Origin: an uncultured Nitrospira sp. | GTDB taxonomy: Bacteria; Nitrospirota; Nitrospiria; Nitrospirales; Nitrospiraceae | Assembly (NCBI GenBank): GCA_902500785.1 | Contig: CABVRW010000007.1 | Span: 1 to 64,000 of the forward strand | Direction of reading: 5' to 3' | DNA length: 64,000 bases | Shown: positions 1 to 64,000 of the stretch, one piece after another | Layout of the letters: every line of letters begins with the position of its first letter | Numbering within the stretch: the first letter of the stretch is position 1 | Notes under the pieces: generated by a model | Told to the model about the DNA's origin: nothing | Seen by the model: the letters and a program-made list of their open reading frames with translations, nothing else | Databases searched by the model: none | Program-made: the position numbers and the translations under genes

Positions 1-95
1 CTTCGTTCTCGCTTCGCTCAAGCCTTCGACGTACTGCCGGGAGTACGCCTCAGCCCCTCGCTCACTGCGGCCTCGCCCGACAGCCATTTTGAGTG
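1..95. repeat. Palindromic intergenic repeat, copy 1 (cut by window start)
   Basis: This is a non-coding stretch with a perfect 6-bp hairpin at 30-47 (CGTACT / AGTACG around a 6-base loop). Flanking words such as CTTCGTTCTCG (1-11), CTGCGGCCTCG and CCATTTTGA also occur at 40172-40286, in the same order. The element probably begins before the window. It lies downstream of the minus-strand lipoprotein gene that ends at 200. It looks like a REP-type dispersed palindrome rather than a gene. Confidence 0.6.
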
Positions 96-199
96 CCCGA
101 GAGGCCAAGGTTCTGCGGTGGGCTTCGGCCTCAACTGCCTCGCGACGATGCGCAGGCAGCATCTCAGTCACAACTGGAAGGAGAATCTGAGGAAGGTGC

Positions 200-931
200 T
201 CACTGTATTGTCTTCTGCCTCTCCCTCAGTTCCCGCAACATATCGGCGAGTTCTTTGCCGAACCGTTCGAATGCCACGTCCTTGGCTTCGGCCACCGCGG
301 TCTTGTCCTCAAGCGATGGCGCCGGGCCGACGAGGGTCGTTTCCCCTTCCGCTGTTTGCGTGCCGTACAGGTAACCCGTGCGGACATCCCACAAGGTCCC
401 TTCCATCATGAACAGCGCGTGGCTTTCGGTGCCGTGGGCGAAGTAGGTCCCGATTCCTGTGGCATACCACCAGGCGTGACCATTGTTGTACCGCTCGAAG
501 GCGGCAGCCCCGTCGATGACGAGGATCGCGTCGGCGTTGTACCGGGCGGCGGCCAGGCGAATGTCACGAAAGGTGGTGCCTTGCACCGTGGAATTGGCCA
601 GCAGGAAACTCTGTGCCAGGATGCCCTCTTCTTGCACCGGTGCGAGCGCCCGTTGCACACGGTCGGCGTCCGCGCTGCTCCAGTCGACCCGTTGCAGCGC
701 CGGCCGGCTCGGAAAATCCTTGTATTTGAAAAAGACTGCCAGACGATACGGCGTCGGCAGGCGGGCTTGTAAGGCGAGGGTGTCCGCGATATCGCGGTCG
801 GTGACCACGTCGGGATGGTCGTGAAACGACTCCTGCAGAATCTGACGGTTGAGTCCGCGACTGCCGGTGCAGGCGGAGATGGTCACTATCAACAGGAGGG
901 CCAATAGGACGCGCAGAGGGACTGTTGTCAT
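200..931 (-). CDS. Putative lipoprotein of unknown function
   Basis: This 243-residue protein has a hydrophobic N-terminus (residues 7-20) ending in a lipobox-like TISAC with Cys21, so it is predicted to be exported and lipid-anchored. The body is soluble and alternates short beta-type stretches with a Gly/Trp/Tyr-rich segment near residues 145-175 and a charged C-terminal helix. I do not recognise a family. It is the last gene of a tight minus-strand run: 13 bases separate it from the dehydrogenase gene at 945, and that gene is 3 bases from the OB-fold-like gene upstream. Co-transcription is therefore likely. Export is well supported and function is open. Confidence 0.75.
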   Translation of the reverse strand: MTTVPLRVLLALLLIVTISACTGSRGLNRQILQESFHDHPDVVTDRDIADTLALQARLPTPYRLAVFFKYKDFPSRPALQRVDWSSADADRVQRALAPVQEEGILAQSFLLANSTVQGTTFRDIRLAAARYNADAILVIDGAAAFERYNNGHAWWYATGIGTYFAHGTESHALFMMEGTLWDVRTGYLYGTQTAEGETTLVGPAPSLEDKTAVAEAKDVAFERFGKELADMLRELRERQKTIQ

Positions 932-944
932 ACAGCTCCTGTGG

Positions 945-1895
945 TTACGTTGAAGCCGGCGGTGTGGCCGGATCGATGTGCGACAGATCTTCGAGTGCCA
1001 GCATCAGGGCATGTGTGCCGGATCGGCCATGGCCGAGTGCCTGGACCTTTTCATAGAGCTGATGTGCGAGGGTCAGTCCGGGCAAGGTGAGCCGTCGCCG
1101 CCGGGATTCTTCCAGCGCAATGCCCATATCTTTGATGAAATGTTCGACGAAGAATCCCGGATCGAAATTGCGGGCCAGCATCCGGGGCGCCAGATGATCG
1201 AGCGTCCAACAGGCTGCGGCGCCGCCGCGAATGGACTGCAACATTCGATCGAGATCGAGTCCCGCCTTAGCGCCATACAGCAGACTCTCGCAGACGCCGA
1301 TCATCGTGCCCGCGATGACGATTTGGTTGCAGAGTTTGGCATGTTGCCCCGCGCCGGGATCGCCCTGGTGAACGATGTTCTTGCCGAGACATTCAAGCAG
1401 CGGCATGACCGATTGGACGGCTCTGGTCGCGCCTCCGATCATAATCGAGAGGGTGGCGTCCCGCGCGCCGACATCGCCGCCGGAGACCGGCGCGTCGACG
1501 GCAAATGCCCCGCGTAAGTGAGCCGCCACGGCGATGTCCTGCGCCAACGACGGCTCGGTGGTGGTCATATCGACCAGCACCATACCTGGACGTGTTCCGG
1601 CCAGCACACCCTGCTCGCCGAAGTACACCTCGCGCACATCTCGGGGGAATCCCACCATGGTGACAACCACGTCTGCCTGCTCGGCTACTCCACGGGGAGA
1701 ATCCGCCCAGGTGGCCCCCTTTGCGAGTATCGTGGAAGCCTTGCTGCGATTTCTGGTGTAGAGGGTCAAGCGATAGTTCGCGGTCTGGAGATGCCGACAC
1801 ATGGGTGCTCCCATCACGCCGGTGCCGATCCAGCCCACGCGCGTATCGGAGGGAATGACGAGAGTCGGGGAATGTTCAGAGGGAGGAGATGCCAT
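945..1895 (-). CDS. NAD(P)-dependent beta-hydroxyacid dehydrogenase (3-hydroxyisobutyrate dehydrogenase family)
   Basis: This 316-residue protein has the full signature of the family. The Rossmann motif GWIGTGVMGAPM (about residues 22-33) is followed by the substrate-binding DAPVSGGDVGA (about 134-144) and the catalytic-lysine helix KLCNQ (about 187-191). Members oxidise 3-hydroxyisobutyrate, tartronate semialdehyde or related acids, and some are succinic-semialdehyde or glyoxylate reductases; the substrate cannot be read from the sequence. The length is slightly above the usual 290-300 because of about 18 extra N-terminal residues. It sits 3 bases after the upstream small exported protein gene and 13 bases before the lipoprotein gene. 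The family call is firm and the substrate is not. Confidence 0.9.
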   Translation of the reverse strand: MASPPSEHSPTLVIPSDTRVGWIGTGVMGAPMCRHLQTANYRLTLYTRNRSKASTILAKGATWADSPRGVAEQADVVVTMVGFPRDVREVYFGEQGVLAGTRPGMVLVDMTTTEPSLAQDIAVAAHLRGAFAVDAPVSGGDVGARDATLSIMIGGATRAVQSVMPLLECLGKNIVHQGDPGAGQHAKLCNQIVIAGTMIGVCESLLYGAKAGLDLDRMLQSIRGGAAACWTLDHLAPRMLARNFDPGFFVEHFIKDMGIALEESRRRRLTLPGLTLAHQLYEKVQALGHGRSGTHALMLALEDLSHIDPATPPAST

Positions 1896-1898
1896 CAG

Positions 1899-2378
1899 TT
1901 ATTCCACCAGCGGAGTAATCCGATTGGCGATTGCCTGCACGACGCCCTCTTGATCCATCGCGATTTTTCCGCCTTTGAAGCTCAAGGCGTATCCTCCGTG
2001 GCTGGGAGCTTGAACCGTGGCGTCTACCGTTACGCGCGCCCCGTCTTCTACATCTGGGTCCTTGACCATCGGCACCCCGCAGAGCCCCGGGACGGCGACA
2101 GGCAGCGTGGCCGTGTCATCTTCCAGGTTGAAGAGGTAGCCCCCGTAACAGGTAGAGCCGGCCGGGATTTCGTAGGGATCAAGGGCCTGGACGTTGCGTA
2201 CGGTGCCGCGCAGTGTAATTTGCCGCAAGTGGAACAGCGCGGGATCGGCCAGGATCTCTTGCACGGTGACGGCTTCTTGAGCGGAGACCATGCCGGCCTC
2301 GGCAAGCACGAGCAGTGTCATGCAGGAGAGCAGCCCTATCCGAAGATATCGCGCCGCGTGGGAGGCATCGTCGCTCAT
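1899..2378 (-). CDS. Small exported protein, possibly with an OB-like fold
   Basis: The frame is open to 2471, but the extra N-terminal residues look non-coding. ATG at 2378 (or 2387) places a typical signal peptide at the start: a basic stretch, a hydrophobic core and cleavage after VSA before QEAVTV. The mature part (about 125 residues) starts with VQEILADPALF and has a strand-rich core (LRGTV, VTVDATV). This resembles small periplasmic OB-fold or cytochrome-maturation-like proteins, but only by appearance. No clear ribosome binding site supports either ATG. It is the first gene of the minus-strand run 2378-200 and is divergent from the peptidase gene at 2476. Confidence 0.65.
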   Translation of the reverse strand: MSDDASHAARYLRIGLLSCMTLLVLAEAGMVSAQEAVTVQEILADPALFHLRQITLRGTVRNVQALDPYEIPAGSTCYGGYLFNLEDDTATLPVAVPGLCGVPMVKDPDVEDGARVTVDATVQAPSHGGYALSFKGGKIAMDQEGVVQAIANRITPLVE

Positions 2379-2408
2379 CGGGTGCATTCTACCATTTTTC
2401 AGGTCTAT

Positions 2409-2449
2409 CCTACGCCCTCGTAGGCTTTCGCACTGCGAGTCGATATAAT
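2409..2449 (+). promoter_or_regulatory. Candidate promoter -10 box and adjacent operator-like palindrome
   Basis: A perfect TATAAT lies at 2444-2449, 26 bases before the peptidase ATG. The corresponding -35 position is poor, and a perfect 6-bp palindrome (CCTACG-CCCT-CGTAGG, 2409-2424) ends just where a -35 would be. This arrangement fits a regulated promoter with an operator over the -35. It is inferred from sequence only, and the palindrome could instead act on the divergent minus-strand operon. Confidence 0.35.
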
Positions 2450-2475
2450 CGCCGGCGAGTAAGGGAGGCACGCCG

Positions 2476-3846
2476 ATGAGCGACTTGCAGCGACAGGTAG
2501 ATAGCTACATCAACGAGGTTCGCCCGCGCTACGAAGACATGCTTGGCCAAGCGGTGGAGATTCCGTCTATCAGTATGGATCCTCAGCATGCGCCGGATGT
2601 GCGTCGTATGGCGGCGCTCGCCGCGCACTATCTGCGGGATGCCGGTGCGGAGGCGCAGATTGTCGACACGCCTGGGTACCCTGTCGTTTCAGGCGGATGG
2701 ACGATCGATCCGAAGTATCCGACCGTCACGATCTACAATCATATGGATGTGCAGCCGGCGCAGGAGCCTGAATGGAAACAGGCGCCCTTCGCCTTTCAGA
2801 ACGATCACGGTCTCTACCGGGGGCGCGGGGCGACGGACGACAAGGGGCCTGCCTTGGCGGCGTTGTTTGGCGCGCGGTATGCGATCGAGCAGGGCGTGCC
2901 GATCAATGTGCGGTTCCTGTGGGAGCTGGAAGAAGAAAACGGCAGTCCCAGCTTTGCGGCCGCGATCAAGCATCGCGCGGCCATCCCGCGCCCGGACTCG
3001 GTGGTGATTTCAGATACGATTTGGTTGTCGAAGACACAGCCTGCAATGCCCTATGGGTTGCGGGGATTGCTCGGCGCACGCTTGGTTCTGCGCACCGGAT
3101 CCAAGGATGCTCATTCCGGTGTGACCGGCGGAGCGGCGCGTAACCCGCTGGCCGAGTTGATGGACATCGTTCATGGCTGTGTGGATGCGAAGACCGGGAG
3201 GGTGAAGATTCCTGGGTTCTACGACGATGTCATCGAGCTCTCCAAGGCGGAGATCAAGAGTTTTCTCAAGTCGGGATTCAAAGTGGATCGTTTCAAACAA
3301 GCCTACGGATTTAAGACGCTTCGCACGCAGGATCCGGCAGAGGTCATGCGACGGATTTGGGCGGCGCCGACGTTCGAAGTCCATGGGCTGACCGGCGGTT
3401 ACCACGGGCCGGGTGTGAAGACCGTAGTGCCGGGCCATGGGGAGCTGAAGGTCAGTATGAGGCTCGTGCCGAACCAAACCCCGGAGAAAGCCTTTGCGCT
3501 GTTGAAAAAGTACGTCGCAAAACTGAATCCCGATGTGAGGGTCGAACGAGAGGGGATGTTGCATCCATTCCGCGGTGTCTTCGACGGGCCCTATGTCGAG
3601 GCAGTGAAGCGGGCGGTGAAGGCGGGATTCGGTAAAGAGCCGGCCTTTATCCGCGAGGGTGGATCGATCGGCGCCGTGGTCACGATGCAGAAGGCCTGGA
3701 ACGTTCCGATTCTTTTCATGGGGCTCAGCCTGCCCGAGCATGGCTACCACGCGCCCAACGAGTACTTCGACTGGGGCCAGGCCGCCGGGGGCATGAAAGC
3801 CTTCGCCCATTATTTGGAGGAGCTGGCGAAGATGGGGAAGAGATAG
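2476..3846 (+). CDS. M20/M28-type zinc dipeptidase
   Basis: This 456-residue protein belongs to the M20 metallopeptidase group, which hydrolyses dipeptides or acylated amino acids using two metal ions. Visible landmarks are NHMDVQP (first metal His and Asp, about residues 87-93), GRGATDDKGP (bridging Asp region, about 116-125), ELEEENGSPS (catalytic Glu and metal Glu, about 150-159) and HGYHAPNE near the C-terminus (last metal His, about 424-431). A lid/dimerisation domain lies between about 200 and 320. The start is fixed by GGGAGG 7-8 bases upstream of ATG. It is a single-gene unit facing away from the 2378-200 operon. No signal peptide is visible, so it is probably cytoplasmic. Confidence 0.93.
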   Translation: MSDLQRQVDSYINEVRPRYEDMLGQAVEIPSISMDPQHAPDVRRMAALAAHYLRDAGAEAQIVDTPGYPVVSGGWTIDPKYPTVTIYNHMDVQPAQEPEWKQAPFAFQNDHGLYRGRGATDDKGPALAALFGARYAIEQGVPINVRFLWELEEENGSPSFAAAIKHRAAIPRPDSVVISDTIWLSKTQPAMPYGLRGLLGARLVLRTGSKDAHSGVTGGAARNPLAELMDIVHGCVDAKTGRVKIPGFYDDVIELSKAEIKSFLKSGFKVDRFKQAYGFKTLRTQDPAEVMRRIWAAPTFEVHGLTGGYHGPGVKTVVPGHGELKVSMRLVPNQTPEKAFALLKKYVAKLNPDVRVEREGMLHPFRGVFDGPYVEAVKRAVKAGFGKEPAFIREGGSIGAVVTMQKAWNVPILFMGLSLPEHGYHAPNEYFDWGQAAGGMKAFAHYLEELAKMGKR

Positions 3847-3852
3847 GGTGGC

Positions 3853-3973
3853 CTGATGGCCTCCTGTGCTCGCGCAACGCGCGGCCTCGGAAGGCCCTCG
3901 TCTGGGTCAATGGCACGCTGCCTGCCAGAGGGCCGGGCGGGTAAGACGCGGCACGCAGGAGGAGGCCAATCAG
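3853..3973. repeat. Long imperfect palindrome in intergenic space
   Basis: The ends form an imperfect inverted repeat: CTGATGGCCTCCT near 3853 against AGGAGGCCAATCAG ending at 3973. A second inner pair uses GCGGCCTCGGAAGGCCCTC (3881-3899) against GAGGGCCGGGCGGG. It occupies the convergent gap between the M20 peptidase and the alcohol dehydrogenase. It could act as a bidirectional transcription end, although no T-run follows, or it could be a mobile palindromic element. No second copy was noticed in the window. Confidence 0.45.
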
Positions 3974-4021
3974 TTCAGCCTAAGTCGGAACGAGGAGTCC
4001 TCGTAGCGGGCGGAAGGAGAG

Positions 4022-5068
4022 TTATTTCAGCGATGCCATGTCGATCACGAAGCGATAACGCACGTCGCCGCGGACGAGGCGGTCGTAGGCGGCATTGACC
4101 TGTTGGATAGGTATGACTTCGACGTCGGCTCCGAACTTGTGTTTGCCGCAGAAGTCGAGCATCTCCTGGGTTTCCTTGATGCCGCCGATCAGCGATCCGA
4201 CTAAGCAGCGCCGGCGCATGATCAAGGGAAACGCTCCGAGTTGGGCAGGTTTGTCGGGAGCTCCGACGAGGATCATCGTGCCGTCCGTTTTCAGCAATTC
4301 CAGATAGGCATTCAAGTCATGGGGCGCCGAGACGGTGTCCAGAATGAAGTCGAATCGCTGGCTCAGTTGGGTCATGGTGTCAGGCTTCGCGGTGGAGTAA
4401 TAGGCCTGTGCGCCCAGCCGCTTCGCATCGGCTTGTTTCTTGTCGGAATGGCTCAGGACTGTCACGTGGGCGCCGAGAGCCTTGCCGATTTTCACCGCCA
4501 TGTGTCCAAGGCCGCCCAAGCCGACCACGGCGAGTCGATGTTTCTTGCCGACCCTCCAATGCCGCAACGGAGAGTAGGTAGTGATGCCGGCGCATAAGAG
4601 CGGCGCCGCTTCCTCGGGGCGCAACCGTTTGGGAATCCGTAGGACATAGCGTTGATCGACGACGACCTTGGTGGAATATCCGCCGTAGGTGGGTGTGACG
4701 CCGTCCCGCTCCTTGCCGTTGTAGGTGAAGGCGAGATGGCCGTCGCAATACTGTTCCAGGCCTTTCTTGCACGAGGCGCATGTCCGGCAGGAATCGACGA
4801 AGCAGCCGACCCCTACCATCTGGCCGACCTTGATTTTTTTGACCGCCGCGCCGACCTTTTCGACGGTCCCGACGATTTCATGTCCGGGTACCATGGGAAA
4901 GAGTGACCCGCCCCATTCATCCCGTGCTTGGTGCACATCCGAATGGCAGATCCCGCAGTACCGGATAGTGATCAGCACATCCTGCCTGCCCACGGCACGG
5001 CGTGAAAAGCTGAACGGCGCGAGCGGGGATGTGGCGTTGAGCGCGGCATAACCTTGTACGTCGATCAT
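4022..5068 (-). CDS. Zinc-dependent NAD(P)-alcohol dehydrogenase (YahK/cinnamyl-alcohol type)
   Basis: This 348-residue medium-chain dehydrogenase reduces aldehydes or oxidises alcohols. The catalytic zinc site is visible as CGICHSDVHQ (about residues 37-46) and GHEIVG (about 63-68). The structural zinc site is the four-cysteine cluster around CRTCASCKKGLEQYC (about 94-108). The nucleotide-binding motif is GLGGLGHMAVKIGKALG (about 173-189). The length and order match the YahK/AdhA group, which usually prefers NADPH. The start has AAGGA about 10 bases upstream. It is a stand-alone gene, and the substrate is unknown. Confidence 0.92.
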   Translation of the reverse strand: MIDVQGYAALNATSPLAPFSFSRRAVGRQDVLITIRYCGICHSDVHQARDEWGGSLFPMVPGHEIVGTVEKVGAAVKKIKVGQMVGVGCFVDSCRTCASCKKGLEQYCDGHLAFTYNGKERDGVTPTYGGYSTKVVVDQRYVLRIPKRLRPEEAAPLLCAGITTYSPLRHWRVGKKHRLAVVGLGGLGHMAVKIGKALGAHVTVLSHSDKKQADAKRLGAQAYYSTAKPDTMTQLSQRFDFILDTVSAPHDLNAYLELLKTDGTMILVGAPDKPAQLGAFPLIMRRRCLVGSLIGGIKETQEMLDFCGKHKFGADVEVIPIQQVNAAYDRLVRGDVRYRFVIDMASLK

Positions 5069-5117
5069 GATGGTCTGTTCCTTGAAGGTTGAGTGAATCA
5101 GTGTGGTGACGGTTCCC

Positions 5118-5543
5118 TTATGGTGTCGGGACAGGGTGATTCGATTCAGGTTCGAGCGTCAGGCCGAATGTGGAGGGATCCTGCTCCCAGGCGCCTGGGG
5201 CAATCAAGCCGAGCAACGGCAGCAGGAGGAACGCGCCGCCGATGACATCGACGAATCCCAGACTGCTCAGCTTTCTGGATGTCGAGCGGCGCTGCGATTG
5301 ATAACCAGATTTCTGCACTTCCACCGTCAGGTCCCCGCGTCGAGAGACCTGTTGTTGGAGAGGGGTGGTACCGACGACGGTTCCGTTGATCAGCACGTTC
5401 GCACCAGGGGGGTCCGAATTAATCGACAGCGGCTGGGTGCTCCCGCCGAAAATCGAGCAGCCGGTGAAGGTGAGATGGGAAGCGATGAGGAGCGCGACGA
5501 GTGCACGACGACCCACGCCGACCGCTCTGACTGTGATGGGCAT
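5118..5543 (-). CDS. PEGA-domain lipoprotein
   Basis: About 141 residues from an ATG at 5543 with GAGGAG close upstream; the frame extends to 5591 but the longer start lacks such a site. A basic N-terminus and hydrophobic stretch end in a lipobox-like LTFTGC. Next comes a PEGA domain, a small beta-domain common on surface-exposed or periplasmic proteins, recognisable by INSDPPGANVLINGTVVGTTP and the closing VEVQKSGYQ. A second hydrophobic segment (GGAFLLLPLLGLIAPG) near the C-terminus could be a membrane helix, as in many small PEGA lipoproteins. The function is unknown. The neighbours do not suggest a pathway. Confidence 0.75.
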   Translation of the reverse strand: MPITVRAVGVGRRALVALLIASHLTFTGCSIFGGSTQPLSINSDPPGANVLINGTVVGTTPLQQQVSRRGDLTVEVQKSGYQSQRRSTSRKLSSLGFVDVIGGAFLLLPLLGLIAPGAWEQDPSTFGLTLEPESNHPVPTP

Positions 5544-5705
5544 AGACTCCTCTGTGGAAATGGAGATCGGACGACGGGACATGGTTAACACAGTGTCGAC
5601 AGGTTGACAAGGCGGTCGAGGCGGGGATGCGCGTGAAGCGAGCCGGTGAGGAGTCGGCGGGGCGGGAGAGTCAGGGAGTCTCCATCGCCCCGCCGGCCTG
5701 TGCCG

Positions 5706-7421
5706 TCAGGCATGAGGGGAAGAGACGGTCGCCAGGATCGGTTGGAACATCGGATCGGCGTCGAGCACGGCCTTCAGCGATTCTGTGTGGAGAAAGTAGC
5801 GCCACACGTCATCCGACTTGCCCGGCACTTCGTCGAACCAGCGTTTGGCTTCGGTCAGGTGTTGAAGCATTTTGGATTTGTCGCCGTAGTTCGGCAGAAA
5901 GATCATGGCGTAGGCCATTGCATATTCGGCCAGAAACTTGTCGAGCGGAAGTTCGGCTTGTGCCAACGCGGCTTCGGCATCGGCATACGCCCGTGGTGTC
6001 TCGGTATCATGCAGGATCCGATTCCAGGACACTTTATTGATGCGAGACCAGGCCAACTGAAGCAGGGCTTCGGATTTTGGCGTTTTTCGTTGCTCGGGAA
6101 TGTCCTTGACCAGATCTTCGAATGTCTCGACCATCGGCAGCTGATCGTTGTTCCACCGGTATGCGATCCCCAGTCGAAACCGGTTGTCGAGTTGTTCCGG
6201 CTTGATGCTGACCAGCGTTTGGAGTGCCGGTATCAGACGATAAAGAAAATCTGCCGGGGTGGGCTGCGAGAGGCCGCCCATTTCCATCCCGTTCGAGAGG
6301 TCTAAGCGGGCGCCTTGCGCATAGATGTTCCAATAGAACTCGTCCACGACGATGCCCAGGGCGGGGTCCTTCACGGGAACCTGATGGTTGCTCCGCGCTT
6401 CATGCAGCAACACGCTGTAGAGGTGGCGGGTTAATACCATCAGGGCTTCGGGCTGCTTCGGATCGATGAGCAGCACCCGGTTGAGCAATGCCACCCGGTC
6501 ACGCAGATCGGGGAAACTGGCGGCGCGTGCCGCGGCGGCCGTCAAGGTGCCGGGTTGATCGTCAGGTCCCCACCAAACCATGGATTCAGGCAATGCGCGG
6601 CTGGTCTCGGTGGCGAACGGAATCTTGTCGGCCATCATGCCTGGGGCCTCAGGTTGGGAGGCGACCGGCAGATTGAACACCGCCGTATCCCCAGGGAATC
6701 CATGCTGCTTGAGACCCGTAAAGACGACCCATTGGGTAGTGACGGATTTCAACGCCCGTCGCGGACGTTTGATCGTGCTGGTCCATTTGACGTTGCCGGG
6801 TGCGTAGGTGACCGGCGACGTCAGGGGATCTTGATACAGCACGGACAGCTGAATCAGCGTGGTCGGCACTTGAATGACCTTCCCGGTATGCGACAGCCGG
6901 AACGACCCGGACGGAATGGCGCGGCTGTTGATGGCCGTGACGTGAAGGCCGCTGCCGGGAGGTGAGGTTCCCAGCACGTCTGCCACAAAGGCAGAGGCGG
7001 GAGCACTTGGTAGAGTGTCTCCGAAGAAGACCAACGGGCCCACGCTCGGCCAAATGATATCCATGGCGATGTCCGACCGTTTCAGCATCGGCGCATGCGC
7101 CTCGGTCAGGGTATGCCAACACGATTCGTAAGAGGGATCATTGGGCGGCGCGAATTGTTTCACCTTCGTCTCTGAAGTGGTGAGAAACCGGTACTGGCAG
7201 GCAAAGTCCAGCTGTCCGGCCGTGACGCGATCGCCGTGCGCAATGGCTTCGGCATATCGTACGGCGGTCTGTATTGCCGGGGTGCTCTTAGCGGCCGCGG
7301 ACGGGCGATGTCCCTTTCCGCCGGTAGCCGACTCGGCCGTTCCGGCCCAGAGACCGAGAGCGACCGCGAGGGTCAGGATGGCAATGGTCTGTCGTTGATA
7401 GTACAGGTTCCCGCGATTCAT
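5706..7421 (-). CDS. Large exported protein of unknown function
   Basis: The start at 7421 (571 residues) is chosen because GGAGGT lies 7 bases upstream; the frame is open to 7442. An N-terminal hydrophobic segment (about residues 10-27) ends at an alanine-rich cleavage site, so export to the periplasm is likely. The first half is strand-rich and has a few cysteines. The second half (about residue 290 on) is helical with repeated Leu/Ala patterns and looks like irregular TPR-type repeats. I do not recognise a family. It follows the sigma / anti-sigma / cytochrome group on the same strand with an 84-base gap, and could be part of that transcription unit. Confidence 0.75.
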   Translation of the reverse strand: MNRGNLYYQRQTIAILTLAVALGLWAGTAESATGGKGHRPSAAAKSTPAIQTAVRYAEAIAHGDRVTAGQLDFACQYRFLTTSETKVKQFAPPNDPSYESCWHTLTEAHAPMLKRSDIAMDIIWPSVGPLVFFGDTLPSAPASAFVADVLGTSPPGSGLHVTAINSRAIPSGSFRLSHTGKVIQVPTTLIQLSVLYQDPLTSPVTYAPGNVKWTSTIKRPRRALKSVTTQWVVFTGLKQHGFPGDTAVFNLPVASQPEAPGMMADKIPFATETSRALPESMVWWGPDDQPGTLTAAAARAASFPDLRDRVALLNRVLLIDPKQPEALMVLTRHLYSVLLHEARSNHQVPVKDPALGIVVDEFYWNIYAQGARLDLSNGMEMGGLSQPTPADFLYRLIPALQTLVSIKPEQLDNRFRLGIAYRWNNDQLPMVETFEDLVKDIPEQRKTPKSEALLQLAWSRINKVSWNRILHDTETPRAYADAEAALAQAELPLDKFLAEYAMAYAMIFLPNYGDKSKMLQHLTEAKRWFDEVPGKSDDVWRYFLHTESLKAVLDADPMFQPILATVSSPHA

Positions 7422-7505
7422 ACGAACGACCTCCGGTGGCAATGAAAGAATGTCACTCTACCACGTGACTCTTTTCAGGCGAAAGAGGGAGCGACAGTCA
7501 TGGAT

Positions 7506-7991
7506 TTACTGGCTCGGTGGAGGGGGTGTCAGCGGCCGGGTAAACCGAATCAGCGAACGAATGTATTGCAGGACGGCCTGCTGGTCCTCGATGGGCAGCA
7601 CGTCCTGCCACGCCGGCATGTCCGTACGAGGTTTGCCCTGCGCGATCGTGCGCAGCAATTCCTTGTCCGTTTTGGCAGAGGTCGCTGCGGAGACGAGATT
7701 GCCTGGTCGAGGAGAGAGAAACGGGGCTCTGACTCCGTCGCCTTTGCCGGCCGCGCCATGACACTCCAGGCAATGTTTGTGATAGACGGCTTGCCCGTGA
7801 TCGAGTCCATCGGACGACTGGGCGAGCAACAGTCCTGTCCCGCTGCAGGTCAGCAGGAGGGCGAGAAACAGGATGTCGGTGAGCGGAAGGCGGCACCGTT
7901 TGGACCAGCGAGTCGGCTTACCACTCGGTGCCTTGTGCCTCGCTCCATCCACCGGTTGCCTTCCGGTCGGCGTGATCGTCGGACAAATCAC
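7506..7991 (-). CDS. Monohaem c-type cytochrome
   Basis: This 161-residue protein carries one haem-binding CLECH motif (about residue 75) in the setting HGQAVYHKHCLECHG. A downstream MPAW segment, about 48 residues later, supplies the probable axial methionine. This is the usual cytochrome c (class I / cbb3-CcoP-like) layout, as in periplasmic electron carriers. A membrane-spanning or signal stretch (ILFLALLLTCSGTGLLLA, about 40-57) precedes it, after an unusually long basic N-terminus. The start is GTG at 7991 with no good ribosome site. The gene begins 6 bases after the anti-sigma gene ends, so the sigma factor system probably controls its expression. Confidence 0.88.
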   Translation of the reverse strand: MICPTITPTGRQPVDGARHKAPSGKPTRWSKRCRLPLTDILFLALLLTCSGTGLLLAQSSDGLDHGQAVYHKHCLECHGAAGKGDGVRAPFLSPRPGNLVSAATSAKTDKELLRTIAQGKPRTDMPAWQDVLPIEDQQAVLQYIRSLIRFTRPLTPPPPSQ

Positions 7992-7997
7992 GACCGT

Positions 7998-8297
7998 TCA
8001 CGCCGTTGCCGCCGCCTTCAAGATCTGGCGGCGAAGGTTCGCACGATCGTCTTGAGAGAGAGGTGGGGAAGGGCGGTGACGGCAGAGCTGCACCGTTTGG
8101 CGCAAGGAATCGAGGAACACTTCGCAATTCGGACAGTCGCCGAGATGGGCGCGAATCTCCTTGCATATGACGCCGGACAATTCGTCGTCCAAATAGGCCG
8201 AAAGGCGTTCGAGCACTTTGACGCAGTTGCGTTTCCCATGACCCTGGTGAGGGGTAGGTTTGCGGGTGCCTGGATATGTGCGTACGCGGTCAGCCAT
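7998..8297 (-). CDS. Anti-sigma factor with zinc-finger (zf-HC2-like)
   Basis: This 99-residue protein has the ZAS-type signature H-x3-C-x2-C in AHLGDCPNC (about residues 50-58). An upstream Cys (VICKEI) and the helix LSAYLDDELSG are typical of the sigma-binding domain of anti-sigma factors. There is no membrane segment, so it would be a soluble, cytoplasmic regulator, possibly redox-sensitive through the zinc cysteines. It lies 28 bases downstream of the ECF sigma gene and 6 bases upstream of a cytochrome c gene. That order supports a cognate sigma/anti-sigma pair. Confidence 0.85.
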   Translation of the reverse strand: MADRVRTYPGTRKPTPHQGHGKRNCVKVLERLSAYLDDELSGVICKEIRAHLGDCPNCEVFLDSLRQTVQLCRHRPSPPLSQDDRANLRRQILKAAATA

Positions 8298-8325
8298 AGC
8301 GATGCTTCTTCTTGACTATACCAAA

Positions 8326-8958
8326 CTATCGGCGCCCGGTGGCAACGTCCTGATGAAATTCTCTCGCGAGCTCTTTGCCGCTGAGCTCTTTCCTGACAAA
8401 CAGGCGGGCTCGATGCAGCCTGGATTTGATGGCACGTTCGTTGAGCCCCAAAATGCCGCCCACTTCTTTGGCGCTCAGGCCTTCCATGTCACGGAGCACC
8501 AAGACCATACGATATTTGCGCGGCAACTTCGCGATGGCGCGATCGAGAATTTGGCGTAACTCTTTATTTTCAAGCGCTTCTTGAGGGCTGAGGCCCTCCA
8601 TCGGTATCTGGAGGGCAAACTCGCCTTCCGACGTCGGGACGAATTCGTTCAGGGATAACTCGCGTTCCGGCTCGCCTTTGCGTTTTCGCCGCATGCGCTG
8701 GCAGGCATGGGACGCGATAGCATAGAGCCAGGTCGAGATTTGCGCATCTCCGCGAAAGCGATCGTATGCGCGATAGGCATTGAGAAAGGTTTCTTGAACC
8801 AAGTCTTTGGCCGCCTCGGCTTCACCGCACAAACGATAGGCAAACCGGTACATCACGTCGACGTGGTCTCGATACAGTTGGTCGAATGGAGCGGAGGTGG
8901 AGAGGGCAACGTCGGAGTCGTCGTGGGAATCCGTCCGACTTTTCTTTCGTGCTGCCAT
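8326..8958 (-). CDS. ECF-family RNA polymerase sigma factor
   Basis: This 210-residue sigma-70 family protein has region 2 at about residues 25-95 (with DLVQETFLNAYRAYDRF and the following STWLYAIA) and region 4 at about 138-192 (LPRKYRMVLVLRDMEGLS, then a helix-turn-helix with KSRLHRAR). The spacer and length are normal for RpoE-like ECF factors. It heads a minus-strand group with its probable anti-sigma factor and a cytochrome c. No ribosome binding site precedes the ATG; instead a strong promoter-like pair ends 12 bases before the start, so the message may be nearly leaderless. Confidence 0.93.
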   Translation of the reverse strand: MAARKKSRTDSHDDSDVALSTSAPFDQLYRDHVDVMYRFAYRLCGEAEAAKDLVQETFLNAYRAYDRFRGDAQISTWLYAIASHACQRMRRKRKGEPERELSLNEFVPTSEGEFALQIPMEGLSPQEALENKELRQILDRAIAKLPRKYRMVLVLRDMEGLSAKEVGGILGLNERAIKSRLHRARLFVRKELSGKELAREFHQDVATGRR

Positions 8959-8969
8959 ACGCGGGAGGG

Positions 8970-8998
8970 AGTCTACGGTGCGCGTGGTGCACTGTCAA
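8970..8998 (-). promoter_or_regulatory. Sigma-70-type promoter for the ECF sigma gene
   Basis: Reading the minus strand, TTGACA (8998-8993) is followed by a 17-base spacer and TAGACT (8975-8970). Transcription would start near 8963, about 5 bases before the ATG at 8958. The -35 is a perfect consensus match. This makes the message close to leaderless, which agrees with the missing ribosome binding site. Confidence 0.55.
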
Positions 8999-9035
8999 GA
9001 AGAGCATCCATCGGCGTGGTACCGACGGCTCGGCG

Positions 9036-10070
9036 TCAATTCACGCGGCGGATATCGACGAGTTCGCCCTGCTGGTCGAGTTCGACGGTGACCGGCAGCC
9101 CCGCCTTCAGTGTCGCGAGGGAGGCCGGCCGCCGCGCGAGAGGGATGGACTGCGTTCCTTCGGGGCTCTGCATGGTGAGTGTGTCGCGCGTGTCAGAATC
9201 ATAGGTGAGAGGGCCGGAGAGGAATCGGCGTGAGGGAGTCGAGAGGCCGGCTTGATACAGGTCGATGGCAACGTGCCGATCCTGAACCCACACCGACATC
9301 TCCTGCCCGACCTTAGCATTCCGCACGCCGGTTTTTCCGCTCACGGTCACGATCCCCAGGGGGGTTTTCAGGAACACATAATTCGACTTCAGCTTCGACA
9401 CCGTGCCATTCAACAGCAGGTGCAGCGGCGAGGGGGTGCGGGGGATCTGATTGACCTGGAGATCGAATTGCACCTCGTGCAGGCCCCGGATGCTCCCGGC
9501 GCCATCGACCTCGATGGTAAAGGGTTGATCATCCTGGCGCCCGGCGATTTTGGCGGCAAATGCGCCGAGCGTGAAGGATTGCTCGCCTTCCGGGGTCCAC
9601 AGTGTCACCGCGGTTTTCTCGGGAGACGTAAAATTGGGCATGCTGGTGATATACCGATGAACCAGTTTGTCATTGCCCCTCTCGCGAATGTCGATGACAC
9701 TGGTCGTGCCATGGACCCAGAGCGTGATCTTTTGTGAACTCCGGATGTCGCGAAGGGTGGTTTTCGAGCTGAGGGAGAGCGGTCCGATCGCGGTTTGAAG
9801 GAACACGATCCCGGGTTTCGACCTCCAGATCGAACCGGAAATCCGCGCTGAAGGGGAGACGGGGGCTGGGGCCGGTTCCGCGGCCGGTTCCGGGCTGTCC
9901 GGAACGATCGTCTCGCTGGGATCAGCGAGTGGGGATGGTTCGATGAGTGGAGGTGGTTCGATGAGTGTCTCGGGGGTCTCACTCCAGCCGGGTGAAGCCA
10001 GGAACAGCATGGCGCTCCACGGCACCGCCAGGAATAGGAATCGCTGATAGGAATTCTCGGAGTGAGCCAT
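9036..10070 (-). CDS. Exported protein with two tandem copies of a beta-rich module
   Basis: This 344-residue protein has an N-terminal signal-type segment (about 10-29) and a Pro/Glu-rich linker (about 30-75), followed by two related halves. The first module (about 78-205) contains ISGSIWRSKPGIVFLQTAIG, KTTLRDIR, TLWVHG, then a PEGEQSFTL segment. The second (about 212-344) repeats the same order: LNGTVSKLKSNYVFLKTPLG, KTGVRNAK, SVWVQD, then PEGTQSIPL. The copies are diverged but clearly related. The fold resembles a small beta-barrel (OB/SH3-like) by appearance only. It is upstream of the ECF sigma promoter on the same strand, and no function is recognised. Confidence 0.75.
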   Translation of the reverse strand: MAHSENSYQRFLFLAVPWSAMLFLASPGWSETPETLIEPPPLIEPSPLADPSETIVPDSPEPAAEPAPAPVSPSARISGSIWRSKPGIVFLQTAIGPLSLSSKTTLRDIRSSQKITLWVHGTTSVIDIRERGNDKLVHRYITSMPNFTSPEKTAVTLWTPEGEQSFTLGAFAAKIAGRQDDQPFTIEVDGAGSIRGLHEVQFDLQVNQIPRTPSPLHLLLNGTVSKLKSNYVFLKTPLGIVTVSGKTGVRNAKVGQEMSVWVQDRHVAIDLYQAGLSTPSRRFLSGPLTYDSDTRDTLTMQSPEGTQSIPLARRPASLATLKAGLPVTVELDQQGELVDIRRVN

Positions 10071-10477
10071 ATTGTTTATCGAACCGCCGTGATCGGTATC
10101 GTGTGACGTCGATTGAGTGGAGGAGAAACCGGCTGTCTGCTCGGGAGTGGCTGGTTTCTGCCGAATCGCGCGTGGCGTACAACGTCTCCTGTGCGAATAA
10201 CATGCTGATCCGCATGAGTCAAGTTGAAAGCCGTTCGAGACGCAGGAGGCGTCTGTTGACGTGCCCCGCTCGGCTTCGGATCGCTGCGGCTGTCCATCGC
10301 CGCGCCGGTCTAGGTGACGGTCTGTAGCTGACCGTCACCTGCCTAATAGAAAGGCCAGATGTGAGCCACAGCGTGGAAATCTACCACATGTTCAAGAAAT
10401 CGTGGGCCGTGAAACGAAGCGGACGAGGGACGATCTATCCGATTGTGCCGAATGCGTCTCGCCCGGGCAAGCCTGCC
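10071..10477. other. Intergenic region with two strong hairpins
   Basis: No convincing gene is seen in these 407 bases. A perfect 11-bp hairpin (AGGTGACGGTC / GACCGTCACCT, loop 10323-10329) occupies 10312-10340. A smaller one (GACGC-AGGAG-GCGTC) lies just before it, near 10230-10245. The larger hairpin is about 138 bases beyond the der stop, and it has no T-run on either side. It may be a processing or termination structure, or a palindromic element. Confidence 0.45.
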
Positions 10478-11854
10478 TCATTTTTTTCGGGTCATCAATC
10501 GAATCGGCGTGCCTGAAAAATGATATTCCTTCCGGATCTGGTTTTCGAGGAAGCGGAGATAGGCCGGGGTCATATTGTCGGGATGTCCCACAAAGAGGGC
10601 GAACGCGGGAGGGCGTGTCGCCACTTGTGTCACGAACGCGGATTTACTCGCTTTGGCCGGTTTTCCTTTTCTGACCGGCAAGGGGTGTTCTTCCAGCAGA
10701 CCTTGGAAGAACTGATTCAGGGTGCCGGTGGGGATCCGTTTGCAGAATGAGAAGTACACTTGGTCGATCAATGCGAATAAGCCACGCAGAAAGTCCGGTT
10801 CCAACGCCGAGATGAACAGCACCGGCGCCCAGGCGAGGAAGGGAAAACGGCGTTCAAGGTCTTGTTTGTACGCCTCACGTGCGTGGACGTCATCAGTCTT
10901 GAGGTCCCATTTGTTCACGACGAGGAGGCAGGCGCGTCCCTGCTTGAGGACGAGCCCGGCGATTTTGGTGTCCTGCTCCGTGACACCCTCCTCCGCATCG
11001 AGGAGCAATACGGCGACGTCCGATCGGCCGATGGCGCGCAGCGACCGGGCGACGCTGAAGCCCTCGATACCGCGTTCCACACGACCGCGCCGGCGGATCC
11101 CGGCCGTATCGGTGAGCACATACTGCCGGTCTTTGAATGTAGCGATCGAGTCCACGGGGTCACGAGTGGTGCCCGGCACATCACTCACGACGACGCGCGC
11201 TTCGCCGAGGACCGAGTTGATCAGGGTGGATTTCCCGACGTTTGGGCGCCCCACGATCGCGATACGAGGCGTGTCGCTCGTCGTCTCCTCGTCGGGGGGG
11301 TCGGCCATGTGGGGGAAAAGGTCGTCCAGTAACTCGGCGACGCCGATGCCATGTTCGGCCGACAGGGGATACAGCTGGTCCTGCCCGAGCCGATAAAAAT
11401 CGGCGATGAGCGGATCGGCTTTCGGGGTATCGATCTTGTTGATCACGTAAAAGACGGGTTTGTCGGTGCCGCGCAAGGTCTGCACGACCTCTTCGTCAGG
11501 TGGGGTGAGCCCCGCCCGGGCGTCGAGCACCAGGACCAGGATATCTGCCTCGGCGATGGCGAGTTGGGATTGTTGCCGGATCAAGGACAACATGCCTTCA
11601 TGGGCCGTCGGGTCGAGTCCCCCTGTATCAACGAGGCGGAAGCGTCGCGTGCGATAGGTCGTATCGGCGTAGTTGCGATCCCTGGTCACACCCGGCACAT
11701 CGTCGACAATGGCCGCACGCGTCCCGAGAATGCGGTTGAATAGGGTCGATTTTCCGACATTGGGCCGTCCGATGAGAGCGATGATCGGCAGCCGACCACC
11801 CTCAAGGGTGAAGAGCGGAGCAACGGGACCGCGAGCTGGTTTCGTGCGTGACAT
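10478..11854 (-). CDS. der: Ribosome biogenesis GTPase Der
   Basis: Der (EngA) is an essential GTPase for 50S ribosomal subunit assembly, with two GTPase domains in tandem and a KH-like C-terminal domain. Both G1 loops are visible (ALIGRPNVGKSTLFN and AIVGRPNVGKSTLIN), each followed by DVPG(V/T)TRD, DTAG/DTGG and NKID/NKWD motifs. The C-terminal part after about residue 345 is the KH-like domain. From the ATG at 11854 the protein has 458 residues; the frame is open to 11944 and an ATG at 11872 is the alternative. None has a clear ribosome site. The gene faces away from the HAD gene at 11933. Confidence 0.97.
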   Translation of the reverse strand: MSRTKPARGPVAPLFTLEGGRLPIIALIGRPNVGKSTLFNRILGTRAAIVDDVPGVTRDRNYADTTYRTRRFRLVDTGGLDPTAHEGMLSLIRQQSQLAIAEADILVLVLDARAGLTPPDEEVVQTLRGTDKPVFYVINKIDTPKADPLIADFYRLGQDQLYPLSAEHGIGVAELLDDLFPHMADPPDEETTSDTPRIAIVGRPNVGKSTLINSVLGEARVVVSDVPGTTRDPVDSIATFKDRQYVLTDTAGIRRRGRVERGIEGFSVARSLRAIGRSDVAVLLLDAEEGVTEQDTKIAGLVLKQGRACLLVVNKWDLKTDDVHAREAYKQDLERRFPFLAWAPVLFISALEPDFLRGLFALIDQVYFSFCKRIPTGTLNQFFQGLLEEHPLPVRKGKPAKASKSAFVTQVATRPPAFALFVGHPDNMTPAYLRFLENQIRKEYHFSGTPIRLMTRKK

Positions 11855-11918
11855 GGCGTGCGACGGTAGCATAGAGATTTCACGGAACACAATGACTCGT
11901 CTTGTCGCGCCCGGCTCC

Positions 11919-11926
11919 AGTATACT
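11919..11926. promoter_or_regulatory. Symmetric AGTATACT, possible -10 box for divergent genes
   Basis: The 8-base palindrome AGTATACT supplies a TATACT -10 box in both directions. On the plus strand it ends 7 bases before the ATG at 11933, so the HAD mRNA could start at the first base of its start codon. No good -35 was found on either side. This is a weak prediction. Confidence 0.25.
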
Positions 11927-11932
11927 ACCGTG

Positions 11933-12619
11933 ATGCCGAAACACCGCTCAGGCGCCACCTCGCAGGCAGTCGATTGGAGTCAGATCGACGATGTGTTGCT
12001 CGATATGGACGGCACATTGCTCGACCGCCACTTCGACAATTTCTTTTTCGAGGACGAACTGCCGAGACGGTATGCGGTGAAGCACGCGTTGGCCTTCGAA
12101 GAGGCCCGGGATCAATTGATGGCTATGTACCGCTCCGTGGAGGGGGAATTGGCCTGGACGGATTTGCATTACTGGACCGAGCGGGTCGGGCTCGATGTGG
12201 TGGCGATGCATCGTGAACTCGACCACATGATCGGGTTTCTGCCCGATGCCGAGGAGTTTCTGCGGTCCCTGCGCCGATTGGGGAAGCGGGTGACGATTTT
12301 GACGAACGCGCATCGCGCCGGGGTGGATGTGAAAACGGCCAAGACGGGGCTGGATCGACAGGTCGATCGGATCGTGGATGCCTTCGAGGTGGGATGGCTC
12401 AAGATGCGAGCAGAGTATTGGCCGTCCTGCCGACAGTTGGTCGGATTCGATCCGTCGCGGGCGCTATACATCGATGATGATGAGCAATGCTTGGCCGCAG
12501 CCGAACAGTTCGGGGTCGGCCGGATTTTTCACCGCTCCCGGTCAAGCTCCCGGGTCTCGGCGGTTCCCTCCGCGCGGTTTACCTCCATCGAACATTTCCA
12601 CGCGATTTTGCCGGCGTGA
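11933..12619 (+). CDS. HAD-family GMP/IMP nucleotidase (YrfG-like)
   Basis: This 228-residue haloacid-dehalogenase-type phosphatase has motif I DMDGTLLD (about residues 23-30), motif II LTNAH (about 122-126), a Lys near 147-165 and motif IV YIDDDEQCL (about 181-189). The pattern DxDGTLLD-x2-FDN and the stretch LDYW/LHYWTERVGLD match E. coli YrfG, which dephosphorylates GMP and IMP. A GTG three bases earlier (11930) is an alternative start. No ribosome site is visible, and the message may be leaderless. It is a single-gene unit, divergent from der. Confidence 0.88.
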   Translation: MPKHRSGATSQAVDWSQIDDVLLDMDGTLLDRHFDNFFFEDELPRRYAVKHALAFEEARDQLMAMYRSVEGELAWTDLHYWTERVGLDVVAMHRELDHMIGFLPDAEEFLRSLRRLGKRVTILTNAHRAGVDVKTAKTGLDRQVDRIVDAFEVGWLKMRAEYWPSCRQLVGFDPSRALYIDDDEQCLAAAEQFGVGRIFHRSRSSSRVSAVPSARFTSIEHFHAILPA

Positions 12620-12665
12620 CCGTTCCGCCTGCGCGTCCGGCCTCTCGGCTCGATCCGTCGAGCGC

Positions 12666-15600
12666 TTACTTGGCGGGGTCGAGCAACTCGCGGAGTTTCT
12701 GAGCCAACTCGGTGGGCAGAAACGGCTTCTGGATGAAGCCGGTGCCCGGTTCCGCGAGAAACGTCGGCAACACGCTCCCCTCCGCATACCCGGACATGAA
12801 TAGGACTCGGAGGTCGGGCCATTGTCGACGGAGGTGCTCGGCCAAGGCCGGACCCGTCATCTGAGGCATCACCACGTCGGTGAGTAGAATATGAATGGGG
12901 GTGCGGGCGGCGGCGACCAGGCGGAGCGCCTCCTGTCCGCTGGAGGCCTCCAACAACGTATATCCATAATCGGACAGGGCCTGCGTGAGCAGCAACCGGA
13001 CGGCCTGTTGATCCTCGACCAGCAGGATGGTCTCCCGGCCACAATGCGGCCGGGACGAGGGCGGTGGCGCGGCAGGGCGTGGTGGCGCTTCGACCAATGG
13101 AAAGTAAACGTCGAAGGTCGACCCTTCGCCCGGGATGCTGTCGGCAAAGATGAACCCCTGGCTCTGCTTGACGATCCCATAGACCGTGGCCAGCCCGAGG
13201 CCGGTCCCTTTGCCCTCTTCCTTGGTAGTGAAGAAGGGTTCGAAAATATGTGACAGGGTTGTCTGGTCCATGCCTTGCCCGGAGTCACGGATCGACAGAT
13301 GCGCATAGGTTCCCGGGAGTAAGGCAGGATGGGGTACGGGACTGTCGGGCGTGATGTGCAGGGTGTGCGTCGCCATCGTCAACGAGCCGCCTGCAGGCAT
13401 GGCATCCTTGGCGTTCACCGCGAGATTCAGTACGACCTGATCAATCTGTCCCCGGTCCGCACGAATGGTGCAGGGCCGGGAATCGAGGGTCCGGACCAGA
13501 TTGATGTCCTCGCCGATCAACCGCTCGATCATCGAACTGATCGACGAGAGCGCCTCATTGAGGTCGAACACCTGGAAGGTCAGCACTTGTCGCCGGCTGA
13601 AGGCCAGGAGTTGCTTCGTCAAGGCCGCCGCTCGCTGGCCGGCGGTCAGGATCTCCGTCAGCGACCGATGTAACGGATCTTCGGCACGCACCTGCTCCAA
13701 CAGGAGTGTGGCGCACCCGTTGATGACGGTGAGCAGGTTGTTGAAATCGTGGGCCACGCCTCCGGCCAAACGGCCGATGCCTTCCATCTTGTGGGCCTGC
13801 CGGAGTTGATCCTCGAGTTGTTTGTGTTTTGTGATATCGATGAAGAAGCCGATAGAACCGATCGCGTGGCCACCCGGGCCCTGCAGGAGGCTGCCCCACA
13901 TATTGACATCGACCGGGGTCCCGTCCTTTTTCTGGCGGCGCAGTTCCATGTTACGTGGCGCGGCGCCGCTCATCACCGCCGCCCACAAATCGTCGGATAC
14001 TTGTTCCTGTCCGGGAGGCACGTAGGGAAGTTTCTTTCCCAACACCTCGTCTTTGGTCCAGCCGAAGAGGGTCGCGGCGGCGGCATTCCAAGTGGTGACG
14101 AGGCCCGCCTGGTCGAGTTCGATCATGGCCAGGGGTGATTCTTCGATGATGGTCTGAAGGTGAACGGTCGTGCGGTGTAATTCACTGGTGCGCTCACGGA
14201 TGTGTTGTTCCAGCGCCTCTTGAGCCTGACGACGGTCGGATGCCTCCAGGGTCAGGGTCGCCATGGCCGCCAGGGATGCGGCAAAGGTTTGTTCCTCTGT
14301 CGTCCAGACTCTGGACGGACCGACGTGTTCGAGGCAGAGGACGCCGACCACGCGGCCATGCCGACGAATCGGAGCGTCCAACATCGCCACGATGCCGAGC
14401 GGCGCCAGATAGGACGAGGTCAATTCACGTGTGCGCGGATCGGTCTGCGCATCATGCGCTGTCAGCGAGTAGGGTTCGGTTTCCAGCGCGCGCAGGTAGG
14501 CCGGGCATTGGCTGGTCGACAGCACCGTCCCTTGTGTATGGCGTGTGGGGGTGGCCTGGTACAGGTCCTGTAACACCAATGTAGATTGGGTTTTGTCGAA
14601 GAGCCAGATACTGGCTCGTTCGACGGCGAATGTTTGCGCCGCATGTTCGGTCATGACCGGAAAGGCTTGCTGCGGGTGTCCGCTGTGGATCGCGGGGTCT
14701 TCCGCCAATTCGTGCAGCACACTTTGTTGCGTTTCCAATTTCTTTAGACGCAGCTGTTCTATCTCGTGTTGCTGTTTGCGGTCTGTGATGTCTTCTGAGA
14801 TACCCAGTAGGTAGCGCGGCAAGCCGGTGTGATCGGAGAGGGGAAGCTTCTTGGTGTGGAGCCACCTCAACCCTCGGTTCTTCGTCTGGATGGCTTCGGC
14901 CGGAATGTCTACTAGGGTGCCGCCGGTCAAGACATCGCGATCGCTGGCGGTAAAAAACTCCGCCTGCTCGCGAGGGAAGAACTCGAAGTCGTTCTTGCCC
15001 AGGAGCGCTTCCCGCGGCAGGCCGAGGAGCTGCTCGCCCGCTTTGTTGAATTGAACGAAGCGCAACTCCTCGGCGTCTTTGAGGAACACCATGTGAGGAA
15101 TATGCTCGACGATGGATTCCAGGAGTTGGCGAGTCTGGGTCAATGCAACCTCGATGGCTTTTCCCTCGGTCACATTCTGGCAGACGATCAGAATATCGAG
15201 TTGTGCGTCCGGATGACGGACCGCTTTGGCGGCTTCTCTAGTCCAGAGTAGACTGCCGTCCCGCCGGATCTTTCTGACCTCCCAGCGGAAGACCACGTCC
15301 GGCTGACAGAGACATTCGTCCAGCAGGTCATGCATGTGCGCGTGATCATCGGGGTGCACGAGCATGCTCACGGGTCGGCCGATTAGTTGCTCGGCAAGAT
15401 ACCCCAATTCCGTTGCGGTGGTGGTGTTGATCGCGAGCAACGTGCCGTGTGCGTCGACAGTCAACAGCATCTCAGGGCTGTTCTCGAAGAGCGCGCGGTA
15501 GCGGTCCTGACTGACGCGGAGCGCCTCTTCCGTCTGTTTTCTGGTGGAAATGTCCCGTAGCACCGCTTGGAAGCCGATGACCTCCTGATCGCGTTGCAGC

Positions 15601-16610
15601 AATTGCACATTTTGCCCAACCCAGAGGGGCTGTCGGGTTCGGGTGATGAGCGGGAATTCATAATAGGTACTGGCGATATTCCGGAGGAATTGTCGAATGT
15701 AAAAATGTTCCGTGGGGCGACGGTGATCGGGATGAACGAAATCCAGCGCACGATGTCCGAGCATGTCCGTTTCGTGATAGCCCAGGAGCCGGATGACCGC
15801 CGGATTGATGAAGGTGAATCGGCCGCTCCGGTCGGTCCGGTAGATGATGTCCTGCGCGTATTCCATGATGAATCGGTGGTGCTCGCTCTTGACGGTGAGG
15901 AGCAGTTCCATTTGCTCCCCCTCCTGCAGTTGACCGGCGAGCTGATCGACCAGTTGGGCGTTATGGTATTTCAGGCGGAGGGTCTCCAGGACGGTATTGG
16001 AGGTCCGGTGGGCTGTGTAGACCAGGAGCAGCGAGAACAGCATCGTGCAGATCGCCATGGGCAGGGCTTGGTCATGGTCGAGGGTGAAGAAGCGCAGGAT
16101 GAGCGGCACGAGCATCGGAATGGCGAAGGAGAGAAAGGCGTCGAATCGAGCGGCTAAGGTGGACGCGGCGCCGGCCGTAACTCCTCCGAGCACGAAGGCC
16201 AGAAAAACCTGGTGAGCCGGTGAGGATTCGGGAAACAGCAGCAGGGCGGAGGCTCCCCACCCGAGCCCGGCGAGCGTCGTGCCCACCAGAAATACGCGGT
16301 CCCAATGCCGGATGTCGGCGGGGGCGGACCGTGTGGCAGTGAACGATCGAGCGAGCCCATATCGACCGGCTGAGAGTATGACATGATAGGCGAGCCAGGC
16401 GAGCAGGCGGTCGTGCGGGACGAGATTCCAATTCACGAAGACCAAGGCGAGGGCGCATCCGAGCCCGGCGACCAGCGCCGCAGGCATCGCTTCGTAGAGT
16501 AGAGTCACCCGCTGCAGGGAGATGTTGGTGTCGCGGGCGGAATCTGGGGGGGTGGATATTGCGGAACTGACAGAAGGCTGATCGCCAGGGAACGATTGCG
16601 AGGAGGACAT
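12666..16610 (-). CDS. Membrane-bound multi-PAS/GAF hybrid sensor histidine kinase
   Basis: This 1314-residue protein starts at an ATG with GGGGAG 8 bases upstream; a GTG at 16619 is less likely. Domains in order: an N-terminal membrane region of about six helices (roughly 40-215), three PAS domains (about 245-625), a GAF domain (about 650-810), a fourth PAS (about 825-945), a HisKA dimerisation helix with the phospho-acceptor in [10 protein letters not shown] (about 960), an HATPase_c domain (N box [11 protein letters not shown] boxes GQGMD and GLGLATVYG), and a C-terminal receiver with the acceptor Asp in [12 protein letters not shown]. It probably integrates several small-molecule, redox or light cues. 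No adjacent response regulator is present, so its output is unknown. Confidence 0.93.
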
Positions 16611-16739
16611 TCGAGTCACTCCCCTCTGGTGGATAGATGACTGCGACGCATCGGCATCATAGGGCGCAGTCTACAAAATTGCCGACAGGGATACAATTTT
16701 CGTGTGTTGTCCCGCCTGACGCATACCGCCGCCCAGAGG

Positions 16740-17414
16740 CTATGGGAGGCGAGGATGGTCGGGATCGAGGGAGGTACCTGGCCTGGCGTGTTCACCGGGA
16801 GGCTCATTGCGATAGGCTGTGCCGCGATACATTTCTCCGCCGATTCTTGGGACACCAGGCAAGGAATAACGATCGAGCTGGTGGAGCCGTAGGCCGGCGT
16901 CCAGTACCAATTGATCGATGCGGCGGTTGAGATTGCAGCCGCAGGCTACGAGGTTTTGCAAAGGGTTGAGTCGATCCTGCCATCGGGCGATGACGGGATC
17001 GTCGCTGCGGCCATGCTCAAGAAACAGAAACCGGCCATTCGGCTTCAGCACGCGGCGAATGTCGCGCAGCGCGCTGGCCGGATCCGGAATCGTACAGAGG
17101 GTGAAGGTGCTCACGGCGCAGTCGAACGCGGCGTCGTCATAGGGCAATCGCTCGGCGCTCACGTGCTGAATGTGGACGGGGAAGGCCGCCTGTGCCACGC
17201 GCCGGGCCACTCGGTCCGGTAAGAGCGGCGCGGGATCGACGCTGTGCAGCGCGGTCACGGTTCGAGGATAGTGGGGCAGGTTCAGTCCGGTCCCGAAGCC
17301 GATTTCCAGGACCACGCCCTGTGCCGGTGCAAGCAGGTGTCGGCGTTCGGTTTGGAACCGTTCCCCTCGGAGCACCCAATCCATGAGTCGCGGAAAGATG
17401 TAGGTGGCGTACAT
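16740..17414 (-). CDS. Class I SAM-dependent methyltransferase (UbiE-like)
   Basis: This 224-residue protein shows the AdoMet-binding core: motif I LEIGFGTGLNLPHYP (about residues 36-50), an acidic motif II in HSVDPAP (about 58-64), motif post-I SAERLPYDDAAFDCAVST (about 85-102) and motif III LKPNGRFLFLEHG. The pattern resembles phospholipid or UbiE-type small-molecule methyltransferases, including the membrane-associated PmtA-like group. It is downstream of nothing obvious: the kinase gene starts 121 bases beyond its end and leuS is divergent. The substrate is unknown. Confidence 0.88.
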   Translation of the reverse strand: MYATYIFPRLMDWVLRGERFQTERRHLLAPAQGVVLEIGFGTGLNLPHYPRTVTALHSVDPAPLLPDRVARRVAQAAFPVHIQHVSAERLPYDDAAFDCAVSTFTLCTIPDPASALRDIRRVLKPNGRFLFLEHGRSDDPVIARWQDRLNPLQNLVACGCNLNRRIDQLVLDAGLRLHQLDRYSLPGVPRIGGEMYRGTAYRNEPPGEHARPGTSLDPDHPRLP

Positions 17415-17557
17415 GGTTGTCGGCGTGGATCGGTTCTGTGCTGATCGGAATCGCTCGAGAGGATGTCGTTCCTTCCGGGCATTTGAACAGGAGTCGGACC
17501 GGCGATCAAGGGAAGAAATCCCGAAGGTGAATCGATGCTTCTGTGCCCGCCTCGTCC

Positions 17558-17586
17558 TTGTCGCTCCGTGCGGCGTGTGCTAGAGT
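17558..17586 (+). promoter_or_regulatory. Candidate promoter for the leuS operon
   Basis: TTGTCG (17558-17563), a 17-base spacer and TAGAGT (17581-17586) form a moderate sigma-70-type match, with TGC immediately before the -10 as in extended -10 promoters. Transcription would start near 17593, leaving a leader of about 47 bases before leuS. There is no T-box or attenuator-like structure in this leader. Confidence 0.35.
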
Positions 17587-17639
17587 CGTCCGTTCTGTAA
17601 TCGAGCACCAAGCGTTGCCTCGCAGATGACGATCACACA

Positions 17640-20075
17640 ATGAGCAAGACATACGATCATCAGGCCCTCGAATCGAAGTGGCAGACCTATTGGGAGACGC
17701 ATCGTCCGTTTCGGGCGACCGATGATCATTCAAAGCCCAAGTTTTATTGTCTCGACATGTTTCCCTATCCATCCGGGTCGGGTCTGCATGTCGGACATTT
17801 GGAAGGCTATACCGCCACAGACATTGTGTCGCGCTATAAGCGAATGCGTGGGTTCAATGTGTTGCACCCGATGGGATGGGATGCGTTCGGGTTGCCCGCA
17901 GAACAGTACGCCGTGAAAACCGGGGTGCACCCCGCCATCACGACGGCTCAGAACATCGCGACCTTCAAGCGCCAGATGAAGCGTGTCGGTTTGTCCTACG
18001 ATTGGGAACGCGAACTCAGCACGACCGATCAGGACTACTATCGTTGGACGCAATGGATTTTCCTCAAGCTCTTCGAGCGAGGCTTGGCCTATGTGGCCGA
18101 AGTGCCCGTGAATTGGTGCCCGGCGTTGGCCACGGTGCTGGCGAATGAAGAAATCGTCGACGGCAAGAGCGAAGTCGGGGGATTTGACGTCATTCGCAAG
18201 CCGATGCGGCAATGGGTGTTGAAGATCACGGCCTATGCGGAGCGGTTGCTGGATGATCTGACCCTGGTCGAATGGCCGACCAGCACGCTGGAGATGCAAA
18301 AAAACTGGATCGGCCGATCAATCGGAGCGGAAGTCGACTTTGCTCTGGCCGACGTGCCCGGTAACCTGCGTGTGTTCACGACCCGTCCCGACACACTCTT
18401 TGGTGCCACCTACATGGTCGTCGCGCCCGAACATCCGCTTGTCGATGTGCTGACGACGCAGGCCCAGCGAGCACAGGTCCTGGAATATCGAGATGCCGCC
18501 GCCCGCAAGAGCGATCTGCAGCGCCAGGAGTTGGACAAGGTGAAGACCGGCGTCTTCACCGGCGGGTATGCCATCAACCCCGCGAACCAGGAGCGCCTGC
18601 CGATCTGGATCGCCGACTACGTCCTCATGAGTTACGGCACCGGGGCGATCATGGCGGTGCCGGCTCACGACGATCGCGATTGGGCCTTTGCCCAGCACTA
18701 CCACTTGCCGATTCGCGAAGTGATCCAGGGTGGACAGATCGATCAGAAGGCCTTCACCGAGACCGAACGGTGTCGTATGGTCAATTCCGCCACTCCTGAT
18801 CAGTCGTTGTCGCTCGATGGTCTGCTGCCCATCGACGCGATCCCAAAAATCACGGCCTGGCTCGAAACCAAGGGCAACGGGAAGAGAACGATCAATTACA
18901 AGCTCCGTGACTGGCTCTTTGCCCGGCAGCGCTATTGGGGCGAGCCGTTTCCAATCGTGTGGGTCGATGGTGATCCCCGCGCCTTGCCGGAAGAGCAGTT
19001 GCCGCTCGTCTTGCCGGAGACCAAGAACTTCAAGCCCTCCGGCAGCGGCGAAAGTCCGTTGGCCAATCTCGACGACTGGCTGGAGACCACCGATCCTGTG
19101 ACCGGCAAACCAGCGCGGCGTGAAACGAACACCATGCCGCAGTGGGCCGGATCCTGCTGGTATTACCTGCGGTTCATCGATCCAAAAAACACCATCCGGC
19201 TGGTCGATGCGGCGAAAGAACAGTACTGGATGCCGGTGGATCTCTACATCGGCGGCAGCGAACATGCGGTGCTCCATCTGCTCTACAGCCGCTTCTGGCA
19301 CAAGGTCTTATTCGACGCAGGAGTCGTCAGCACGCCGGAGCCGTTTAAGAAGTTGGTCCATCAAGGGATCGTGTTGGGCGAAGACAATCAGAAAATGTCG
19401 AAGTCGCGCGGCAATGTCGTAAATCCTGACGAGATGATCGATCAGTTCGGGGCCGATGCCGTACGGCTCTATGAAATGTTCATGGGCCCGTTGGAGTCGA
19501 TGAAGCCATGGAGCACCCGCGGCGTGGAAGGCATCACGCGTTTTCTCGATCGGGTCTGGCGGCTGATGATCGGGGAGGACGGCGCGTTGAGTCCGGTGGT
19601 CACGAATGCAGAGCCGACGTCCGAGCAACAGCGCCTGTTGCACTACACGATTAAGAAGGTCACGGACGACATCGAAGGTCTGCGATTCAACACGGCGATC
19701 TCGCAGATGATGGTGTTTACGAATGAGATGACCAAGTCGGAGCCGCGTCCACGACGATTGTTGGAACCGTTTGTGTTGTTGCTCCAGCCGTTTGCGCCGC
19801 ACCTGAGCGAGGAACTGTGGGCGCGTCTTGGGCAACGACCCAGCGCCGGCCAGCAACCCTGGCCGCAGTTCGATCCCACCTTGGTGGTCAGCGACCGGTT
19901 GACGATCCCGATCCAGGTCAACGGAAAGCTCCGAGGAAAGCTGGACGTCGAGGTGGAGATGTCGCGTGAGCAGCTCGAACCTCTGGCCAAGACGGCAGTG
20001 GCGGAATGGCTGCAGGGAAAAGAGCCGAAGAAGGTCATTTACGTGGACAAGAAATTGATCAACTTCGTGGTGTGA
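17640..20075 (+). CDS. leuS: Leucyl-tRNA synthetase
   Basis: LeuRS charges tRNA-Leu with leucine. This 811-residue class I synthetase has a HIGH-type motif in [12 protein letters not shown] (about residues 50-61) and the KMSKS loop in [14 protein letters not shown] (about residue 588). The editing (CP1) domain is present between about 220 and 420, with TTRPDTLFG and the [16 protein letters not shown] segment that clears mischarged tRNA. The anticodon-binding domain follows the KMSKS loop, and the C-terminal tail ends in the usual small domain. The length is normal to slightly short (800-870). It begins the operon leuS-lptE-holA, with 4 bases between leuS and lptE. Confidence 0.98.
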
Positions 20076-20079
20076 TGCC

Positions 20080-20715
20080 GTGCACCGTTACCTGTTACCT
20101 TTTGGCTTGTGCATTCTGGCGCTGAACTTCACTGCCTGTGGCTATCAGTTTCGGGTGCAGGGCGCCGGTCCGACGGTCGGAGGTGCCCCGGAGGCCTCGA
20201 CAAAGCGACCCGAAGCGCCACGTCTGGCGATTCTTCCCATCGCAAACAGCACCTACGAGCCGAACTTTGAGGTCAAACTGACCAATTATCTGCGGCGAGA
20301 GTTCTCGGCCGGAGGAGGGGCGGAAATCGTCGGTCCCTCGGCCGGGGCCGATCTCTATATGTCTGGACAGATCATGCAGATTTCGTTGCCGACCTTAAGT
20401 TTCGACCGGACTACCACGTTTGAAAGCCGAGTGGAAATGCTCGTGAGCGTGAGGATCGAGGATGCGAAGACCAAGAAGCCAGTCTGGTCCCAAGTTTCCA
20501 AAGGGATCTCGGAATTTTTTATTACGCAAGACCTTCAGTTCAACCAGGTCCTGCAGAATCGGGCGGTGGAACAGGCCGGTCGTTTCATTGCGGAGGATTT
20601 GGCGTCGCGGTTTTTGCTCTTTCTGGATACCGGCGAGCTAGACAAGGCATTGAAGCGTCCGGTTAAGACGGAGGCGGCATCGCCCGACAATGCACAGCCC
20701 GCTGCGACGCGATAA
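20080..20715 (+). CDS. lptE: LptE-like LPS-assembly lipoprotein
   Basis: LptE is the outer-membrane lipoprotein that plugs LptD and inserts lipopolysaccharide into the outer leaflet. This 211-residue protein has a signal peptide with lipobox FTAC (Cys20) followed directly by GYQF, the typical start of mature LptE. The core order (RLAILPIANSTYEP, then LTNYLRREF, and a strand-rich middle ending with VEMLVSVRIED) fits the DUF3142/LptE fold. The start is a GTG only 4 bases after leuS. The C-terminal tail (from about residue 190) is charged and low in complexity. The leuS-lptE-holA order is common in Gram-negative bacteria and supports the call. Confidence 0.85.
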   Translation: MHRYLLPFGLCILALNFTACGYQFRVQGAGPTVGGAPEASTKRPEAPRLAILPIANSTYEPNFEVKLTNYLRREFSAGGGAEIVGPSAGADLYMSGQIMQISLPTLSFDRTTTFESRVEMLVSVRIEDAKTKKPVWSQVSKGISEFFITQDLQFNQVLQNRAVEQAGRFIAEDLASRFLLFLDTGELDKALKRPVKTEAASPDNAQPAATR

Positions 20716-20736
20716 CTGGACGGAGAGTTTCTACGG

Positions 20737-21849
20737 ATGAGTGCGTCGGTCATGAGCATGGAATTGTCACAGTCGCTCGCGCGGACCGGAGTGATGCCGC
20801 TGTATGCCGTGGTCGGCGAAGAAGACTACCTCCGTGACCAGTCTGTTGCCGTGTTGCGGACTGCGGCCTTGGGATCGGCACCGGATAGCGGATTTAATTA
20901 CGATATCTTTCACGGCGACGATTCCTCCGTTGAGGATGTCTTGGCCTGCGCGGCTGAGATCCCGGTATTCGCCGAACGCCGCGTGGTCGTCTATAAATCC
21001 GTCGAAAAGGTGCCTGCGCGGGAAGGCGAAAAACTCCTCTCCTATTTCGCGGCTCCAAATGACACGACGACGTTGATCGTGGTAGGGGCCAAGTTGGATG
21101 GTCGGCTGAAATGGACGCAAGCCCTGACGAAGCGGGCGGTGACGGTCAATTGCGCCCCATTGCGCGACGCCCAGCTCTCGGCATGGATCCGTCAGGAAGC
21201 GGCGGCGTTGAGTGTGCGCATGCATGAGGACGCGACCCAGCTGCTCAAGGAAGTGGGGAGTGAATCACTCTATGCGGTGAGGAGAGAACTCGAAAAGCTG
21301 GCGGCCTACGTGCCGTCCGAGCAAACCGTACAATCGGCGGATGTCGAAGCGCTCCGTGGTACGGAGTCCGGTGCGTCGGTGTTTGATCTCGTCAACGCCA
21401 TCGGGACGCACGATCATGGCCGGGCGCTACGAATTCTGGCTCGAAACCTCGAAAATGGCGAGGCTCCGCTCCGTATTCTCGGTGCGTTGGTCTGGCAATA
21501 CCGCCGGTTGTGGAAAATGAAGGAGCAACTCAAGTCCGGCGGTCGAGAAGGGGAGGCAGCCAGGACGCTGCGGATGGATCCGTCTCGGGTGCGTGGGTTT
21601 CTGGCGCACTTTTCAGACGCGCAGTTGACGCAGGCATTTCGCGGGTTTTTGGAGACCGACTCGAAGCTCAAAGGCGGGAGTGGAAGTGCTCCGGTGCGCG
21701 TGATGGAGGACCTGCTGTTTCGGCTCTGCGGCCAGCCATCGAAACAAGGATTACATGCGGAACAGGGGGGGCAGGCAGCACCACCGGTCCCGCGCCCGTC
21801 AGGCTCGAGACCGGTGTCGAATGTCAGAACAATTACGCGGAAGCGGTGA
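20737..21849 (+). CDS. holA: DNA polymerase III subunit delta
   Basis: HolA is the delta subunit of the clamp loader and opens the beta sliding clamp. This 370-residue protein starts with GGAGAG 9 bases upstream. The N-terminal domain has the YAVVGEEDYLRDQ motif (about 19-31) and a DIFHGDD segment (about 60-66). A central three-helix region and a C-terminal collar domain (SVFDLVNAIGTHDHGRALRIL, about 210-230) follow. The length is normal, with an added low-complexity tail of about 40 residues. It overlaps the 3' end of rpsT by 17 bases in convergent orientation. Confidence 0.9.
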   Translation: MSASVMSMELSQSLARTGVMPLYAVVGEEDYLRDQSVAVLRTAALGSAPDSGFNYDIFHGDDSSVEDVLACAAEIPVFAERRVVVYKSVEKVPAREGEKLLSYFAAPNDTTTLIVVGAKLDGRLKWTQALTKRAVTVNCAPLRDAQLSAWIRQEAAALSVRMHEDATQLLKEVGSESLYAVRRELEKLAAYVPSEQTVQSADVEALRGTESGASVFDLVNAIGTHDHGRALRILARNLENGEAPLRILGALVWQYRRLWKMKEQLKSGGREGEAARTLRMDPSRVRGFLAHFSDAQLTQAFRGFLETDSKLKGGSGSAPVRVMEDLLFRLCGQPSKQGLHAEQGGQAAPPVPRPSGSRPVSNVRTITRKR

Positions 21850-22108
21850 TCGCGTTTACGCGCACAGACAGTCGAGACACGCGGCGCGAGGCCGTATTGG
21901 GCTTCAAGACACCCTTGGTCACTGCCTTGCTTAGGGCTGCAGTGGCCTCTCTCAGGGTGGCTTTGGCTTCGTCCGGCTTCTTAGCAGTGATCGCATCCTG
22001 CACTTTGCGAAGGATGCTCCGAACCGCGCTGATGGTGGCGCGGTTGCGCAAGCGGCGCTTCTCAGATTGACGGGCACGGCGAATCGTTGATTTGTGGACA
22101 ACAGGCAT
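21833..22108 (-). CDS. rpsT: 30S ribosomal protein S20
   Basis: S20 is a small basic primary 16S rRNA-binding protein. The 91-residue product has the expected three-helix composition: HKSTIRRARQSEKRRLRN (about 5-22) at the start, the RSILRKVQDAI helix in the middle, and the closing KGVLKPNTASRRVSRL (about 65-80). AGGAGA lies 7 bases before the ATG. It is a single gene on the minus strand with its own promoter, and its last 17 bases overlap holA on the other strand. Confidence 0.97.
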   Translation of the reverse strand: MPVVHKSTIRRARQSEKRRLRNRATISAVRSILRKVQDAITAKKPDEAKATLREATAALSKAVTKGVLKPNTASRRVSRLSVRVNAITASA

Positions 22109-22136
22109 ACGGATTCTCCTACGTTCAAAGCCTGAG

Positions 22137-22166
22137 CTTGTAGCACAGGATGAGAAGAGAGGTCAA
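22137..22166 (-). promoter_or_regulatory. Promoter for rpsT (extended -10)
   Basis: On the minus strand TTGACC (22166-22161) and TACAAG (22142-22137) are separated by 18 bases, and TGC precedes the -10 (extended -10). The predicted start is near 22130, giving a 22-base leader that contains the AGGAGA ribosome site. The fit is good for a ribosomal-protein promoter. Confidence 0.45.
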
Positions 22167-22222
22167 GGACACTGAAAGGAGTCAGCCAGGTCTCCTGGGA
22201 ACCCGGGAGCAACGGCGTATGT

Positions 22223-22942
22223 ATGGTAACTCGGATTGATGCACGAGATCGGTTGATTGTTGCCCTGGATGTCCCTTCCGAGACGCAAGCGGACGCGCTG
22301 GTCGATCGTATGGGAGATCAGGTGCGATTTGTGAAGGTTGGCCTGGAGCTATACACGGTGGCCGGCCCTGAGATCGTGCGGAAGTTGACGGACCGTGGCA
22401 AGCGCGTGTTTCTGGATCTGAAGTTCCTCGATATTGAAGAAACCGTCCGACGTGCGACGGCTCGCGTCGCAGCCATGGGAGCGACCTTCTTGACCATCCA
22501 TGCGAATCGAAAGGCGTTGATCGCGGCGGTGCAGGGCCGCGGGCAGTCGAATCTCAAGCTGCTGGCCGTGACGGTGCTCACCAATTTCGACGGGGAAGAT
22601 TTGCGGGATATGGGCATTCAACGGACGGTCCAGGACTTGGTGACTGCCCGAGCCATGTTGGCTGCAGAAGTGGGCTGCGACGGTGTGGTGGCGTCCGGGG
22701 AGGAGCCACAGGCTATTCGTGCCAAGGTGGGATCGAATCTGGTCATTGTCACTCCAGGGGTGAGGCCGGCGGGAAAAGGGACTGATGATCATGCGCGGGT
22801 GACGACGCCGACCCAAACAATTGCGGCTGGTGCGGATTACTTGGTCATTGGTCGTCCCATACGCGATGCCCAGGACCCTCCAGCTGCTACGGCAGCCATC
22901 TTGGCGGAAATGCAAGCTGCGTTCGACCGCCGGGGAAGTTGA
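22223..22942 (+). CDS. pyrF: Orotidine 5'-phosphate decarboxylase
   Basis: PyrF catalyses the last step of UMP synthesis. The 239-residue protein has IVALDVPSETQAD at the start, KVGLELYTVAGPEIVR, and the catalytic lysine/aspartate motif DLKFLDIEETVRRA (about residues 64-77), which carries the essential Lys and two Asp residues. The C-terminal part has VTPGVRPAGKGTDDHARVTTP and the phosphate-binding GADYLVIGRPI. It is the group I bacterial form. It sits alone between rpsT and tRNA-His, and its ribosome site is weak (GGGAGC). Confidence 0.96.
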   Translation: MVTRIDARDRLIVALDVPSETQADALVDRMGDQVRFVKVGLELYTVAGPEIVRKLTDRGKRVFLDLKFLDIEETVRRATARVAAMGATFLTIHANRKALIAAVQGRGQSNLKLLAVTVLTNFDGEDLRDMGIQRTVQDLVTARAMLAAEVGCDGVVASGEEPQAIRAKVGSNLVIVTPGVRPAGKGTDDHARVTTPTQTIAAGADYLVIGRPIRDAQDPPAATAAILAEMQAAFDRRGS

Positions 22943-23053
22943 CTGTCGGAGATTGATGCAGGGGATCGATGTGGGCAGGGAGCGGAACACGTCGCGCTCC
23001 GCCCACACCGCTCTGACTGGCGAAAGATGAGCCAGCTCGAAGCCTTGAGGCGG

Positions 23054-23082
23054 TTGCGACTGTTCTTCGGGGTTTGTTAAGA
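23054..23082 (+). promoter_or_regulatory. Candidate promoter for tRNA-His
   Basis: TTGCGA (23054-23059), a 17-base spacer and TTAAGA (23077-23082) precede the tRNA. The predicted start is near 23089, leaving a short leader to the tRNA 5' end at 23108. This is a reasonable but not strong match. Confidence 0.4.
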
Positions 23083-23107
23083 TGCGCGTTCCTCGTTAAC
23101 CGGGTAT

Positions 23108-23185
23108 GGTGGGTGTAGCTCAGTTGGTTAGAGCGCCGGATTGTGGATCCGGAGGTCGCGGGTTCGAAACCCGTCACTCACCCCA
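23108..23185 (+). tRNA. tRNA-His (GTG anticodon)
   Basis: A full cloverleaf can be drawn. A 7-bp acceptor stem pairs GTGGGTG (23109-23115) with CACTCAC (23175-23181), and the histidine-specific extra G at 23108 pairs with C73. The anticodon stem is CCGGA/TCCGG with loop TTGTGGA and anticodon GTG at 23143-23145. The T-arm has GGTTCGAAACC-type sequence. CCA is encoded (23183-23185). It is followed at 34 bases by a PilZ gene. The G-1:C73 pair identifies it as tRNA-His. Confidence 0.97.
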
Positions 23186-23218
23186 ACGCTCCTAGAGACG
23201 AATTACTGGGGCAGGTAC

Positions 23219-23596
23219 ATGATGACCGGTGGCAATAAACAGGTCGCTCCGTTGGCCCCGCCTCGTCCGTCTGTCGCTGTCGGTGCCAGATTTCACGTGC
23301 GGTCGTTCCGTCGCTTTCCCGTCCAATGTTCCGTGTATTACTCCGGCAATGCGTTCCAGGGGACCGGTATCGCGTGGAACCTCTCCCTCAATGGATGGCG
23401 TGTTGATGGGACGCATCCGGTTGAGCCTGGAGCCGTCGTCACCCTCTGTGTCTTTCTTCCCGGTCAGCACCCCACCGTGTTTATCGACCGCGCGGTCGTT
23501 CGTTGGTCTCGAGGGCAGGAATTCGGGATTGAGGTGAATGCGATCAAAGCCGACGAGCGTGCTCGGCTCGAACAGTTCGTGACGGCCTTGGTCTGA
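23219..23596 (+). CDS. PilZ-domain protein 1
   Basis: This 125-residue protein contains a PilZ-type c-di-GMP-binding fold from about residue 25: an RSFRRFPVQCSVYYSG start (the RxxxR-like arginines), then GTGIAWNLSLNGWRVDG, the slot of the D/NxSxxG motif (here NLSLNG), and a closing strand LCVFLPG. The open frame reaches back into the tRNA, so the ATG at 23219 is preferred. The RRF and NLSxxG residues are the ones normally needed for c-di-GMP binding, so binding is plausible. It is the first of three similar genes in a row (23219-24679). Confidence 0.8.
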   Translation: MMTGGNKQVAPLAPPRPSVAVGARFHVRSFRRFPVQCSVYYSGNAFQGTGIAWNLSLNGWRVDGTHPVEPGAVVTLCVFLPGQHPTVFIDRAVVRWSRGQEFGIEVNAIKADERARLEQFVTALV

Positions 23597-23737
23597 CCGC
23601 TGCCTTCTCTCTCTTGCGAGGCTCGGCTGCCTCTATGACGAGAAAAAGAATATTCTTGGCCATCCCCTGAGAGTTGAGTAGACTGGGTCGTAGTTGAGGT
23701 CGATGCCGTGTCATACCCATCTTCCTAGCCAGGACTC

Positions 23738-24082
23738 ATGGCCAAGTCGCAAACATCTCGTTCGCATTCTCGCGTACCGGTCAGTTGCTTCCTCTATTAC
23801 CTGGGGGAAGGCCTGGTTGGAACGGGCAAGGTCTGCGACCTCTCCGTCAAGGGCTGGCGAATCGATGGGGATAAGCCGGTCGCGGTGGGTATGAAACTCA
23901 CGCTACGCGTTTTTTTGCCCGATCAGCCGAAGGCGATCGATGTCGATGGGGTGACGGTTCAGTGGGTGCAAGACCGTGTATTCGGACTTGAAACCGTCAG
24001 GTTGAGCGCCACCGCTGAAGCACGAATTCGCAAGTTTGTCGAGTCGGTGCTCAAGGCATCGGGCTCCTCCCGCGTCGCTTGA
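23738..24082 (+). CDS. PilZ-domain protein 2
   Basis: This 114-residue protein is nearly all PilZ domain. The N-terminus has HSRVPVSCFLYYLGEG, followed by GTGKVCDLSVKGWRIDG, in which DLSVKG is the D/NxSxxG motif, and LTLRVFLPDQP as the next strand pair. The first arginine pair is reduced (SRV instead of RRF), so c-di-GMP affinity may differ. It resembles the gene 23219-23596 closely in layout, which suggests tandem duplication. It ends 85 bases before the frame of the third copy opens. Confidence 0.8.
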   Translation: MAKSQTSRSHSRVPVSCFLYYLGEGLVGTGKVCDLSVKGWRIDGDKPVAVGMKLTLRVFLPDQPKAIDVDGVTVQWVQDRVFGLETVRLSATAEARIRKFVESVLKASGSSRVA

Positions 24083-24313
24083 GTCGCTGATGCTTCGTTG
24101 GTCGTCGTTCGGCCATCGGATCGAGCCTGATTTCGGATTCTCCCTGTCCTCTGTCCTTTCCCTGTCATGCTTAGTCAGACCCTCACGCTGCGCCCGCTGT
24201 CTGTTGTGACCGGGACAGATGTGATCAGCTCATCGAGGTGCCCCCACTTTCGGGGACTATCGGGCTATCCGTTGTTTTTCATATCCTGCCGAGGCGTTGG
24301 CTTGGAGGAATGG

Positions 24314-24679
24314 ATGGAACAACAGCATCGTCCGCGCTTTATCGTCGAGTGTACCGGATCACGTTCCGAGGATGGGCTTCTGGTTTGGAACGGCCGAATG
24401 CTGGATCTCTCGATCCCGGGATGGTCACGAACCGGACTCAAAGGTTTGCAAGCCGGGGATCTGCTTCAACTGCATCTGCATATTCCAGGACAGTCCAAGC
24501 CTCTCTCGGTGAGGCTAGCGACTATTCGCTGGGCCAGTGAGTCGCGACTAGGAGTCGATCCCATTCTCATGGATGCCGACGACCAACTTCGTTTGAACGA
24601 CTTTGTCAGCGCCCATGACACGATTCTTCCGTTCAGTACGGACGGTAAAGAACAGATCGTTATTTCCGACGCCGGATAA
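24314..24679 (+). CDS. PilZ-like protein 3 (diverged)
   Basis: The start at 24314 (121 residues) has GGAGG 5 bases upstream; the frame is open back to 24167 but the extra 49 residues look random. The protein begins EQQHRPRFIVECTG and carries MLDLSIPGWSRTG, in which DLSIPG aligns with the D/NxSxxG motif of its neighbours, then LQLHLHIPGQSKPL, which matches the LPG/LPD strand. The N-terminal arginine pair is weak (RPRF). It is therefore a diverged third member of the tandem set and may have lost c-di-GMP binding. Confidence 0.6.
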   Translation: MEQQHRPRFIVECTGSRSEDGLLVWNGRMLDLSIPGWSRTGLKGLQAGDLLQLHLHIPGQSKPLSVRLATIRWASESRLGVDPILMDADDQLRLNDFVSAHDTILPFSTDGKEQIVISDAG

Positions 24680-25027
24680 TCGCTTCATTCGTCCGCGCTA
24701 GGCCACGTGCGTCCTCGCTCTCCCCTGTCAGTTCGCACTCTCTACTCGATGCATGACTGAGGTCGTCGAGGTCTCACGCCCACTCGGCCCTGTCGGCGTC
24801 TTTCTTATGGAAGGAGAAGGATCGTCTATCGCCTGTGCCCAGGTCTGGTGTGCCAATGGGAGGTCGAGGGTGTTCGCGCGGTGGTGTCGACGGAGGATTG
24901 CTTGACATCATCAGGCAAGATGGTGTCTCTTATCGGGAACACATTGCCACACACCAACCTTTCGCCCGTCCAGTTCGGTCATGTCATTCAGTGGTGTCCC
25001 AGGGCGGGGGCGTGCGAGACTTGACGT
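24680..25027. other. Intergenic region without a supported gene
   Basis: I see no gene, tRNA or clear promoter in these 348 bases. The short frames here lack coding character and have no good ribosome site. No hairpin with a T-run is present. Confidence 0.5.
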
Positions 25028-26329
25028 ATGACGTCCGGCCCTGATCTTCCTGACACAATCCACACCACCCCACTGACGCCTGAAACAGAAGCGCAGGTCG
25101 ACCAATTTGCCCATACGGATATTCTGGTCGGCATTCCCAGTTTCAACAATGTCGAAACCATCGGGCATGTCGTGAAGGCGGTGAGCGCCGGCTTGGCAAA
25201 GTACTTTCCCGAAGCCCGCGCCGTCTTGGTGAATTCGGATGGCGGTTCGACGGACGGCACGCAAGAGGTGGTCGCGCAGACCGTCGTTGATCTCAAAACA
25301 TTGTTCATCGGCGATCAACAGAGCTCCCTTCATAAGATCATCACGCCTTACCATGGCATTCCCGGAAAAGGGAGCGCATTTCGCACTATTTTTGAGATCG
25401 CGCGTCGCCTGAAAGCCAAGGCCTGTGCCGTCGTGGATTCGGATCTGCGCAGTATTACTCCGGAATGGATTGAGCTGTTGGTCAGTCCGGTTTTTGAGCG
25501 GGGGTTCGACTATGTCGCGCCGTATTATTTGCGCCACAAATATGACGGAACCATTACCAACAGCATCGTCTACCCGCTCACGCGAACGCTCTATGGCCAT
25601 CGAATCAGGCAACCCATCGGCGGAGATTTTGGGTTTTCCGGTCAATTGGCCCAGCACTATCTGGATAAGCATGTGTGGGAATCGGAAGTGGCCAAGTTCG
25701 GCATCGACATCTGGATGACGACGGAAGCGATTGCCAGCGGGGCGCGGGTCTGCCAAAGTTTTCTCGGCGCGAAGATTCACAATCCCAAAGATCCGGCGGC
25801 CGACCTGTCGGCGATGCTGGTTCAGGTGCTTGGCGCGGTCTTCGCTCTGATGGAAGAACACCATACCGTATGGGGTAAGACGGACGGCTCGAACCCCGTG
25901 CCGCTGTTTGGGTTTCAATATGAGGTCGGTGTTGAACCGGTCAACGTCAACGTCGATCGCATGATCAGTACGTTTCGTCAGGGGCTGAGTGATTTGGGGA
26001 CGATTTGGGATCAGATCCTCGCTCCCGGAACCAGACAGAGTCTGCGGCCGCTGGGGACGTGCTCGTTGCAGGATTTTCGAATCGCCGACAATCTGTGGGC
26101 CCGGGTCGTGTATGACGCGACCGTGGCGTATCGCAATCGCGTGCTGCCGCGCGATCACGTATTGAAGGCCTTTACTCCCTTGTATCTGGGGCGAACCGCC
26201 TCGTTTGTGTTGGATACACAGGGGCTCACATCGAACGAAGCCGAGGGCCGCATCGAAGCGCTATGCCAGGCGTTTGAAAAGGACAAGTCCTACCTGGTGG
26301 CACGCTGGAATGAGCCACATACCAGTTGA
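25028..26329 (+). CDS. Glycosyltransferase, probable mannosylglycerate/glucosylglycerate synthase type
   Basis: This 433-residue GT-A-fold enzyme has a nucleotide-binding start (TDILVGIPSFNN, VNSDGGSTDGT) and a DSD metal-binding motif in VVDSDLRSITPEW (about residues 137-149). The acceptor/donor loop is GIPGKGSAFRT upstream and PIGGDFGFSG downstream (about 196-205). This order is very like Rhodothermus-type mannosylglycerate synthase (GT78) and the GT81 glucosyl-3-phosphoglycerate synthases. No membrane segment is visible. The phosphatase partner gene for such a pathway lies 1.1 kb downstream on the other strand (28253-27423), which strengthens the idea that the product is a glycosylglycerate osmolyte. 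The sugar is unknown. Confidence 0.75.
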   Translation: MTSGPDLPDTIHTTPLTPETEAQVDQFAHTDILVGIPSFNNVETIGHVVKAVSAGLAKYFPEARAVLVNSDGGSTDGTQEVVAQTVVDLKTLFIGDQQSSLHKIITPYHGIPGKGSAFRTIFEIARRLKAKACAVVDSDLRSITPEWIELLVSPVFERGFDYVAPYYLRHKYDGTITNSIVYPLTRTLYGHRIRQPIGGDFGFSGQLAQHYLDKHVWESEVAKFGIDIWMTTEAIASGARVCQSFLGAKIHNPKDPAADLSAMLVQVLGAVFALMEEHHTVWGKTDGSNPVPLFGFQYEVGVEPVNVNVDRMISTFRQGLSDLGTIWDQILAPGTRQSLRPLGTCSLQDFRIADNLWARVVYDATVAYRNRVLPRDHVLKAFTPLYLGRTASFVLDTQGLTSNEAEGRIEALCQAFEKDKSYLVARWNEPHTS

Positions 26330-26385
26330 GGTTCGTGGCTCGATCCATCTGAAGGCGGGTGCAATTTAGGCCGGAGGAGGGAAGT

Positions 26386-27093
26386 ATGAAGGAGTTTTTT
26401 GAGAAGGGGCTCCTCGACCCCTTGGAGTTGATGGCGCGGCAGGTGCTCGCGGTGTTGCCGAGCCTGTTGGCAATGTCGATCATTTTCTTCTCGGGATTGG
26501 TGGTCGCCTGGACCGCGAGTCAGGCGCTGGAGCGGTTGCTGCGAGTGGTCGGGCTGGATCGACTATTCGATCGATTGGGTGTTACCGGCGCACTGTTGCG
26601 CGGCGGAGTGAAGACCGATCCGTCGCGGCTGGTCGGGCAAGCAGCGTATTGGCTGGTCATGATTTTTGCCACCGTCGCAGCGCTGGGCGCGCTCAATCTC
26701 CAGCCGATCAACGATTTTGCGAAGTCGTTTCTGGCCTATGTGCCGCATCTCGTGACGGCGGGTCTGATTCTCGTCGCGGGCTGGCTGTTGTCCAACTTTG
26801 TCTCACAGGCGGTCCTCATCGCCGCAGTCAATGCGGGCCTGCCGCCGGCACGACTCGTGGCCACCTGTTCGCGTTGGGGCATTCAGCTATTGGCGGTGGC
26901 CATGGCGCTCGAACAGCTCGGTATCGCACAAAACATTGTCGTGGTGGGATTTGGGATTACACTGGGAGGTATTGTGTTGGCCGGAGCGCTCGCATTCGGG
27001 CTGGGCGCAAAAGATTTGGCCAAAGATTATCTCGAACGGGGGCTTTCGGTCCGTATGCGAGACGGGAAGCCCGATGACTTGCGTCATTTGTAA
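26386..27093 (+). CDS. Mechanosensitive-channel-like membrane protein (TM-helix repeat)
   Basis: This 235-residue protein has several hydrophobic helices: about 23-44, 87-110, 127-150, 163-182 and 183-210. They are arranged as the conserved TM-helix repeat seen in small-conductance channel proteins (YnaI/MscS relatives). The C-terminal beta domain of real MscS is missing, so it may be an auxiliary subunit or a channel on its own. The start has a strong GGAGGAGGG site. It follows the glycosyltransferase by 56 bases on the same strand, next to a probable compatible-solute pathway, which fits a role in turgor. Confidence 0.75.
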   Translation: MKEFFEKGLLDPLELMARQVLAVLPSLLAMSIIFFSGLVVAWTASQALERLLRVVGLDRLFDRLGVTGALLRGGVKTDPSRLVGQAAYWLVMIFATVAALGALNLQPINDFAKSFLAYVPHLVTAGLILVAGWLLSNFVSQAVLIAAVNAGLPPARLVATCSRWGIQLLAVAMALEQLGIAQNIVVVGFGITLGGIVLAGALAFGLGAKDLAKDYLERGLSVRMRDGKPDDLRHL

Positions 27094-27139
27094 CCAAGGA
27101 ACTCGCGATGAATCGACGCGGAGTGATAAAGGACATATC

Positions 27140-27364
27140 ATGAAGCACAACATCCCGGATGTCGATGGTGAGGCCAAAGCGCGTCGCTGGCTGGGTGGCG
27201 AAGCGGCCGTGCCACGCTATCCGCAACGGCGCCAGAGCCCATTTGTGTTCAATCGCTCGCTCGTGGGGCTCGTGGCGTTTGCCGTCGGACTGGGGTTTGT
27301 CGGCGGGATAGTGGCGGGGCTTCAATTTCGGCGGCGTCCCGCTGTTCTCTCGAAGGGGGAATGA
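27140..27364 (+). CDS. Small single-span membrane protein
   Basis: This 74-residue protein begins at an ATG with AAAGGA 6-8 bases upstream. It has a charged N-terminus (about residues 1-37, with ARRW and YPQRRQ) and one hydrophobic helix (LVGLVAFAVGLGFVGGIVAGL), and ends in a short basic tail. It lies 46 bases after the channel-like gene and could belong to the same transcript. I recognise no family. It may be an accessory subunit of the adjacent membrane protein, but that is a guess from position. Confidence 0.55.
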   Translation: MKHNIPDVDGEAKARRWLGGEAAVPRYPQRRQSPFVFNRSLVGLVAFAVGLGFVGGIVAGLQFRRRPAVLSKGE

Positions 27365-27422
27365 TGCGTCGGCCGATGCAATGTTGGCGTCGAGTGGTCC
27401 GAGAATGTCAACCGGCCGGCCG

Positions 27423-28253
27423 TCAGAGGGTCGGTAAGAGATCGATGAGGCTGCGGTTCCATCCGACGGGACCCACCCCTTCGGCGCGGGTGAGGTGGGG
27501 AAGCTGCACAGCCGGGTCGTAGGAGCCATCCGGCCTCTGGACGAGGATGGGGTGGTCTACGGCTTCCAGCATGGGGAGATCATTCAGGCTGTCTCCGATA
27601 CCAACGGTGGTCAGGATGTGCCCTTCTTGGTGCGCACGCCGTCTATACCATGTGATGAGTCGGCGGCTCGCAATTCCCTTATCGTTTCCTCCCATCAAGT
27701 GATAAAATCGGCCCCCTCGCGTGCAGCGCAGACCGTGAGCTGCCGCTGCCTCTAGCAGGCGGTTCCATTCAAATCCGTTCCCCTCCATGACAAAGGGTTC
27801 GTCGTACTCCCGTTGAGTGGCCAATTTGGTATCGGCCGACGACAGTCCCGTGAGTTCAGAGACGGCGTCGAGGGAGAGATCCCCGAATCCCTTCAAGCGG
27901 CAACCCAGCTCCCGTCCGATGTCTGTCAGCGCGGTCCTGAGCTTGGCATAGGGGATCCCGATCTCGACCATGTCATAGCCTCCGGAGGCTGTTGCCTGCT
28001 CCAAGGGAAAGGGAAAGTAGCCTTTCGGGATGAACAGCGCGCCGCCGTTTTCGACGATAAACGGATGGTGATTGTCCAAGCGAAGGCGAATCGGCTCCAT
28101 CTCAGAACGGGTCTTGCTCGAGACCAAGATCAGCGTCGCGCCTCGGCGCCGAATGGCCGACAGGGCGTCTGCTGCCGCTTCATAGGAATAGGTGGTAGCG
28201 TCGAGCAGACTGCCGTCGAGGTCTGTGAGGATGAGGATGCGGCCTGTCGTCAA
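27423..28253 (-). CDS. Mannosyl-3-phosphoglycerate phosphatase-type HAD phosphatase
   Basis: This 276-residue HAD-IIB enzyme starts at a TTG (28253) that has AAGGAG exactly 7 bases upstream; the frame extends to 28349 but that part is not protein-like. Motif I is LTDLDGSLLD (about residues 8-17), with the nucleophile and general acid Asp pair. Motif II is LVSSKTRSEM, motif III has a Lys near GGNDKGIASR, and motif IV is GIGDSLNDLPML. The layout matches E. coli YedP-type MPG phosphatase, which removes phosphate from mannosyl- or glucosyl-3-phosphoglycerate. With the glycosyltransferase at 25028 it would complete a two-step osmolyte pathway. Confidence 0.85.
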   Translation of the reverse strand: MTTGRILILTDLDGSLLDATTYSYEAAADALSAIRRRGATLILVSSKTRSEMEPIRLRLDNHHPFIVENGGALFIPKGYFPFPLEQATASGGYDMVEIGIPYAKLRTALTDIGRELGCRLKGFGDLSLDAVSELTGLSSADTKLATQREYDEPFVMEGNGFEWNRLLEAAAAHGLRCTRGGRFYHLMGGNDKGIASRRLITWYRRRAHQEGHILTTVGIGDSLNDLPMLEAVDHPILVQRPDGSYDPAVQLPHLTRAEGVGPVGWNRSLIDLLPTL

Positions 28254-28806
28254 TGAGCAACTCCTTGAGCACACAGTATACGGAACCCCCGGTTGCGGAT
28301 AAACACCATTCTGGATAGCCGTCACGGGGCTCTCTATCACAACCCCCACAGAGACTGCGTTTTACTACGGTTCCTAGGTTGTCGGATACCTCGGTTTCTA
28401 TGAGCGGACTTGTGCGTCCGTTGCAGAGAACCATTCGGGACTCCGTGGAGGAGCGGCGGGAGAGGTGAGGCCTGCAAACAGCCAGGCCCCTCAGGCCTGT
28501 GTCATAAGCGGCACAGGAAAATCCCTCAATCAAGATCGTACCGAATAATGCCGAAAAGGATAGACACATGGCGTTGTCAGATTCCCGAGCGATGACATAC
28601 GGGTCCATGGCACGCCTCTCTCGTCATCCGTGCATGATCGTTCAGAAGAGGACCATGTATTGGCCAAGACACTTCCCTTGCTTCTCCCTGAACGTTGTTG
28701 CTCTCTCAGGCGGTGGATAGCCCTTTCTGGCTCATCCCCCTGCCGGCTCAGTCGTGTGTGCGTAGCATAAGCGGGATAAAAGTCTGTAATTTTATAGGTT
28801 TATACT
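28254..28806. other. Intergenic region with small inverted repeats
   Basis: These 553 bases separate the divergent phosphatase gene and the giant TPR-repeat gene. There is a 7-bp inverted repeat (AGGCCTG at 28468-28474 and CAGGCCT at 28492-28498) and a short CTCC-GT-GGAG palindrome (28441-28450). No gene with a good start is seen, and no riboswitch class is recognised. The promoters of both flanking genes should lie here. Confidence 0.45.
28275..28303 (-). promoter_or_regulatory. Candidate promoter for the phosphoglycerate-sugar phosphatase
   Basis: On the minus strand TTTATC (28303-28298) and TATACT (28280-28275) are 17 bases apart. The -10 is 5 of 6 to consensus and the -35 weaker. A start near 28268 leaves a 15-base leader holding the AAGGAG site of the TTG-started gene. 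Confidence 0.4.
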
Positions 28807-31800
28807 GTGCGATCCGACAAGAAATCTTCCCTCAAATCCGATAAGAAATCCTCCCCGAAGGTCCAGAAGAAGGGGACCATCGGCTTCAACAAGAAGTCGG
28901 CGCTTCTCGAAGATGCGATTACACAAATGAACGCCGGCAAGTATGGTCGGGCGTCTTCCGCGTTGAAAGATCTGCTCGCCCTCGATCCGCTCAATACCGA
29001 AGCTCGGCGCCTATTCGCCACGCTCCATCTGCGGCTCGGCAGTCTCATGAGTGCCAGGACGGCGTTCGAATCGCTGGCTCTGGAAGCGATGGAGCGGCAG
29101 GATTACTGGCTGGCGGAGTCGCTCTTGCGGGAATACCTGACGGCGGGACCACGTTGTGTTCCTTTCTTGGAAATGCTGGGGCGTGTCTATGAAGACAAGG
29201 GCGACGTCATGGCGGCGGTGGCTGAGTACGGCAAGGCCGTCGAGGTCTTGCTGGAAGACCCGGACATCGATAATCCGAACCGACCCAGTGACCTCTTCGC
29301 ACGGATTCGCTCCATTGCCCCTGGGAGTCCGGTTGCCTTCCGCTTTGCAACCATGTTCGACACGGTGACCGGGCAGGTCTTGCAGGCGACGCCTCATCCT
29401 GCCGTAGTCGCGACCAAGAGCGAGACGCCTCCAGCCTCGGCATTGCCGGTTTCGCCTTCCGCTACGGACCCAACGGCGGCAATGCCATGGGAACAGGTGG
29501 AGACGACCTCGAGCGAGGTTTCCCTCGAACAAGACGCGCAGGTTTCGGCACCGGCGCAGTCGCCCGAGCCCATGGACTCAGGCGCGCGGCAGGACGATAC
29601 AGGGGGGGGAACGGAAGCCACACGGGAGGCAGACTCGTCCCCGGAGTTGAACGTTCAATTTCAAGCCGAGTCTTCATTGTCCGCGGTGACTCCGATGATT
29701 GAGGCGGTTCAGGTCACCAGTCAGAGTGAACCGCCTGCCATCGATTCGGTTCCTGCCCCGCTCGCAGACGCAGAAATACCTTCTGCGCCGACCGTCGAAG
29801 TGCTTTCTCTCACGAGTGAGGTGTCGGCACAAACCGGTAGCTGGCCGATTGCCGACGCACCGATGGGCCCGGCGCCCATGCCGTGGGACCAAATAGAAGA
29901 TGCCGCCACGGTGATTCTCCCGCGGGCGGAGGAGCCAGTGTCGATCCACGGGGACGTAGAAACGATGCCTTCCCCCGAAGAGGTCGAACTCCCGCCACCA
30001 GCGTCGGAGCCGATAGCTCCCCCGCTCCTGGTCCTCCCGCAGGCTAGTAGTCATCCGATCGCCGACCCGCCGGCAATCCACGCCCCGATGCCCTGGGACC
30101 AGGTTGAAGAGGCCACGAACCCCATGACGCCAGCCGCCGAGACAGTGTTGGAGGTGGGAACGGTCGAGGTCGGCCAGGCGAGCGAGTCTCCGGCAGCGAA
30201 GCAAGTGCTCGATACAGGGTCGATAACGGAGCCACCCCCCGTAGCACGCCCTTCCGAAACCACCTCGTCGGGACTCACGTGGGAGGAAATTCTCGCGGCG
30301 GTGTCGGCCATGCAATCATCCACGGTGTCTCCTCAGACGCTTTCAAGCGGGGGGCAAGACCTTGATCCTGGGGAGTTGGCCGAAACCCGCCTGGTTCCTC
30401 CGGATTCTATAGAGACAGGGTCACCGCTGTGTGAGGCTACGGTGTCGGACGCTCTGTCTGATCTCGCCGGTACGGCACCATCCCTGTCGGCTCCCATGCC
30501 ATGGGAGCAAATCGAAGTTGACGACGTCACGATTCCGCGCCAAGAACCTGAGCCTGATTTCGGTCCAGTCCCTGCCGCGGTTGTCGTGGATGCGCAGGAT
30601 TCCACAGTAGTCATGCCCGTTGTGCCCGAGGCGCCTGAGGCAACGGCTGCTGCAGAATCTCCTGCAGCTGACACGGTGGCCGATCGTTCTGTAGAGATGA
30701 ACGCCACTGCCGTCTCGGAATTCCGCATTCTCTCTCCAGATGCTCCCATCCACGCGCGCCGACATTCCAGTCATATTCCCGTGGAAGCGTACAACATAGC
30801 CGAGGAGTCGACCCCGGCCGCCGTGCCTGAGCCCGAACAACCGGCCGGAATCACGACCGATCATCCTGTGGAGCTTCCGTTGCGCCTGGCCGACAGTGAA
30901 TCGGTCGCGACCACAACTTCGGTTGGGCCATCTCCTGCTTCGGTCGAACCAGTTACGGATTTCGCGATTGCCGACGACAACGATGTGCCGTCGCCGGCGT
31001 TGAAAGAGGGCGGCCAAGCGGAGAGTCAGGTCCCTATCAGCGAGTCCGTAGTGGTCGTGTCCTCGGATCCATCTCCTCTGATGGACCAGCCTGCGGAGGC
31101 TATCTCCCCGCAGCAGGTCAAGACGCAGTCAGTACCAGAGGCGGTAGCGGAGGGCCTTGCCCCGGTGGTCGAGCCATCGCTCATCGATGATCAGCCGGTT
31201 GCACTATTGTCACCGACTGCTCTCGATGCCGCACCTGTACTGGAGTCGGAGATGGCGCTGGTGGATCCAGAGCTCTCCTCGGCGTCAACTGGCGAGGCCT
31301 ATGACGCTGGCGATGTTCCGATGGGTGAACCCGTTGTTCCCCCGCTGGAGGCATCGTTCACCCCGGCAGTCGCCTCTCCGCAGCCGGCTTCTCCGTCGAG
31401 CAGTGCGTCAGTGGAAGAACCGGTATTACCCACGGTTGAGGCGGCGCAGGATCAGGAGGCGGTCCCGGCAAGAGATCTTGTGGAGGTACCAGCTGACTCT
31501 CCAGCTTCTCCCGAAGAACCGGCGACAATCCTAGGGACCTCGGCTGCTCCTGCTTCCGACGCGAGTGGGGGGCTGCGAATTCTGTGGGATGACTCGTCGT
31601 CAAAGCCTACCCCAAGCGTCTCCACTGGAAACATGCTGACACGCTGGCTCAGAAAGCCGGCGGATATCGTTCCTGCTGAAGCAGGCGAGGCGAGTTCCTC
31701 GATGACGGTTCCAGCTGAACCGCCGGCACCTCTCCCCTCGTGGCCTGTTGAGCGACAGGAGGCCGCGGTCGTCGTGACGGACCGTCCTCTCGATCCACCG

Positions 31801-33315
31801 GAGCGTTCTGCGCCTCTGTCCATGGAAGCGCCTGTCGATCGCCCTCAACCGAGCCGGCCTGCCGTGGCCCCTGCGTGGCGTCAAGTCGGGGAGGCGATCG
31901 CTTCGCTTCTCGGTGCCGGGGTGTCGACGACGCGCTCGCTGGTCGTCTTGCTTCTGGCATTGGTCGGGCTCGCGCTGGTCCTGAGCGCCGGGGCGGTCTG
32001 TGCAGTGGCATTGACCTGGCTGGTTCTAGAGGAGCAACCCAGTGCGGCGTATCGCAACGTGACGTCGGTTCCACAACATACCTTGGAGGATTCCAGCAAG
32101 AATGGATACTTCCTCCTTCTTGGATTCGGTGCTCCGGCGACCCAAGACCCAGTGCAGGCCGGGATGGACCGACGGGCCGAGGGTGCCGATCGTGTGTTTG
32201 CCCACACCTGCCTGACCGGAGACGGACAGGCGTCCGGTGGTGAACAGAGTGCATCGGCTGAAACGGTGGGCAAGTGGATGAAGACCTCCGATCCGGCGGC
32301 GCAGATGCGCGTGGAAGCGACTGGCGTGAAGGCGTGGGTGGCGCAGGCCGAGGTCAGTATGGGCCGATACCGGCAGTGGCTGGCCAAGCCTTTTGAAGAC
32401 TGGGGGTACGGGCAATCCATCACTCCCAACTGCGGCCTGATTCTTTCAGCCCATCGACTGTATGTCGCGGAGGGGTTCGCGCAGGATGTCGACGCGGGAG
32501 TCGCGCGGCTTGAATCCGATCTCACAGCATGGCGGACGGTGTTGGGACAGGCCAAGACGCTGTCAGTGAAAATGCTGGCCAGTACTGCGATGAATGACGA
32601 CGTCAGGGTGGTGGGAGGGCTCTTGTTGCGGCCTGAACTCGACGAGCGATTCGTGAGCCGCTTGGCCAAACTCGCGCGGCCGCTTGAACAGGCTGAACAG
32701 TCGGTCCGTTGGCCGATGCAGAGCCAGTTCGTGTTGGCCACCAAGACGTTGGAGGAGACGATGAGTGAAGGCGGTGGTGAGGATCGCCCATTGTATGGCT
32801 CACTCCTAGCGGCGCTGCCGTTGCCGAAGCAGCGTCGGTTCAATGCCTATGCGCAATATTATGAGGCCGCCGGAAAGGCCGCCGGGGAAGGTCGGTATGC
32901 AGACTTGCCCAAGCAGTCTCAGTTTGTGCACGCTCCGCCCTATGGTCTGGGGGACATAGTTGTAAATCCTATTGAGAGCCTGGTCGGGGTTGCTCCCCTT
33001 CCGACATGGGAAACGTACGCGGGTCGAGTGTTGGAGACGGATGCACGCTTGCGGCTGGCGTCCCTGCAGGCCTGGTTGCGCCGGACTCCGCCGGAACAGG
33101 ATCTGCTCACCAGGATTGCCAAGGCCGGGCAAGGCGTCTACGATCCCTTCACGGGTTTCCCGATGCTCGTGAATATGAAGAAGGGCGTCCTCTATAGTGT
33201 CGGCCAGGACCTGAAGGACAATGAAGCGCAGGACCGGTTCGATCTCGTGGCGCCGATCCCTTCGTCCGCATGGGTGGAGGGCAAACGACCTGACGACGTG
33301 GACAAACTCAAATAA
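28807..33315 (+). CDS. Giant TPR / low-complexity / transmembrane protein of unknown function
   Basis: This 1502-residue protein begins at a GTG with only a weak TAGG 8 bases upstream. A lysine-rich tip (KKSSLKSDKKSSPK) leads into a TPR-like helical region (about 30-150). A very long Pro/Ala/Glu/Val-rich segment (about 200-1010) follows, with four copies of PMPW[ED]Q[IV]E at residues 226, 358, 428 and 564 (the first is AMPWEQVE). One transmembrane helix (about 1043-1070) precedes a C-terminal globular domain (about 1080-1502) rich in Trp/Tyr/Arg pairs. No enzyme motif is seen. The layout suggests an envelope-spanning scaffold, with TPR on one side and the C-terminal domain on the other. The gene is a single, long unit. 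Confidence 0.8.
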   Translation: MRSDKKSSLKSDKKSSPKVQKKGTIGFNKKSALLEDAITQMNAGKYGRASSALKDLLALDPLNTEARRLFATLHLRLGSLMSARTAFESLALEAMERQDYWLAESLLREYLTAGPRCVPFLEMLGRVYEDKGDVMAAVAEYGKAVEVLLEDPDIDNPNRPSDLFARIRSIAPGSPVAFRFATMFDTVTGQVLQATPHPAVVATKSETPPASALPVSPSATDPTAAMPWEQVETTSSEVSLEQDAQVSAPAQSPEPMDSGARQDDTGGGTEATREADSSPELNVQFQAESSLSAVTPMIEAVQVTSQSEPPAIDSVPAPLADAEIPSAPTVEVLSLTSEVSAQTGSWPIADAPMGPAPMPWDQIEDAATVILPRAEEPVSIHGDVETMPSPEEVELPPPASEPIAPPLLVLPQASSHPIADPPAIHAPMPWDQVEEATNPMTPAAETVLEVGTVEVGQASESPAAKQVLDTGSITEPPPVARPSETTSSGLTWEEILAAVSAMQSSTVSPQTLSSGGQDLDPGELAETRLVPPDSIETGSPLCEATVSDALSDLAGTAPSLSAPMPWEQIEVDDVTIPRQEPEPDFGPVPAAVVVDAQDSTVVMPVVPEAPEATAAAESPAADTVADRSVEMNATAVSEFRILSPDAPIHARRHSSHIPVEAYNIAEESTPAAVPEPEQPAGITTDHPVELPLRLADSESVATTTSVGPSPASVEPVTDFAIADDNDVPSPALKEGGQAESQVPISESVVVVSSDPSPLMDQPAEAISPQQVKTQSVPEAVAEGLAPVVEPSLIDDQPVALLSPTALDAAPVLESEMALVDPELSSASTGEAYDAGDVPMGEPVVPPLEASFTPAVASPQPASPSSSASVEEPVLPTVEAAQDQEAVPARDLVEVPADSPASPEEPATILGTSAAPASDASGGLRILWDDSSSKPTPSVSTGNMLTRWLRKPADIVPAEAGEASSSMTVPAEPPAPLPSWPVERQEAAVVVTDRPLDPPERSAPLSMEAPVDRPQPSRPAVAPAWRQVGEAIASLLGAGVSTTRSLVVLLLALVGLALVLSAGAVCAVALTWLVLEEQPSAAYRNVTSVPQHTLEDSSKNGYFLLLGFGAPATQDPVQAGMDRRAEGADRVFAHTCLTGDGQASGGEQSASAETVGKWMKTSDPAAQMRVEATGVKAWVAQAEVSMGRYRQWLAKPFEDWGYGQSITPNCGLILSAHRLYVAEGFAQDVDAGVARLESDLTAWRTVLGQAKTLSVKMLASTAMNDDVRVVGGLLLRPELDERFVSRLAKLARPLEQAEQSVRWPMQSQFVLATKTLEETMSEGGGEDRPLYGSLLAALPLPKQRRFNAYAQYYEAAGKAAGEGRYADLPKQSQFVHAPPYGLGDIVVNPIESLVGVAPLPTWETYAGRVLETDARLRLASLQAWLRRTPPEQDLLTRIAKAGQGVYDPFTGFPMLVNMKKGVLYSVGQDLKDNEAQDRFDLVAPIPSSAWVEGKRPDDVDKLK

Positions 33316-33502
33316 GCCCTCGCTCTCAGCCTTCCCTCATCTACGATTGAACCCCTGCCGAATCGAACGCTCCGTCCCCGAGAGTCTCGGGTGGCGCTAT
33401 CTGAGCCCCTGACCGTGCACTTCAATTCAGTCAACCGAACAGGGTCTGGTGCGTTTTCTCCTGCCAGGGGATGGTTCACAGTTTCCTCGGAGGAGAGAGT
33501 CT

Positions 33503-33757
33503 ATGAGTACCTGCCCACAGGTGGAGTTGTGGAGTGAGAGGGTGTGCAGGAGTGCCGAGGGCTTGGCGGGTGGTCACTTGATTTCAGGGTGGTTCGAGTC
33601 GACAATCACAGGGATTTCGATTGCTTTCGGGCTGAACGTGCAGTCGCCATCAGGAGTGCTCAATGCGGGCCTTGCCATAGGCAGGGCCCCGTTTTCAGCG
33701 CTTCCTCTGGTTGTCCTGTCGTCGGTCACCGGATGCAAGTCGGGTAGGCAGGGATGA
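33503..33757 (+). CDS. Possible small protein translationally coupled to the sigma gene
   Basis: This frame of 84 residues starts at an ATG with GGAGGAGAG 5-8 bases upstream and ends with a 4-base ATGA overlap with the sigma-factor start at 33754. It has a few cysteines and a hydrophobic middle (about residues 32-75), and no family is recognised. The good ribosome site and the coupling geometry argue that it is real; the amino acid pattern itself is not convincing. It could also be a leader peptide for the operon. Confidence 0.4.
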   Translation: MSTCPQVELWSERVCRSAEGLAGGHLISGWFESTITGISIAFGLNVQSPSGVLNAGLAIGRAPFSALPLVVLSSVTGCKSGRQG

Positions 33758-34371
33758 GCGGCTGGCATTCCCAGATCGCCATAGATGGGCAGCCAGGCAG
33801 TTGTTGTCTGGGTGAGAGGGTGGGATCACTGGATCGAACCCAGGCATTGGATCGGTTCCTGGCCGGGATTGAGCGGCGCGCATTCCGCATGGCACATATT
33901 GCCACGGGGAATGAGGATGAGGCGCTGGATCTGGTGCAGGATGCCATGTTGAAACTTGCCCAAAAGTACGGCGAGAGGGACGAAGGTGAATGGGGACCGC
34001 TGTTCCATTGTATTCTGCAGAGCCGAATTCGAGACTGGTACCGACGGGAGAGGGTGCGGAATCGCCTGCGGCAATTTTTCCACGGTTCCCAGGATGAAGA
34101 GGAGAGGGAGGATCCGCTGGAGCAAATCGCCGATGCGACCGCCGTAGCGCCGGACGAGGAGGTCCAACGCAAGCGTGCCTGTTTGGCGCTTGATGTCGCG
34201 TTGCGCGCCTTGCCGTTACGGCAACAGCAGGCCGTTCTCTTGCGTATCTGGGAAGACCTGGATGTGGCACAAACAGCTCGTACTATGGGCTGTTCGGAGG
34301 GGAGCGTCAAAACGCATTTGTTCCGGGCCCTGCACGTGCTGCGAAAGCGGCTGGGGGAGCATTGGCCATGA
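33754..34371 (+). CDS. ECF-type RNA polymerase sigma factor
   Basis: This 205-residue sigma-70 family protein has region 2 at about residues 35-105 (AFRMAHIATGNEDEALDLVQDAML, typical RpoE style) and region 4 at about 145-200 (LRALPLRQQQAVLLRIWEDLDVAQTARTMGCSEGSVKTHL). It starts with a 4-base overlap with the small frame upstream and ends with a 4-base overlap with the DUF3619-like gene. The first 25 residues have no sigma-factor similarity, so a later start is possible. The operon order sigma, DUF3619, small protein, DUF3106 is also known in proteobacteria. Confidence 0.9.
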   Translation: MSGWHSQIAIDGQPGSCCLGERVGSLDRTQALDRFLAGIERRAFRMAHIATGNEDEALDLVQDAMLKLAQKYGERDEGEWGPLFHCILQSRIRDWYRRERVRNRLRQFFHGSQDEEEREDPLEQIADATAVAPDEEVQRKRACLALDVALRALPLRQQQAVLLRIWEDLDVAQTARTMGCSEGSVKTHLFRALHVLRKRLGEHWP

Positions 34372-34727
34372 AGGACCAATCGGACGAGCACCTGGATCGG
34401 CTGGCGGCGGGGTGGAAACGTCTGCTCAATGACAGTGTTCGGGATCTCGATCAGAAGACAGTGCTGTCGTTGCAACGCGCCAGGCTGAATGTGTTGGACG
34501 CGGCATCGCGGCGGCGGCAGCCCTGGATTCGATGGGCCGGAGGTGTGGCGCTGGCCTCCATGGCCGTGCTGGCGGTCACCCTATGGTTGTGGCCATCCAA
34601 CGGCGTCACTCACTCCCATCTCCTCCTCGAAGATCTCGAATTGGTGCGATCGCCGGAGAATATCGAACTATCGGAAGACCTTGAATTTTACGACTGGCTG
34701 GCTGATGGGACCACCACGACCGGCTAG
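34368..34727 (+). CDS. DUF3619-like membrane protein, candidate anti-sigma factor
   Basis: This 119-residue protein starts at an ATG overlapping the sigma stop. An N-terminal amphipathic helix (DEHLDRLAAGWKRLLNDS and the following DLDQKTVLSL) is followed by a basic stretch and one membrane helix (about 55-73, GGVALASMAVLAVTLWLW). The periplasmic tail is acidic and short. The length and order match DUF3619 proteins that follow ECF sigma genes and are thought to act as membrane-bound anti-sigma factors. Direct evidence for that role is lacking here. Confidence 0.75.
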   Translation: MKDQSDEHLDRLAAGWKRLLNDSVRDLDQKTVLSLQRARLNVLDAASRRRQPWIRWAGGVALASMAVLAVTLWLWPSNGVTHSHLLLEDLELVRSPENIELSEDLEFYDWLADGTTTTG

Positions 34728-34884
34728 GCGAGGACTGTTGTTCGGCTTCTGTCTGGTTGCCTCGCTCGCACAGGGAGCTCCGGAGCCGGCGCCGCGTCCG
34801 GAAGTGGTCGATGCCGAGTTCCTCGACTTCCTGGGGTCTTGGGGGACTGATGCCGGCCGTTGGGTGGATCCGTTCACAATGTGA
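34705..34884 (+). CDS. Small exported protein in the sigma operon
   Basis: This 59-residue frame starts inside the end of the DUF3619-like gene (23-base overlap). It has a basic start (MGPPRPARR), a short hydrophobic signal segment ending in SLAQGA, and a mature part with EFLDFLGSWG. In related operons of proteobacteria a similar small exported protein sits between DUF3619 and DUF3106. The family is not recognised beyond that position. Confidence 0.5.
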   Translation: MGPPRPARRGLLFGFCLVASLAQGAPEPAPRPEVVDAEFLDFLGSWGTDAGRWVDPFTM

Positions 34885-35024
34885 GGATATGCCGCCGGAC
34901 TCCCATCCGGAATCCATAATGGATACCTCCCGACCGGGCGCGAGTGCTCGTACGCCGTCCAGAGGGAGTGAGCCGAATGACTATCAGGCACACCACGTGA
35001 TCCGATAAGGAAGCAGGCCGGCCC

Positions 35025-35531
35025 ATGAGAGTGCTGCTTGTGTGCGTAATAGTAATGGGATGCGGGGTGGCGTCCGCCTGGGCAAAGAGCGACCCGGCCG
35101 GAGTGCCTTGGAGCCAGCTGAGTCCCGGCGAGCAGCAGCTGTTGCAGCGGTACGGTCAGACCTGGGACCAGCTGCCACCACGCAAACAACAGCGGCTGCG
35201 TAACGGGGCGCAGCAGTGGGGGACGATGACGCCTGAGGAGCGTCAGGAGGCGAAGCAGCGGTTCAAGCAATGGCGGACGCTTCCGCCTGAGCAGCAACAA
35301 CAGCTGCGCGAACGATTTCAGCAGTTTCGTCAACTCCCGCCTGAACAGCGCGAATCGGTGCGTAATGCCCGGCAGTGGTTTAAGTCCCTGCCGCCCGAAC
35401 AGCGTCAAGAACTGCGGGAAAAATTCAAGAGTATGTCTCCGGAGGAACGCCGCGCGTACCGGCGGGAGTTTCGTCGTCAGTATGGCGGAAACGGCGGCGG
35501 ACCAACACCCGACGGGTCATTGTCGCGGTAA
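35025..35531 (+). CDS. DUF3106-domain exported Gln/Arg-rich repeat protein
   Basis: This 168-residue protein has a signal peptide (about residues 1-21, cleavage after WAK or AWA) and then about six or seven consecutive units of roughly 20 residues with a (L/M)(P/S/T)P(E/G)(E/Q) start, for example LPPEQQQQLRERFQQF, LPPEQRESVRNARQWF and LPPEQRQELREKFKSM. The protein is extremely rich in Gln, Arg and Glu and should be helical. It matches DUF3106, which is found next to ECF sigma operons. The function is unknown, and periplasmic stress sensing or chaperone activity is possible. Confidence 0.85.
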   Translation: MRVLLVCVIVMGCGVASAWAKSDPAGVPWSQLSPGEQQLLQRYGQTWDQLPPRKQQRLRNGAQQWGTMTPEERQEAKQRFKQWRTLPPEQQQQLRERFQQFRQLPPEQRESVRNARQWFKSLPPEQRQELREKFKSMSPEERRAYRREFRRQYGGNGGGPTPDGSLSR

Positions 35532-35586
35532 CGATTGGAATGATCCGATCGGATGCTCTCGAGGGCGCCCTCTTCCCTCTCCTCGC

Positions 35587-36564
35587 CTAGCCGGTACGGA
35601 TTTCGGTTCCCGAGTCGGAAGCCTCCGTCCTCCGGTGGTCTTTCACATAGACGCTGCCGGGTCGGCTCTTGGCGACCTTCTTCAATTCCGAAGCGATCTT
35701 GCTGACGTCGCCTGGGTGGGAGATGGTGCACTGTTCATTGGTGACCACGGCGATGGACAGGCTCATGATGGGAAATCTCTCGTGGTTGCCGCGACGATCG
35801 ATGGAGTCGATATACCCGGCCTGCCGATCCGCTGGGTCGTAGAAATCCGGGATGACCAGATCGAATCGCTTGATGAGGGTCTGGCAGATCGCATCGATGC
35901 TGGAAGGGTCGCTCATAAACACAAAATCGTCTCCGCCCACATGCCCCACGAACCCATCGATGCCGGTCAGTTCGCTGACCACGGTCGTGAGGATTCTGCA
36001 CGTGACCACGAGCACTTCATCGCCTCGGGCATAGCCGTATCGGTCATTGAAAGATTTGAAGTTATCGATATCAAGATAGGCCAGGGCGAAAGAGGCCCGA
36101 CTTTCGATGCGCGCCGTCGTTTCGTGAAGAATGGTGCTGTTGCCGGGGAGCCTGGTGAGGGGATTGGCATCCAGGGAGCGCTCCAGTCGGCTGAGGCAGA
36201 GGCGCACCCGTTGCGGCACTTCGTTGGGTCGGTAGGGCACCGCAATATAGTCGTCCACGCCGAGCGTCGCCCAATCCAAATCGTTGACCCGGATATCCCG
36301 CACCAGGATGATCAGCGGCAGTCGTCCCAAAAATGGGTCGGCGCGCATGTCTCGAGCCAGCGTATCTGCCGAGCGGCCGTTCGTGCCTTCGGCAGCCAGG
36401 ACGAGACAGGGCGGATCATGCACCAGTTCGTGCATGACCAAGTGCCCGGGATCCGCCGCCACCACCGCGAATCCGGAGCGCGTGAGGCCGGCCGTCAACC
36501 GCTCGATCTCGAGCGGGTCGCTGTGCAGCAACAGAATGCGCCGGTTGGAAGAAGGCCCGCTCAT
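35587..36564 (-). CDS. GGDEF-domain diguanylate cyclase with a degenerate receiver
   Basis: This 325-residue protein starts at the ATG that overlaps the HDOD stop (ATGA). The N-terminal domain (about 8-130) has the receiver pattern (RRILLLHSDPLEIERL to YIAVPYRPNEV), but the phosphate-acceptor Asp position reads CLVLAAEG, so phosphorylation as in CheY is unlikely. The C-terminal GGDEF domain (about 155-305) has ALAYLDIDNFKSFND for metal binding and the signature HVGGDDF, which is a conservative variant. An RxxD inhibitory site is not obvious. It likely makes c-di-GMP from GTP, and it could act on the PilZ proteins elsewhere in the genome. Confidence 0.9.
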   Translation of the reverse strand: MSGPSSNRRILLLHSDPLEIERLTAGLTRSGFAVVAADPGHLVMHELVHDPPCLVLAAEGTNGRSADTLARDMRADPFLGRLPLIILVRDIRVNDLDWATLGVDDYIAVPYRPNEVPQRVRLCLSRLERSLDANPLTRLPGNSTILHETTARIESRASFALAYLDIDNFKSFNDRYGYARGDEVLVVTCRILTTVVSELTGIDGFVGHVGGDDFVFMSDPSSIDAICQTLIKRFDLVIPDFYDPADRQAGYIDSIDRRGNHERFPIMSLSIAVVTNEQCTISHPGDVSKIASELKKVAKSRPGSVYVKDHRRTEASDSGTEIRTG

Positions 36565-37397
36565 AAGTAATCGTCGATAGTCTGAAATTCTTCCGTGGCT
36601 TGGGCGAGGCACTGGGCGAGACTCTGCGCGTCCAGGCCCACCAGATCCCAGGCCTGCCGAGAAAGCGGCGGGACCAGGTTATCCCCGGGGTTGCCGCAGG
36701 CCAGGCCCTTCACCAGCACATCAGCGACATGCACGATGGACGTTTGGAGCTTCGCGTCCTGGGCCGCCGTGGGGGTGTGGTGATGAAGAATGGGCTCGCG
36801 CAGACTGGTCGGCAGATGCCAGGCGCTCGCGAGCCATCCTCCGACATCGGCATGAGTCACCTCGAACAACTCTCGCTCCGTGTCCATGAGGGGCCGGGAC
36901 GTCCCCCTGGTGGCGGATGTAATCTCTCGGCCGACATCGGGCCATTTGACATACAGCACCACCTTGCCCAGGTCGTGCAGGAGCCCGGCGACAAACACTT
37001 CCTCGGGATTTTTCATCGCCGCTTTCGTCCCCAGAATGTGCGCGGTGATCGCGACGCCCAGCGAATGACGCCAGAGGTCGTTCATGCCGGCGTTGCGCAT
37101 CATGTCGAAGGCGGTCGCGCAGAGTGTGAGGCCTTTTACGACGTTCAAGCCCAGCACCACCACCGCGTGGGCGACCGACGCGATACGCGAGGGAAAGCCG
37201 TAAAACGGCGAGTTGGCCAGCCGCAAGACTTTGGCGGACAGCACTTGGTCTTTTTCGATCAGCGTGCCGATCTCTTCCGCCGACACATTGGGGCGGCCGA
37301 TCATTGAGGCGAGCTTCTGGACGACATGCGGAAGGGTCGGTAACTCACCGACTTGTTCGATTCGCCGCCGCAGATCCACTTTTCCTGAAGGATTCAT
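36561..37397 (-). CDS. HDOD-domain signalling protein
   Basis: This 278-residue HDOD protein (HD-related output domain) spans almost its whole length: LPTLPHVVQKLASMIG, KVLRLANSPFYGFPSRI, and GLNVVKGLTLCATAFDMM, with a conserved-looking GLLHDLGK (about residues 138-145). The HD pair is kept in LLHDLGK, unlike many HDOD proteins that lack metal ligands, so phosphohydrolase activity cannot be excluded. It overlaps its neighbours by 4 bases on both sides, so it is translationally coupled in the operon. Confidence 0.88.
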   Translation of the reverse strand: MNPSGKVDLRRRIEQVGELPTLPHVVQKLASMIGRPNVSAEEIGTLIEKDQVLSAKVLRLANSPFYGFPSRIASVAHAVVVLGLNVVKGLTLCATAFDMMRNAGMNDLWRHSLGVAITAHILGTKAAMKNPEEVFVAGLLHDLGKVVLYVKWPDVGREITSATRGTSRPLMDTERELFEVTHADVGGWLASAWHLPTSLREPILHHHTPTAAQDAKLQTSIVHVADVLVKGLACGNPGDNLVPPLSRQAWDLVGLDAQSLAQCLAQATEEFQTIDDYL

Positions 37398-37729
37398 GTT
37401 GATGGCGCCGGTTTCGGATCGTCGGCGATTCCCTGCCGGTTCCGGAGGTGGAGACGAATCGCCTCACGAAGTTGGCATTGAATCGGATCGTGGGCCACCA
37501 ATCGAAAGCGGTGGTCGAGTTCGGCCTCCAGTTCGTCGAGGGTTTTGCCGCTCGTGTCACCTGCGTCTCCCTCGACATAGACGGACGTCAAGCCGAGGCG
37601 CTGCAATCGGGAAAGGGTCGCGTTGTCCAACTCGGCGCCGACGGGAAGCACCACCAACCCGGCACTGTTGGCGACCGCTTTGGCGAGGATCATGCCGGGC
37701 GTGAGTTCTTCGATCACCACTCGTTTCAT
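37394..37729 (-). CDS. Small conserved protein related to HD-GYP N-terminal regions
   Basis: This 111-residue protein starts MKRVVIEELTPGMILAKAV, then has VVLPVGAELDNATLSRLQRLGLTSVYVEGD. That GMILAK...LP.GA.L...RL..LG...V.V pattern is the short region often found in front of HD-GYP phosphodiesterases. Here it stands alone and is the first gene of the three-gene operon. Its product may bind the HDOD protein or contribute a regulatory domain to it. It has no enzyme motif. Confidence 0.7.
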   Translation of the reverse strand: MKRVVIEELTPGMILAKAVANSAGLVVLPVGAELDNATLSRLQRLGLTSVYVEGDAGDTSGKTLDELEAELDHRFRLVAHDPIQCQLREAIRLHLRNRQGIADDPKPAPST

Positions 37730-37912
37730 GGGCGCGCTTGCCTGTGTTCGATGTATTCAACCGGGAGGTCAGTCATAGCGGCAATCCATGTGGTGATGAT
37801 CCACCCGTCCGAACATGAGGGCGTCCCTGTGGTCTCTATCGGAGGAAACTTCACCGATCTTGAGAGAGCGACGGAGCCGAGCACCGTCCTCGCATGGGAA
37901 GTCCGACGCAAC

Positions 37913-37941
37913 TTGACAGGGCCGGGGACATTCCACAGAAT
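37913..37941 (+). promoter_or_regulatory. Candidate promoter for the amidohydrolase gene
   Basis: TTGACA (37913-37918), a 17-base spacer and CAGAAT (37936-37941) precede the gene. The -35 is perfect and the -10 is 4 of 6. Transcription near 37948 would leave about 17 bases of leader with GGGAG as ribosome site. Confidence 0.4.
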
Positions 37942-37964
37942 CGGGCCAGCTATCGGGAGCTGGT

Positions 37965-39452
37965 ATGTCTATGAGGCGACCACAAAGCATGAAGAGCGGC
38001 AAGGGCCTGAAACAAGGCGTCTTGTCCGCGTCACCCATCCCCACCCAAGTGGTGTCGAACGAAGAGTTCTCTCCGCATCCGCAGACAGCAGCCCAGGCGC
38101 TGGTCGAACACCTGATCGATGAGGCGGCCGATCGGGCAGGCGCCGGCTTGGGCGTCACGCGGCGCGACTTCCTGCGCCGGTCCGGCGGGATGGCGGTGGC
38201 GTTCCTGGCCATGAACAGCGTATTCGGCAGATTCTTCGACGTGCTGGACGTCGAAGCGGTCGAACCGGCTGCCTTTGCGGAACGAACCGGCAACCCCTAT
38301 TTCATTTTCGACGTGCAAACACATTATGTAGGGTCGCACTACGATCCGACCGGTGCTGAGGCGACACGCAAAGGGGCGGTCACCAAGCAGGGCTTGTTGG
38401 CGTTGCGACGGCGAATCCGAGACGCGGGGTTCAATCCGAAGTTGTCCGCCGATGGAGGCACGATCGACGACCTGTCCTGGCAGAACTTCATCAAGGAAGT
38501 GTTTCTGGACAGCGAGACCTCGATCGGACTCATCAGCACTCCACCGGGGCCCTATCCCCAACAGGCCGTGGTGCCGCCGAGGGAAATGGCGCATATTCGA
38601 GATGAGGTCAACCGCCTGGCCGGTTCGCAACGGATGCTGGCGCACGGTTTGGCGACGCCGCAACTGGGTTCCAAAGACTTAGAGTTTATGGCCATGCAGG
38701 CTGAAACTCTCAAGGTGGATGCCTGGAAGTGTTACACGGGCTCCTGTCCGGTGGGCTTTCAGCAGGGTTGGTGGATGGATGACGAGAAGATTGCCTACCC
38801 CATGCTGGAACAAGCGCGAAAGCTGAAAATCCCGCGCATCTGTGTCCACAAGGGCCTTCCGCTTGGTCCGGTCCCGGAGTACAACCATCCGCGCGATCTC
38901 ATCAAGGCGGCCAAGGATTTCCCCGATCTGCAGTTTCTGGTCTATCACTCCGGCCTGCTGACGTCGGCGTCGATCGACGAGACTTTCGCCAAGACCGGCG
39001 CCATCCCTTGGACGACGGAGTTCTGCCGGATGAAACAGGCTGAGCCGTCCATTCAGAACATCCATATGGAGTTGGGCTCGACGTTCGGGCAGCTCGTGAC
39101 GGCACATCCGGCGGTCTGCGCCCATTTGTTGGGGCAGATCATCCAGGCGTTTGGGGTCGACCATGTGTTGTGGGGGACCGATTCGATTTGGTCCGGCACG
39201 CCGCAGTGGCAGATCGAGGCCTTCCGTCGGTTCACCATCCCCGCCGAACTCATCGAGCGCGATCGTTACCAGCCGTTGACGCGCGAAGTGAAGGAGAAGA
39301 TCTTCGGGTTGAACGGGGCGAAGCTTTTCGGCGTCGATGTGGGCGCAACGCGTAACGTCGTGCCATCCGACTATCTGGGACGCATTCGGATGAGTTACCT
39401 GGAGGAAGGTCCGGAGCCGAGCCATCGGTTATATGGGTGGGTACGCAGTTAG
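37965..39452 (+). CDS. Tat-exported amidohydrolase-superfamily protein
   Basis: This 495-residue protein has a late twin-arginine motif, TRRDFLRRSGG (residues about 65-75), followed by a short hydrophobic stretch, so Tat export is likely even though about 60 residues precede the motif. From about residue 100 it is a TIM-barrel amidohydrolase-2 domain: DVQTHYVG at the first metal strand (a Gln replaces one His), the KVDAWKCYTGSCP loop, RICVHKGLPLG, LVYHSGLL and WGTDSIWSG. Family members are decarboxylases or hydrolases of aromatic or cyclic acids. The substrate is unknown. It starts its own transcription unit. Confidence 0.85.
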   Translation: MSMRRPQSMKSGKGLKQGVLSASPIPTQVVSNEEFSPHPQTAAQALVEHLIDEAADRAGAGLGVTRRDFLRRSGGMAVAFLAMNSVFGRFFDVLDVEAVEPAAFAERTGNPYFIFDVQTHYVGSHYDPTGAEATRKGAVTKQGLLALRRRIRDAGFNPKLSADGGTIDDLSWQNFIKEVFLDSETSIGLISTPPGPYPQQAVVPPREMAHIRDEVNRLAGSQRMLAHGLATPQLGSKDLEFMAMQAETLKVDAWKCYTGSCPVGFQQGWWMDDEKIAYPMLEQARKLKIPRICVHKGLPLGPVPEYNHPRDLIKAAKDFPDLQFLVYHSGLLTSASIDETFAKTGAIPWTTEFCRMKQAEPSIQNIHMELGSTFGQLVTAHPAVCAHLLGQIIQAFGVDHVLWGTDSIWSGTPQWQIEAFRRFTIPAELIERDRYQPLTREVKEKIFGLNGAKLFGVDVGATRNVVPSDYLGRIRMSYLEEGPEPSHRLYGWVRS

Positions 39453-39482
39453 ATCCTGTTGTGTTAAGGAGGCAGCCACATA

Positions 39483-40166
39483 ATGAAGTGTGAGATTTTG
39501 TATCCCGGTGCATTTCCGATGGTGCGTGTGTATTTGAACGAAGCCGAGACGGTGAAGGCCGAATCCGGTGCCATGGTGGCGGCGTCGCCGACGATCGACA
39601 TTGAGAGCAAGATGGAGGGCGGCTTCCTCGGAGCGTTGTCGCGGAAGATGCTGAGCGGTGAAAAGTTTTTCTTTCAAACGCTGCGGGCCAGCCGCGGAGC
39701 GGGAGAGGTGCTTTTGGCCCCGACGGTACCAGGCGAGATCGTGCTGTTGGACCTCGACGGCGTGAATGAATACATGGTGCAGAAGGATGGATTTCTGGCC
39801 GGCGCGGAGGGTGTGAAGATCGAAAGCAAGATGCAAAGTTTCACGCGGGGGTTACTGGGCGGGGAAGGGTTTTTTATTCTGAAAATCGGCGGGAGCGGTC
39901 AGCTGATCCTCAACAGTTTCGGCGCGATTCATAAAATCGAGCTCAAACCGAATGAAGAGTATATCGTCGACAACAGCCATCTGGTCGCCTGGACTTCCAC
40001 CACCACGTACAATATCGAAAAGGCTTCCTCCGGCTGGATCGCCAGCCTGACGTCGGGTGAAGGGCTGGTGTGCCGTTTTCGTGGCCCCGGCGTCGTCTAC
40101 ATCCAAAGCCGAAATCCCGGCAGCTTTGGGAATTGGATCAGACAATTCATCCCGGTGTCGGAATAG
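39483..40166 (+). CDS. AIM24 / TIGR00266 family protein
   Basis: This 227-residue protein has the AIM24 pattern: EILYPGAFPMVRVYLNEAET, then ESGAMVAASPTIDIESKM, GGFLGALSRKMLSGEKFFF and the closing WTSTTTYNIEKASS. These proteins form a beta-helical or twisted beta-sandwich fold whose function is unknown (in yeast a mitochondrial inner-membrane relative helps cristae organisation). A good ribosome site AAGGAGG lies 10 bases before the ATG. It follows the amidohydrolase by 30 bases and may be in the same operon. Confidence 0.9.
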   Translation: MKCEILYPGAFPMVRVYLNEAETVKAESGAMVAASPTIDIESKMEGGFLGALSRKMLSGEKFFFQTLRASRGAGEVLLAPTVPGEIVLLDLDGVNEYMVQKDGFLAGAEGVKIESKMQSFTRGLLGGEGFFILKIGGSGQLILNSFGAIHKIELKPNEEYIVDNSHLVAWTSTTTYNIEKASSGWIASLTSGEGLVCRFRGPGVVYIQSRNPGSFGNWIRQFIPVSE

Positions 40167-40171
40167 CGGCT

Positions 40172-40286
40172 GGTGAAAATGCTCGTGCACTTCGTTCTCG
40201 GCTCACGACAAATCCTCAACGTACCCCCGAGGGTACGCTTCCGGTTTGCGTTCACCTGCGGCCTCGTTCACAACCATTTTGATCAG
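40172..40286. repeat. Palindromic intergenic repeat, copy 2
   Basis: This is a near-complete copy. Its central hairpin is perfect over 7 bp (CGTACCC/GGGTACG at 40220-40237, loop CCGA). Outer arms are imperfect (AAAATG near the start, CATTTT near the end). It shares CTTCGTTCTCG, CTGCGGCCTCG and CCATTTTGA with 1-95. It lies between AIM24 and the M48 peptidase. Confidence 0.65.
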
Positions 40287-40303
40287 CCTCAAGATCGCAT
40301 CCG

Positions 40304-41437
40304 ATGAACCTAGCCTCCAACGCTCTTTGCTTCGGTGATGGCTTGCCGGCGACCGGCGCGCCTTGCCATGTCACGGTGTCGGCAGATGGCCTGCGCATGG
40401 GACCGGTCAAGGGTTCACAGCTCAGCGAAGAATCCGTGGCCTTTGTCGGCATGTCGGTCACGGCCGGGGGGTTGGATCATGATCAGTTGGTGGTGTCGTG
40501 GGGAGGGGGCACCTCGGCCCGGACGGTCTATCTAAAAGAACCCGCCCTGATCATTGCCTTCCGTCGCGCGGCTCCGCCTACGTTGCTGGCGCATCTTGAG
40601 CGGGCGGCTGAGCAGGTGCGGCGTGCGCGCCACAGCCATCGGGCCTGGTGGGGCAGCGCCGTGGGAGTGGTGGTCGGATTGGGGCTGCTGCTGTGGTTCG
40701 GCTCCGATCTGATCATCGAATGGGCGGTCGCCAGGATTCCCGTCCAGTGGGAACAGACGCTCGGCGAAACGGTCTACCAGGACTTCTTGTCCAAGGAAAC
40801 GGTGCTCAAGGAAGGTCCGGCCGTCAGTGCGGTTCAAGAAATGACCCAGCGCATGACGGCTCAGATTCCCAACAACCCCTACACGTTCCGGGTGTCGGTG
40901 GTGCAGAGCCCGGTCGTGAATGCCTTCGCGTTGCCTGGAGGCTATGTCGTGGTGTTCACTGGTTTGATGAAAAAGGCGGAGAGCGGCGAAGAAGTCGCGG
41001 GAGTGTTGAGTCATGAATTGAACCATGTGTTGCAGCGACATGGGATGGAACGCATGGTGAAAATGCTGGGGTTAGCCGCGGTGGTGAGCATTCTGTCAGG
41101 CGATCAGCAGGGCCTCATCGGGCTGGCCAGGCAGCTGGGTTTGGAGTTGGCCACGTTGAAGTTCGGCCGTGAACAGGAGTCGGAGGCGGATGTCACAGGC
41201 ATTCGGCTCCTGTCTGACGCACGCATCGCGCCGGACGGCATGATTCATTTTTTTGAACGTCTTTCGGAAACAGATCAGGCCCGTGTGGAGCTCTTCTCCA
41301 CCCATCCGATGAGTGCGGATCGTGCGAAACGGTTGAACGCGGAATTAGCGGCGTTGCCAAAACAGACTCCCGAACCGTTCACCTTTGACTGGAAGACCGT
41401 CCAGAATTCGTTGCCCGCGTCTGAGCCAAAGAAATAA
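40304..41437 (+). CDS. M48-family zinc metallopeptidase
   Basis: This 377-residue peptidase has one membrane helix at about residues 120-137 (AVGVVVGLGLLLWFGSDLI) and the zinc signature HELNH (in VLSHELNHVLQRHG, about residue 235), with a third ligand Glu in EQESEADVTG (about residue 289). The first 100 residues form a beta-rich unit that is not recognised. M48 relatives such as HtpX and BepA clean up misfolded proteins in the membrane or periplasm. The stop codon overlaps the ATG of the phosphoesterase gene (TAATG), so the two are co-translated. Confidence 0.9.
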   Translation: MNLASNALCFGDGLPATGAPCHVTVSADGLRMGPVKGSQLSEESVAFVGMSVTAGGLDHDQLVVSWGGGTSARTVYLKEPALIIAFRRAAPPTLLAHLERAAEQVRRARHSHRAWWGSAVGVVVGLGLLLWFGSDLIIEWAVARIPVQWEQTLGETVYQDFLSKETVLKEGPAVSAVQEMTQRMTAQIPNNPYTFRVSVVQSPVVNAFALPGGYVVVFTGLMKKAESGEEVAGVLSHELNHVLQRHGMERMVKMLGLAAVVSILSGDQQGLIGLARQLGLELATLKFGREQESEADVTGIRLLSDARIAPDGMIHFFERLSETDQARVELFSTHPMSADRAKRLNAELAALPKQTPEPFTFDWKTVQNSLPASEPKK

Positions 41438-41937
41438 TGCTGGGGGAGGAGATGCGCATCGGGGTGGTCTCGGATACGCATGGATTGTTTGATCCGGCGA
41501 TCGCTCGACACTTGGCCGGAGTCGATCACATTTTCCACGCCGGAGATATCGGCCACAGCGATGTCGTCGAGCAGCTTGTCAGGATTGCTCCAGTCACAGC
41601 CGTATCCGGCAACGTGGATGGATTCGAGGCGAGCGGGTTTCCTGTGGAGCAAGTAATCGAATTGGCGGGTCATCGGGTTGCCGTGTATCACCGGCTGTAT
41701 GAAGGGGGCCGGCTCACGCGCGCCGGTGCCGAGTTCCTCGCGCGCACGCGCCCATCTATCTGTGTGTATGGGCATACCCACCAGCCGAAGGTCGAGTGGA
41801 AGGATGGAGTGTTGCTGTTCAATCCCGGCTCTGCCGGACCGAAACGGTTTCACCTGCCGCGCGCCATCGGCATATTGCTGTTCAGCAATGACACGGTCGA
41901 GCCGAAGCACATCATGTTGGCCGATCGGGCGGAATGA
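41437..41937 (+). CDS. YfcE/MJ0936-type metallophosphoesterase
   Basis: This 166-residue protein has the calcineurin-like set of metal motifs: GVVSDTHG (about residues 8-15), HAGDIGH, SGNVDG, and YGHTHQP (about 108-114). It is the compact phosphodiesterase class whose members hydrolyse artificial phosphodiesters and some c-di-nucleotides. The start is the ATG overlapping the M48 stop; ATG at 41452 is an equally good N-terminus because the family often begins at MRIGVV, and the GGGGGAGGAG before it is too close to be a perfect site. Confidence 0.88.
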   Translation: MLGEEMRIGVVSDTHGLFDPAIARHLAGVDHIFHAGDIGHSDVVEQLVRIAPVTAVSGNVDGFEASGFPVEQVIELAGHRVAVYHRLYEGGRLTRAGAEFLARTRPSICVYGHTHQPKVEWKDGVLLFNPGSAGPKRFHLPRAIGILLFSNDTVEPKHIMLADRAE

Positions 41938-41966
41938 CGGGCGCAGGCGAACGCGGGATTTTTTGC

Positions 41967-41995
41967 TCTACATGACCGAGAGCGTTGGCTATAAT
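41967..41995 (+). promoter_or_regulatory. Promoter for the DUF3015 gene
   Basis: TCTACA (41967-41972) and a perfect TATAAT (41990-41995) are separated by 17 bases. Transcription would start near 42002, giving a 64-base leader that ends in the strong GGAGGAGG site of the next gene. Confidence 0.45.
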
Positions 41996-42065
41996 GCGGG
42001 AGGTTCTTATATCAATGGGTAGTCGATCGGGCGGAGTCATTCACTTGTTTAAAGGAGGAGGACTT

Positions 42066-42575
42066 ATGCTGAGACAAGTTATCGTCGCGTTGGGTGTGGT
42101 CGCGGTTGTGTCACAGGCCGGGCTGGCCATGGCCGCCAATCCTGATACCGGACCAGGTTGTGGTCTGGGGAAGTTGGCGTGGGCGGATTATAAGAATCAG
42201 AAGAACATCGCGCCGCAGGTCATGATGGCCACCACCAACGGCACGTTTGGGAGCGGTACGTTCGGCATCAGCTCCGGAACGTCGGGCTGCACGAACGATG
42301 GACAGGTCATGGCGGATCAGAAGACCACGATGTTTGCGCTGTTGAACTTTGAGAATTTGACCCAAGAGATGGCGCAGGGAAAGGGTGAGCATTTGGCCTC
42401 CTTAGCTGCGCTGATGGGGATTCCGGACGAGCAGCACCCGGCGTTTTTCGCCTTGACTCAAGAGCGTTATACGGCGATGGTTCAAGCAGGTGAAACCTCG
42501 TCGGTCGCCTTAGTGAAGACGTTGAATGACGCGGTTTCCAAGAGCCCCGTCCTCGCCCAAGTCGTCAACCGCTAA
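42066..42575 (+). CDS. DUF3015-family exported protein
   Basis: This 169-residue protein has a signal peptide (about residues 1-23, cleavage after AMA) and the DUF3015 order: GPGCGLGKLAWADYKNQK, APQVMMATTNGTFGSGTF, a C-x-N-DGQ motif, then a helical half (FENLTQEMAQGKGEHLASL). It starts with GGAGGAGGAC a few bases before the ATG, the best ribosome site in the window. DUF3015 proteins are periplasmic or outer-membrane proteins of unknown role; a DUF4105 gene follows them in several Gram-negative bacteria and follows here. Confidence 0.9.
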   Translation: MLRQVIVALGVVAVVSQAGLAMAANPDTGPGCGLGKLAWADYKNQKNIAPQVMMATTNGTFGSGTFGISSGTSGCTNDGQVMADQKTTMFALLNFENLTQEMAQGKGEHLASLAALMGIPDEQHPAFFALTQERYTAMVQAGETSSVALVKTLNDAVSKSPVLAQVVNR

Positions 42576-42577
42576 TT

Positions 42578-44533
42578 ATGTCAGGGCTCCGGTCAATGAC
42601 CGGGGCCCTGTTCTCTGCTCCGTTTCCGATCGTGCACATCCTATCGTTCCTGCTGGTCGGTCTTTTCCTGGCGACCCCTGTCGCGGCGGAAGACGCATCC
42701 ACGTCGTATCTGTCGCAACTCCTTCAACAGGCTCGCCGGGATCAATTGGCTGATGCGCGTGACTGGCATCTCCTGCTGCACTATCGCGCCAATCTGTTCG
42801 GCGGCTATACGAGTGAGCAGGATGACCCCGGATTCTTTCTTGCGCCGGACGGCAAAACCGATCCCCAAGCAGAACTCGATGCGACGCTGAGACAGTTTTT
42901 TTCGTCAGATCTCGTCGGTCGCTCCAAGCAACCGGCGCAATGCGCGTTTGTCGCGCGGTATGCCTGGCTGACGGAGCGTCTGAACGTTGATCCGACTCGG
43001 CTCTCTCCCATGGGCTGCGCGCGGTTCGAGCGTTGGATCGAAGAGTTTCATGCCCGATCCATCACGCTCGTCTTCCCGTCGGCCTTCATGAACAATCCGG
43101 CCTCGATGTTCGGCCATACCTTGCTACGGGTCGATCAGGAAGGGCAGACGCCGCAGACCCGCATTCTGGCCTATACCATCAATTACGCGGCTGATGTGCC
43201 GCCCGAGGAAGGCCTCGCCTATCCTGTGCGCGGCATTTTCGGCAGCTATCGAGGCTATTTCTCGACCATTCCCTATTACCTGAAGGTGCAGGAATACCGG
43301 GACATTGAAAATCGCGACATCTGGGAATACCGGCTGAATTTTGACGAGCGACAGATCCGCCGGCTCCTCATGCATGCCTGGGAACTCGGCAATGCCTCGT
43401 TTGATTATTTTTTCTTCAAGGAGAATTGCTCCTACCACTTGTTGTCGTTGTTGGAATATGCGGACCCGTCGCTGCATCTGACCGATCAGTTTCTGTTCTG
43501 GACCGTTCCGGCCGACACCGTTCGACTGCTCGCGGCCCAGCCTGGTTTGGTCAGCGATATCGCATTTCGTCCCTCCCGCGTGACACTCATTCGCCGCAAG
43601 CGCGAGCTGCTGTCGGAATCCGAACAGGGGCTGGTGAAGCGCTTGGTGCGTGATGCTTCGGCCAGTCAGTCGGAAGAGGTGCGAGCGTTGCCGTTGCCCC
43701 GGCAAGCGTTCGTGCTGGATGTGGCCTCCGACTATGTGCGTTATACCGGCGAACGTGACGAGGACCTGGCTGTCGTTTCGAGAGAGCGGAACCGGCAGAT
43801 TTTGACCGCACGGAGTCTGTTGCGGATTCCCTCGAAAGATCTCACGATTCTCCCGTTCGCCATGCAGCCTGAGCTGGGCCACAAGACATCCCGCGTGACG
43901 GTGGGCGGTGGTTGGCGCAATGACGACACCTTTGAAGAGCTCAGCGTGCGGGCCGGCTACCATGATCTACTCGATCCTGAGCCGGGATACACGCCGAATG
44001 CGCAGATTGAGCTCGGGTCGATCAGCCTGCGGCACTACAACCGGGCCGATCAGACGCGGATCGAACGGGCCACCTTGGTAAATGTGTTGTCGCTGTCACC
44101 GATCGACAATCTGTTTTACGCGCCATCATGGAAATTGAACGTGGGGATGCAGACGATCACGCATCGTGGATGCCGACTGTGCAGCAACGGGCTGTTCAAC
44201 GGCGGGATCGGTGCTGCAACCGAAACGCATTTGCTTCGTCGTGAGGTCTGGTTCGCGTTTGCCGAAGTGGAGGGGAACTACAGCCGGGCCTATGAGGAGC
44301 GGCATCGTGTCGGAGGGGGTGCGTCGGTAGGGCTCTATGCCGACCTCGCCGAGCGGTGGCGGCTATTGGCCTCGACCAGTTACTTGCGGTATGCGTTGGG
44401 GGATCGATCCGACGATGTTCGTTGGTCGGTGGGGCAGCGGTATACGCTCGCGCAGAATTGGGCGCTTCGCTTGGAGTATAGCCATCGCGACGATGACAAC
44501 GATGTGCTGTTCACCGTGCAGGCGTTCTTTTAG
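42578..44533 (+). CDS. DUF4105-domain exported protein, probably outer-membrane anchored
   Basis: This protein of up to 651 residues starts 2 bases after the DUF3015 stop; a GTG at 42632 would give a cleaner signal peptide (about 20 residues ending in AAEDAS). The first half is the DUF4105 (Lnb N-terminal) region: FPSAFMNNPASMFGHTLLRVD, then TINYAADVPPEEGLAYP, and FFFKENCSYHLLSLLEY, with the conserved His, Asn, Cys and His residues of this papain-like fold. The second half (about 420-651) is strand-rich with alternating hydrophobic residues and ends in Phe, like a beta-barrel. No enzymatic role is established. It belongs with the DUF3015 gene in one unit. Confidence 0.85.
   Translation: MSGLRSMTGALFSAPFPIVHILSFLLVGLFLATPVAAEDASTSYLSQLLQQARRDQLADARDWHLLLHYRANLFGGYTSEQDDPGFFLAPDGKTDPQAELDATLRQFFSSDLVGRSKQPAQCAFVARYAWLTERLNVDPTRLSPMGCARFERWIEEFHARSITLVFPSAFMNNPASMFGHTLLRVDQEGQTPQTRILAYTINYAADVPPEEGLAYPVRGIFGSYRGYFSTIPYYLKVQEYRDIENRDIWEYRLNFDERQIRRLLMHAWELGNASFDYFFFKENCSYHLLSLLEYADPSLHLTDQFLFWTVPADTVRLLAAQPGLVSDIAFRPSRVTLIRRKRELLSESEQGLVKRLVRDASASQSEEVRALPLPRQAFVLDVASDYVRYTGERDEDLAVVSRERNRQILTARSLLRIPSKDLTILPFAMQPELGHKTSRVTVGGGWRNDDTFEELSVRAGYHDLLDPEPGYTPNAQIELGSISLRHYNRADQTRIERATLVNVLSLSPIDNLFYAPSWKLNVGMQTITHRGCRLCSNGLFNGGIGAATETHLLRREVWFAFAEVEGNYSRAYEERHRVGGGASVGLYADLAERWRLLASTSYLRYALGDRSDDVRWSVGQRYTLAQNWALRLEYSHRDDDNDVLFTVQAFF
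42582..42610 (+). terminator. Hairpin between DUF3015 and DUF4105 genes
   Basis: A 13-bp stem with one T-G wobble (CAGGGCTCCGGTC / GACCGGGGCCCTG, loop AAT) starts 6 bases after the DUF3015 stop. TTCTCT follows, so it has a weak U-run. It overlaps the longest DUF4105 start (42578), and so may act as a partial terminator or attenuator, or block that ribosome site. Confidence 0.5.
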
Positions 44534-44733
44534 CGCGCCTGCACGGCCAGGTCGGACATTCCACTCGATTCGGACGGTGCGTTTCTGGTTCAGGGGAGAA
44601 GCACATCGTCGCGCTGGGTCTTGGCCTCACCTGTTGAGACGACTCATCAACGGTGCTGTCGTGGCAGGACCATATGGCCCTAGGGTTTGTACGGTCTGGT
44701 TCGCAGGCTATCGATCGCGAACCAGCTTGGCGA

Positions 44734-44762
44734 TTGACAAGCCTCGAGAGGTTACCTATACT
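44734..44762 (+). promoter_or_regulatory. Near-consensus sigma-70 promoter
   Basis: TTGACA (44734-44739), exactly 17 bases, then TATACT (44757-44762), is the best promoter match in the window (11 of 12). It lies 78 bases before the small TRL-like lipoprotein gene at 44840, with the terminator following that gene. The combination suggests a highly expressed short mRNA. Confidence 0.75.
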
Positions 44763-44839
44763 CCGCCCACAGTAGAACCCCCCAATGCTATGGGCATAGT
44801 TGGGAGAGTCCTTAACCATAACCTCGAGAGGGAGGCATT

Positions 44840-45166
44840 ATGAAGAAGTTGACCGCGTTGTGTTCCTTGACTTTGATCGGCGCCGCATATCTCAGCCTCA
44901 CGGGCTGTCAGATCGTCGCGTCTCCGATGCTGGGTGGTATCTACACCGAAGTGAAGTATGGTGATACGGCGACAGACCATGCCACTGCCACGAAAGAGGG
45001 CAAAGCCTGCGGCACGTCCATCCTGGGCTGGGTAGCAACGGGTGATGCCAGCGTCTCGGCGGCGAAAGCGGCCGGCGGAATCACCACGGTGGCGTCCGTC
45101 GATCATACGGCCAAAAACATTCTCGGTATTATCGGCGAATGGTGCACGGTCGTGAAGGGCAGCTGA
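44840..45166 (+). CDS. TRL-like small lipoprotein
   Basis: This 108-residue protein begins with a signal peptide and a lipobox at about LTGC23 (YLSLTGCQIV). The rest has GGIYTEVKYG, a KACGTSILGWVATGDAS motif (the conserved G-x-A/S-x-C-x-x-I-L-G-x-x-A-x-G-D) and a helix ending in the GEWCTVVKG segment. This is the TRL-like protein family, known as small periplasmic or outer-membrane lipoproteins of unknown role. GAGGGAGGC lies 5 bases before the ATG. Its own strong promoter and terminator define a short monocistronic unit. Confidence 0.85.
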   Translation: MKKLTALCSLTLIGAAYLSLTGCQIVASPMLGGIYTEVKYGDTATDHATATKEGKACGTSILGWVATGDASVSAAKAAGGITTVASVDHTAKNILGIIGEWCTVVKGS

Positions 45167-45186
45167 GCCTCGTTTCTATTCTTCCC

Positions 45187-45224
45187 AAAAAGGGTCTTCG
45201 GGATTCATCCCGAAGACCCTTTTT
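45187..45224. terminator. Strong bidirectional rho-independent terminator
   Basis: An 18-bp perfect stem (5'-arm 45187-45204, 3'-arm 45207-45224) with a 2-base loop TC carries AAAAA at one end and TTTTT at the other, so it can end transcription on both strands. It begins 21 bases after the TRL-like stop. Core of the arm: GGGTCTTCGGGAT. Confidence 0.9.
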
Positions 45225-45267
45225 CTTTCTTCGTTCCCCTGCTCCCGCATGGTACGGTACGACGTGT

Positions 45268-45900
45268 ATGTGGCTTCCCATCGTCGTCGGTCTTCTCTTC
45301 GGCTCGCTGTGGGCCCCGCTCTCAGCCGGAAGCGTAGAATTCGGGGATATTGACCTCAGCTTTTATGCGCTGGGAAGCTGGCCACGGGACCAGCCCATCT
45401 ACATCCAGGGGGCGACGGTCGACGCCTCGATGAAACCGGGAGCCGGCGCGGGCATCAAGGTGGGGCTGTTTCCGCATGTCACGAAGAACATGCTCGGGCT
45501 TGAACTCGATTCATCCGTACATGGCGGAGCGCTGTCGTTTTTGAATAATGCGAACGGCCGCAACAACGGGATCGGCCATTCGAATCTGCTGGTTCTGAAT
45601 ACGATGTTTAACCTGGTGCTGCGGTATCCCGGCGAGACGTTAGCTCCGTATGTGGGTATCGGTGCCGGGTGGTCTCAGGGCACGTTGCTCAGTCCGAATA
45701 TTCGCGGGCGAGACGACAAGGATTTTGAATCCGCGCGCGCATTCGGTCACCAGTACCTGGCCGGAGCTCAAATCATGGTCGGTCCGAAGGTATATGTCTT
45801 CGGAGAGTACCGGTATTTTGCCGCCAACTACCATTGGGAAGGTTTGGCGGTGGATTTTCGGGCGCACTACGGTCTGGTCGGGGTTGGGCTGCGGTTCTAA
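45268..45900 (+). CDS. Outer-membrane beta-barrel protein (OmpW-like)
   Basis: From the ATG at 45268 (the frame is open back to 45139, across the terminator), the 210-residue protein has a signal peptide ending in LSAGS and about eight strands with alternating hydrophobic residues, such as SFYALGSW, AGIKVGLF, GLELDSSV, NLVLRYPG, YVGIGAG, YLAGAQIMV and VYVFGEYRYF, ending in GVGLRF. The size and closing Phe fit a small eight-strand porin of the OmpW/OmpA type. It follows the TRL-like gene after the terminator. The substrate, if any, is unknown. Confidence 0.75.
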   Translation: MWLPIVVGLLFGSLWAPLSAGSVEFGDIDLSFYALGSWPRDQPIYIQGATVDASMKPGAGAGIKVGLFPHVTKNMLGLELDSSVHGGALSFLNNANGRNNGIGHSNLLVLNTMFNLVLRYPGETLAPYVGIGAGWSQGTLLSPNIRGRDDKDFESARAFGHQYLAGAQIMVGPKVYVFGEYRYFAANYHWEGLAVDFRAHYGLVGVGLRF

Positions 45901-45983
45901 CAGGTGCGGAAAAAGTCCGGCGCATGAGCTGATCGCAGCGTCTTGCGCCACAATCGAGTTTTTTCATAGTCTGCTAATCTGGG

Positions 45984-46745
45984 ATGAGTTTGCTCGATCA
46001 ATTCTTCGTCTATCATCCGCACCCGTGGGAGGAAGGCGATTGGTCCACGGTCGGTGGGGTGCCCTTGGAGGATGTCTGGTTTCAGGCTGCCGACGGGACG
46101 AAGCTGTTCGGATGGTATGCGGAGCAGTCTGCCGCTTCTGCGGTCCTGCTGTGGTGCCACGGCAATGCCGGCAATATGACCCACCGGCTGGAGAATCTTC
46201 GGGCCTTGTATCGGCTGGGTCTTTCGATTTTTCTCTTCGACTATCGAGGGTATGGAAAGAGTCATGGGCGTCCCTCGGAAAACGGGCTCTATCAGGATGC
46301 GATCGGGGCCTATGACTACCTCACTCGTGTTCGTCGCATCAGGCCGGACCGGTTGGTGATTTTCGGTCGCTCGTTGGGCGGGGCGGTGGCTGGAGAACTG
46401 GCGATGCAGCGACCGGCTACGGGTCTGTTGCTGGAATCCTGTTTTCCTTCCATCGAAGCGGTCGCTCGGTATCATTACTTGGGGTTGCCCCTGCATTGGC
46501 TGTTGGGTGCCACGTTTCGATTGCAGGACCGGCTTCCGCACCTGTCTCTTCCCAAACTCTTCGTTCATGGAGATCGTGACGACATCATTCCGATGGAGTT
46601 GGGGCAACAGGTGTTTGCCCTCGCGAGGCCTCCCAAGGAGTTCTACGCCGTGCGCGGGGCCGATCACAATGATGTGCCGACGGTCGGAGGACGGGCGTAT
46701 TTTGCGAGATTGTCCGCCTTCGTCTCCACAACGCTCGCTCGGTGA
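45984..46745 (+). CDS. Alpha/beta-hydrolase
   Basis: This 253-residue hydrolase shows an HGNAGN oxyanion motif (about residues 58-63), DYRGYGKSHG, the nucleophile Ser in GRSLGG (about 130-135), the acid in HGDRDDIIP and the His in GADHND (about 231-236). The fold and length match BAAT/YqkD-like hydrolases. It has no signal peptide but starts with a hydrophobic LLDQFFVYHP. It follows the beta-barrel gene by 84 bases and may be co-transcribed. The substrate is unknown. Confidence 0.9.
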   Translation: MSLLDQFFVYHPHPWEEGDWSTVGGVPLEDVWFQAADGTKLFGWYAEQSAASAVLLWCHGNAGNMTHRLENLRALYRLGLSIFLFDYRGYGKSHGRPSENGLYQDAIGAYDYLTRVRRIRPDRLVIFGRSLGGAVAGELAMQRPATGLLLESCFPSIEAVARYHYLGLPLHWLLGATFRLQDRLPHLSLPKLFVHGDRDDIIPMELGQQVFALARPPKEFYAVRGADHNDVPTVGGRAYFARLSAFVSTTLAR

Positions 46746-46969
46746 AGGATGGAGAGACGCTTCGTACCATCTGTGTTTTTTCTGGTCAGGATCGGCTCGC
46801 TTGGTATGATGCGTGACGGAGGGAGAGCATGCGCGTTTGATCCTGTGGTCAGCGCGAGGCGTCCCCACCTGGCAGCTATCCGTATATTCTGGTAGAGTGC
46901 GTCCGCTCGCCGCCTGGTAGAGATGCGGCGGTTGAGTCGAATAAGGGAGTGGCCTTGCGGCGAGGAGGC

Positions 46970-47950
46970 ATGGTGCATCGGATAGGTGTGAACGCGGGAA
47001 GATTGGTTCAGGTTGTGAGTGCGGTTGTGGTGCTGATGGGGGTGGGATGTGCCGGTGGGCCGTCTCGACCCACGCTGAATCCCGATGTCGGAGTTGACCA
47101 GGCGGCGCAAGCGGATCATCGAGTCGACGGTGCAGAGGCGCTATCGGTCGAAGCCGTCTCATCGGTGTCCTCTCCGGTGGTTCTGGCGGCGAACAAGAGC
47201 GCTCCGCCGACGGCCGTGGAACCGGACATCGAACCGGCGGAAGATCCGTTCTACGATCCCTTCGCGAAGAGCGACGAGCCCGAGGGGGGAGTGGAGTACG
47301 ATCCCTGGGAACCGGTCAATACGAAAGTGTTCGAGTTCAACCGGCAATTGGATCGATGGGTACTCAAGCCGGTCGCGCAGGGGTATAATGCGGTCGTGCC
47401 CAACGCGGTTCAGATCGGCGTCAGCAATTTTTTCTACAACCTTCGTTTTCCCCCGCGATTCATCAATAATCTGGCCCAGGGAAAGTTATCCGGCGCCGGG
47501 ACCGAGGTCGGCCGGTTTCTGCTGAACAGCACGTTCGGGCTGGCCGGGTTCGTCGATGTGGCGAAGTACATGGACATCACGACCCCGGAAGAAGATACAG
47601 GCCAGACCCTCGGATATTACGGCGTAGGGCCGGGGCCCTATTTGATCGTGCCGTTCCTTGCTCCGTTCACGCTGAGGGATTTCGTCGGATATCTCGGGGA
47701 CATCGCGTTGAACCCGATAAACTGGCTGGTCTTTCCGGTGATCGAGGTGGACGGCGTTCCATCGTTGATCGCCCATCATAATCGGACGACGACGTCCCTC
47801 GCGCAGATCGGCGGCCGGGTCGAGGAAATCCTGAATGATCGGTCGTTGAACCTGGAGAAATTTCAGGGAGTCGAAGAAGCCACGCTGGATCTCTACACGG
47901 CCGTGAAGAACGCCTACATCCAGAAACGGCGGAACGCGATCAGAGAGTAA
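46970..47950 (+). CDS. mlaA: MlaA (VacJ) family outer-membrane lipoprotein
   Basis: MlaA removes misplaced phospholipids from the outer leaflet together with a porin and passes them to the MlaBCDEF system. This protein (about 326 residues from ATG 46970; GTG 46949 is an alternative) has a lipobox at LMGVGC, a Pro/Glu-rich linker of about 85 residues, and the MlaA core: DPWEPVNTKVFEFNRQLDRW, GVSNFFYNLRFPPRFINNLAQGK, FLLNSTFGLAGFVDVAK and DTGQTLGYYGVGPGPY. The linker is longer than usual. No other mla gene is nearby. The start is not fixed by its ribosome site. Confidence 0.9.
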   Translation: MVHRIGVNAGRLVQVVSAVVVLMGVGCAGGPSRPTLNPDVGVDQAAQADHRVDGAEALSVEAVSSVSSPVVLAANKSAPPTAVEPDIEPAEDPFYDPFAKSDEPEGGVEYDPWEPVNTKVFEFNRQLDRWVLKPVAQGYNAVVPNAVQIGVSNFFYNLRFPPRFINNLAQGKLSGAGTEVGRFLLNSTFGLAGFVDVAKYMDITTPEEDTGQTLGYYGVGPGPYLIVPFLAPFTLRDFVGYLGDIALNPINWLVFPVIEVDGVPSLIAHHNRTTTSLAQIGGRVEEILNDRSLNLEKFQGVEEATLDLYTAVKNAYIQKRRNAIRE

Positions 47951-47954
47951 CCGG

Positions 47955-49145
47955 TTACCCGATCACCTTGAGTTCTCGTCCCACCTTGGCAAACGCGGCC
48001 ACCGCCCGCTCGAGTTGCGCGCGGGTGTGAGCCGCAGACAACTGCAGGCGAATGCGAGCCTGCCCTTTCGGCACCACCGGATAGCTGAATCCCACCACGT
48101 AGATCCCTTCCTGCAGCAGGCGATCGGCCATCTGCGTCCCGATCGTGGCGTCCCCGAGCATGACCGGAATGATCGGATGGGTGCCGGGAACGAGGGTGAA
48201 GCCGAGTGCGGTCAGCTGCCCTCGGAGCCAGCGGGCATGCTCCAGCACGGTGTGGCGTAAGCGGTCGCCTCCTTCTACCAGCGTGATGGTTGCCAATGCG
48301 GCTGCGGCAATGACCGGCGGGAGACTATTCGAAAAAAGATAGGGTCGCGACCGTTGCCGGAGTAATTCGATGAGTTCTTTCCTGCCGGTGGTAAACCCGC
48401 CGGTTGCGCCGCCCAGCGCCTTGCCGAGGGTGCTGGTGATGAGGTCCACCCGCTCGGCGACACCGAAATGGTCGGGGGTGCCGCGCCCACCGTTCCCCAA
48501 GACGCCGGTCGCATGACTGTCGTCGACGACGACCGCGGCATCGTAGCGGTCGGCCAACTCCACGATACGGTCGAGTTTTGCCAGATCACCATCCATTGAA
48601 AAGACCCCGTCGGTCACGATCATTCGCGCGCGGCTCGATGCCGATTCGGCTAGCCGCGTTTCAAGCTCCGTCATGTCGGCATGGGCATAGCGCAAGCGGG
48701 CGGCTTTGCAGAGACGAATGCCGTCGATCAGGCTCGCGTGGTTCAAGGCATCACTGATGATGGTATCACGTTCGTCGAGCAGGGTTTCGAAGAGCCCGCC
48801 GTTAGCATCGAAGCAGGAGCTGTAGAGAATGGTGTCGGCGGTGCCGAAGAACAGGCTGATCGCCCGTTCGAGTGTCTTATGCAGTTGGTGCGTCCCGCAG
48901 ATGAATCGGACAGAGGCCATCCCGTAGCCGAATTCACGAAGGCCGGCGGCGGCCGCCTCCCTCACGGCAGGATGATTCGCTAGCCCGAGATAGTTGTTGG
49001 CGCACAGATTGATGACGTCCCCCTGCGCCACACGAATCTCGGTGTGCTGTGGGCTCAGGATCTGCCGCTCGGTCTTATAAAGACCGGCTGTGCGGATTTC
49101 CGTCAACTGCTGATCGACGGCCTTTTTGAGCGAGGTGTATGCCAT
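47955..49145 (-). CDS. kbl: Glycine C-acetyltransferase (2-amino-3-ketobutyrate CoA ligase)
   Basis: Kbl splits 2-amino-3-oxobutyrate with CoA into glycine and acetyl-CoA, after Tdh has oxidised threonine. This 396-residue PLP enzyme of the alpha-oxoamine synthase family starts at MAYTSLKK. It has the typical NNYLGLANHPAV, SCFDANGGLFETLL and DDSHATGVLGNGGRGT segments, and the PLP lysine in STLGKALGGATGG (about residue 240). The length equals the E. coli protein. The upstream gene is tdh on the same strand with a gap of 92 bases. BioF and KBL are related, but the neighbour makes KBL the better reading. Confidence 0.92.
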   Translation of the reverse strand: MAYTSLKKAVDQQLTEIRTAGLYKTERQILSPQHTEIRVAQGDVINLCANNYLGLANHPAVREAAAAGLREFGYGMASVRFICGTHQLHKTLERAISLFFGTADTILYSSCFDANGGLFETLLDERDTIISDALNHASLIDGIRLCKAARLRYAHADMTELETRLAESASSRARMIVTDGVFSMDGDLAKLDRIVELADRYDAAVVVDDSHATGVLGNGGRGTPDHFGVAERVDLITSTLGKALGGATGGFTTGRKELIELLRQRSRPYLFSNSLPPVIAAAALATITLVEGGDRLRHTVLEHARWLRGQLTALGFTLVPGTHPIIPVMLGDATIGTQMADRLLQEGIYVVGFSYPVVPKGQARIRLQLSAAHTRAQLERAVAAFAKVGRELKVIG

Positions 49146-49237
49146 GCAGTGTGTGAGACGTGAAATGTAGGACCTCAACCGTGAACCGTCAGGCGTGAGG
49201 GGTCACGAGGTGGCTCCCGCACCGGTTCCGGTATCCT

Positions 49238-50272
49238 TCACGGAAACAGGACTACTTTGCCGCATTGGCCGGATCGGATCAATTCAAATCCTTGGGCGAA
49301 GTCTTTGAGCGGAAAGGTATGGGTGAGGACCGGGCGGATATTGAGACCAGCTTTGAAGAGACCGGCCAAGCGATACCAGGTGCTGAACAGGCGACGGCCG
49401 GTGATCCCGTGGACGCGAATGCCTTTGAAGATGACCTCGTTGGCAAGGTCGCAGGTGACAGGACCGGTCGGAATGCCGAACAGGCTGACCCGGCCGCCGT
49501 TCTTCACGGACCGAAAGGCATGCCGCAAGGCCGTGGGGTGTCCGGACATTTCCAACGACGCATCGACGCCTTCTCCTCCTGTGATGTCGAGGATGGCTGC
49601 GGCGATGGCCTCCGACCCGTCGGTGTCGGCGTTCAGCACGTGATCGACCCCCACCTGTTTGGCCAGGGCGAGGCGGTAGTCGCTCACATCGGTGGCAATA
49701 ATCGTGGCCGCTCCCGCGGTGCGGGCGACGGCGGCGGCGAACAGGCCGGTCGGGCCGCAGCCGGTGATCAGGACGGTGTGGCCCGTTAGGTCTTCCGTCA
49801 ATGCCGCATCGACGGCATTGCCCAGGGGTTCTTGCAGAGAAGCCAGCTCCGGCGGAATGTCGGGGGATGTTTTCCAGAGGACGGTTTCAGGAAGGACGAC
49901 ATAGTCCGCAAAGGATCCGTCCAGATCGACGCCGAGAATGCGATAGTTTTTGCACACGTGCGCTTGGCCGGTGCGACATTGAAAGCAAGCGCCACAGGTC
50001 AGATGGGATTCGGCCGCCACATAGTCTCCGAGGCGCACGAGGGTGACATCTGCCCCGACGGCCACCACCTCGCCGCACAGTTCGTGTCCGATCGTTCTGG
50101 GAGGATGGATGCGACTGTGAGCCCAGGCATCCCAATTGTAAATATGGGCATCGGTTCCACAGAGCGATGTGGCTTTGACCTGGATGATCGCGTCTGACGG
50201 GCCGGGCGTGGGATCGGGACGATTGGTGTAGGTGAGTCCGGGTTGAGCGGCGGTCTTCACAAGTGCGCGCAT
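49238..50272 (-). CDS. tdh: L-threonine 3-dehydrogenase
   Basis: Tdh oxidises L-threonine to 2-amino-3-oxobutyrate with NAD. The 344-residue protein from MRALVKTA (50272) is a zinc-dependent medium-chain dehydrogenase. Zinc ligands are in CGTDAHIYNWD (about residues 38-48, with the Tdh-type Cys-Gly-Thr-Asp) and GHELCGEV. The structural cluster is CGACFQCRTGQAHVC (about 93-107). The cofactor motif is GCGPTGLFAAAVA. The chain is long enough for 2-fold Tdh tetramers, and the order tdh-kbl fits the E. coli operon. The frame runs to 50386 but the first 38 residues have no family similarity. Confidence 0.92.
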   Translation of the reverse strand: MRALVKTAAQPGLTYTNRPDPTPGPSDAIIQVKATSLCGTDAHIYNWDAWAHSRIHPPRTIGHELCGEVVAVGADVTLVRLGDYVAAESHLTCGACFQCRTGQAHVCKNYRILGVDLDGSFADYVVLPETVLWKTSPDIPPELASLQEPLGNAVDAALTEDLTGHTVLITGCGPTGLFAAAVARTAGAATIIATDVSDYRLALAKQVGVDHVLNADTDGSEAIAAAILDITGGEGVDASLEMSGHPTALRHAFRSVKNGGRVSLFGIPTGPVTCDLANEVIFKGIRVHGITGRRLFSTWYRLAGLFKAGLNIRPVLTHTFPLKDFAQGFELIRSGQCGKVVLFP

Positions 50273-50431
50273 GGCCTCATTATAACAAGACGGTATGAAA
50301 TGCCTAGTTGAAGCGAGAACTTGTCCGTCGGTCGCACCTGCGTCCGCCTTGATAGACCTGCGTGGCCTCGTCGGTCTAAAGGGCACGGCAAAAAACGGGT
50401 TGAACTGGGTAGGGCTCCTGGGTAGGATGCC

Positions 50432-51466
50432 ATGATGCGATATATGGTCGACAAGGTGCTGCGTCCCGCCTTCGTGGGACTTGGGCTCGTGCTAGGCCTT
50501 TCTTTGGTCGGTGACCTGGCTGTAGCCGGTCGCTCCTCCGCTACATCGTCGGCGCCCGTGAAACGATGGGCGCAATTCGAGTTGATCAGCTCTGAGCCCG
50601 ATGGGTCGGTGCAAGCAGGCAAGGACATCGTGCTCGGCGTCACACTGGGTGGAATGCCTCGAGGGGCAGAATCCGTCATGGCGATCATCGAGTCCTCTAA
50701 ATTTCAGAGTCAGACGGTGTCGTTGAGCGAAGACGCCGATTCGGCGGTGTATCAAGGAACGGCGATTCTGGAGCCCAATTCGACCTTGAAAAGCCGGACG
50801 ACCGTGCATCCGAAGGCCGTGCGGATTCGGGTCACGTTCGCACGGGCAAAAATCACGGGGCTCGAAGAGTTTCTCAAACGCGACCTATATGTGACGCTCG
50901 GAGAAAAGCCGGCTGACGAAATCGAGACAGAGGTGCCTCCGGGGCCGCCTGTCGAGAGCCCTGAGGCCGATGCGGAGGCGGTGCAGAAGGCGACGGAGCA
51001 GGTGTTGACCGTCAACGCGACGATTGCCGAGGAAGATTTGTTGCCCTTGCCTCCGCCGGGAGAATCCAAAGCCTACTGGAAGCAAGTGAGTGATTTGATC
51101 AGCCGGAACTGGAGCCGTCAGATACGCTCCATTCGGCGTGCCCCCAGCAGCGAGACCGTACGAGTGCATTTCAAAATGTATGCGAGTGGTGTGGCGCAGC
51201 TGATTCAATTGGAGAAAGGCTCAGGCGCGCGGGACGTCAATGACGCTGGGTTGCAAACCATTATTCACGCGCACCCGTTCCCTCCGATTCCGCCGGACGT
51301 AGGCGGTGATATCGTGGATGTGCATGTGCGAATGCGAACGGGGGCGAAAGTGGCGGCCCGCGACGTGCAAATGACGGTGGATAAGAAGTCGTCTAAGCCG
51401 TCCGCGTCGCCCTCACCTCCATCATCGAAAGAAGGCGCTGCGGCAAGCGGTTCTACAAAGGAGTAA
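50432..51466 (+). CDS. Exported protein with TonB C-terminal-like domain
   Basis: This 344-residue protein has a signal peptide (about 8-32), a beta-rich domain (about 43-155) and a Pro/Glu-rich linker. A C-terminal region follows (about 215-310) with YWKQVSDLISRNWSRQIRS, VRVHFKMYASGVAQLIQLEKGSG and PFPPIPPDVGGD, the outline of the TonB/TolA C-terminal fold that pairs with outer-membrane receptors. The tail is Ser/Lys-rich. It lacks an N-terminal TonB-type anchor and is therefore a soluble or loosely held TonB-domain protein, not a classical TonB. It precedes yceI by 2 bases. Confidence 0.7.
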   Translation: MMRYMVDKVLRPAFVGLGLVLGLSLVGDLAVAGRSSATSSAPVKRWAQFELISSEPDGSVQAGKDIVLGVTLGGMPRGAESVMAIIESSKFQSQTVSLSEDADSAVYQGTAILEPNSTLKSRTTVHPKAVRIRVTFARAKITGLEEFLKRDLYVTLGEKPADEIETEVPPGPPVESPEADAEAVQKATEQVLTVNATIAEEDLLPLPPPGESKAYWKQVSDLISRNWSRQIRSIRRAPSSETVRVHFKMYASGVAQLIQLEKGSGARDVNDAGLQTIIHAHPFPPIPPDVGGDIVDVHVRMRTGAKVAARDVQMTVDKKSSKPSASPSPPSSKEGAAASGSTKE

Positions 51467-51468
51467 TT

Positions 51469-52080
51469 ATGACGAATCGGATCGGTCGTGCGATGGCGAT
51501 GTGGTGTATGGGTGCCAGTGTGCTGCTCGGCGCAACGCTCGGACATGCCGAGATGGCGCGATACGATGTAGATTTGGATCATTCGATCGTGGAATTCAAG
51601 GTCGCCCACATGGTGATTTCAAAAACCACCGGACATTTTAAAGACTACACCGGATTCATCGAAATGGACCCCGATGCCGGAACGGTCAAAGCGATTGAAA
51701 CGACGATCAAGACGGCCTCGGTGACCACCAACCACGAAAAGCGCGACGCGCATCTGCGGAATCCGGACTTTTTCGATGTCGAGAAGTACCCGACGATCAC
51801 ATATAAGATGAAAAGCTACAAGAAGACCGGTGACGGCTACACCGCCGTAGGAGATCTTACGCTGCATGGCGTCACGAAAGAGATCATGCTGACGGGCAAT
51901 TTCAACGGCGTGACCAAAGATCCCTGGGGCAACACCCGCGCGGGTTTTTCCGCCGAAGGTAAAGTGAACCGGAAAGACTTCGGCATGGTGTGGAACAAAG
52001 CCCTCGATAGTGGAGGGCTCGTGGTCGGAGACGACGTGTTTATCAAGTTGGACATCGAGTGCATTAAGGCGAAATCGTAA
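51469..52080 (+). CDS. YceI-family periplasmic lipid-binding-like protein
   Basis: This 203-residue protein has a signal peptide (cleavage after GHAEM, about 27) and the YceI pattern: DLDHSIVEFKVAHMVISKTTGHFKDYTGFI, then MDPDAGTVKAIETTIKTASVTTN, DAHLRNPDFFDVEKYPTITYK and the closing FGMVWNKALDSGGLVVGDDV. YceI proteins form a lipocalin-like barrel that binds isoprenoid lipids such as ubiquinone analogues. AAAGGAG lies 6 bases before the ATG. Its position 2 bases after the TonB-domain gene suggests co-transcription. Confidence 0.93.
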   Translation: MTNRIGRAMAMWCMGASVLLGATLGHAEMARYDVDLDHSIVEFKVAHMVISKTTGHFKDYTGFIEMDPDAGTVKAIETTIKTASVTTNHEKRDAHLRNPDFFDVEKYPTITYKMKSYKKTGDGYTAVGDLTLHGVTKEIMLTGNFNGVTKDPWGNTRAGFSAEGKVNRKDFGMVWNKALDSGGLVVGDDVFIKLDIECIKAKS

Positions 52081-52435
52081 GTCGAACATCCTTCTCTCTG
52101 GGGACGCGAGCCTGCCCGGCCACCCTGCCGGGGCAGGCGGTTCCAGCAGCGGCGCATGTAGCCGGTATCTCTGAATTCTGAAGAGGGATACAGGCCGCCC
52201 CATCCTGTGACGCCGGTTTCTGCCGACACAGCAGCTGGTTGAGGCATAGCGGGCATGCCCTCGGATATCGGCCTCGTATTGGAACTGGTCCTGCACCGGA
52301 CTCAGTGTGCGAACTGATGGCACGGCGCCTGGTGCCGGCTCGACGGAGTGATTGTGCGGTCGAGCGGAGGGGGGCGCGCTCTTGGGAATCATGTGGGCTG
52401 GAAAAATCCGGTCACGCCTCGGTAGGATGGATAAA
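52081..52435. other. Intergenic region with a GC-rich hairpin
   Basis: A stem with one bulge (GCCTGCCCGGC / GCCGGGGCAGGC, loop CACCCT, 52110-52138) lies 30 bases after the YceI stop. No T-run follows, so termination is unproven. The remaining bases (52140-52435) contain no supported gene; the longer frame upstream of the next gene has no coding look. Confidence 0.5.
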
Positions 52436-53032
52436 ATGTGGACGTATAAGTCGGTCGTATTGATAGCGGTGCTCTGGAGTTTCGTTGCCGTGGAGGTCGA
52501 GGCCCTGGAGTTTACGGCCGATCAGGTCACGAAGATCAATGGTCGGACCCACAAGTCCAACATCTTCTATCGGGATAACATGTGGCGCATCGAACATCAT
52601 TCGATGGGTCCCGTCAACATCAGCATCGTGCGCAAAGACAAGAAAGTAGTTTGGCTCCTCTTGTCGCGGATGAAGCATTTCAAGACCGTGCCCTATAACG
52701 CCGAACAGGACCTGAAAGTGTCGGAGCGGCTGGAGGGCGAAGTCTCGCGCGAAGAGATTGGGACGGAAACGCGCGAGGGTCATCCGACGACGCTGTACGA
52801 AGTGACGGTGAAGGATGGGGAGCGGACAGACGTCTATTACCAGTGGCTCGCAACTGATATCCGGTTTCCGATGAAACTGGCCAAGAAAGACGGGAGCTGG
52901 ATCGTCGAATATCAGCATGTCAAGCTTCGATCGGTCACCGATTATCTTTTTCAGTTGCCGGTGAACTTTCAGCCGCTGGAGGACTTTGATCGGCCGCCTG
53001 CCGCGACGGAGTCGAATGGGCCACCGATGTAA
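52436..53032 (+). CDS. LolA-like / outer-membrane-lipoprotein-sorting-like exported protein
   Basis: From an ATG at 52436 (AGGA 8 bases upstream) the protein has 198 residues. A signal peptide of about 22 residues is followed by a beta-rich domain: LEFTADQVTKINGRTHKSNIFYRDNMWRIE, then NISIVRKDKKVVWLL and WIVEYQHVKLRSV. The alternation of basic and aromatic strands resembles LolA/LolB-type incomplete barrels that carry hydrophobic groups. A direct LolA signature is missing. It begins a run of four genes that includes two formylglycine-enzyme-fold proteins. The exact role is unknown. Confidence 0.65.
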   Translation: MWTYKSVVLIAVLWSFVAVEVEALEFTADQVTKINGRTHKSNIFYRDNMWRIEHHSMGPVNISIVRKDKKVVWLLLSRMKHFKTVPYNAEQDLKVSERLEGEVSREEIGTETREGHPTTLYEVTVKDGERTDVYYQWLATDIRFPMKLAKKDGSWIVEYQHVKLRSVTDYLFQLPVNFQPLEDFDRPPAATESNGPPM

Positions 53033-53063
53033 TGTGTGAAGCGACACAAGGAGGATGGTGATT

Positions 53064-53993
53064 GTGCGAAGGGTAGCCATGTCTGTATGGATGATGGTGG
53101 TGGTGGGGATCTTGGGAATGAGCGGTCCGCTCTCTGCGCTCGACGTGTCGGATGTGACCAGGGAATGGACGCCGGACGGGAAGAAACTGGCAGCCGAACG
53201 CATCAAGTTGCCGGCGCATGACGACATGATTCGTGTCCCGGCGGGCGAATTTCTCATGGGGAGTGACCGCAAGGTCGACAAAAATTCCTATGTGGGGGAG
53301 TTTCCACAGCGGAAGGTCTATCTCGACGCGTACGAGATCGATAAACACGAAGTCACCACCGTGCAGTTTTTGAAGTTTGTGCTGGCCTCGAATCGAGCGC
53401 CGTTGATCGATTGGCAGTATGACGGCGGGAACTTTCAGGAGACGATGGCGAATCACCCGGTCATGCATGTCTCCTGGTTCGATGCGGATGCCTATTGTAC
53501 GTGGGCAGGAAAACGATTGCCGACTGAGGCAGAGTGGGAAAAGGCTGCGCGTGGTGAGGATGGGCGCATTTACCCCTGGGGGAACCAGATGGCTGGACTC
53601 TCGCGCGCCAACTTCGGGCGGACCGGCCTCTCGGGTCCCGTGCGCGACCGTCCTGAGCGGCTGTTGCTCTATCCGCCGATCATCTCCGTCGACAAATACG
53701 ACAATGCGGTCAGCCCCTATGGCTTGTTTCAAATGTCCGGCAACGTGGCCGAATGGGTGTCGGATTGGTTCGACCAGAAATATTATGCCGTCGCACCGAA
53801 CAGAAATCCCAAGGGCCCTGAGACCGGCACCCAGCGAGGGTTTCGCGGCGGCGGCTGGATCGACAGTACCCCGACGGTGCGCGCCGCACAGCGCAACGGC
53901 ACGGATCCCAACACGAAGATGAACTGGATCGGCTTCCGATGCGCGCGGGATGTCAACGAAGGGACGGGCGGGCAGCCGGCTGAATCACAGTAA
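53064..53993 (+). CDS. Exported formylglycine-enzyme-fold protein without catalytic cysteines (1)
   Basis: This 309-residue protein starts at a GTG (53064) with AAGGAGG 9 bases upstream; ATG 53055 is too close to that site. It has a signal peptide (about residues 5-26) and then a full FGE/SUMF1 sulfatase-modifying fold: IRVPAGEFLMGSD (about 57-69), DKHEVTTVQFLKFV, WFDADAYCTWAGKRLPTEAEWEKAARG, SPYGLFQMSGNVAEW and GFRGGGW, ending with IGFRCARD. The active-site cysteines that follow RGGSW in real FGE are replaced (IDSTP), so it should not oxidise sulfatase cysteine. Such proteins bind ligands or carbohydrates or act as structural subunits. Confidence 0.9.
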   Translation: MRRVAMSVWMMVVVGILGMSGPLSALDVSDVTREWTPDGKKLAAERIKLPAHDDMIRVPAGEFLMGSDRKVDKNSYVGEFPQRKVYLDAYEIDKHEVTTVQFLKFVLASNRAPLIDWQYDGGNFQETMANHPVMHVSWFDADAYCTWAGKRLPTEAEWEKAARGEDGRIYPWGNQMAGLSRANFGRTGLSGPVRDRPERLLLYPPIISVDKYDNAVSPYGLFQMSGNVAEWVSDWFDQKYYAVAPNRNPKGPETGTQRGFRGGGWIDSTPTVRAAQRNGTDPNTKMNWIGFRCARDVNEGTGGQPAESQ

Positions 53994-54049
53994 GGGCGGA
54001 TGCGCCACGGCGAAGTGTTCTGGCGGCAGTGGTGAAGCAGGCGAGGAGT

Positions 54050-54892
54050 TCAGGCCAGCCGCTTCGGTTCCAAGAGTCGGTCGGCTTGCTCGCTCGTTTC
54101 CTTCACCAGAATGCCCATTTTGCCATGGGAAGGCTCGAAGTCCACCGGTAAGCCGTGGCTGCGGATCCGTTCGCTGGCCGTGGGACCGATCGACGCGATG
54201 ACGAGTTTGTTACAGATGACTTTGAACGGCGCCGTTGTGTTTTCTTCTTCCAAGATCTGCATTACGTGATCGATCTGGGCCGCGTTGGTGATGAGCAGCA
54301 CCTGAACCCTTCCGGCAAGAATCTCACCCAAGACTTGTTTCAGTGGGGCGGTGTCTTCCGGGAGTGCCCATCGGTAGACAGGCACCGGAAAGACATGGGC
54401 CCCGCGCTGCTTCAATGCGTCCAGCAGATCACGGTTGGACAGCCCATACTCTTGCACCGCCACCCGCAATCCGTTGACAGGTCGGTACGCGTCCAACGTC
54501 GAGACGACATCGACCCAGGTATTGGGTTCCGGGACCGTCAGGGTTGGCTGGTAGCCCAGCGCTTTGAGCGCGGCGACTGGCTTGGGGCCACGCGCAACGA
54601 GCACGGTGTCTGTCAGTGCGCTCGCGAGCAAGGCGTTGGAATAGCGGCTATGCAGGATTTCGAAGAGGGTCGCGGTGCCGGCCCCGGTCAACAGGACCAG
54701 CACATCGAGCCCTTCTGTCATGAGCTGTTTGCCGAACCGCAGCGCGGCAGAATTGTCCTCGAGGGGAATTTCGCGCAGGGCCGGCGCCACCAGCGGCCTG
54801 CCGCCATGGCGCTCGATCAGCCGCGTCATTTCCGCAGCCATGCGCGATTCAAATGCGGCGACGGTCAATCCTTTGAATCCTGCCTTGCCCAT
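54050..54892 (-). CDS. hemD: Uroporphyrinogen-III synthase-like protein
   Basis: HemD closes and inverts hydroxymethylbilane to uroporphyrinogen III, the branch point to haem, sirohaem and B12. The 280-residue protein has the two alternating domains: GLTVAAFESRMAAEMTRLIERHGG, PALREIPLEDN, VLVLLTGAGTATLFEIL, then GLRVAVQEYGLSNRDLLDALKQRGAHVFPVPVYRWALP, and VLLITNAAQIDHVMQIL, ending with VIASIGPTASERIRSHGLPVDFEPSHGKMGILV. The fold is clear even though HemD sequences vary widely. Start at ATG 54892 (GTG 54913 is possible). Flanked by FGE-fold genes, so it is far from other haem genes. Confidence 0.88.
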   Translation of the reverse strand: MGKAGFKGLTVAAFESRMAAEMTRLIERHGGRPLVAPALREIPLEDNSAALRFGKQLMTEGLDVLVLLTGAGTATLFEILHSRYSNALLASALTDTVLVARGPKPVAALKALGYQPTLTVPEPNTWVDVVSTLDAYRPVNGLRVAVQEYGLSNRDLLDALKQRGAHVFPVPVYRWALPEDTAPLKQVLGEILAGRVQVLLITNAAQIDHVMQILEEENTTAPFKVICNKLVIASIGPTASERIRSHGLPVDFEPSHGKMGILVKETSEQADRLLEPKRLA

Positions 54893-54933
54893 GAGGTTCA
54901 GCTCTTCGACCACTCATCGTCCCGTGACGTGGG

Positions 54934-55770
54934 TTATTTGGCGTCCCTTGCGCAGCGAAACCCGGTTGATTCGTTGCGAATGGTGGGATCGCTGTCCACG
55001 CGGGTGAAGATGCGCACCGTGGGAGTCTCATTCTGCCAGCCGGCCCCACGAATGACTCGCTTCGTGCCGCTCTCCGGTCCCGGCGGATTCTTCTCGGGGC
55101 TGTGCTCATAGTATTTCGCGTCGTACCAATCGTTGACCCATTCCCACACATTGCCCGCCATGTCATAGACGCCGTAGGGGCTCTTTCCGCTCTCGTAACT
55201 GCCCACCGGCATCAGCGTCTTTTCGCCGATCCACTTCTGGTTGAAGTTGAGATGTTTGTCGGTCGGTTCCACATTTCCCCACGGAAAGCGCCAATCGTTG
55301 TTGCCCTTGGCGGCTTTCTCCCATTCGGCTTCTCGCGGCAACCGTCTGCCAGCCCATCTGCAATATGCATCGGCATCGGCCCAATCGACATTGATCACCG
55401 GACGGTCGGCCAGAGATGCGGGAATTCCGATTCCTTCCCAGAGGTTGCGAGTCGGGTTTTTGGGGTTTTGTGGGACGCGATGATTCGTGGTTTTCACGAA
55501 TTCCAGGTAGCGTCCATTGGTCACTTCATATTTGTCCATGTAGAAGTCAGTTACCTCGATGACGTGGCGGGGGTATTCATCGCGTCCGCCGTCCCGGTCT
55601 CCGAGCGGCACGCCCATGGGGTACGAGCCCGCGGGAATCAGGACCAACGGGGCGCCGTCCTTACCGATGATCTCTTTGGGGATAGCATCCTGTGCCGCTG
55701 ATGCATGCGAACTCACACCGCTCAATCCGATGAGCGCTACCACTATTGCAAGGACGGATCGTGCCACCAT
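54934..55770 (-). CDS. Exported formylglycine-enzyme-fold protein without catalytic cysteines (2)
   Basis: This 278-residue protein has a signal peptide (cleavage after SHASA, about 27), AAGGAG 9 bases before the ATG, and the FGE fold: LVLIPAGSYPMGVPLGD, VTDFYMDKYEVTNGRYLEFV, WADADAYCRWAGRRLPREAEWEKAAKG, SPYGVYDMAGNVWEWVNDW and VIRGAGW, ending in TGFRCARD. As in the copy at 53064, the cysteines after RG(G/A)GW are absent (QNETP). The two are paralogues in opposite orientation around hemD. A pair like this can be found beside redox enzymes in which the FGE fold serves as an extra subunit. Confidence 0.9.
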   Translation of the reverse strand: MVARSVLAIVVALIGLSGVSSHASAAQDAIPKEIIGKDGAPLVLIPAGSYPMGVPLGDRDGGRDEYPRHVIEVTDFYMDKYEVTNGRYLEFVKTTNHRVPQNPKNPTRNLWEGIGIPASLADRPVINVDWADADAYCRWAGRRLPREAEWEKAAKGNNDWRFPWGNVEPTDKHLNFNQKWIGEKTLMPVGSYESGKSPYGVYDMAGNVWEWVNDWYDAKYYEHSPEKNPPGPESGTKRVIRGAGWQNETPTVRIFTRVDSDPTIRNESTGFRCARDAK

Positions 55771-55939
55771 AGCTCAACACTCCTTTAGTTCGAGACAGTC
55801 GATGGGAGATCGTACCACAGCGGCCGAGGGGAGAGACACGGCTTGTTGCGCGAATGTGAGCGTTGGGGGGCGATGAGGGAGAATGAGGATTGACGAGGCG
55901 ACGGGCCCCCACCTACTATACGGCGAAGGAGATCTCGAC

Positions 55940-56371
55940 GTGCCGACCCATCGAGGCTTGCGACATGTGGCCCTGCGCGTGACCGATCTGGCCCGGTCGC
56001 GCGCCTTCTACGAGCGTTTTCTCGACATGAAGGTCGTGTGGGAGCCGGATTCGGACAATGTCTATTTCAGTTCGGGGTCCGACAATCTGGCCTTACACCA
56101 GATCGCGCCTGCGGAGCTGGCTCAGTATCAGCCCCCGCACGGGCAGCTGCTCGATCACGTCGGTGTTATCCTACAAAGTCCGGCGCACGTGGATGAAATG
56201 TTTCAGGACGTCCGGCAAGACGCGGCCCAGTATGGGGCCACCATCGCCAAGCCACCCAAGCACCATCGCGACGGCAGCTATTCCTTCTACTTTACCGATC
56301 CGGATGGGAACGTCATCCAGGCGTTGTATGAACCGACATTGAGCCGAATGGAGTTCATGCCTTCCGCCTGA
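55940..56371 (+). CDS. VOC-family (glyoxalase/dioxygenase-fold) protein
   Basis: This 143-residue protein starts at a GTG (55940) with GAAGGAG 8 bases before; the frame runs back to 55883, but the extra 19 residues lack similarity. The VOC fold is visible as GLRHVALRVTDLARSRAFYERFLDM, VYFSSGSDNLALHQ, LLDHVGVIL and YSFYFTDPDGNVIQALYEP, and the His and Glu residues in these strands form a metal site. Possible functions include glyoxalase-like lyase, epimerase and extradiol dioxygenase. It is 7 bases upstream of the metallo-beta-lactamase-fold gene, so the two are co-transcribed. Confidence 0.88.
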   Translation: MPTHRGLRHVALRVTDLARSRAFYERFLDMKVVWEPDSDNVYFSSGSDNLALHQIAPAELAQYQPPHGQLLDHVGVILQSPAHVDEMFQDVRQDAAQYGATIAKPPKHHRDGSYSFYFTDPDGNVIQALYEPTLSRMEFMPSA

Positions 56372-56378
56372 CAAACGC

Positions 56379-58001
56379 ATGAGTATTTGGGACACAGTGC
56401 CGCGCGATCAGTATGTGGGATTGGCTCCCTGGGTCTGGGTGCAGCTCGAGAGCAATCAGCCGCCCGGGCCTTTCCCGTTCATCGGCGGGGTCGCTCCGGA
56501 AGTCGTGGCGAGTCTGCACGAAGCCCATAGCCTGTTTCTCGCCTGTGTGGAAACGGCTATCAGCGATGTGTTCTCCCGCCGCGCGACGCTCGGCGATCCG
56601 CAGACCAAGGTGCGGTTGGAGGATGCCTATGCCGAGCTGGTCAATTCCCGGCAGCAACTGAGTCAGCACATCACGGCGCGGCGGCAGCCGGATGGACAGT
56701 TTCAGTGGTCGCATCCATTCGATGCGACCAAATCCGCAACGGTGGTCAACACCGGCCTTCGTATTTTCAATGCCGTGAAACGCCAGGCGATTCCTGTGCC
56801 GTTCGATCGTCCGATGGGGCCGGTTGTGGGGAAACTGCTGGGAATGTTGGATGGCACGCATCAAGCCGGGGCGATTCAGACCATCGTGGCGACGGCCGGT
56901 CGGGACGGCGAGCGCCTGTTGACCAAGTTGATGGAACTGTTTGTCCAATACGAATGTCTCACACCCACGGGGAAGACCTCGATTCGGGAGCAGTGGCTGT
57001 CGAATACCAGGGATCAAGATACGATCCATCTCGGCCATGCGGCGTTGATGTATCGGCAGCGCGACAATTTCCTGTTGTTCGATCCGTGGCTGTTGCCCTG
57101 GTTTGCGGAGTCGAATGTACCGAGTCTCTGGGTCTCGATGCTGCCGAAGCCGGCGGCGATCTTTTTGACCCATGACCACGACGACCACGTGGATCCTCGG
57201 ACCCTGCTGCATGTGACCAAGGACGTGCCGATCGTCATCCCCAGCCGGCGGAACCGCAAAAAGTTTTTCTACGATTACCTCCCGCTGCTGCGGGAACTGG
57301 GGTTCACGCACATCATCGAACTGGCGCACGGCGAGACATGGAATTTCGAGGGCGGCGCCGTGGTATCGGTCCCGTTTTTCGGCGAGGATCCCTGCGATTT
57401 GGAGATGCCCAGAAACTGTTACCTTGTGACCGATCGAGGGCAGAACGTTCTGGTGCATGCCGACAGTGGCCCGACCAACAGCGGCCGGTCGGCCATCAAG
57501 GAAGGTGTGATTCAGGAACTCGTCCAGAAATATGGCCCACTTTCATTGGTGTTGGCGTCCCAACAGCAGCTCCAGGAGATCCGTAGCTATGCCGCCCATG
57601 CGCCCTTGTCTCACCCCGGCCTCTGGCTTGATGTTGGGGAGAACGGCTACCTGACGAATAGTTATCTGGAGGAGCTGTGTGCGTCCGCCCAGGCGCGGCT
57701 GTTTGTCTCATACGCCACCGGGGGCGCCGACTGGTACCCCGATCATTTATCGTTCATGTTCAGTCAGCGCAATCCGGCGCGCACGGCGCTGCTCACGGCG
57801 AACTGGGAGCCGCCGGAAAAGCTGAAAGACCTTCTCGAAATGCGAGGGTGCGGGTATCATCGCGCGCAGGCGCTGGATCTGTTCCACACCGGCGGCAACG
57901 GGTCGGTCCAGGTTTCATCCGCGGCCGACGCGTTGGCGCCCCTGTCGCTCTATCGGCTCGATCATGGAGATCCGGCGTTCATGAAGCGCGGCGGGCGATA
58001 A
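56379..58001 (+). CDS. Metallo-beta-lactamase-fold hydrolase with an N-terminal helical region and possible PqqD-like domain
   Basis: This 540-residue protein has a helical N-terminus (about 1-130) and then a helix-turn-helix-like segment (about 150-193) with [18 protein letters not shown] and [14 protein letters not shown]. This resembles the small winged PqqD-type or RRE domain that binds peptide substrates. The MBL core follows: the zinc motif THDHDDHVD (about 264-272), then [10 protein letters not shown] and the closing LTNSY and [14 protein letters not shown]. PqqB is itself an MBL protein, and fusions of this kind occur in peptide-modification loci. The PqqD assignment is tentative. It starts 7 bases after the VOC gene. 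Confidence 0.7.
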
Positions 58002-58009
58002 TCAGTCAG

Positions 58010-58197
58010 CAGGTTGTTCAACACGCTCGTCCAGCAAGGCCACAGGAAGCGAAGAGGCGAATCGTACTTGTGCAGTACGGGGAGCTTCTGAGGTTCACGA
58101 CGCGCTGAATAAAGCGCGTCACGTGTGTGAACGCCGCCGAGACGGTGAGGCGGCAGTGTTTTGCGAGAACGAGGCGGGCGAGGTTTTCAACAGCCTG
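58010..58197. repeat. Palindromic intergenic repeat, copy 3 (with internal insertion)
   Basis: Imperfect terminal inverted repeats CAGGTTGTTCAAC (from 58010) and GTTTTCAACAGCCTG (to 58197) flank the family core: a perfect 6-bp hairpin at 58063-58079 (CGTACT/AGTACG). Words such as AAGGCCACAG, TGAGG and GAGAACGA match copy 2 read on the other strand. About 70 extra bases lie between TGAGG and GAGAACGA. It sits between the MBL gene and the epimerase gene. Confidence 0.6.
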
Positions 58198-58218
58198 TCG
58201 GGAAAGGGAACGCGCGAT

Positions 58219-59241
58219 ATGGAGTCTGCGAAGGGAGTAGTGCTCGTCACCGGCGCCGCCGGATTCATCGGGTCTCATGTGGTCAGACGTTTGCTGGATC
58301 GCGGCGATTCCGTGCTCGGGCTGGACAATCTTAACGACTACTATGACGTTCGCCTCAAGGAAGCGCGGCTCGCGCGCCTGCGGCCCCACCCGCAATTCCA
58401 GTTCGTCAAGCTGGATCTGTCTGATCGTGCGGACGTCGCCGACCTGTTCAAGCAGCATCCCATTCGACGTGTTGTGCATCTGGCCGCGCAGGCCGGTGTC
58501 CGGTATTCCTTGGTCAATCCGCATGCCTACACCGCGAGTAACATCGATGGGTTTCTGAACATCCTGGAAGGGTGTCGGCATCACCAGGCCGAGCACCTGG
58601 TCTACGCCTCGACGAGTTCGGTCTATGGCGGTCACACGAAGATGCCGTTCTCGGTGCACGACAACGTCGATCATCCCGTGTCGCTCTATGCCGCCACCAA
58701 GAAAGCCAACGAGCTCATGGCGCATTGTTACGCGCATCTGTATCAATTTCCGATTACGGGGCTGCGATTCTTTACGGTGTACGGACCGTGGGGACGTCCG
58801 GATATGGCGTTGTTTCTCTTTACGAAGGCGATTCTGGAAGGGAAGCCGATCGACGTCTTCAATCACGGACAGATGCAGCGGGACTTTACCTACGTCGACG
58901 ATATCGCGGAAGGGGTGCTCCGCACGCTCGATCGGCCGGCGCAGGCTGATCCGGCCTGGGCGAGCGACAATCCTGATCCCGGCAGCAGCTCGGCGCCCTA
59001 TCGGCTCTACAATATCGGCAATCACCAGCCGGTCGAACTGTTGCGATTCATCGAGGTGCTCGAGCAGACGCTCGGGAAGACGGCCGAGAAAAATTTCCTG
59101 CCACTTCAGGCCGGTGACGTGCCGGCCACCTATGCCGATGTCGCGGATCTGATGCGTGATACGGGTTTCAAACCCGCCACGTCGATCGAGACTGGCATCG
59201 CACGTTTCGTCGAATGGTATCGGGACTATTACAAGGTGTGA
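58219..59241 (+). CDS. NAD-dependent sugar epimerase, probable UDP-glucuronate 4-epimerase
   Basis: This 340-residue short-chain dehydrogenase/epimerase begins at ATG 58219, with AGGGA about 10 bases before. Landmarks are [12 protein letters not shown] (about residues 9-20), [22 protein letters not shown] (about 131-139), [11 protein letters not shown] with the catalytic Tyr and Lys (about 157-167), and [14 protein letters not shown] and [12 protein letters not shown], all typical of UDP-glucuronate/UDP-galacturonate 4-epimerase. It would supply UDP-galacturonate for surface polysaccharide. The upstream palindromic repeat lies within the gap to the MBL gene. Confidence 0.93.
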
Positions 59242-59295
59242 TCAGGACCGGAGGGCCTGCCCAGCCGCATGTGTCCTGAGGCTCACAGGAACTGT

Positions 59296-60078
59296 CTAGT
59301 CAGGGCGTTCCGTCACCTCCGACACCCATCGGGTGTCGTATCGCGATAGAAACCGACACAGTTGTTCGAACGCGTGCATGCCGTCTGCGATATCCATGCA
59401 GAGGGGATGGGCGACGATGGTGGCGATTCCGCCCAGCTGTTCGATCGTCTGAACTTGATGCTCTACGGTTTCCCGCCATTCCTGGATCGTCCGTCGTCCT
59501 TGGAGCTGTGCGAAGCCGGTGCGCCCGGTCGTGTAGCGGCCGTGCAGGAGATGCTCATGATCGGACAGGGTATTGATCGGGAGTGACAGCAGTTCCTGAC
59601 TCACACGTTCGACTGCCGTGGAATGTTCCGTGACTCGATCCGATACCACCTTGATGCCGCAGGCTCCGAGCAGCGGATAGGTGCGGACATTGTAGAGGGA
59701 GTCATGGTTGCGCCAAGCCGTGATCCGCTTCCCCGTGACGTCCTGAATGGCCGCGATGGTTCTTGCAATATCATGGCGTTGCATGGCCGCCGATCCCAGC
59801 ACAGACCCGCCGAGGTGTTGTGAGAGCCAATGCCGGATCGATTGAAAGGCGCAGTAGGTGTGTCCGCCGATCTCGGTGTTGGCGAGCCGGCCTAAGTCTG
59901 CCACAGAATCCTGTTCCTCGAGGCAGGCTTTCCCGGTGATGAAGATTGTCGCTTTCACGTTGTGTTGAGCGGCGATGTCGCAGTATCGCAGTGCCGACTG
60001 CACTTCGGTGTGTTTCGCATACTGCCTATCGACACTGCGATAGGACCGATGGCGTATGTTGCCGGTCAGGCAGATCAT
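59296..60078 (-). CDS. Polysaccharide-deacetylase-like protein
   Basis: This 260-residue protein starts MICLTGNIRHRSYR, which is typical of short NodB-fold proteins of this group, and has KATIFITGKACLEEQ (about 42-56), EIGGHTYCAF (a variant of the metal-binding H-x-x-x-H), RITAWRNHDSLYN (a variant of the R-x-P-H motif) and VAHPLCMDI. Metal-site residues are partly changed, so activity on chitin or peptidoglycan is uncertain. It faces the epimerase gene, in convergent orientation. It has no signal peptide. Confidence 0.75.
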   Translation of the reverse strand: MICLTGNIRHRSYRSVDRQYAKHTEVQSALRYCDIAAQHNVKATIFITGKACLEEQDSVADLGRLANTEIGGHTYCAFQSIRHWLSQHLGGSVLGSAAMQRHDIARTIAAIQDVTGKRITAWRNHDSLYNVRTYPLLGACGIKVVSDRVTEHSTAVERVSQELLSLPINTLSDHEHLLHGRYTTGRTGFAQLQGRRTIQEWRETVEHQVQTIEQLGGIATIVAHPLCMDIADGMHAFEQLCRFLSRYDTRWVSEVTERPD

Positions 60079-60325
60079 GGAAACCCCGATGGACCAATGT
60101 CGCGCGTGCGGTCGTGCCGTTCCCAGGCACGACGCGCAGCAGAGACTGTGCTTCCGGCAGAGTAATAAGACGATTCGGAAGAATCAAGATCCAGCGAGAT
60201 GTGTACCGTCCGAATGGTTGAGAGGGGAGGTTCAGACGTGACGGATTGGCTACTTGTTGCGGCGTGACGTATGGAGTACAGTGGAACATATGCACGCGAC
60301 GGGCGGCACAGGTCTGAGGAAGAGC

Positions 60326-60721
60326 ATGATACGTAATCGAGTGATTCGATCGTTACTCGCCGCAGGATGGCTGATGGGTGTCGGTCCGGGTCTGGTGTTG
60401 GCGGAAGCGCCGCTGATCGAGAGCCCGGTCCGAAGTGAGATGCGGAGCGAGTCGGCGACTACGTTGTCTCAAGTTCCAGCCGTCGGCGATCGGGATGGCG
60501 ACATTTTTCGGCAGACGCCGACACTGAGCGGTCGTCTGCAAGTCAGTGAGCAGACGTTGATCCCCTATGTCGGCGCCGGATTCGGTGGAGGGTATGTGAC
60601 GGATCGAGATCGGGCCCTTGGTCCTGCATCCGGGTTTTCGCAGCAAAATCTCTTGGGCACTTCGTTGGGCCAGGGCATGATGCCGAACGAATTTCAAATG
60701 GGCATTCGCATTCCTTTCTAA
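60326..60721 (+). CDS. Small exported protein of unknown function
   Basis: This 131-residue protein starts at ATG 60326 with AGGAAGAG 1-8 bases before. It has a basic start, a hydrophobic signal segment (SLLAAGWLMGVGPGLVLA, about 9-26) and a mature part with Gly-rich strands such as LIPYVGAGFGGGYVTDRD and a closing FQMGIRIPF. The terminal Phe and alternating pattern recall the end of a beta-barrel, but the chain is too short for one. No family is recognised. It stands alone. Confidence 0.6.
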   Translation: MIRNRVIRSLLAAGWLMGVGPGLVLAEAPLIESPVRSEMRSESATTLSQVPAVGDRDGDIFRQTPTLSGRLQVSEQTLIPYVGAGFGGGYVTDRDRALGPASGFSQQNLLGTSLGQGMMPNEFQMGIRIPF

Positions 60722-61113
60722 CTCCCGCCGCTGTGTGAGTCTCACGGTAGCAACTCTTCCCCAGAGCATTGGTTAAGCGAGCCGACGGGCGAGGTCGTCC
60801 GGGGTGCCTCCGTCCAGAACCGGGCAGAGCAGGTGCGTATCGGCCAGTTGGGCCGCCGAGGAGGCCTTCGGAATAGCGAGGCCGGGCCTTCCGCCTTCAG
60901 GCCTGCCCGAACTCCCGCGCGAGACACTTCATCATCAGCCCCTCGCCTGCCCTGGACAGTCTGAGAGTGAACGTAGGTTCTCGTTCGATCATCCCGCTAG
61001 GAATCGTCACGCCGACAAGCGGAACTTCTTGTTCGGATAAGTTCCCTACGGTATGCTGCGTCACGGCAGCGCGTCGGCTCCTATTCAAGACCACAATCCT
61101 GTCCCCAGACACC
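60722..61113. other. Intergenic region with possible remnant of a minus-strand gene
   Basis: No intact gene is supported in these 392 bases. On the minus strand two adjacent frames have protein-like character: 61115-60897, ending in REFGQA before a stop, and a second frame that ends near 60774 with LADTHLLCPVLDGG followed by TPDDLARRLA. They would join only by a frameshift near 60900. This looks like a decayed gene or coincidence. Antiporter transcription must start from this region as well. Confidence 0.3.
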
Positions 61114-63138
61114 ATGAGTGACTACGCAGTACTCGGCGACCTGTTGGTGATCTACACCGTGTCCACTGTTGTGGTTTTCGTGTTTCACCAGTTCCGGTTG
61201 CCGTCGATCGCCGGGTTCTTGGTCGCCGGAGCCCTGATCGGTCCGCATGGGCTTCATCTGATTCCCGATGTGTCGCAGGTGCAAGTTCTGGCTGAAATCG
61301 GGATCGTCCTGCTGTTGTTCACTATCGGGATGGAGTTTTCGTCCGCGCATTTTGCGTCGGCCCGCCGCATTCTCATGGTCGCGGCGCCGGTCCAAACCGG
61401 AGGCGTTCTGATTCTGGCGCTGCTCGGCGCCTTGGCCCTGGGCCTCTCGTATCAACAAGGGATCTTCTGGGGCTTTCTCCTCTCGTTGAGCAGCACGGCT
61501 ATCGTGCTGAAAGCCCTTTCGGAACAAGGGGAGAGTGATTCCTTCCACGGGCGCGCCACCGTCGCGATTCTCATTTTTCAGGACCTCGCCGTCGTGCCGA
61601 TGATGCTCATTACCCCGGTGTTGGCCACTCCCAGCGGGAGCGCGATGGGGACCGTCTTAATAACGTTGGTGAAGGCGGCGGTGGTCGTTGGGTTGATCGT
61701 CGCGGCAGCCTGGTATCTCGTGCCGCGCTTGTTGCGGCACATCGTGCGGAGTCGGAGTCGAGAGCTGTTCCTGCTGTCGATCATCGTGCTGTGCCTCGGC
61801 ATCGCCTGGTTGACCTCGCTGGGCGGCCTGTCATTGGCGCTCGGCGCGTTTATCGCCGGGCTGGTTATTTCTGAGTCGGAATACAGTCATCAGGCCCTCG
61901 CGGAGGTGCTGCCGTTTCGTGACAGTTTCAATAGCCTGTTTTTTGTGTCGATTGGGGTCCTGATGGATTTGCGGGTCGTGCTGGAGCATCCATTCATAGT
62001 GTTGGGACTTCTGGTCGCGGTGTTGGTGGGAAAACTGGTGGCGGGGAGCGGCGCGATGCTTGCGGCCTCGGCTCCCCCGAGGTCGGCGGTTCTGGTTGGG
62101 GTCGCGCTCGCGCAGGTCGGCGAATTCAGTTTTATCCTGGCGCAGCAGGGGCAGGATGCCGGTTTGTTCACCGCGGCCCAGTACCAGTTATTTCTTGCCG
62201 TGTCGGTGTTGACGATGGTGGTGACGCCATTCTTGATGCAGTGGTCGCCTCATTTGGGTCGGCGGGTCGAAGCGATGCAACGGGTCCGGGGCTGGATGCC
62301 GGCCCGCACCGCCGCTCATGTGGAGCAGCTGGAAGGGTCCCAGATCCGGATCAAGGACCATGTGATCATTGTGGGGTACGGGCTCAATGGCCGAAACTTG
62401 GCCCGCGTATTGAGCGAAACCGAGATTCCGCACGTAGCCCTCGATCTGGACGGCGAAACGGTCCGCCGTGAGTCGCGTCATGGCGTGCCGATTTACTACG
62501 GCGATGGTTCGAACGCCAACGTTCTTCGACACATGAAGATTGAAAACGCCAAAGTGCTGGTGGTGGCGTTGTCCGACCCGTTCACAGCCCGACGAACAGT
62601 GAAGGTGGCGAAGGGATTGAACGCAAAATTGCACATCGTGGTGCGGACGCGATACCTGCGTGAGTTGGAAGAGCTGCATCAGTTGGGGGCGGACGACGTG
62701 GTGCCGGAGGAGTTCGAGACATCGATCGAAATCTTCGCGCTGGTGCTGCGTACCTACAGTTTGCCGCAGGAGTTTGTGGCGCGAAAGGCGGAGCAAATCA
62801 GGCGGGAGGGCTATGCGCTGCTGCGTCGTAGTGAGATGCCGGAATTAGCTCATCATCTCCGCGGGGGAACCTTGACCGATGTCGAAGTGGAGACCTGCCG
62901 AATCGACGACGAGGCTCCGGCAGTCGGCAAGTCGCTGGCAGAGCTCTCCATCCGGCCCCGGACCGGCGCGTCGGTGATCGCCTGGACTCGCAGCCAGGTC
63001 ACTCAGTCCAATCCATCCGAAACCGTGCGTCTGCAGGCGGGCGACGTGGTCACGCTGCTCGGCTCCAGGGACCAGATTCGTCGCGCCATGGCGCTGCTGA
63101 ACGAGCCGAATCATGGCACCAGTCAGCCGGTCAGGTAA
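61114..63138 (+). CDS. CPA2-family cation:proton antiporter (KefB/YbaL type)
   Basis: This 674-residue protein (ATG at 61114; the frame extends to 60967 without similarity) has about 12 membrane helices over residues 1-395, including the LPSIAGFLVAGALIGPHGL and LLLFTIGMEFS segments of the CPA2 superfamily. A TrkA-N domain with the NAD-binding GYGLNGRNL (about 418-426) follows, then a TrkA-C domain (about 580-665) near the end. Such proteins exchange K+ or Na+ for H+ and are regulated by nucleotide or glutathione binding. A single gene, with no ancillary KefF/KefG gene close by. Confidence 0.92.
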   Translation: MSDYAVLGDLLVIYTVSTVVVFVFHQFRLPSIAGFLVAGALIGPHGLHLIPDVSQVQVLAEIGIVLLLFTIGMEFSSAHFASARRILMVAAPVQTGGVLILALLGALALGLSYQQGIFWGFLLSLSSTAIVLKALSEQGESDSFHGRATVAILIFQDLAVVPMMLITPVLATPSGSAMGTVLITLVKAAVVVGLIVAAAWYLVPRLLRHIVRSRSRELFLLSIIVLCLGIAWLTSLGGLSLALGAFIAGLVISESEYSHQALAEVLPFRDSFNSLFFVSIGVLMDLRVVLEHPFIVLGLLVAVLVGKLVAGSGAMLAASAPPRSAVLVGVALAQVGEFSFILAQQGQDAGLFTAAQYQLFLAVSVLTMVVTPFLMQWSPHLGRRVEAMQRVRGWMPARTAAHVEQLEGSQIRIKDHVIIVGYGLNGRNLARVLSETEIPHVALDLDGETVRRESRHGVPIYYGDGSNANVLRHMKIENAKVLVVALSDPFTARRTVKVAKGLNAKLHIVVRTRYLRELEELHQLGADDVVPEEFETSIEIFALVLRTYSLPQEFVARKAEQIRREGYALLRRSEMPELAHHLRGGTLTDVEVETCRIDDEAPAVGKSLAELSIRPRTGASVIAWTRSQVTQSNPSETVRLQAGDVVTLLGSRDQIRRAMALLNEPNHGTSQPVR

Positions 63139-63147
63139 CGCAGTCGG

Positions 63148-64000
63148 CTAACTTCTCCACCGAAGCGTCACGCGGTTTTTGAGCGGATGGTCCAAGGGGC
63201 GTCCGGTTTGGGCGGCGGCGAGATGGGCGGCCTTGAGTTTGTAGTACCACTTGGCAGGGGTGTCCGCGTCATCGATCAGCATCAGCGCCGGTTTGTATTT
63301 TAATCCCACGGCTTGCCGCTCCATGGCCTGCTTATCCTGCCGCATGAAGATATTGGCAAAATAACGGAACAAGGGTTTGGCGAAGGGCAGCCAGGGAAGA
63401 ATGTTCCAGGCGGCGGCAAAATCGATTCGACATTGTTGCTCGCCGACCGGCGTCACGGTGGCGCGTGAGGAGATGAACATCGAACCGCATTGCACCAACT
63501 CGAACCGTTGGTTGGGCAGGACGAAGTCGATGGTCGTCGTCAGCGGGCCGCCGTATAACTTATTCAACAATTTATAGGGCCCGCTGTTCTTCGAGGGCGC
63601 ATGGGGAACCATGCGAAACCCGTTGGGGATCGGCTCAAAGGTCTTCGCTTTGTCGTGCATGCTGGCTTTGGTCCGCCACCAGGAGCTCTGGTGAACGAAG
63701 GGACCATGAGCCGGATCCATGAGCCCGACGATGCCGTCGTCGATGGTGCAGTCCAACAGTGTCGAGATCTGGATCATGCGATAAGATTCCGACGGCAAGG
63801 GAAGGCGCGGGAGTTCCGGAACGGGTTGATTCGGATGGTGCGGATCCGCGAGAAACACCCAGACGTACCCGTCCTGATCCTGACAGGGGTATGAGGTGAT
63901 GCCGATCTTGTCGGGTTGGAGCGCAGAGCCCTCAACCAAGGCCGGGATATGCCGGCAGCGGCCACCCATATCGAATTGCCATCCATGATAGGCGCATTCG
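63148..64000 (-). CDS. Rieske oxygenase alpha-subunit-like protein (5' end beyond window)
   Basis: The gene continues past 64000. What is visible starts inside the Rieske domain, with ECAYHGWQFD (second Cys-x-x-His half of the [2Fe-2S] ligands). A linker with YPCQDQDGYVWVFLADP follows, then the catalytic domain. The mononuclear iron ligands are in MDPAHGPFVH (His-x4-His), and the C-terminal half contains basic/aromatic helices (FRYFANIFMRQDK). This layout fits pheophorbide-a-oxygenase-like or aromatic-ring oxygenases, which need a separate reductase. The substrate is unknown, and the N-terminal part is missing here. Confidence 0.88.
   Translation of the reverse strand, partial: ECAYHGWQFDMGGRCRHIPALVEGSALQPDKIGITSYPCQDQDGYVWVFLADPHHPNQPVPELPRLPLPSESYRMIQISTLLDCTIDDGIVGLMDPAHGPFVHQSSWWRTKASMHDKAKTFEPIPNGFRMVPHAPSKNSGPYKLLNKLYGGPLTTTIDFVLPNQRFELVQCGSMFISSRATVTPVGEQQCRIDFAAAWNILPWLPFAKPLFRYFANIFMRQDKQAMERQAVGLKYKPALMLIDDADTPAKWYYKLKAAHLAAAQTGRPLDHPLKNRVTLRWRS

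Follow-up and report, generated by a model that had tools for sequence, protein, structure and literature searches.

A giant Nitrospira-family protein with selected tryptophan motifs in its disordered linker, and a possible role as a membrane scaffold

Introduction

What might a bacterium do with a membrane protein of 1502 amino acids whose long low-complexity linker repeats one short tryptophan-containing motif (the W-motif) four times? Such a protein is encoded in a 64,000-nucleotide stretch of DNA from an uncultured Nitrospira, which we will call the window. A preliminary description of the locus proposed that the motif is a docking site and that the protein is a scaffold that crosses the inner membrane and recruits a partner four times. 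A search of the literature for this protein, which we will call the giant, returned nothing relevant, and the giant did not match any of the PADLOC profiles for anti-phage defense. As an observation, the preliminary description is confirmed, with small corrections. Its interpretation is partly supported: the docking motif and the scaffold hold up as likely readings, and the fixed fourfold arrangement does not.

Results

Architecture of the giant protein

The features of the locus are listed in Table 1. The 1502-residue frame is a genuine gene, and its start is supported by comparison: most orthologues keep the valine, in a frame that opens 0-3 codons upstream of the GTG. Full-length orthologues have lengths of about 960-1745 amino acids. 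The relatives within the genus include FP929003.1 (‘Candidatus Nitrospira defluvii’).

Table 1. The giant protein, its parts, and a conserved gene group downstream. Coordinates are positions in the window.
Feature	Coordinates	Strand	Remarks
Giant TPR / acidic linker / TM / C-domain gene	28807..33315	+	1502 aa, GTG start
Basic N-terminal tail, residues 1-27	28807..28887	+	Net +7, K-rich, conserved in family
TPR domain, residues 27-181	28885..29349	+	Pfam match; AF2 confidence >90 for most
Disordered acidic P/A/S/V/E linker, residues 197-1020	29395..31866	+	Composition, AF2, charge
Motif copy 1, AMPWEQVE, residues 225-232	29479..29502	+	Fixed distance to TPR domain
Motif copy 2, PMPWDQIE, residues 357-364	29875..29898	+	
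Motif copy 3, PMPWDQVE, residues 427-434	30085..30108	+	~70 residues past copy 2
Related island SSGLTWEEILAAVSAMQ, residues 487-503	30265..30315	+	Predicted helix, conserved
Motif copy 4, PMPWEQIE, residues 563-570	30493..30516	+	
Conserved linker island GLRILWDDSSSKPTPSVSTGNMLTRWLRKPA, residues 922-952	31570..31662	+	
Single membrane helix, residues 1043-1070	31933..32016	+	Hydropathy
All-alpha C-domain, residues 1078-1502	32038..33312	+	Probably extracytoplasmic; conserved Cys1135, Cys1209
AIM24, M48 peptidase, calcineurin-like phosphoesterase, DUF3015 genes	39483..42575	+	Downstream of giant in genera compared; context alone

The N-terminus had been called TPR-like. It matches PF13432 above the curated cut-off (37.6 bits; cut-off 32.7) as well as PF14559 (27.1 bits; cut-off 25), and AF2 predicts helix pairs across residues 27-181 with high confidence. 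Only this N-terminal domain belongs to the TPR superfamily. It is also the most conserved part of the giant.

The roughly 800 residues that had been described as rich in proline, alanine, glutamate, and valine are indeed so (P 15%, A 14%, S 12%, V 10%, E 10%), with a net charge of -108 and a pI of 4.05. Three of the four motif copies, which had all been reported as PMPW, fit PMPW[DE]Q[IV]E, but the first reads AMPW; the reported spacings of 132, 70, and 136 residues are correct, but the start residues were off by one. The rest of the linker had been considered random. It also carries several conserved islands, mostly centered on tryptophan, so the linker is not random. These include SSGL[ST]W[ED][ED]ILAAV and ILW[DE]D...GNMLTRW, neither of which had been listed before. 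In other genera, GFSW[EN]S[VI]F occupies a position comparable to that of the island at 487-503. Amid predicted disorder, AF2 places short helices at 359-362 and 429-432 (copies 2 and 3) and at 492-504. The helix on the related island, WEEILAAVSAMQ, scores better than those on copies 2 and 3. Over the motifs, this single-chain prediction, which includes the TPR domain, has low confidence (block means of about 56-65).

There is one hydropathy peak, over residues 1041-1070, which agrees with the single membrane crossing proposed previously. Beyond it lies the predicted globular domain: AlphaFold gives a fold (pLDDT 85.6, pTM 0.86) that is all-alpha apart from a small beta element close to the C-terminus. 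The preliminary description recognized no known family here, and we likewise found no match for this C-domain in Pfam or NCBIfam, nor among PDB sequences using a profile built from 24 sequences. Fold searches returned only generic helical-repeat folds (Foldseek E >= 0.4, VIA Z <= 7.4), which exclude nothing. An enzyme identity for the C-domain finds no support, as neither profiles nor sequences gave a match and none of the fold matches was convincing. The C-domain defines a previously undescribed domain family.

Distribution and history of the gene

Of 61 genomes, 36 contain orthologues or paralogues that share parts of the giant; these all belong to a single family (f1), and none of the 24 genomes from sister families of the order contained giant-related sequence. 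A profile search with the C-domain across 296 genomes of the phylum had hits in 77 of them; 75 belong to f1, and the other two (G099 and G111, from another Nitrospirota family) contain remote homologues. The giant is apparently restricted to the nitrite-oxidizing Nitrospira family.

Some of the homologues are not giants. Other genera of the Nitrospira family encode stand-alone C-domain proteins of ~466-540 amino acids, in which a homologous C-domain follows an N-terminal helix that resembles a signal anchor. These share several signatures with the giant (NGY..LLGF, PFED.G, ETDARLRL, and DPFTG.PM...YSVG.D), but unlike the giant, they have no TPR domain, no linker, and no cysteine pair. In a tree of C-domains, the giants form one clade (support 100/99), the stand-alone proteins branch outside it, and the homologues from the other family form a distant group.

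The TPR domain has a relative in the window's own genome (G000). The middle TPR block of G000:C35, a protein of ~633 amino acids, is a homologue of the giant's residues 30-248, with which it shares 36% identity (E = 1.6e-32). In contrast to the giant, this protein looks soluble, has several TPR blocks, and lacks the W-motif, the membrane helix, and the C-domain. LptF/LptG and LpxD-like genes are nearby. The simplest reading of these relationships is that the giant arose long ago and only once, when a TPR block became fused to a membrane-anchored domain that was already there.

The homologues also bear on topology. The giant's C-domain has exactly two cysteines, 70-76 residues apart, in 94 of 94 giants (some are near-duplicates), while the pair is absent from the five stand-alone homologues compared. 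The spacing would fit a periplasmic disulfide. Because the cysteine pair is specific to giants, the stand-alone proteins begin with a signal-anchor-like helix, and the TPR end has no signal-like segment, we infer that the C-domain lies in the periplasm, where it may be held by a disulfide, and that the TPR domain and linker lie in the cytoplasm.

The W-motif is under selection

Chance does not account for the motif. When we shuffled the linker 20,000 times, MPW[DE]Q[IV] never appeared, versus 4 occurrences in the actual sequence. We also searched the 3.9 Mb genome for the corresponding DNA pattern, ATGCCNTGGGANCAR: all four matches lie within the giant's gene, and the reversed control had none. 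Across 29 genomes of the genus, nearly all matches to the pattern are inside the giant's gene. We also rejected the idea that the proteome uses the motif more widely, as the remaining matches to the DNA pattern are single, scattered, and not far above the reversed-pattern control.

The motif persists while the linker drifts, which was the main test that the preliminary description had set: 78 of 83 orthologues keep it at 1-5 copies, and the rest of the linker is poorly alignable. Its number and spacing are not conserved. Most orthologues have one copy (29) or two (19); others have three (4), four (12), five (14), or none (5). Spacing ranges from 50 to >400 residues, although 68-74 recurs within the genus. 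Given this variability, four copies are not essential, and the idea that the protein recruits its partner four times is not supported in that form. Copy 1 is the only one whose distance to the TPR domain is nearly fixed in almost all orthologues; measured from the AESLL anchor, it is usually 113-133 residues. The tryptophan of copy 1, W228, is invariant in 44 of 44 aligned sequences.

The codons show how strong the constraint is. Copy 4 encodes PMPWEQ in 26 of 26 genus genomes, which among them use all four proline codons, both glutamate codons, and both glutamine codons. Between G000 and other members of the genus, non-synonymous change in the motif codons is 3-9% in most pairs (0% for G020, a close relative, and 19% for G004), whereas the linker differs by 48-63% (by 15% in the pair with G020). 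For instance, relative to G001, G013, and G012, the motif differs by 3-9% and the linker by 55-60%. Synonymous change in the motif codons is ordinary, at 25-31%. Since these codons change synonymously but hardly otherwise, selection must be acting on the short peptide. By the codon comparison, the constraint on the motif equals that on the TPR domain. We conclude that PMPW[DE]Q[VI]E is a well-supported short linear motif, within a protein whose architecture is new and specific to the family.

Among the five orthologues with no copies, one (L100) lacks a normal start and another (L146) has degenerate copies. The motif is absent altogether from the other three (L112, L122, and G036), which implies that it is dispensable in some lineages. 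L112 (973 amino acids) and L122 (961 amino acids) have shortened linkers: the MPW motifs and the FSW island are gone, while the TPR domain, membrane helix, and C-domain remain. These two proteins amount to a natural deletion experiment.

Genomic neighborhood

Downstream of the giant, the order of the genes for AIM24, the M48 peptidase, the phosphoesterase, DUF3015, and Lnb_N/DUF7840 (39483-44533, + strand) is kept across genera. The AIM24 proteins compared are 78-98% identical to the one from the window.

On the - strand of the window (35587-37729), a trio of genes encodes a GGDEF protein, an HDOD protein, and a protein of 111 amino acids. In most genomes of the genus, 3-8 kb separate this trio from the giant. 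In G033 and related g6 genomes, the trio is just upstream of the giant; elsewhere, it is missing. We considered these neighbors as the obligatory partner of the motif and rejected them, since they are missing from many genomes that bear it; for instance, G029, G030, G229, and G196, among others, have the motif but no HDOD orthologue.

The window also contains three consecutive small genes for PilZ domains (23141-24679, + strand), which encode proteins of 151, 114, and 170 amino acids. The third scores just below the Pfam cut-off.

The stand-alone C-domain genes have different surroundings. In L053, L056, L059, L062, and L064, they adjoin a cluster encoding a periplasmic binding protein, FecCD, ABC components, and a TonB receptor, and in L056, the cluster includes CobA/CobB-type genes. 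It is possible that the stand-alone protein is an unstudied accessory of cobalamin uptake. In the window's genus, the uptake cluster is present and the stand-alone paralogue is absent.

Comparison with HubP and FimV

HubP and FimV are polar landmark proteins of Vibrio, Shewanella, and Pseudomonas with acidic tethers (pI 3.5-3.75) (PMC12918733). The giant resembles them in having one membrane helix, a long acidic unstructured tether with short helical segments, a TPR domain, and an envelope-side domain, if the tether and TPR domain are on the cytoplasmic side as we propose. The repeats of HubP vary in number between relatives, as do the giant's motif copies, but they are long and acidic, whereas the giant's repeat has just 8 residues. 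The order of the parts is mirrored: the giant's TPR domain is N-terminal and its C-terminus has another fold, so it does not have the C-terminal TPR domain of FimV. A Pfam scan of the whole giant found no LysM domain, while HubP and FimV have an N-terminal periplasmic LysM-like domain. A search of the genome for FimV_core was uninformative (no control genome matched). We found no sequence relation between the giant and HubP or FimV. Given the reversed order, the lack of a LysM match, and the lack of a sequence relation, the giant is not a member of this family; it is best read as an unrelated analog.

Discussion

A proposed role as a membrane hub

We lean toward the view that the giant is a single-pass scaffold or hub in the inner membrane whose W-motifs dock a cytoplasmic partner. 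The all-alpha domain, probably periplasmic and held by a disulfide, would anchor or sense something in the envelope, while the TPR domain and the ~820-residue acidic disordered tether would sit in the cytoplasm. The tether would present [AV]MPWEQ beside the TPR domain, 0-4 more copies of APMPW[DE]Q[VI]E, and the related island GLSWEEIL. These may offer several docking sites in parallel, each of which would adopt a short helical turn upon binding, and so draw a putative cytoplasmic partner to the membrane; extra copies would increase valency. Copies are probably gained or lost as units of ~70 residues. That the motif is a docking site, as first suggested, is a fair reading of the selection on it and of the helical turns predicted amid disorder.

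Another explanation is that the receptor is the giant's own TPR domain, in cis or between molecules, so that the tether folds back or the molecules chain into a homotypic lattice at the membrane. TPR grooves bind short acidic peptides, and here the most conserved domain and the motif occur in one protein, with copy 1 at its nearly fixed distance, while the motif occurs almost nowhere else in the genome. But the motif-less L112 and L122 retain a good TPR domain (72-84% identity to those of close motif-bearing relatives), so the TPR domain must be retained for something besides the motif, and the joint loss of motif and TPR domain that self-docking might predict is not seen. The low confidence that AF2 assigns to the motifs, in a chain that includes the TPR domain, also argues against it. 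We consider self-docking less likely than a foreign partner, above all as the sole role of the TPR domain, but a serious alternative.

A role in envelope transport is less probable still. On this account, the C-domain would cooperate with an importer of the ABC or TonB kind (cobalamin-like), and the cytoplasmic part would have been added for regulation. The uptake clusters beside the stand-alone paralogues, in the genera that we read, are consistent with this. But the window's genus retains such a cluster with no stand-alone paralogue, and the giant adjoins the AIM24, M48, phosphoesterase, and DUF3015 genes instead. Finally, we give almost no credence to the motif copies being functionless leftovers of a recent tandem duplication of ~70-residue low-complexity units: despite the recurring 68-74 residue spacing and the varying copy number within the genus, the copies differ in synonymous codons and have little DNA in common around them, the motif survives while the remainder of the unit diverges, and it is present across genera at different spacings. 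Shuffling and codon analysis together led us to reject chance or a duplication artefact as the motif's origin.

Returning to the hub, we tentatively suggest a more specific version, which may well be wrong: that the giant is a lineage-specific organizer of Nitrospira, formed by the fusion of a TPR block and a membrane-anchored alpha-domain, that recruits a dedicated partner via a tunable array of 1-5 motif copies and evolved independently of HubP and FimV.

Eukaryotes are well known for disordered tethers that carry conserved, countable short linear motifs; to our knowledge, such motifs have rarely been documented in bacteria. Because this motif occurs in one host gene, has a natural copy number of 0-5, and is under selection at the codon level, recruitment and valency are directly testable. 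Nitrospira are central to nitrification and their cell biology is little described. The giant marks an apparently family-specific component of their envelope, and its C-domain defines a new domain family that is probably extracytoplasmic.
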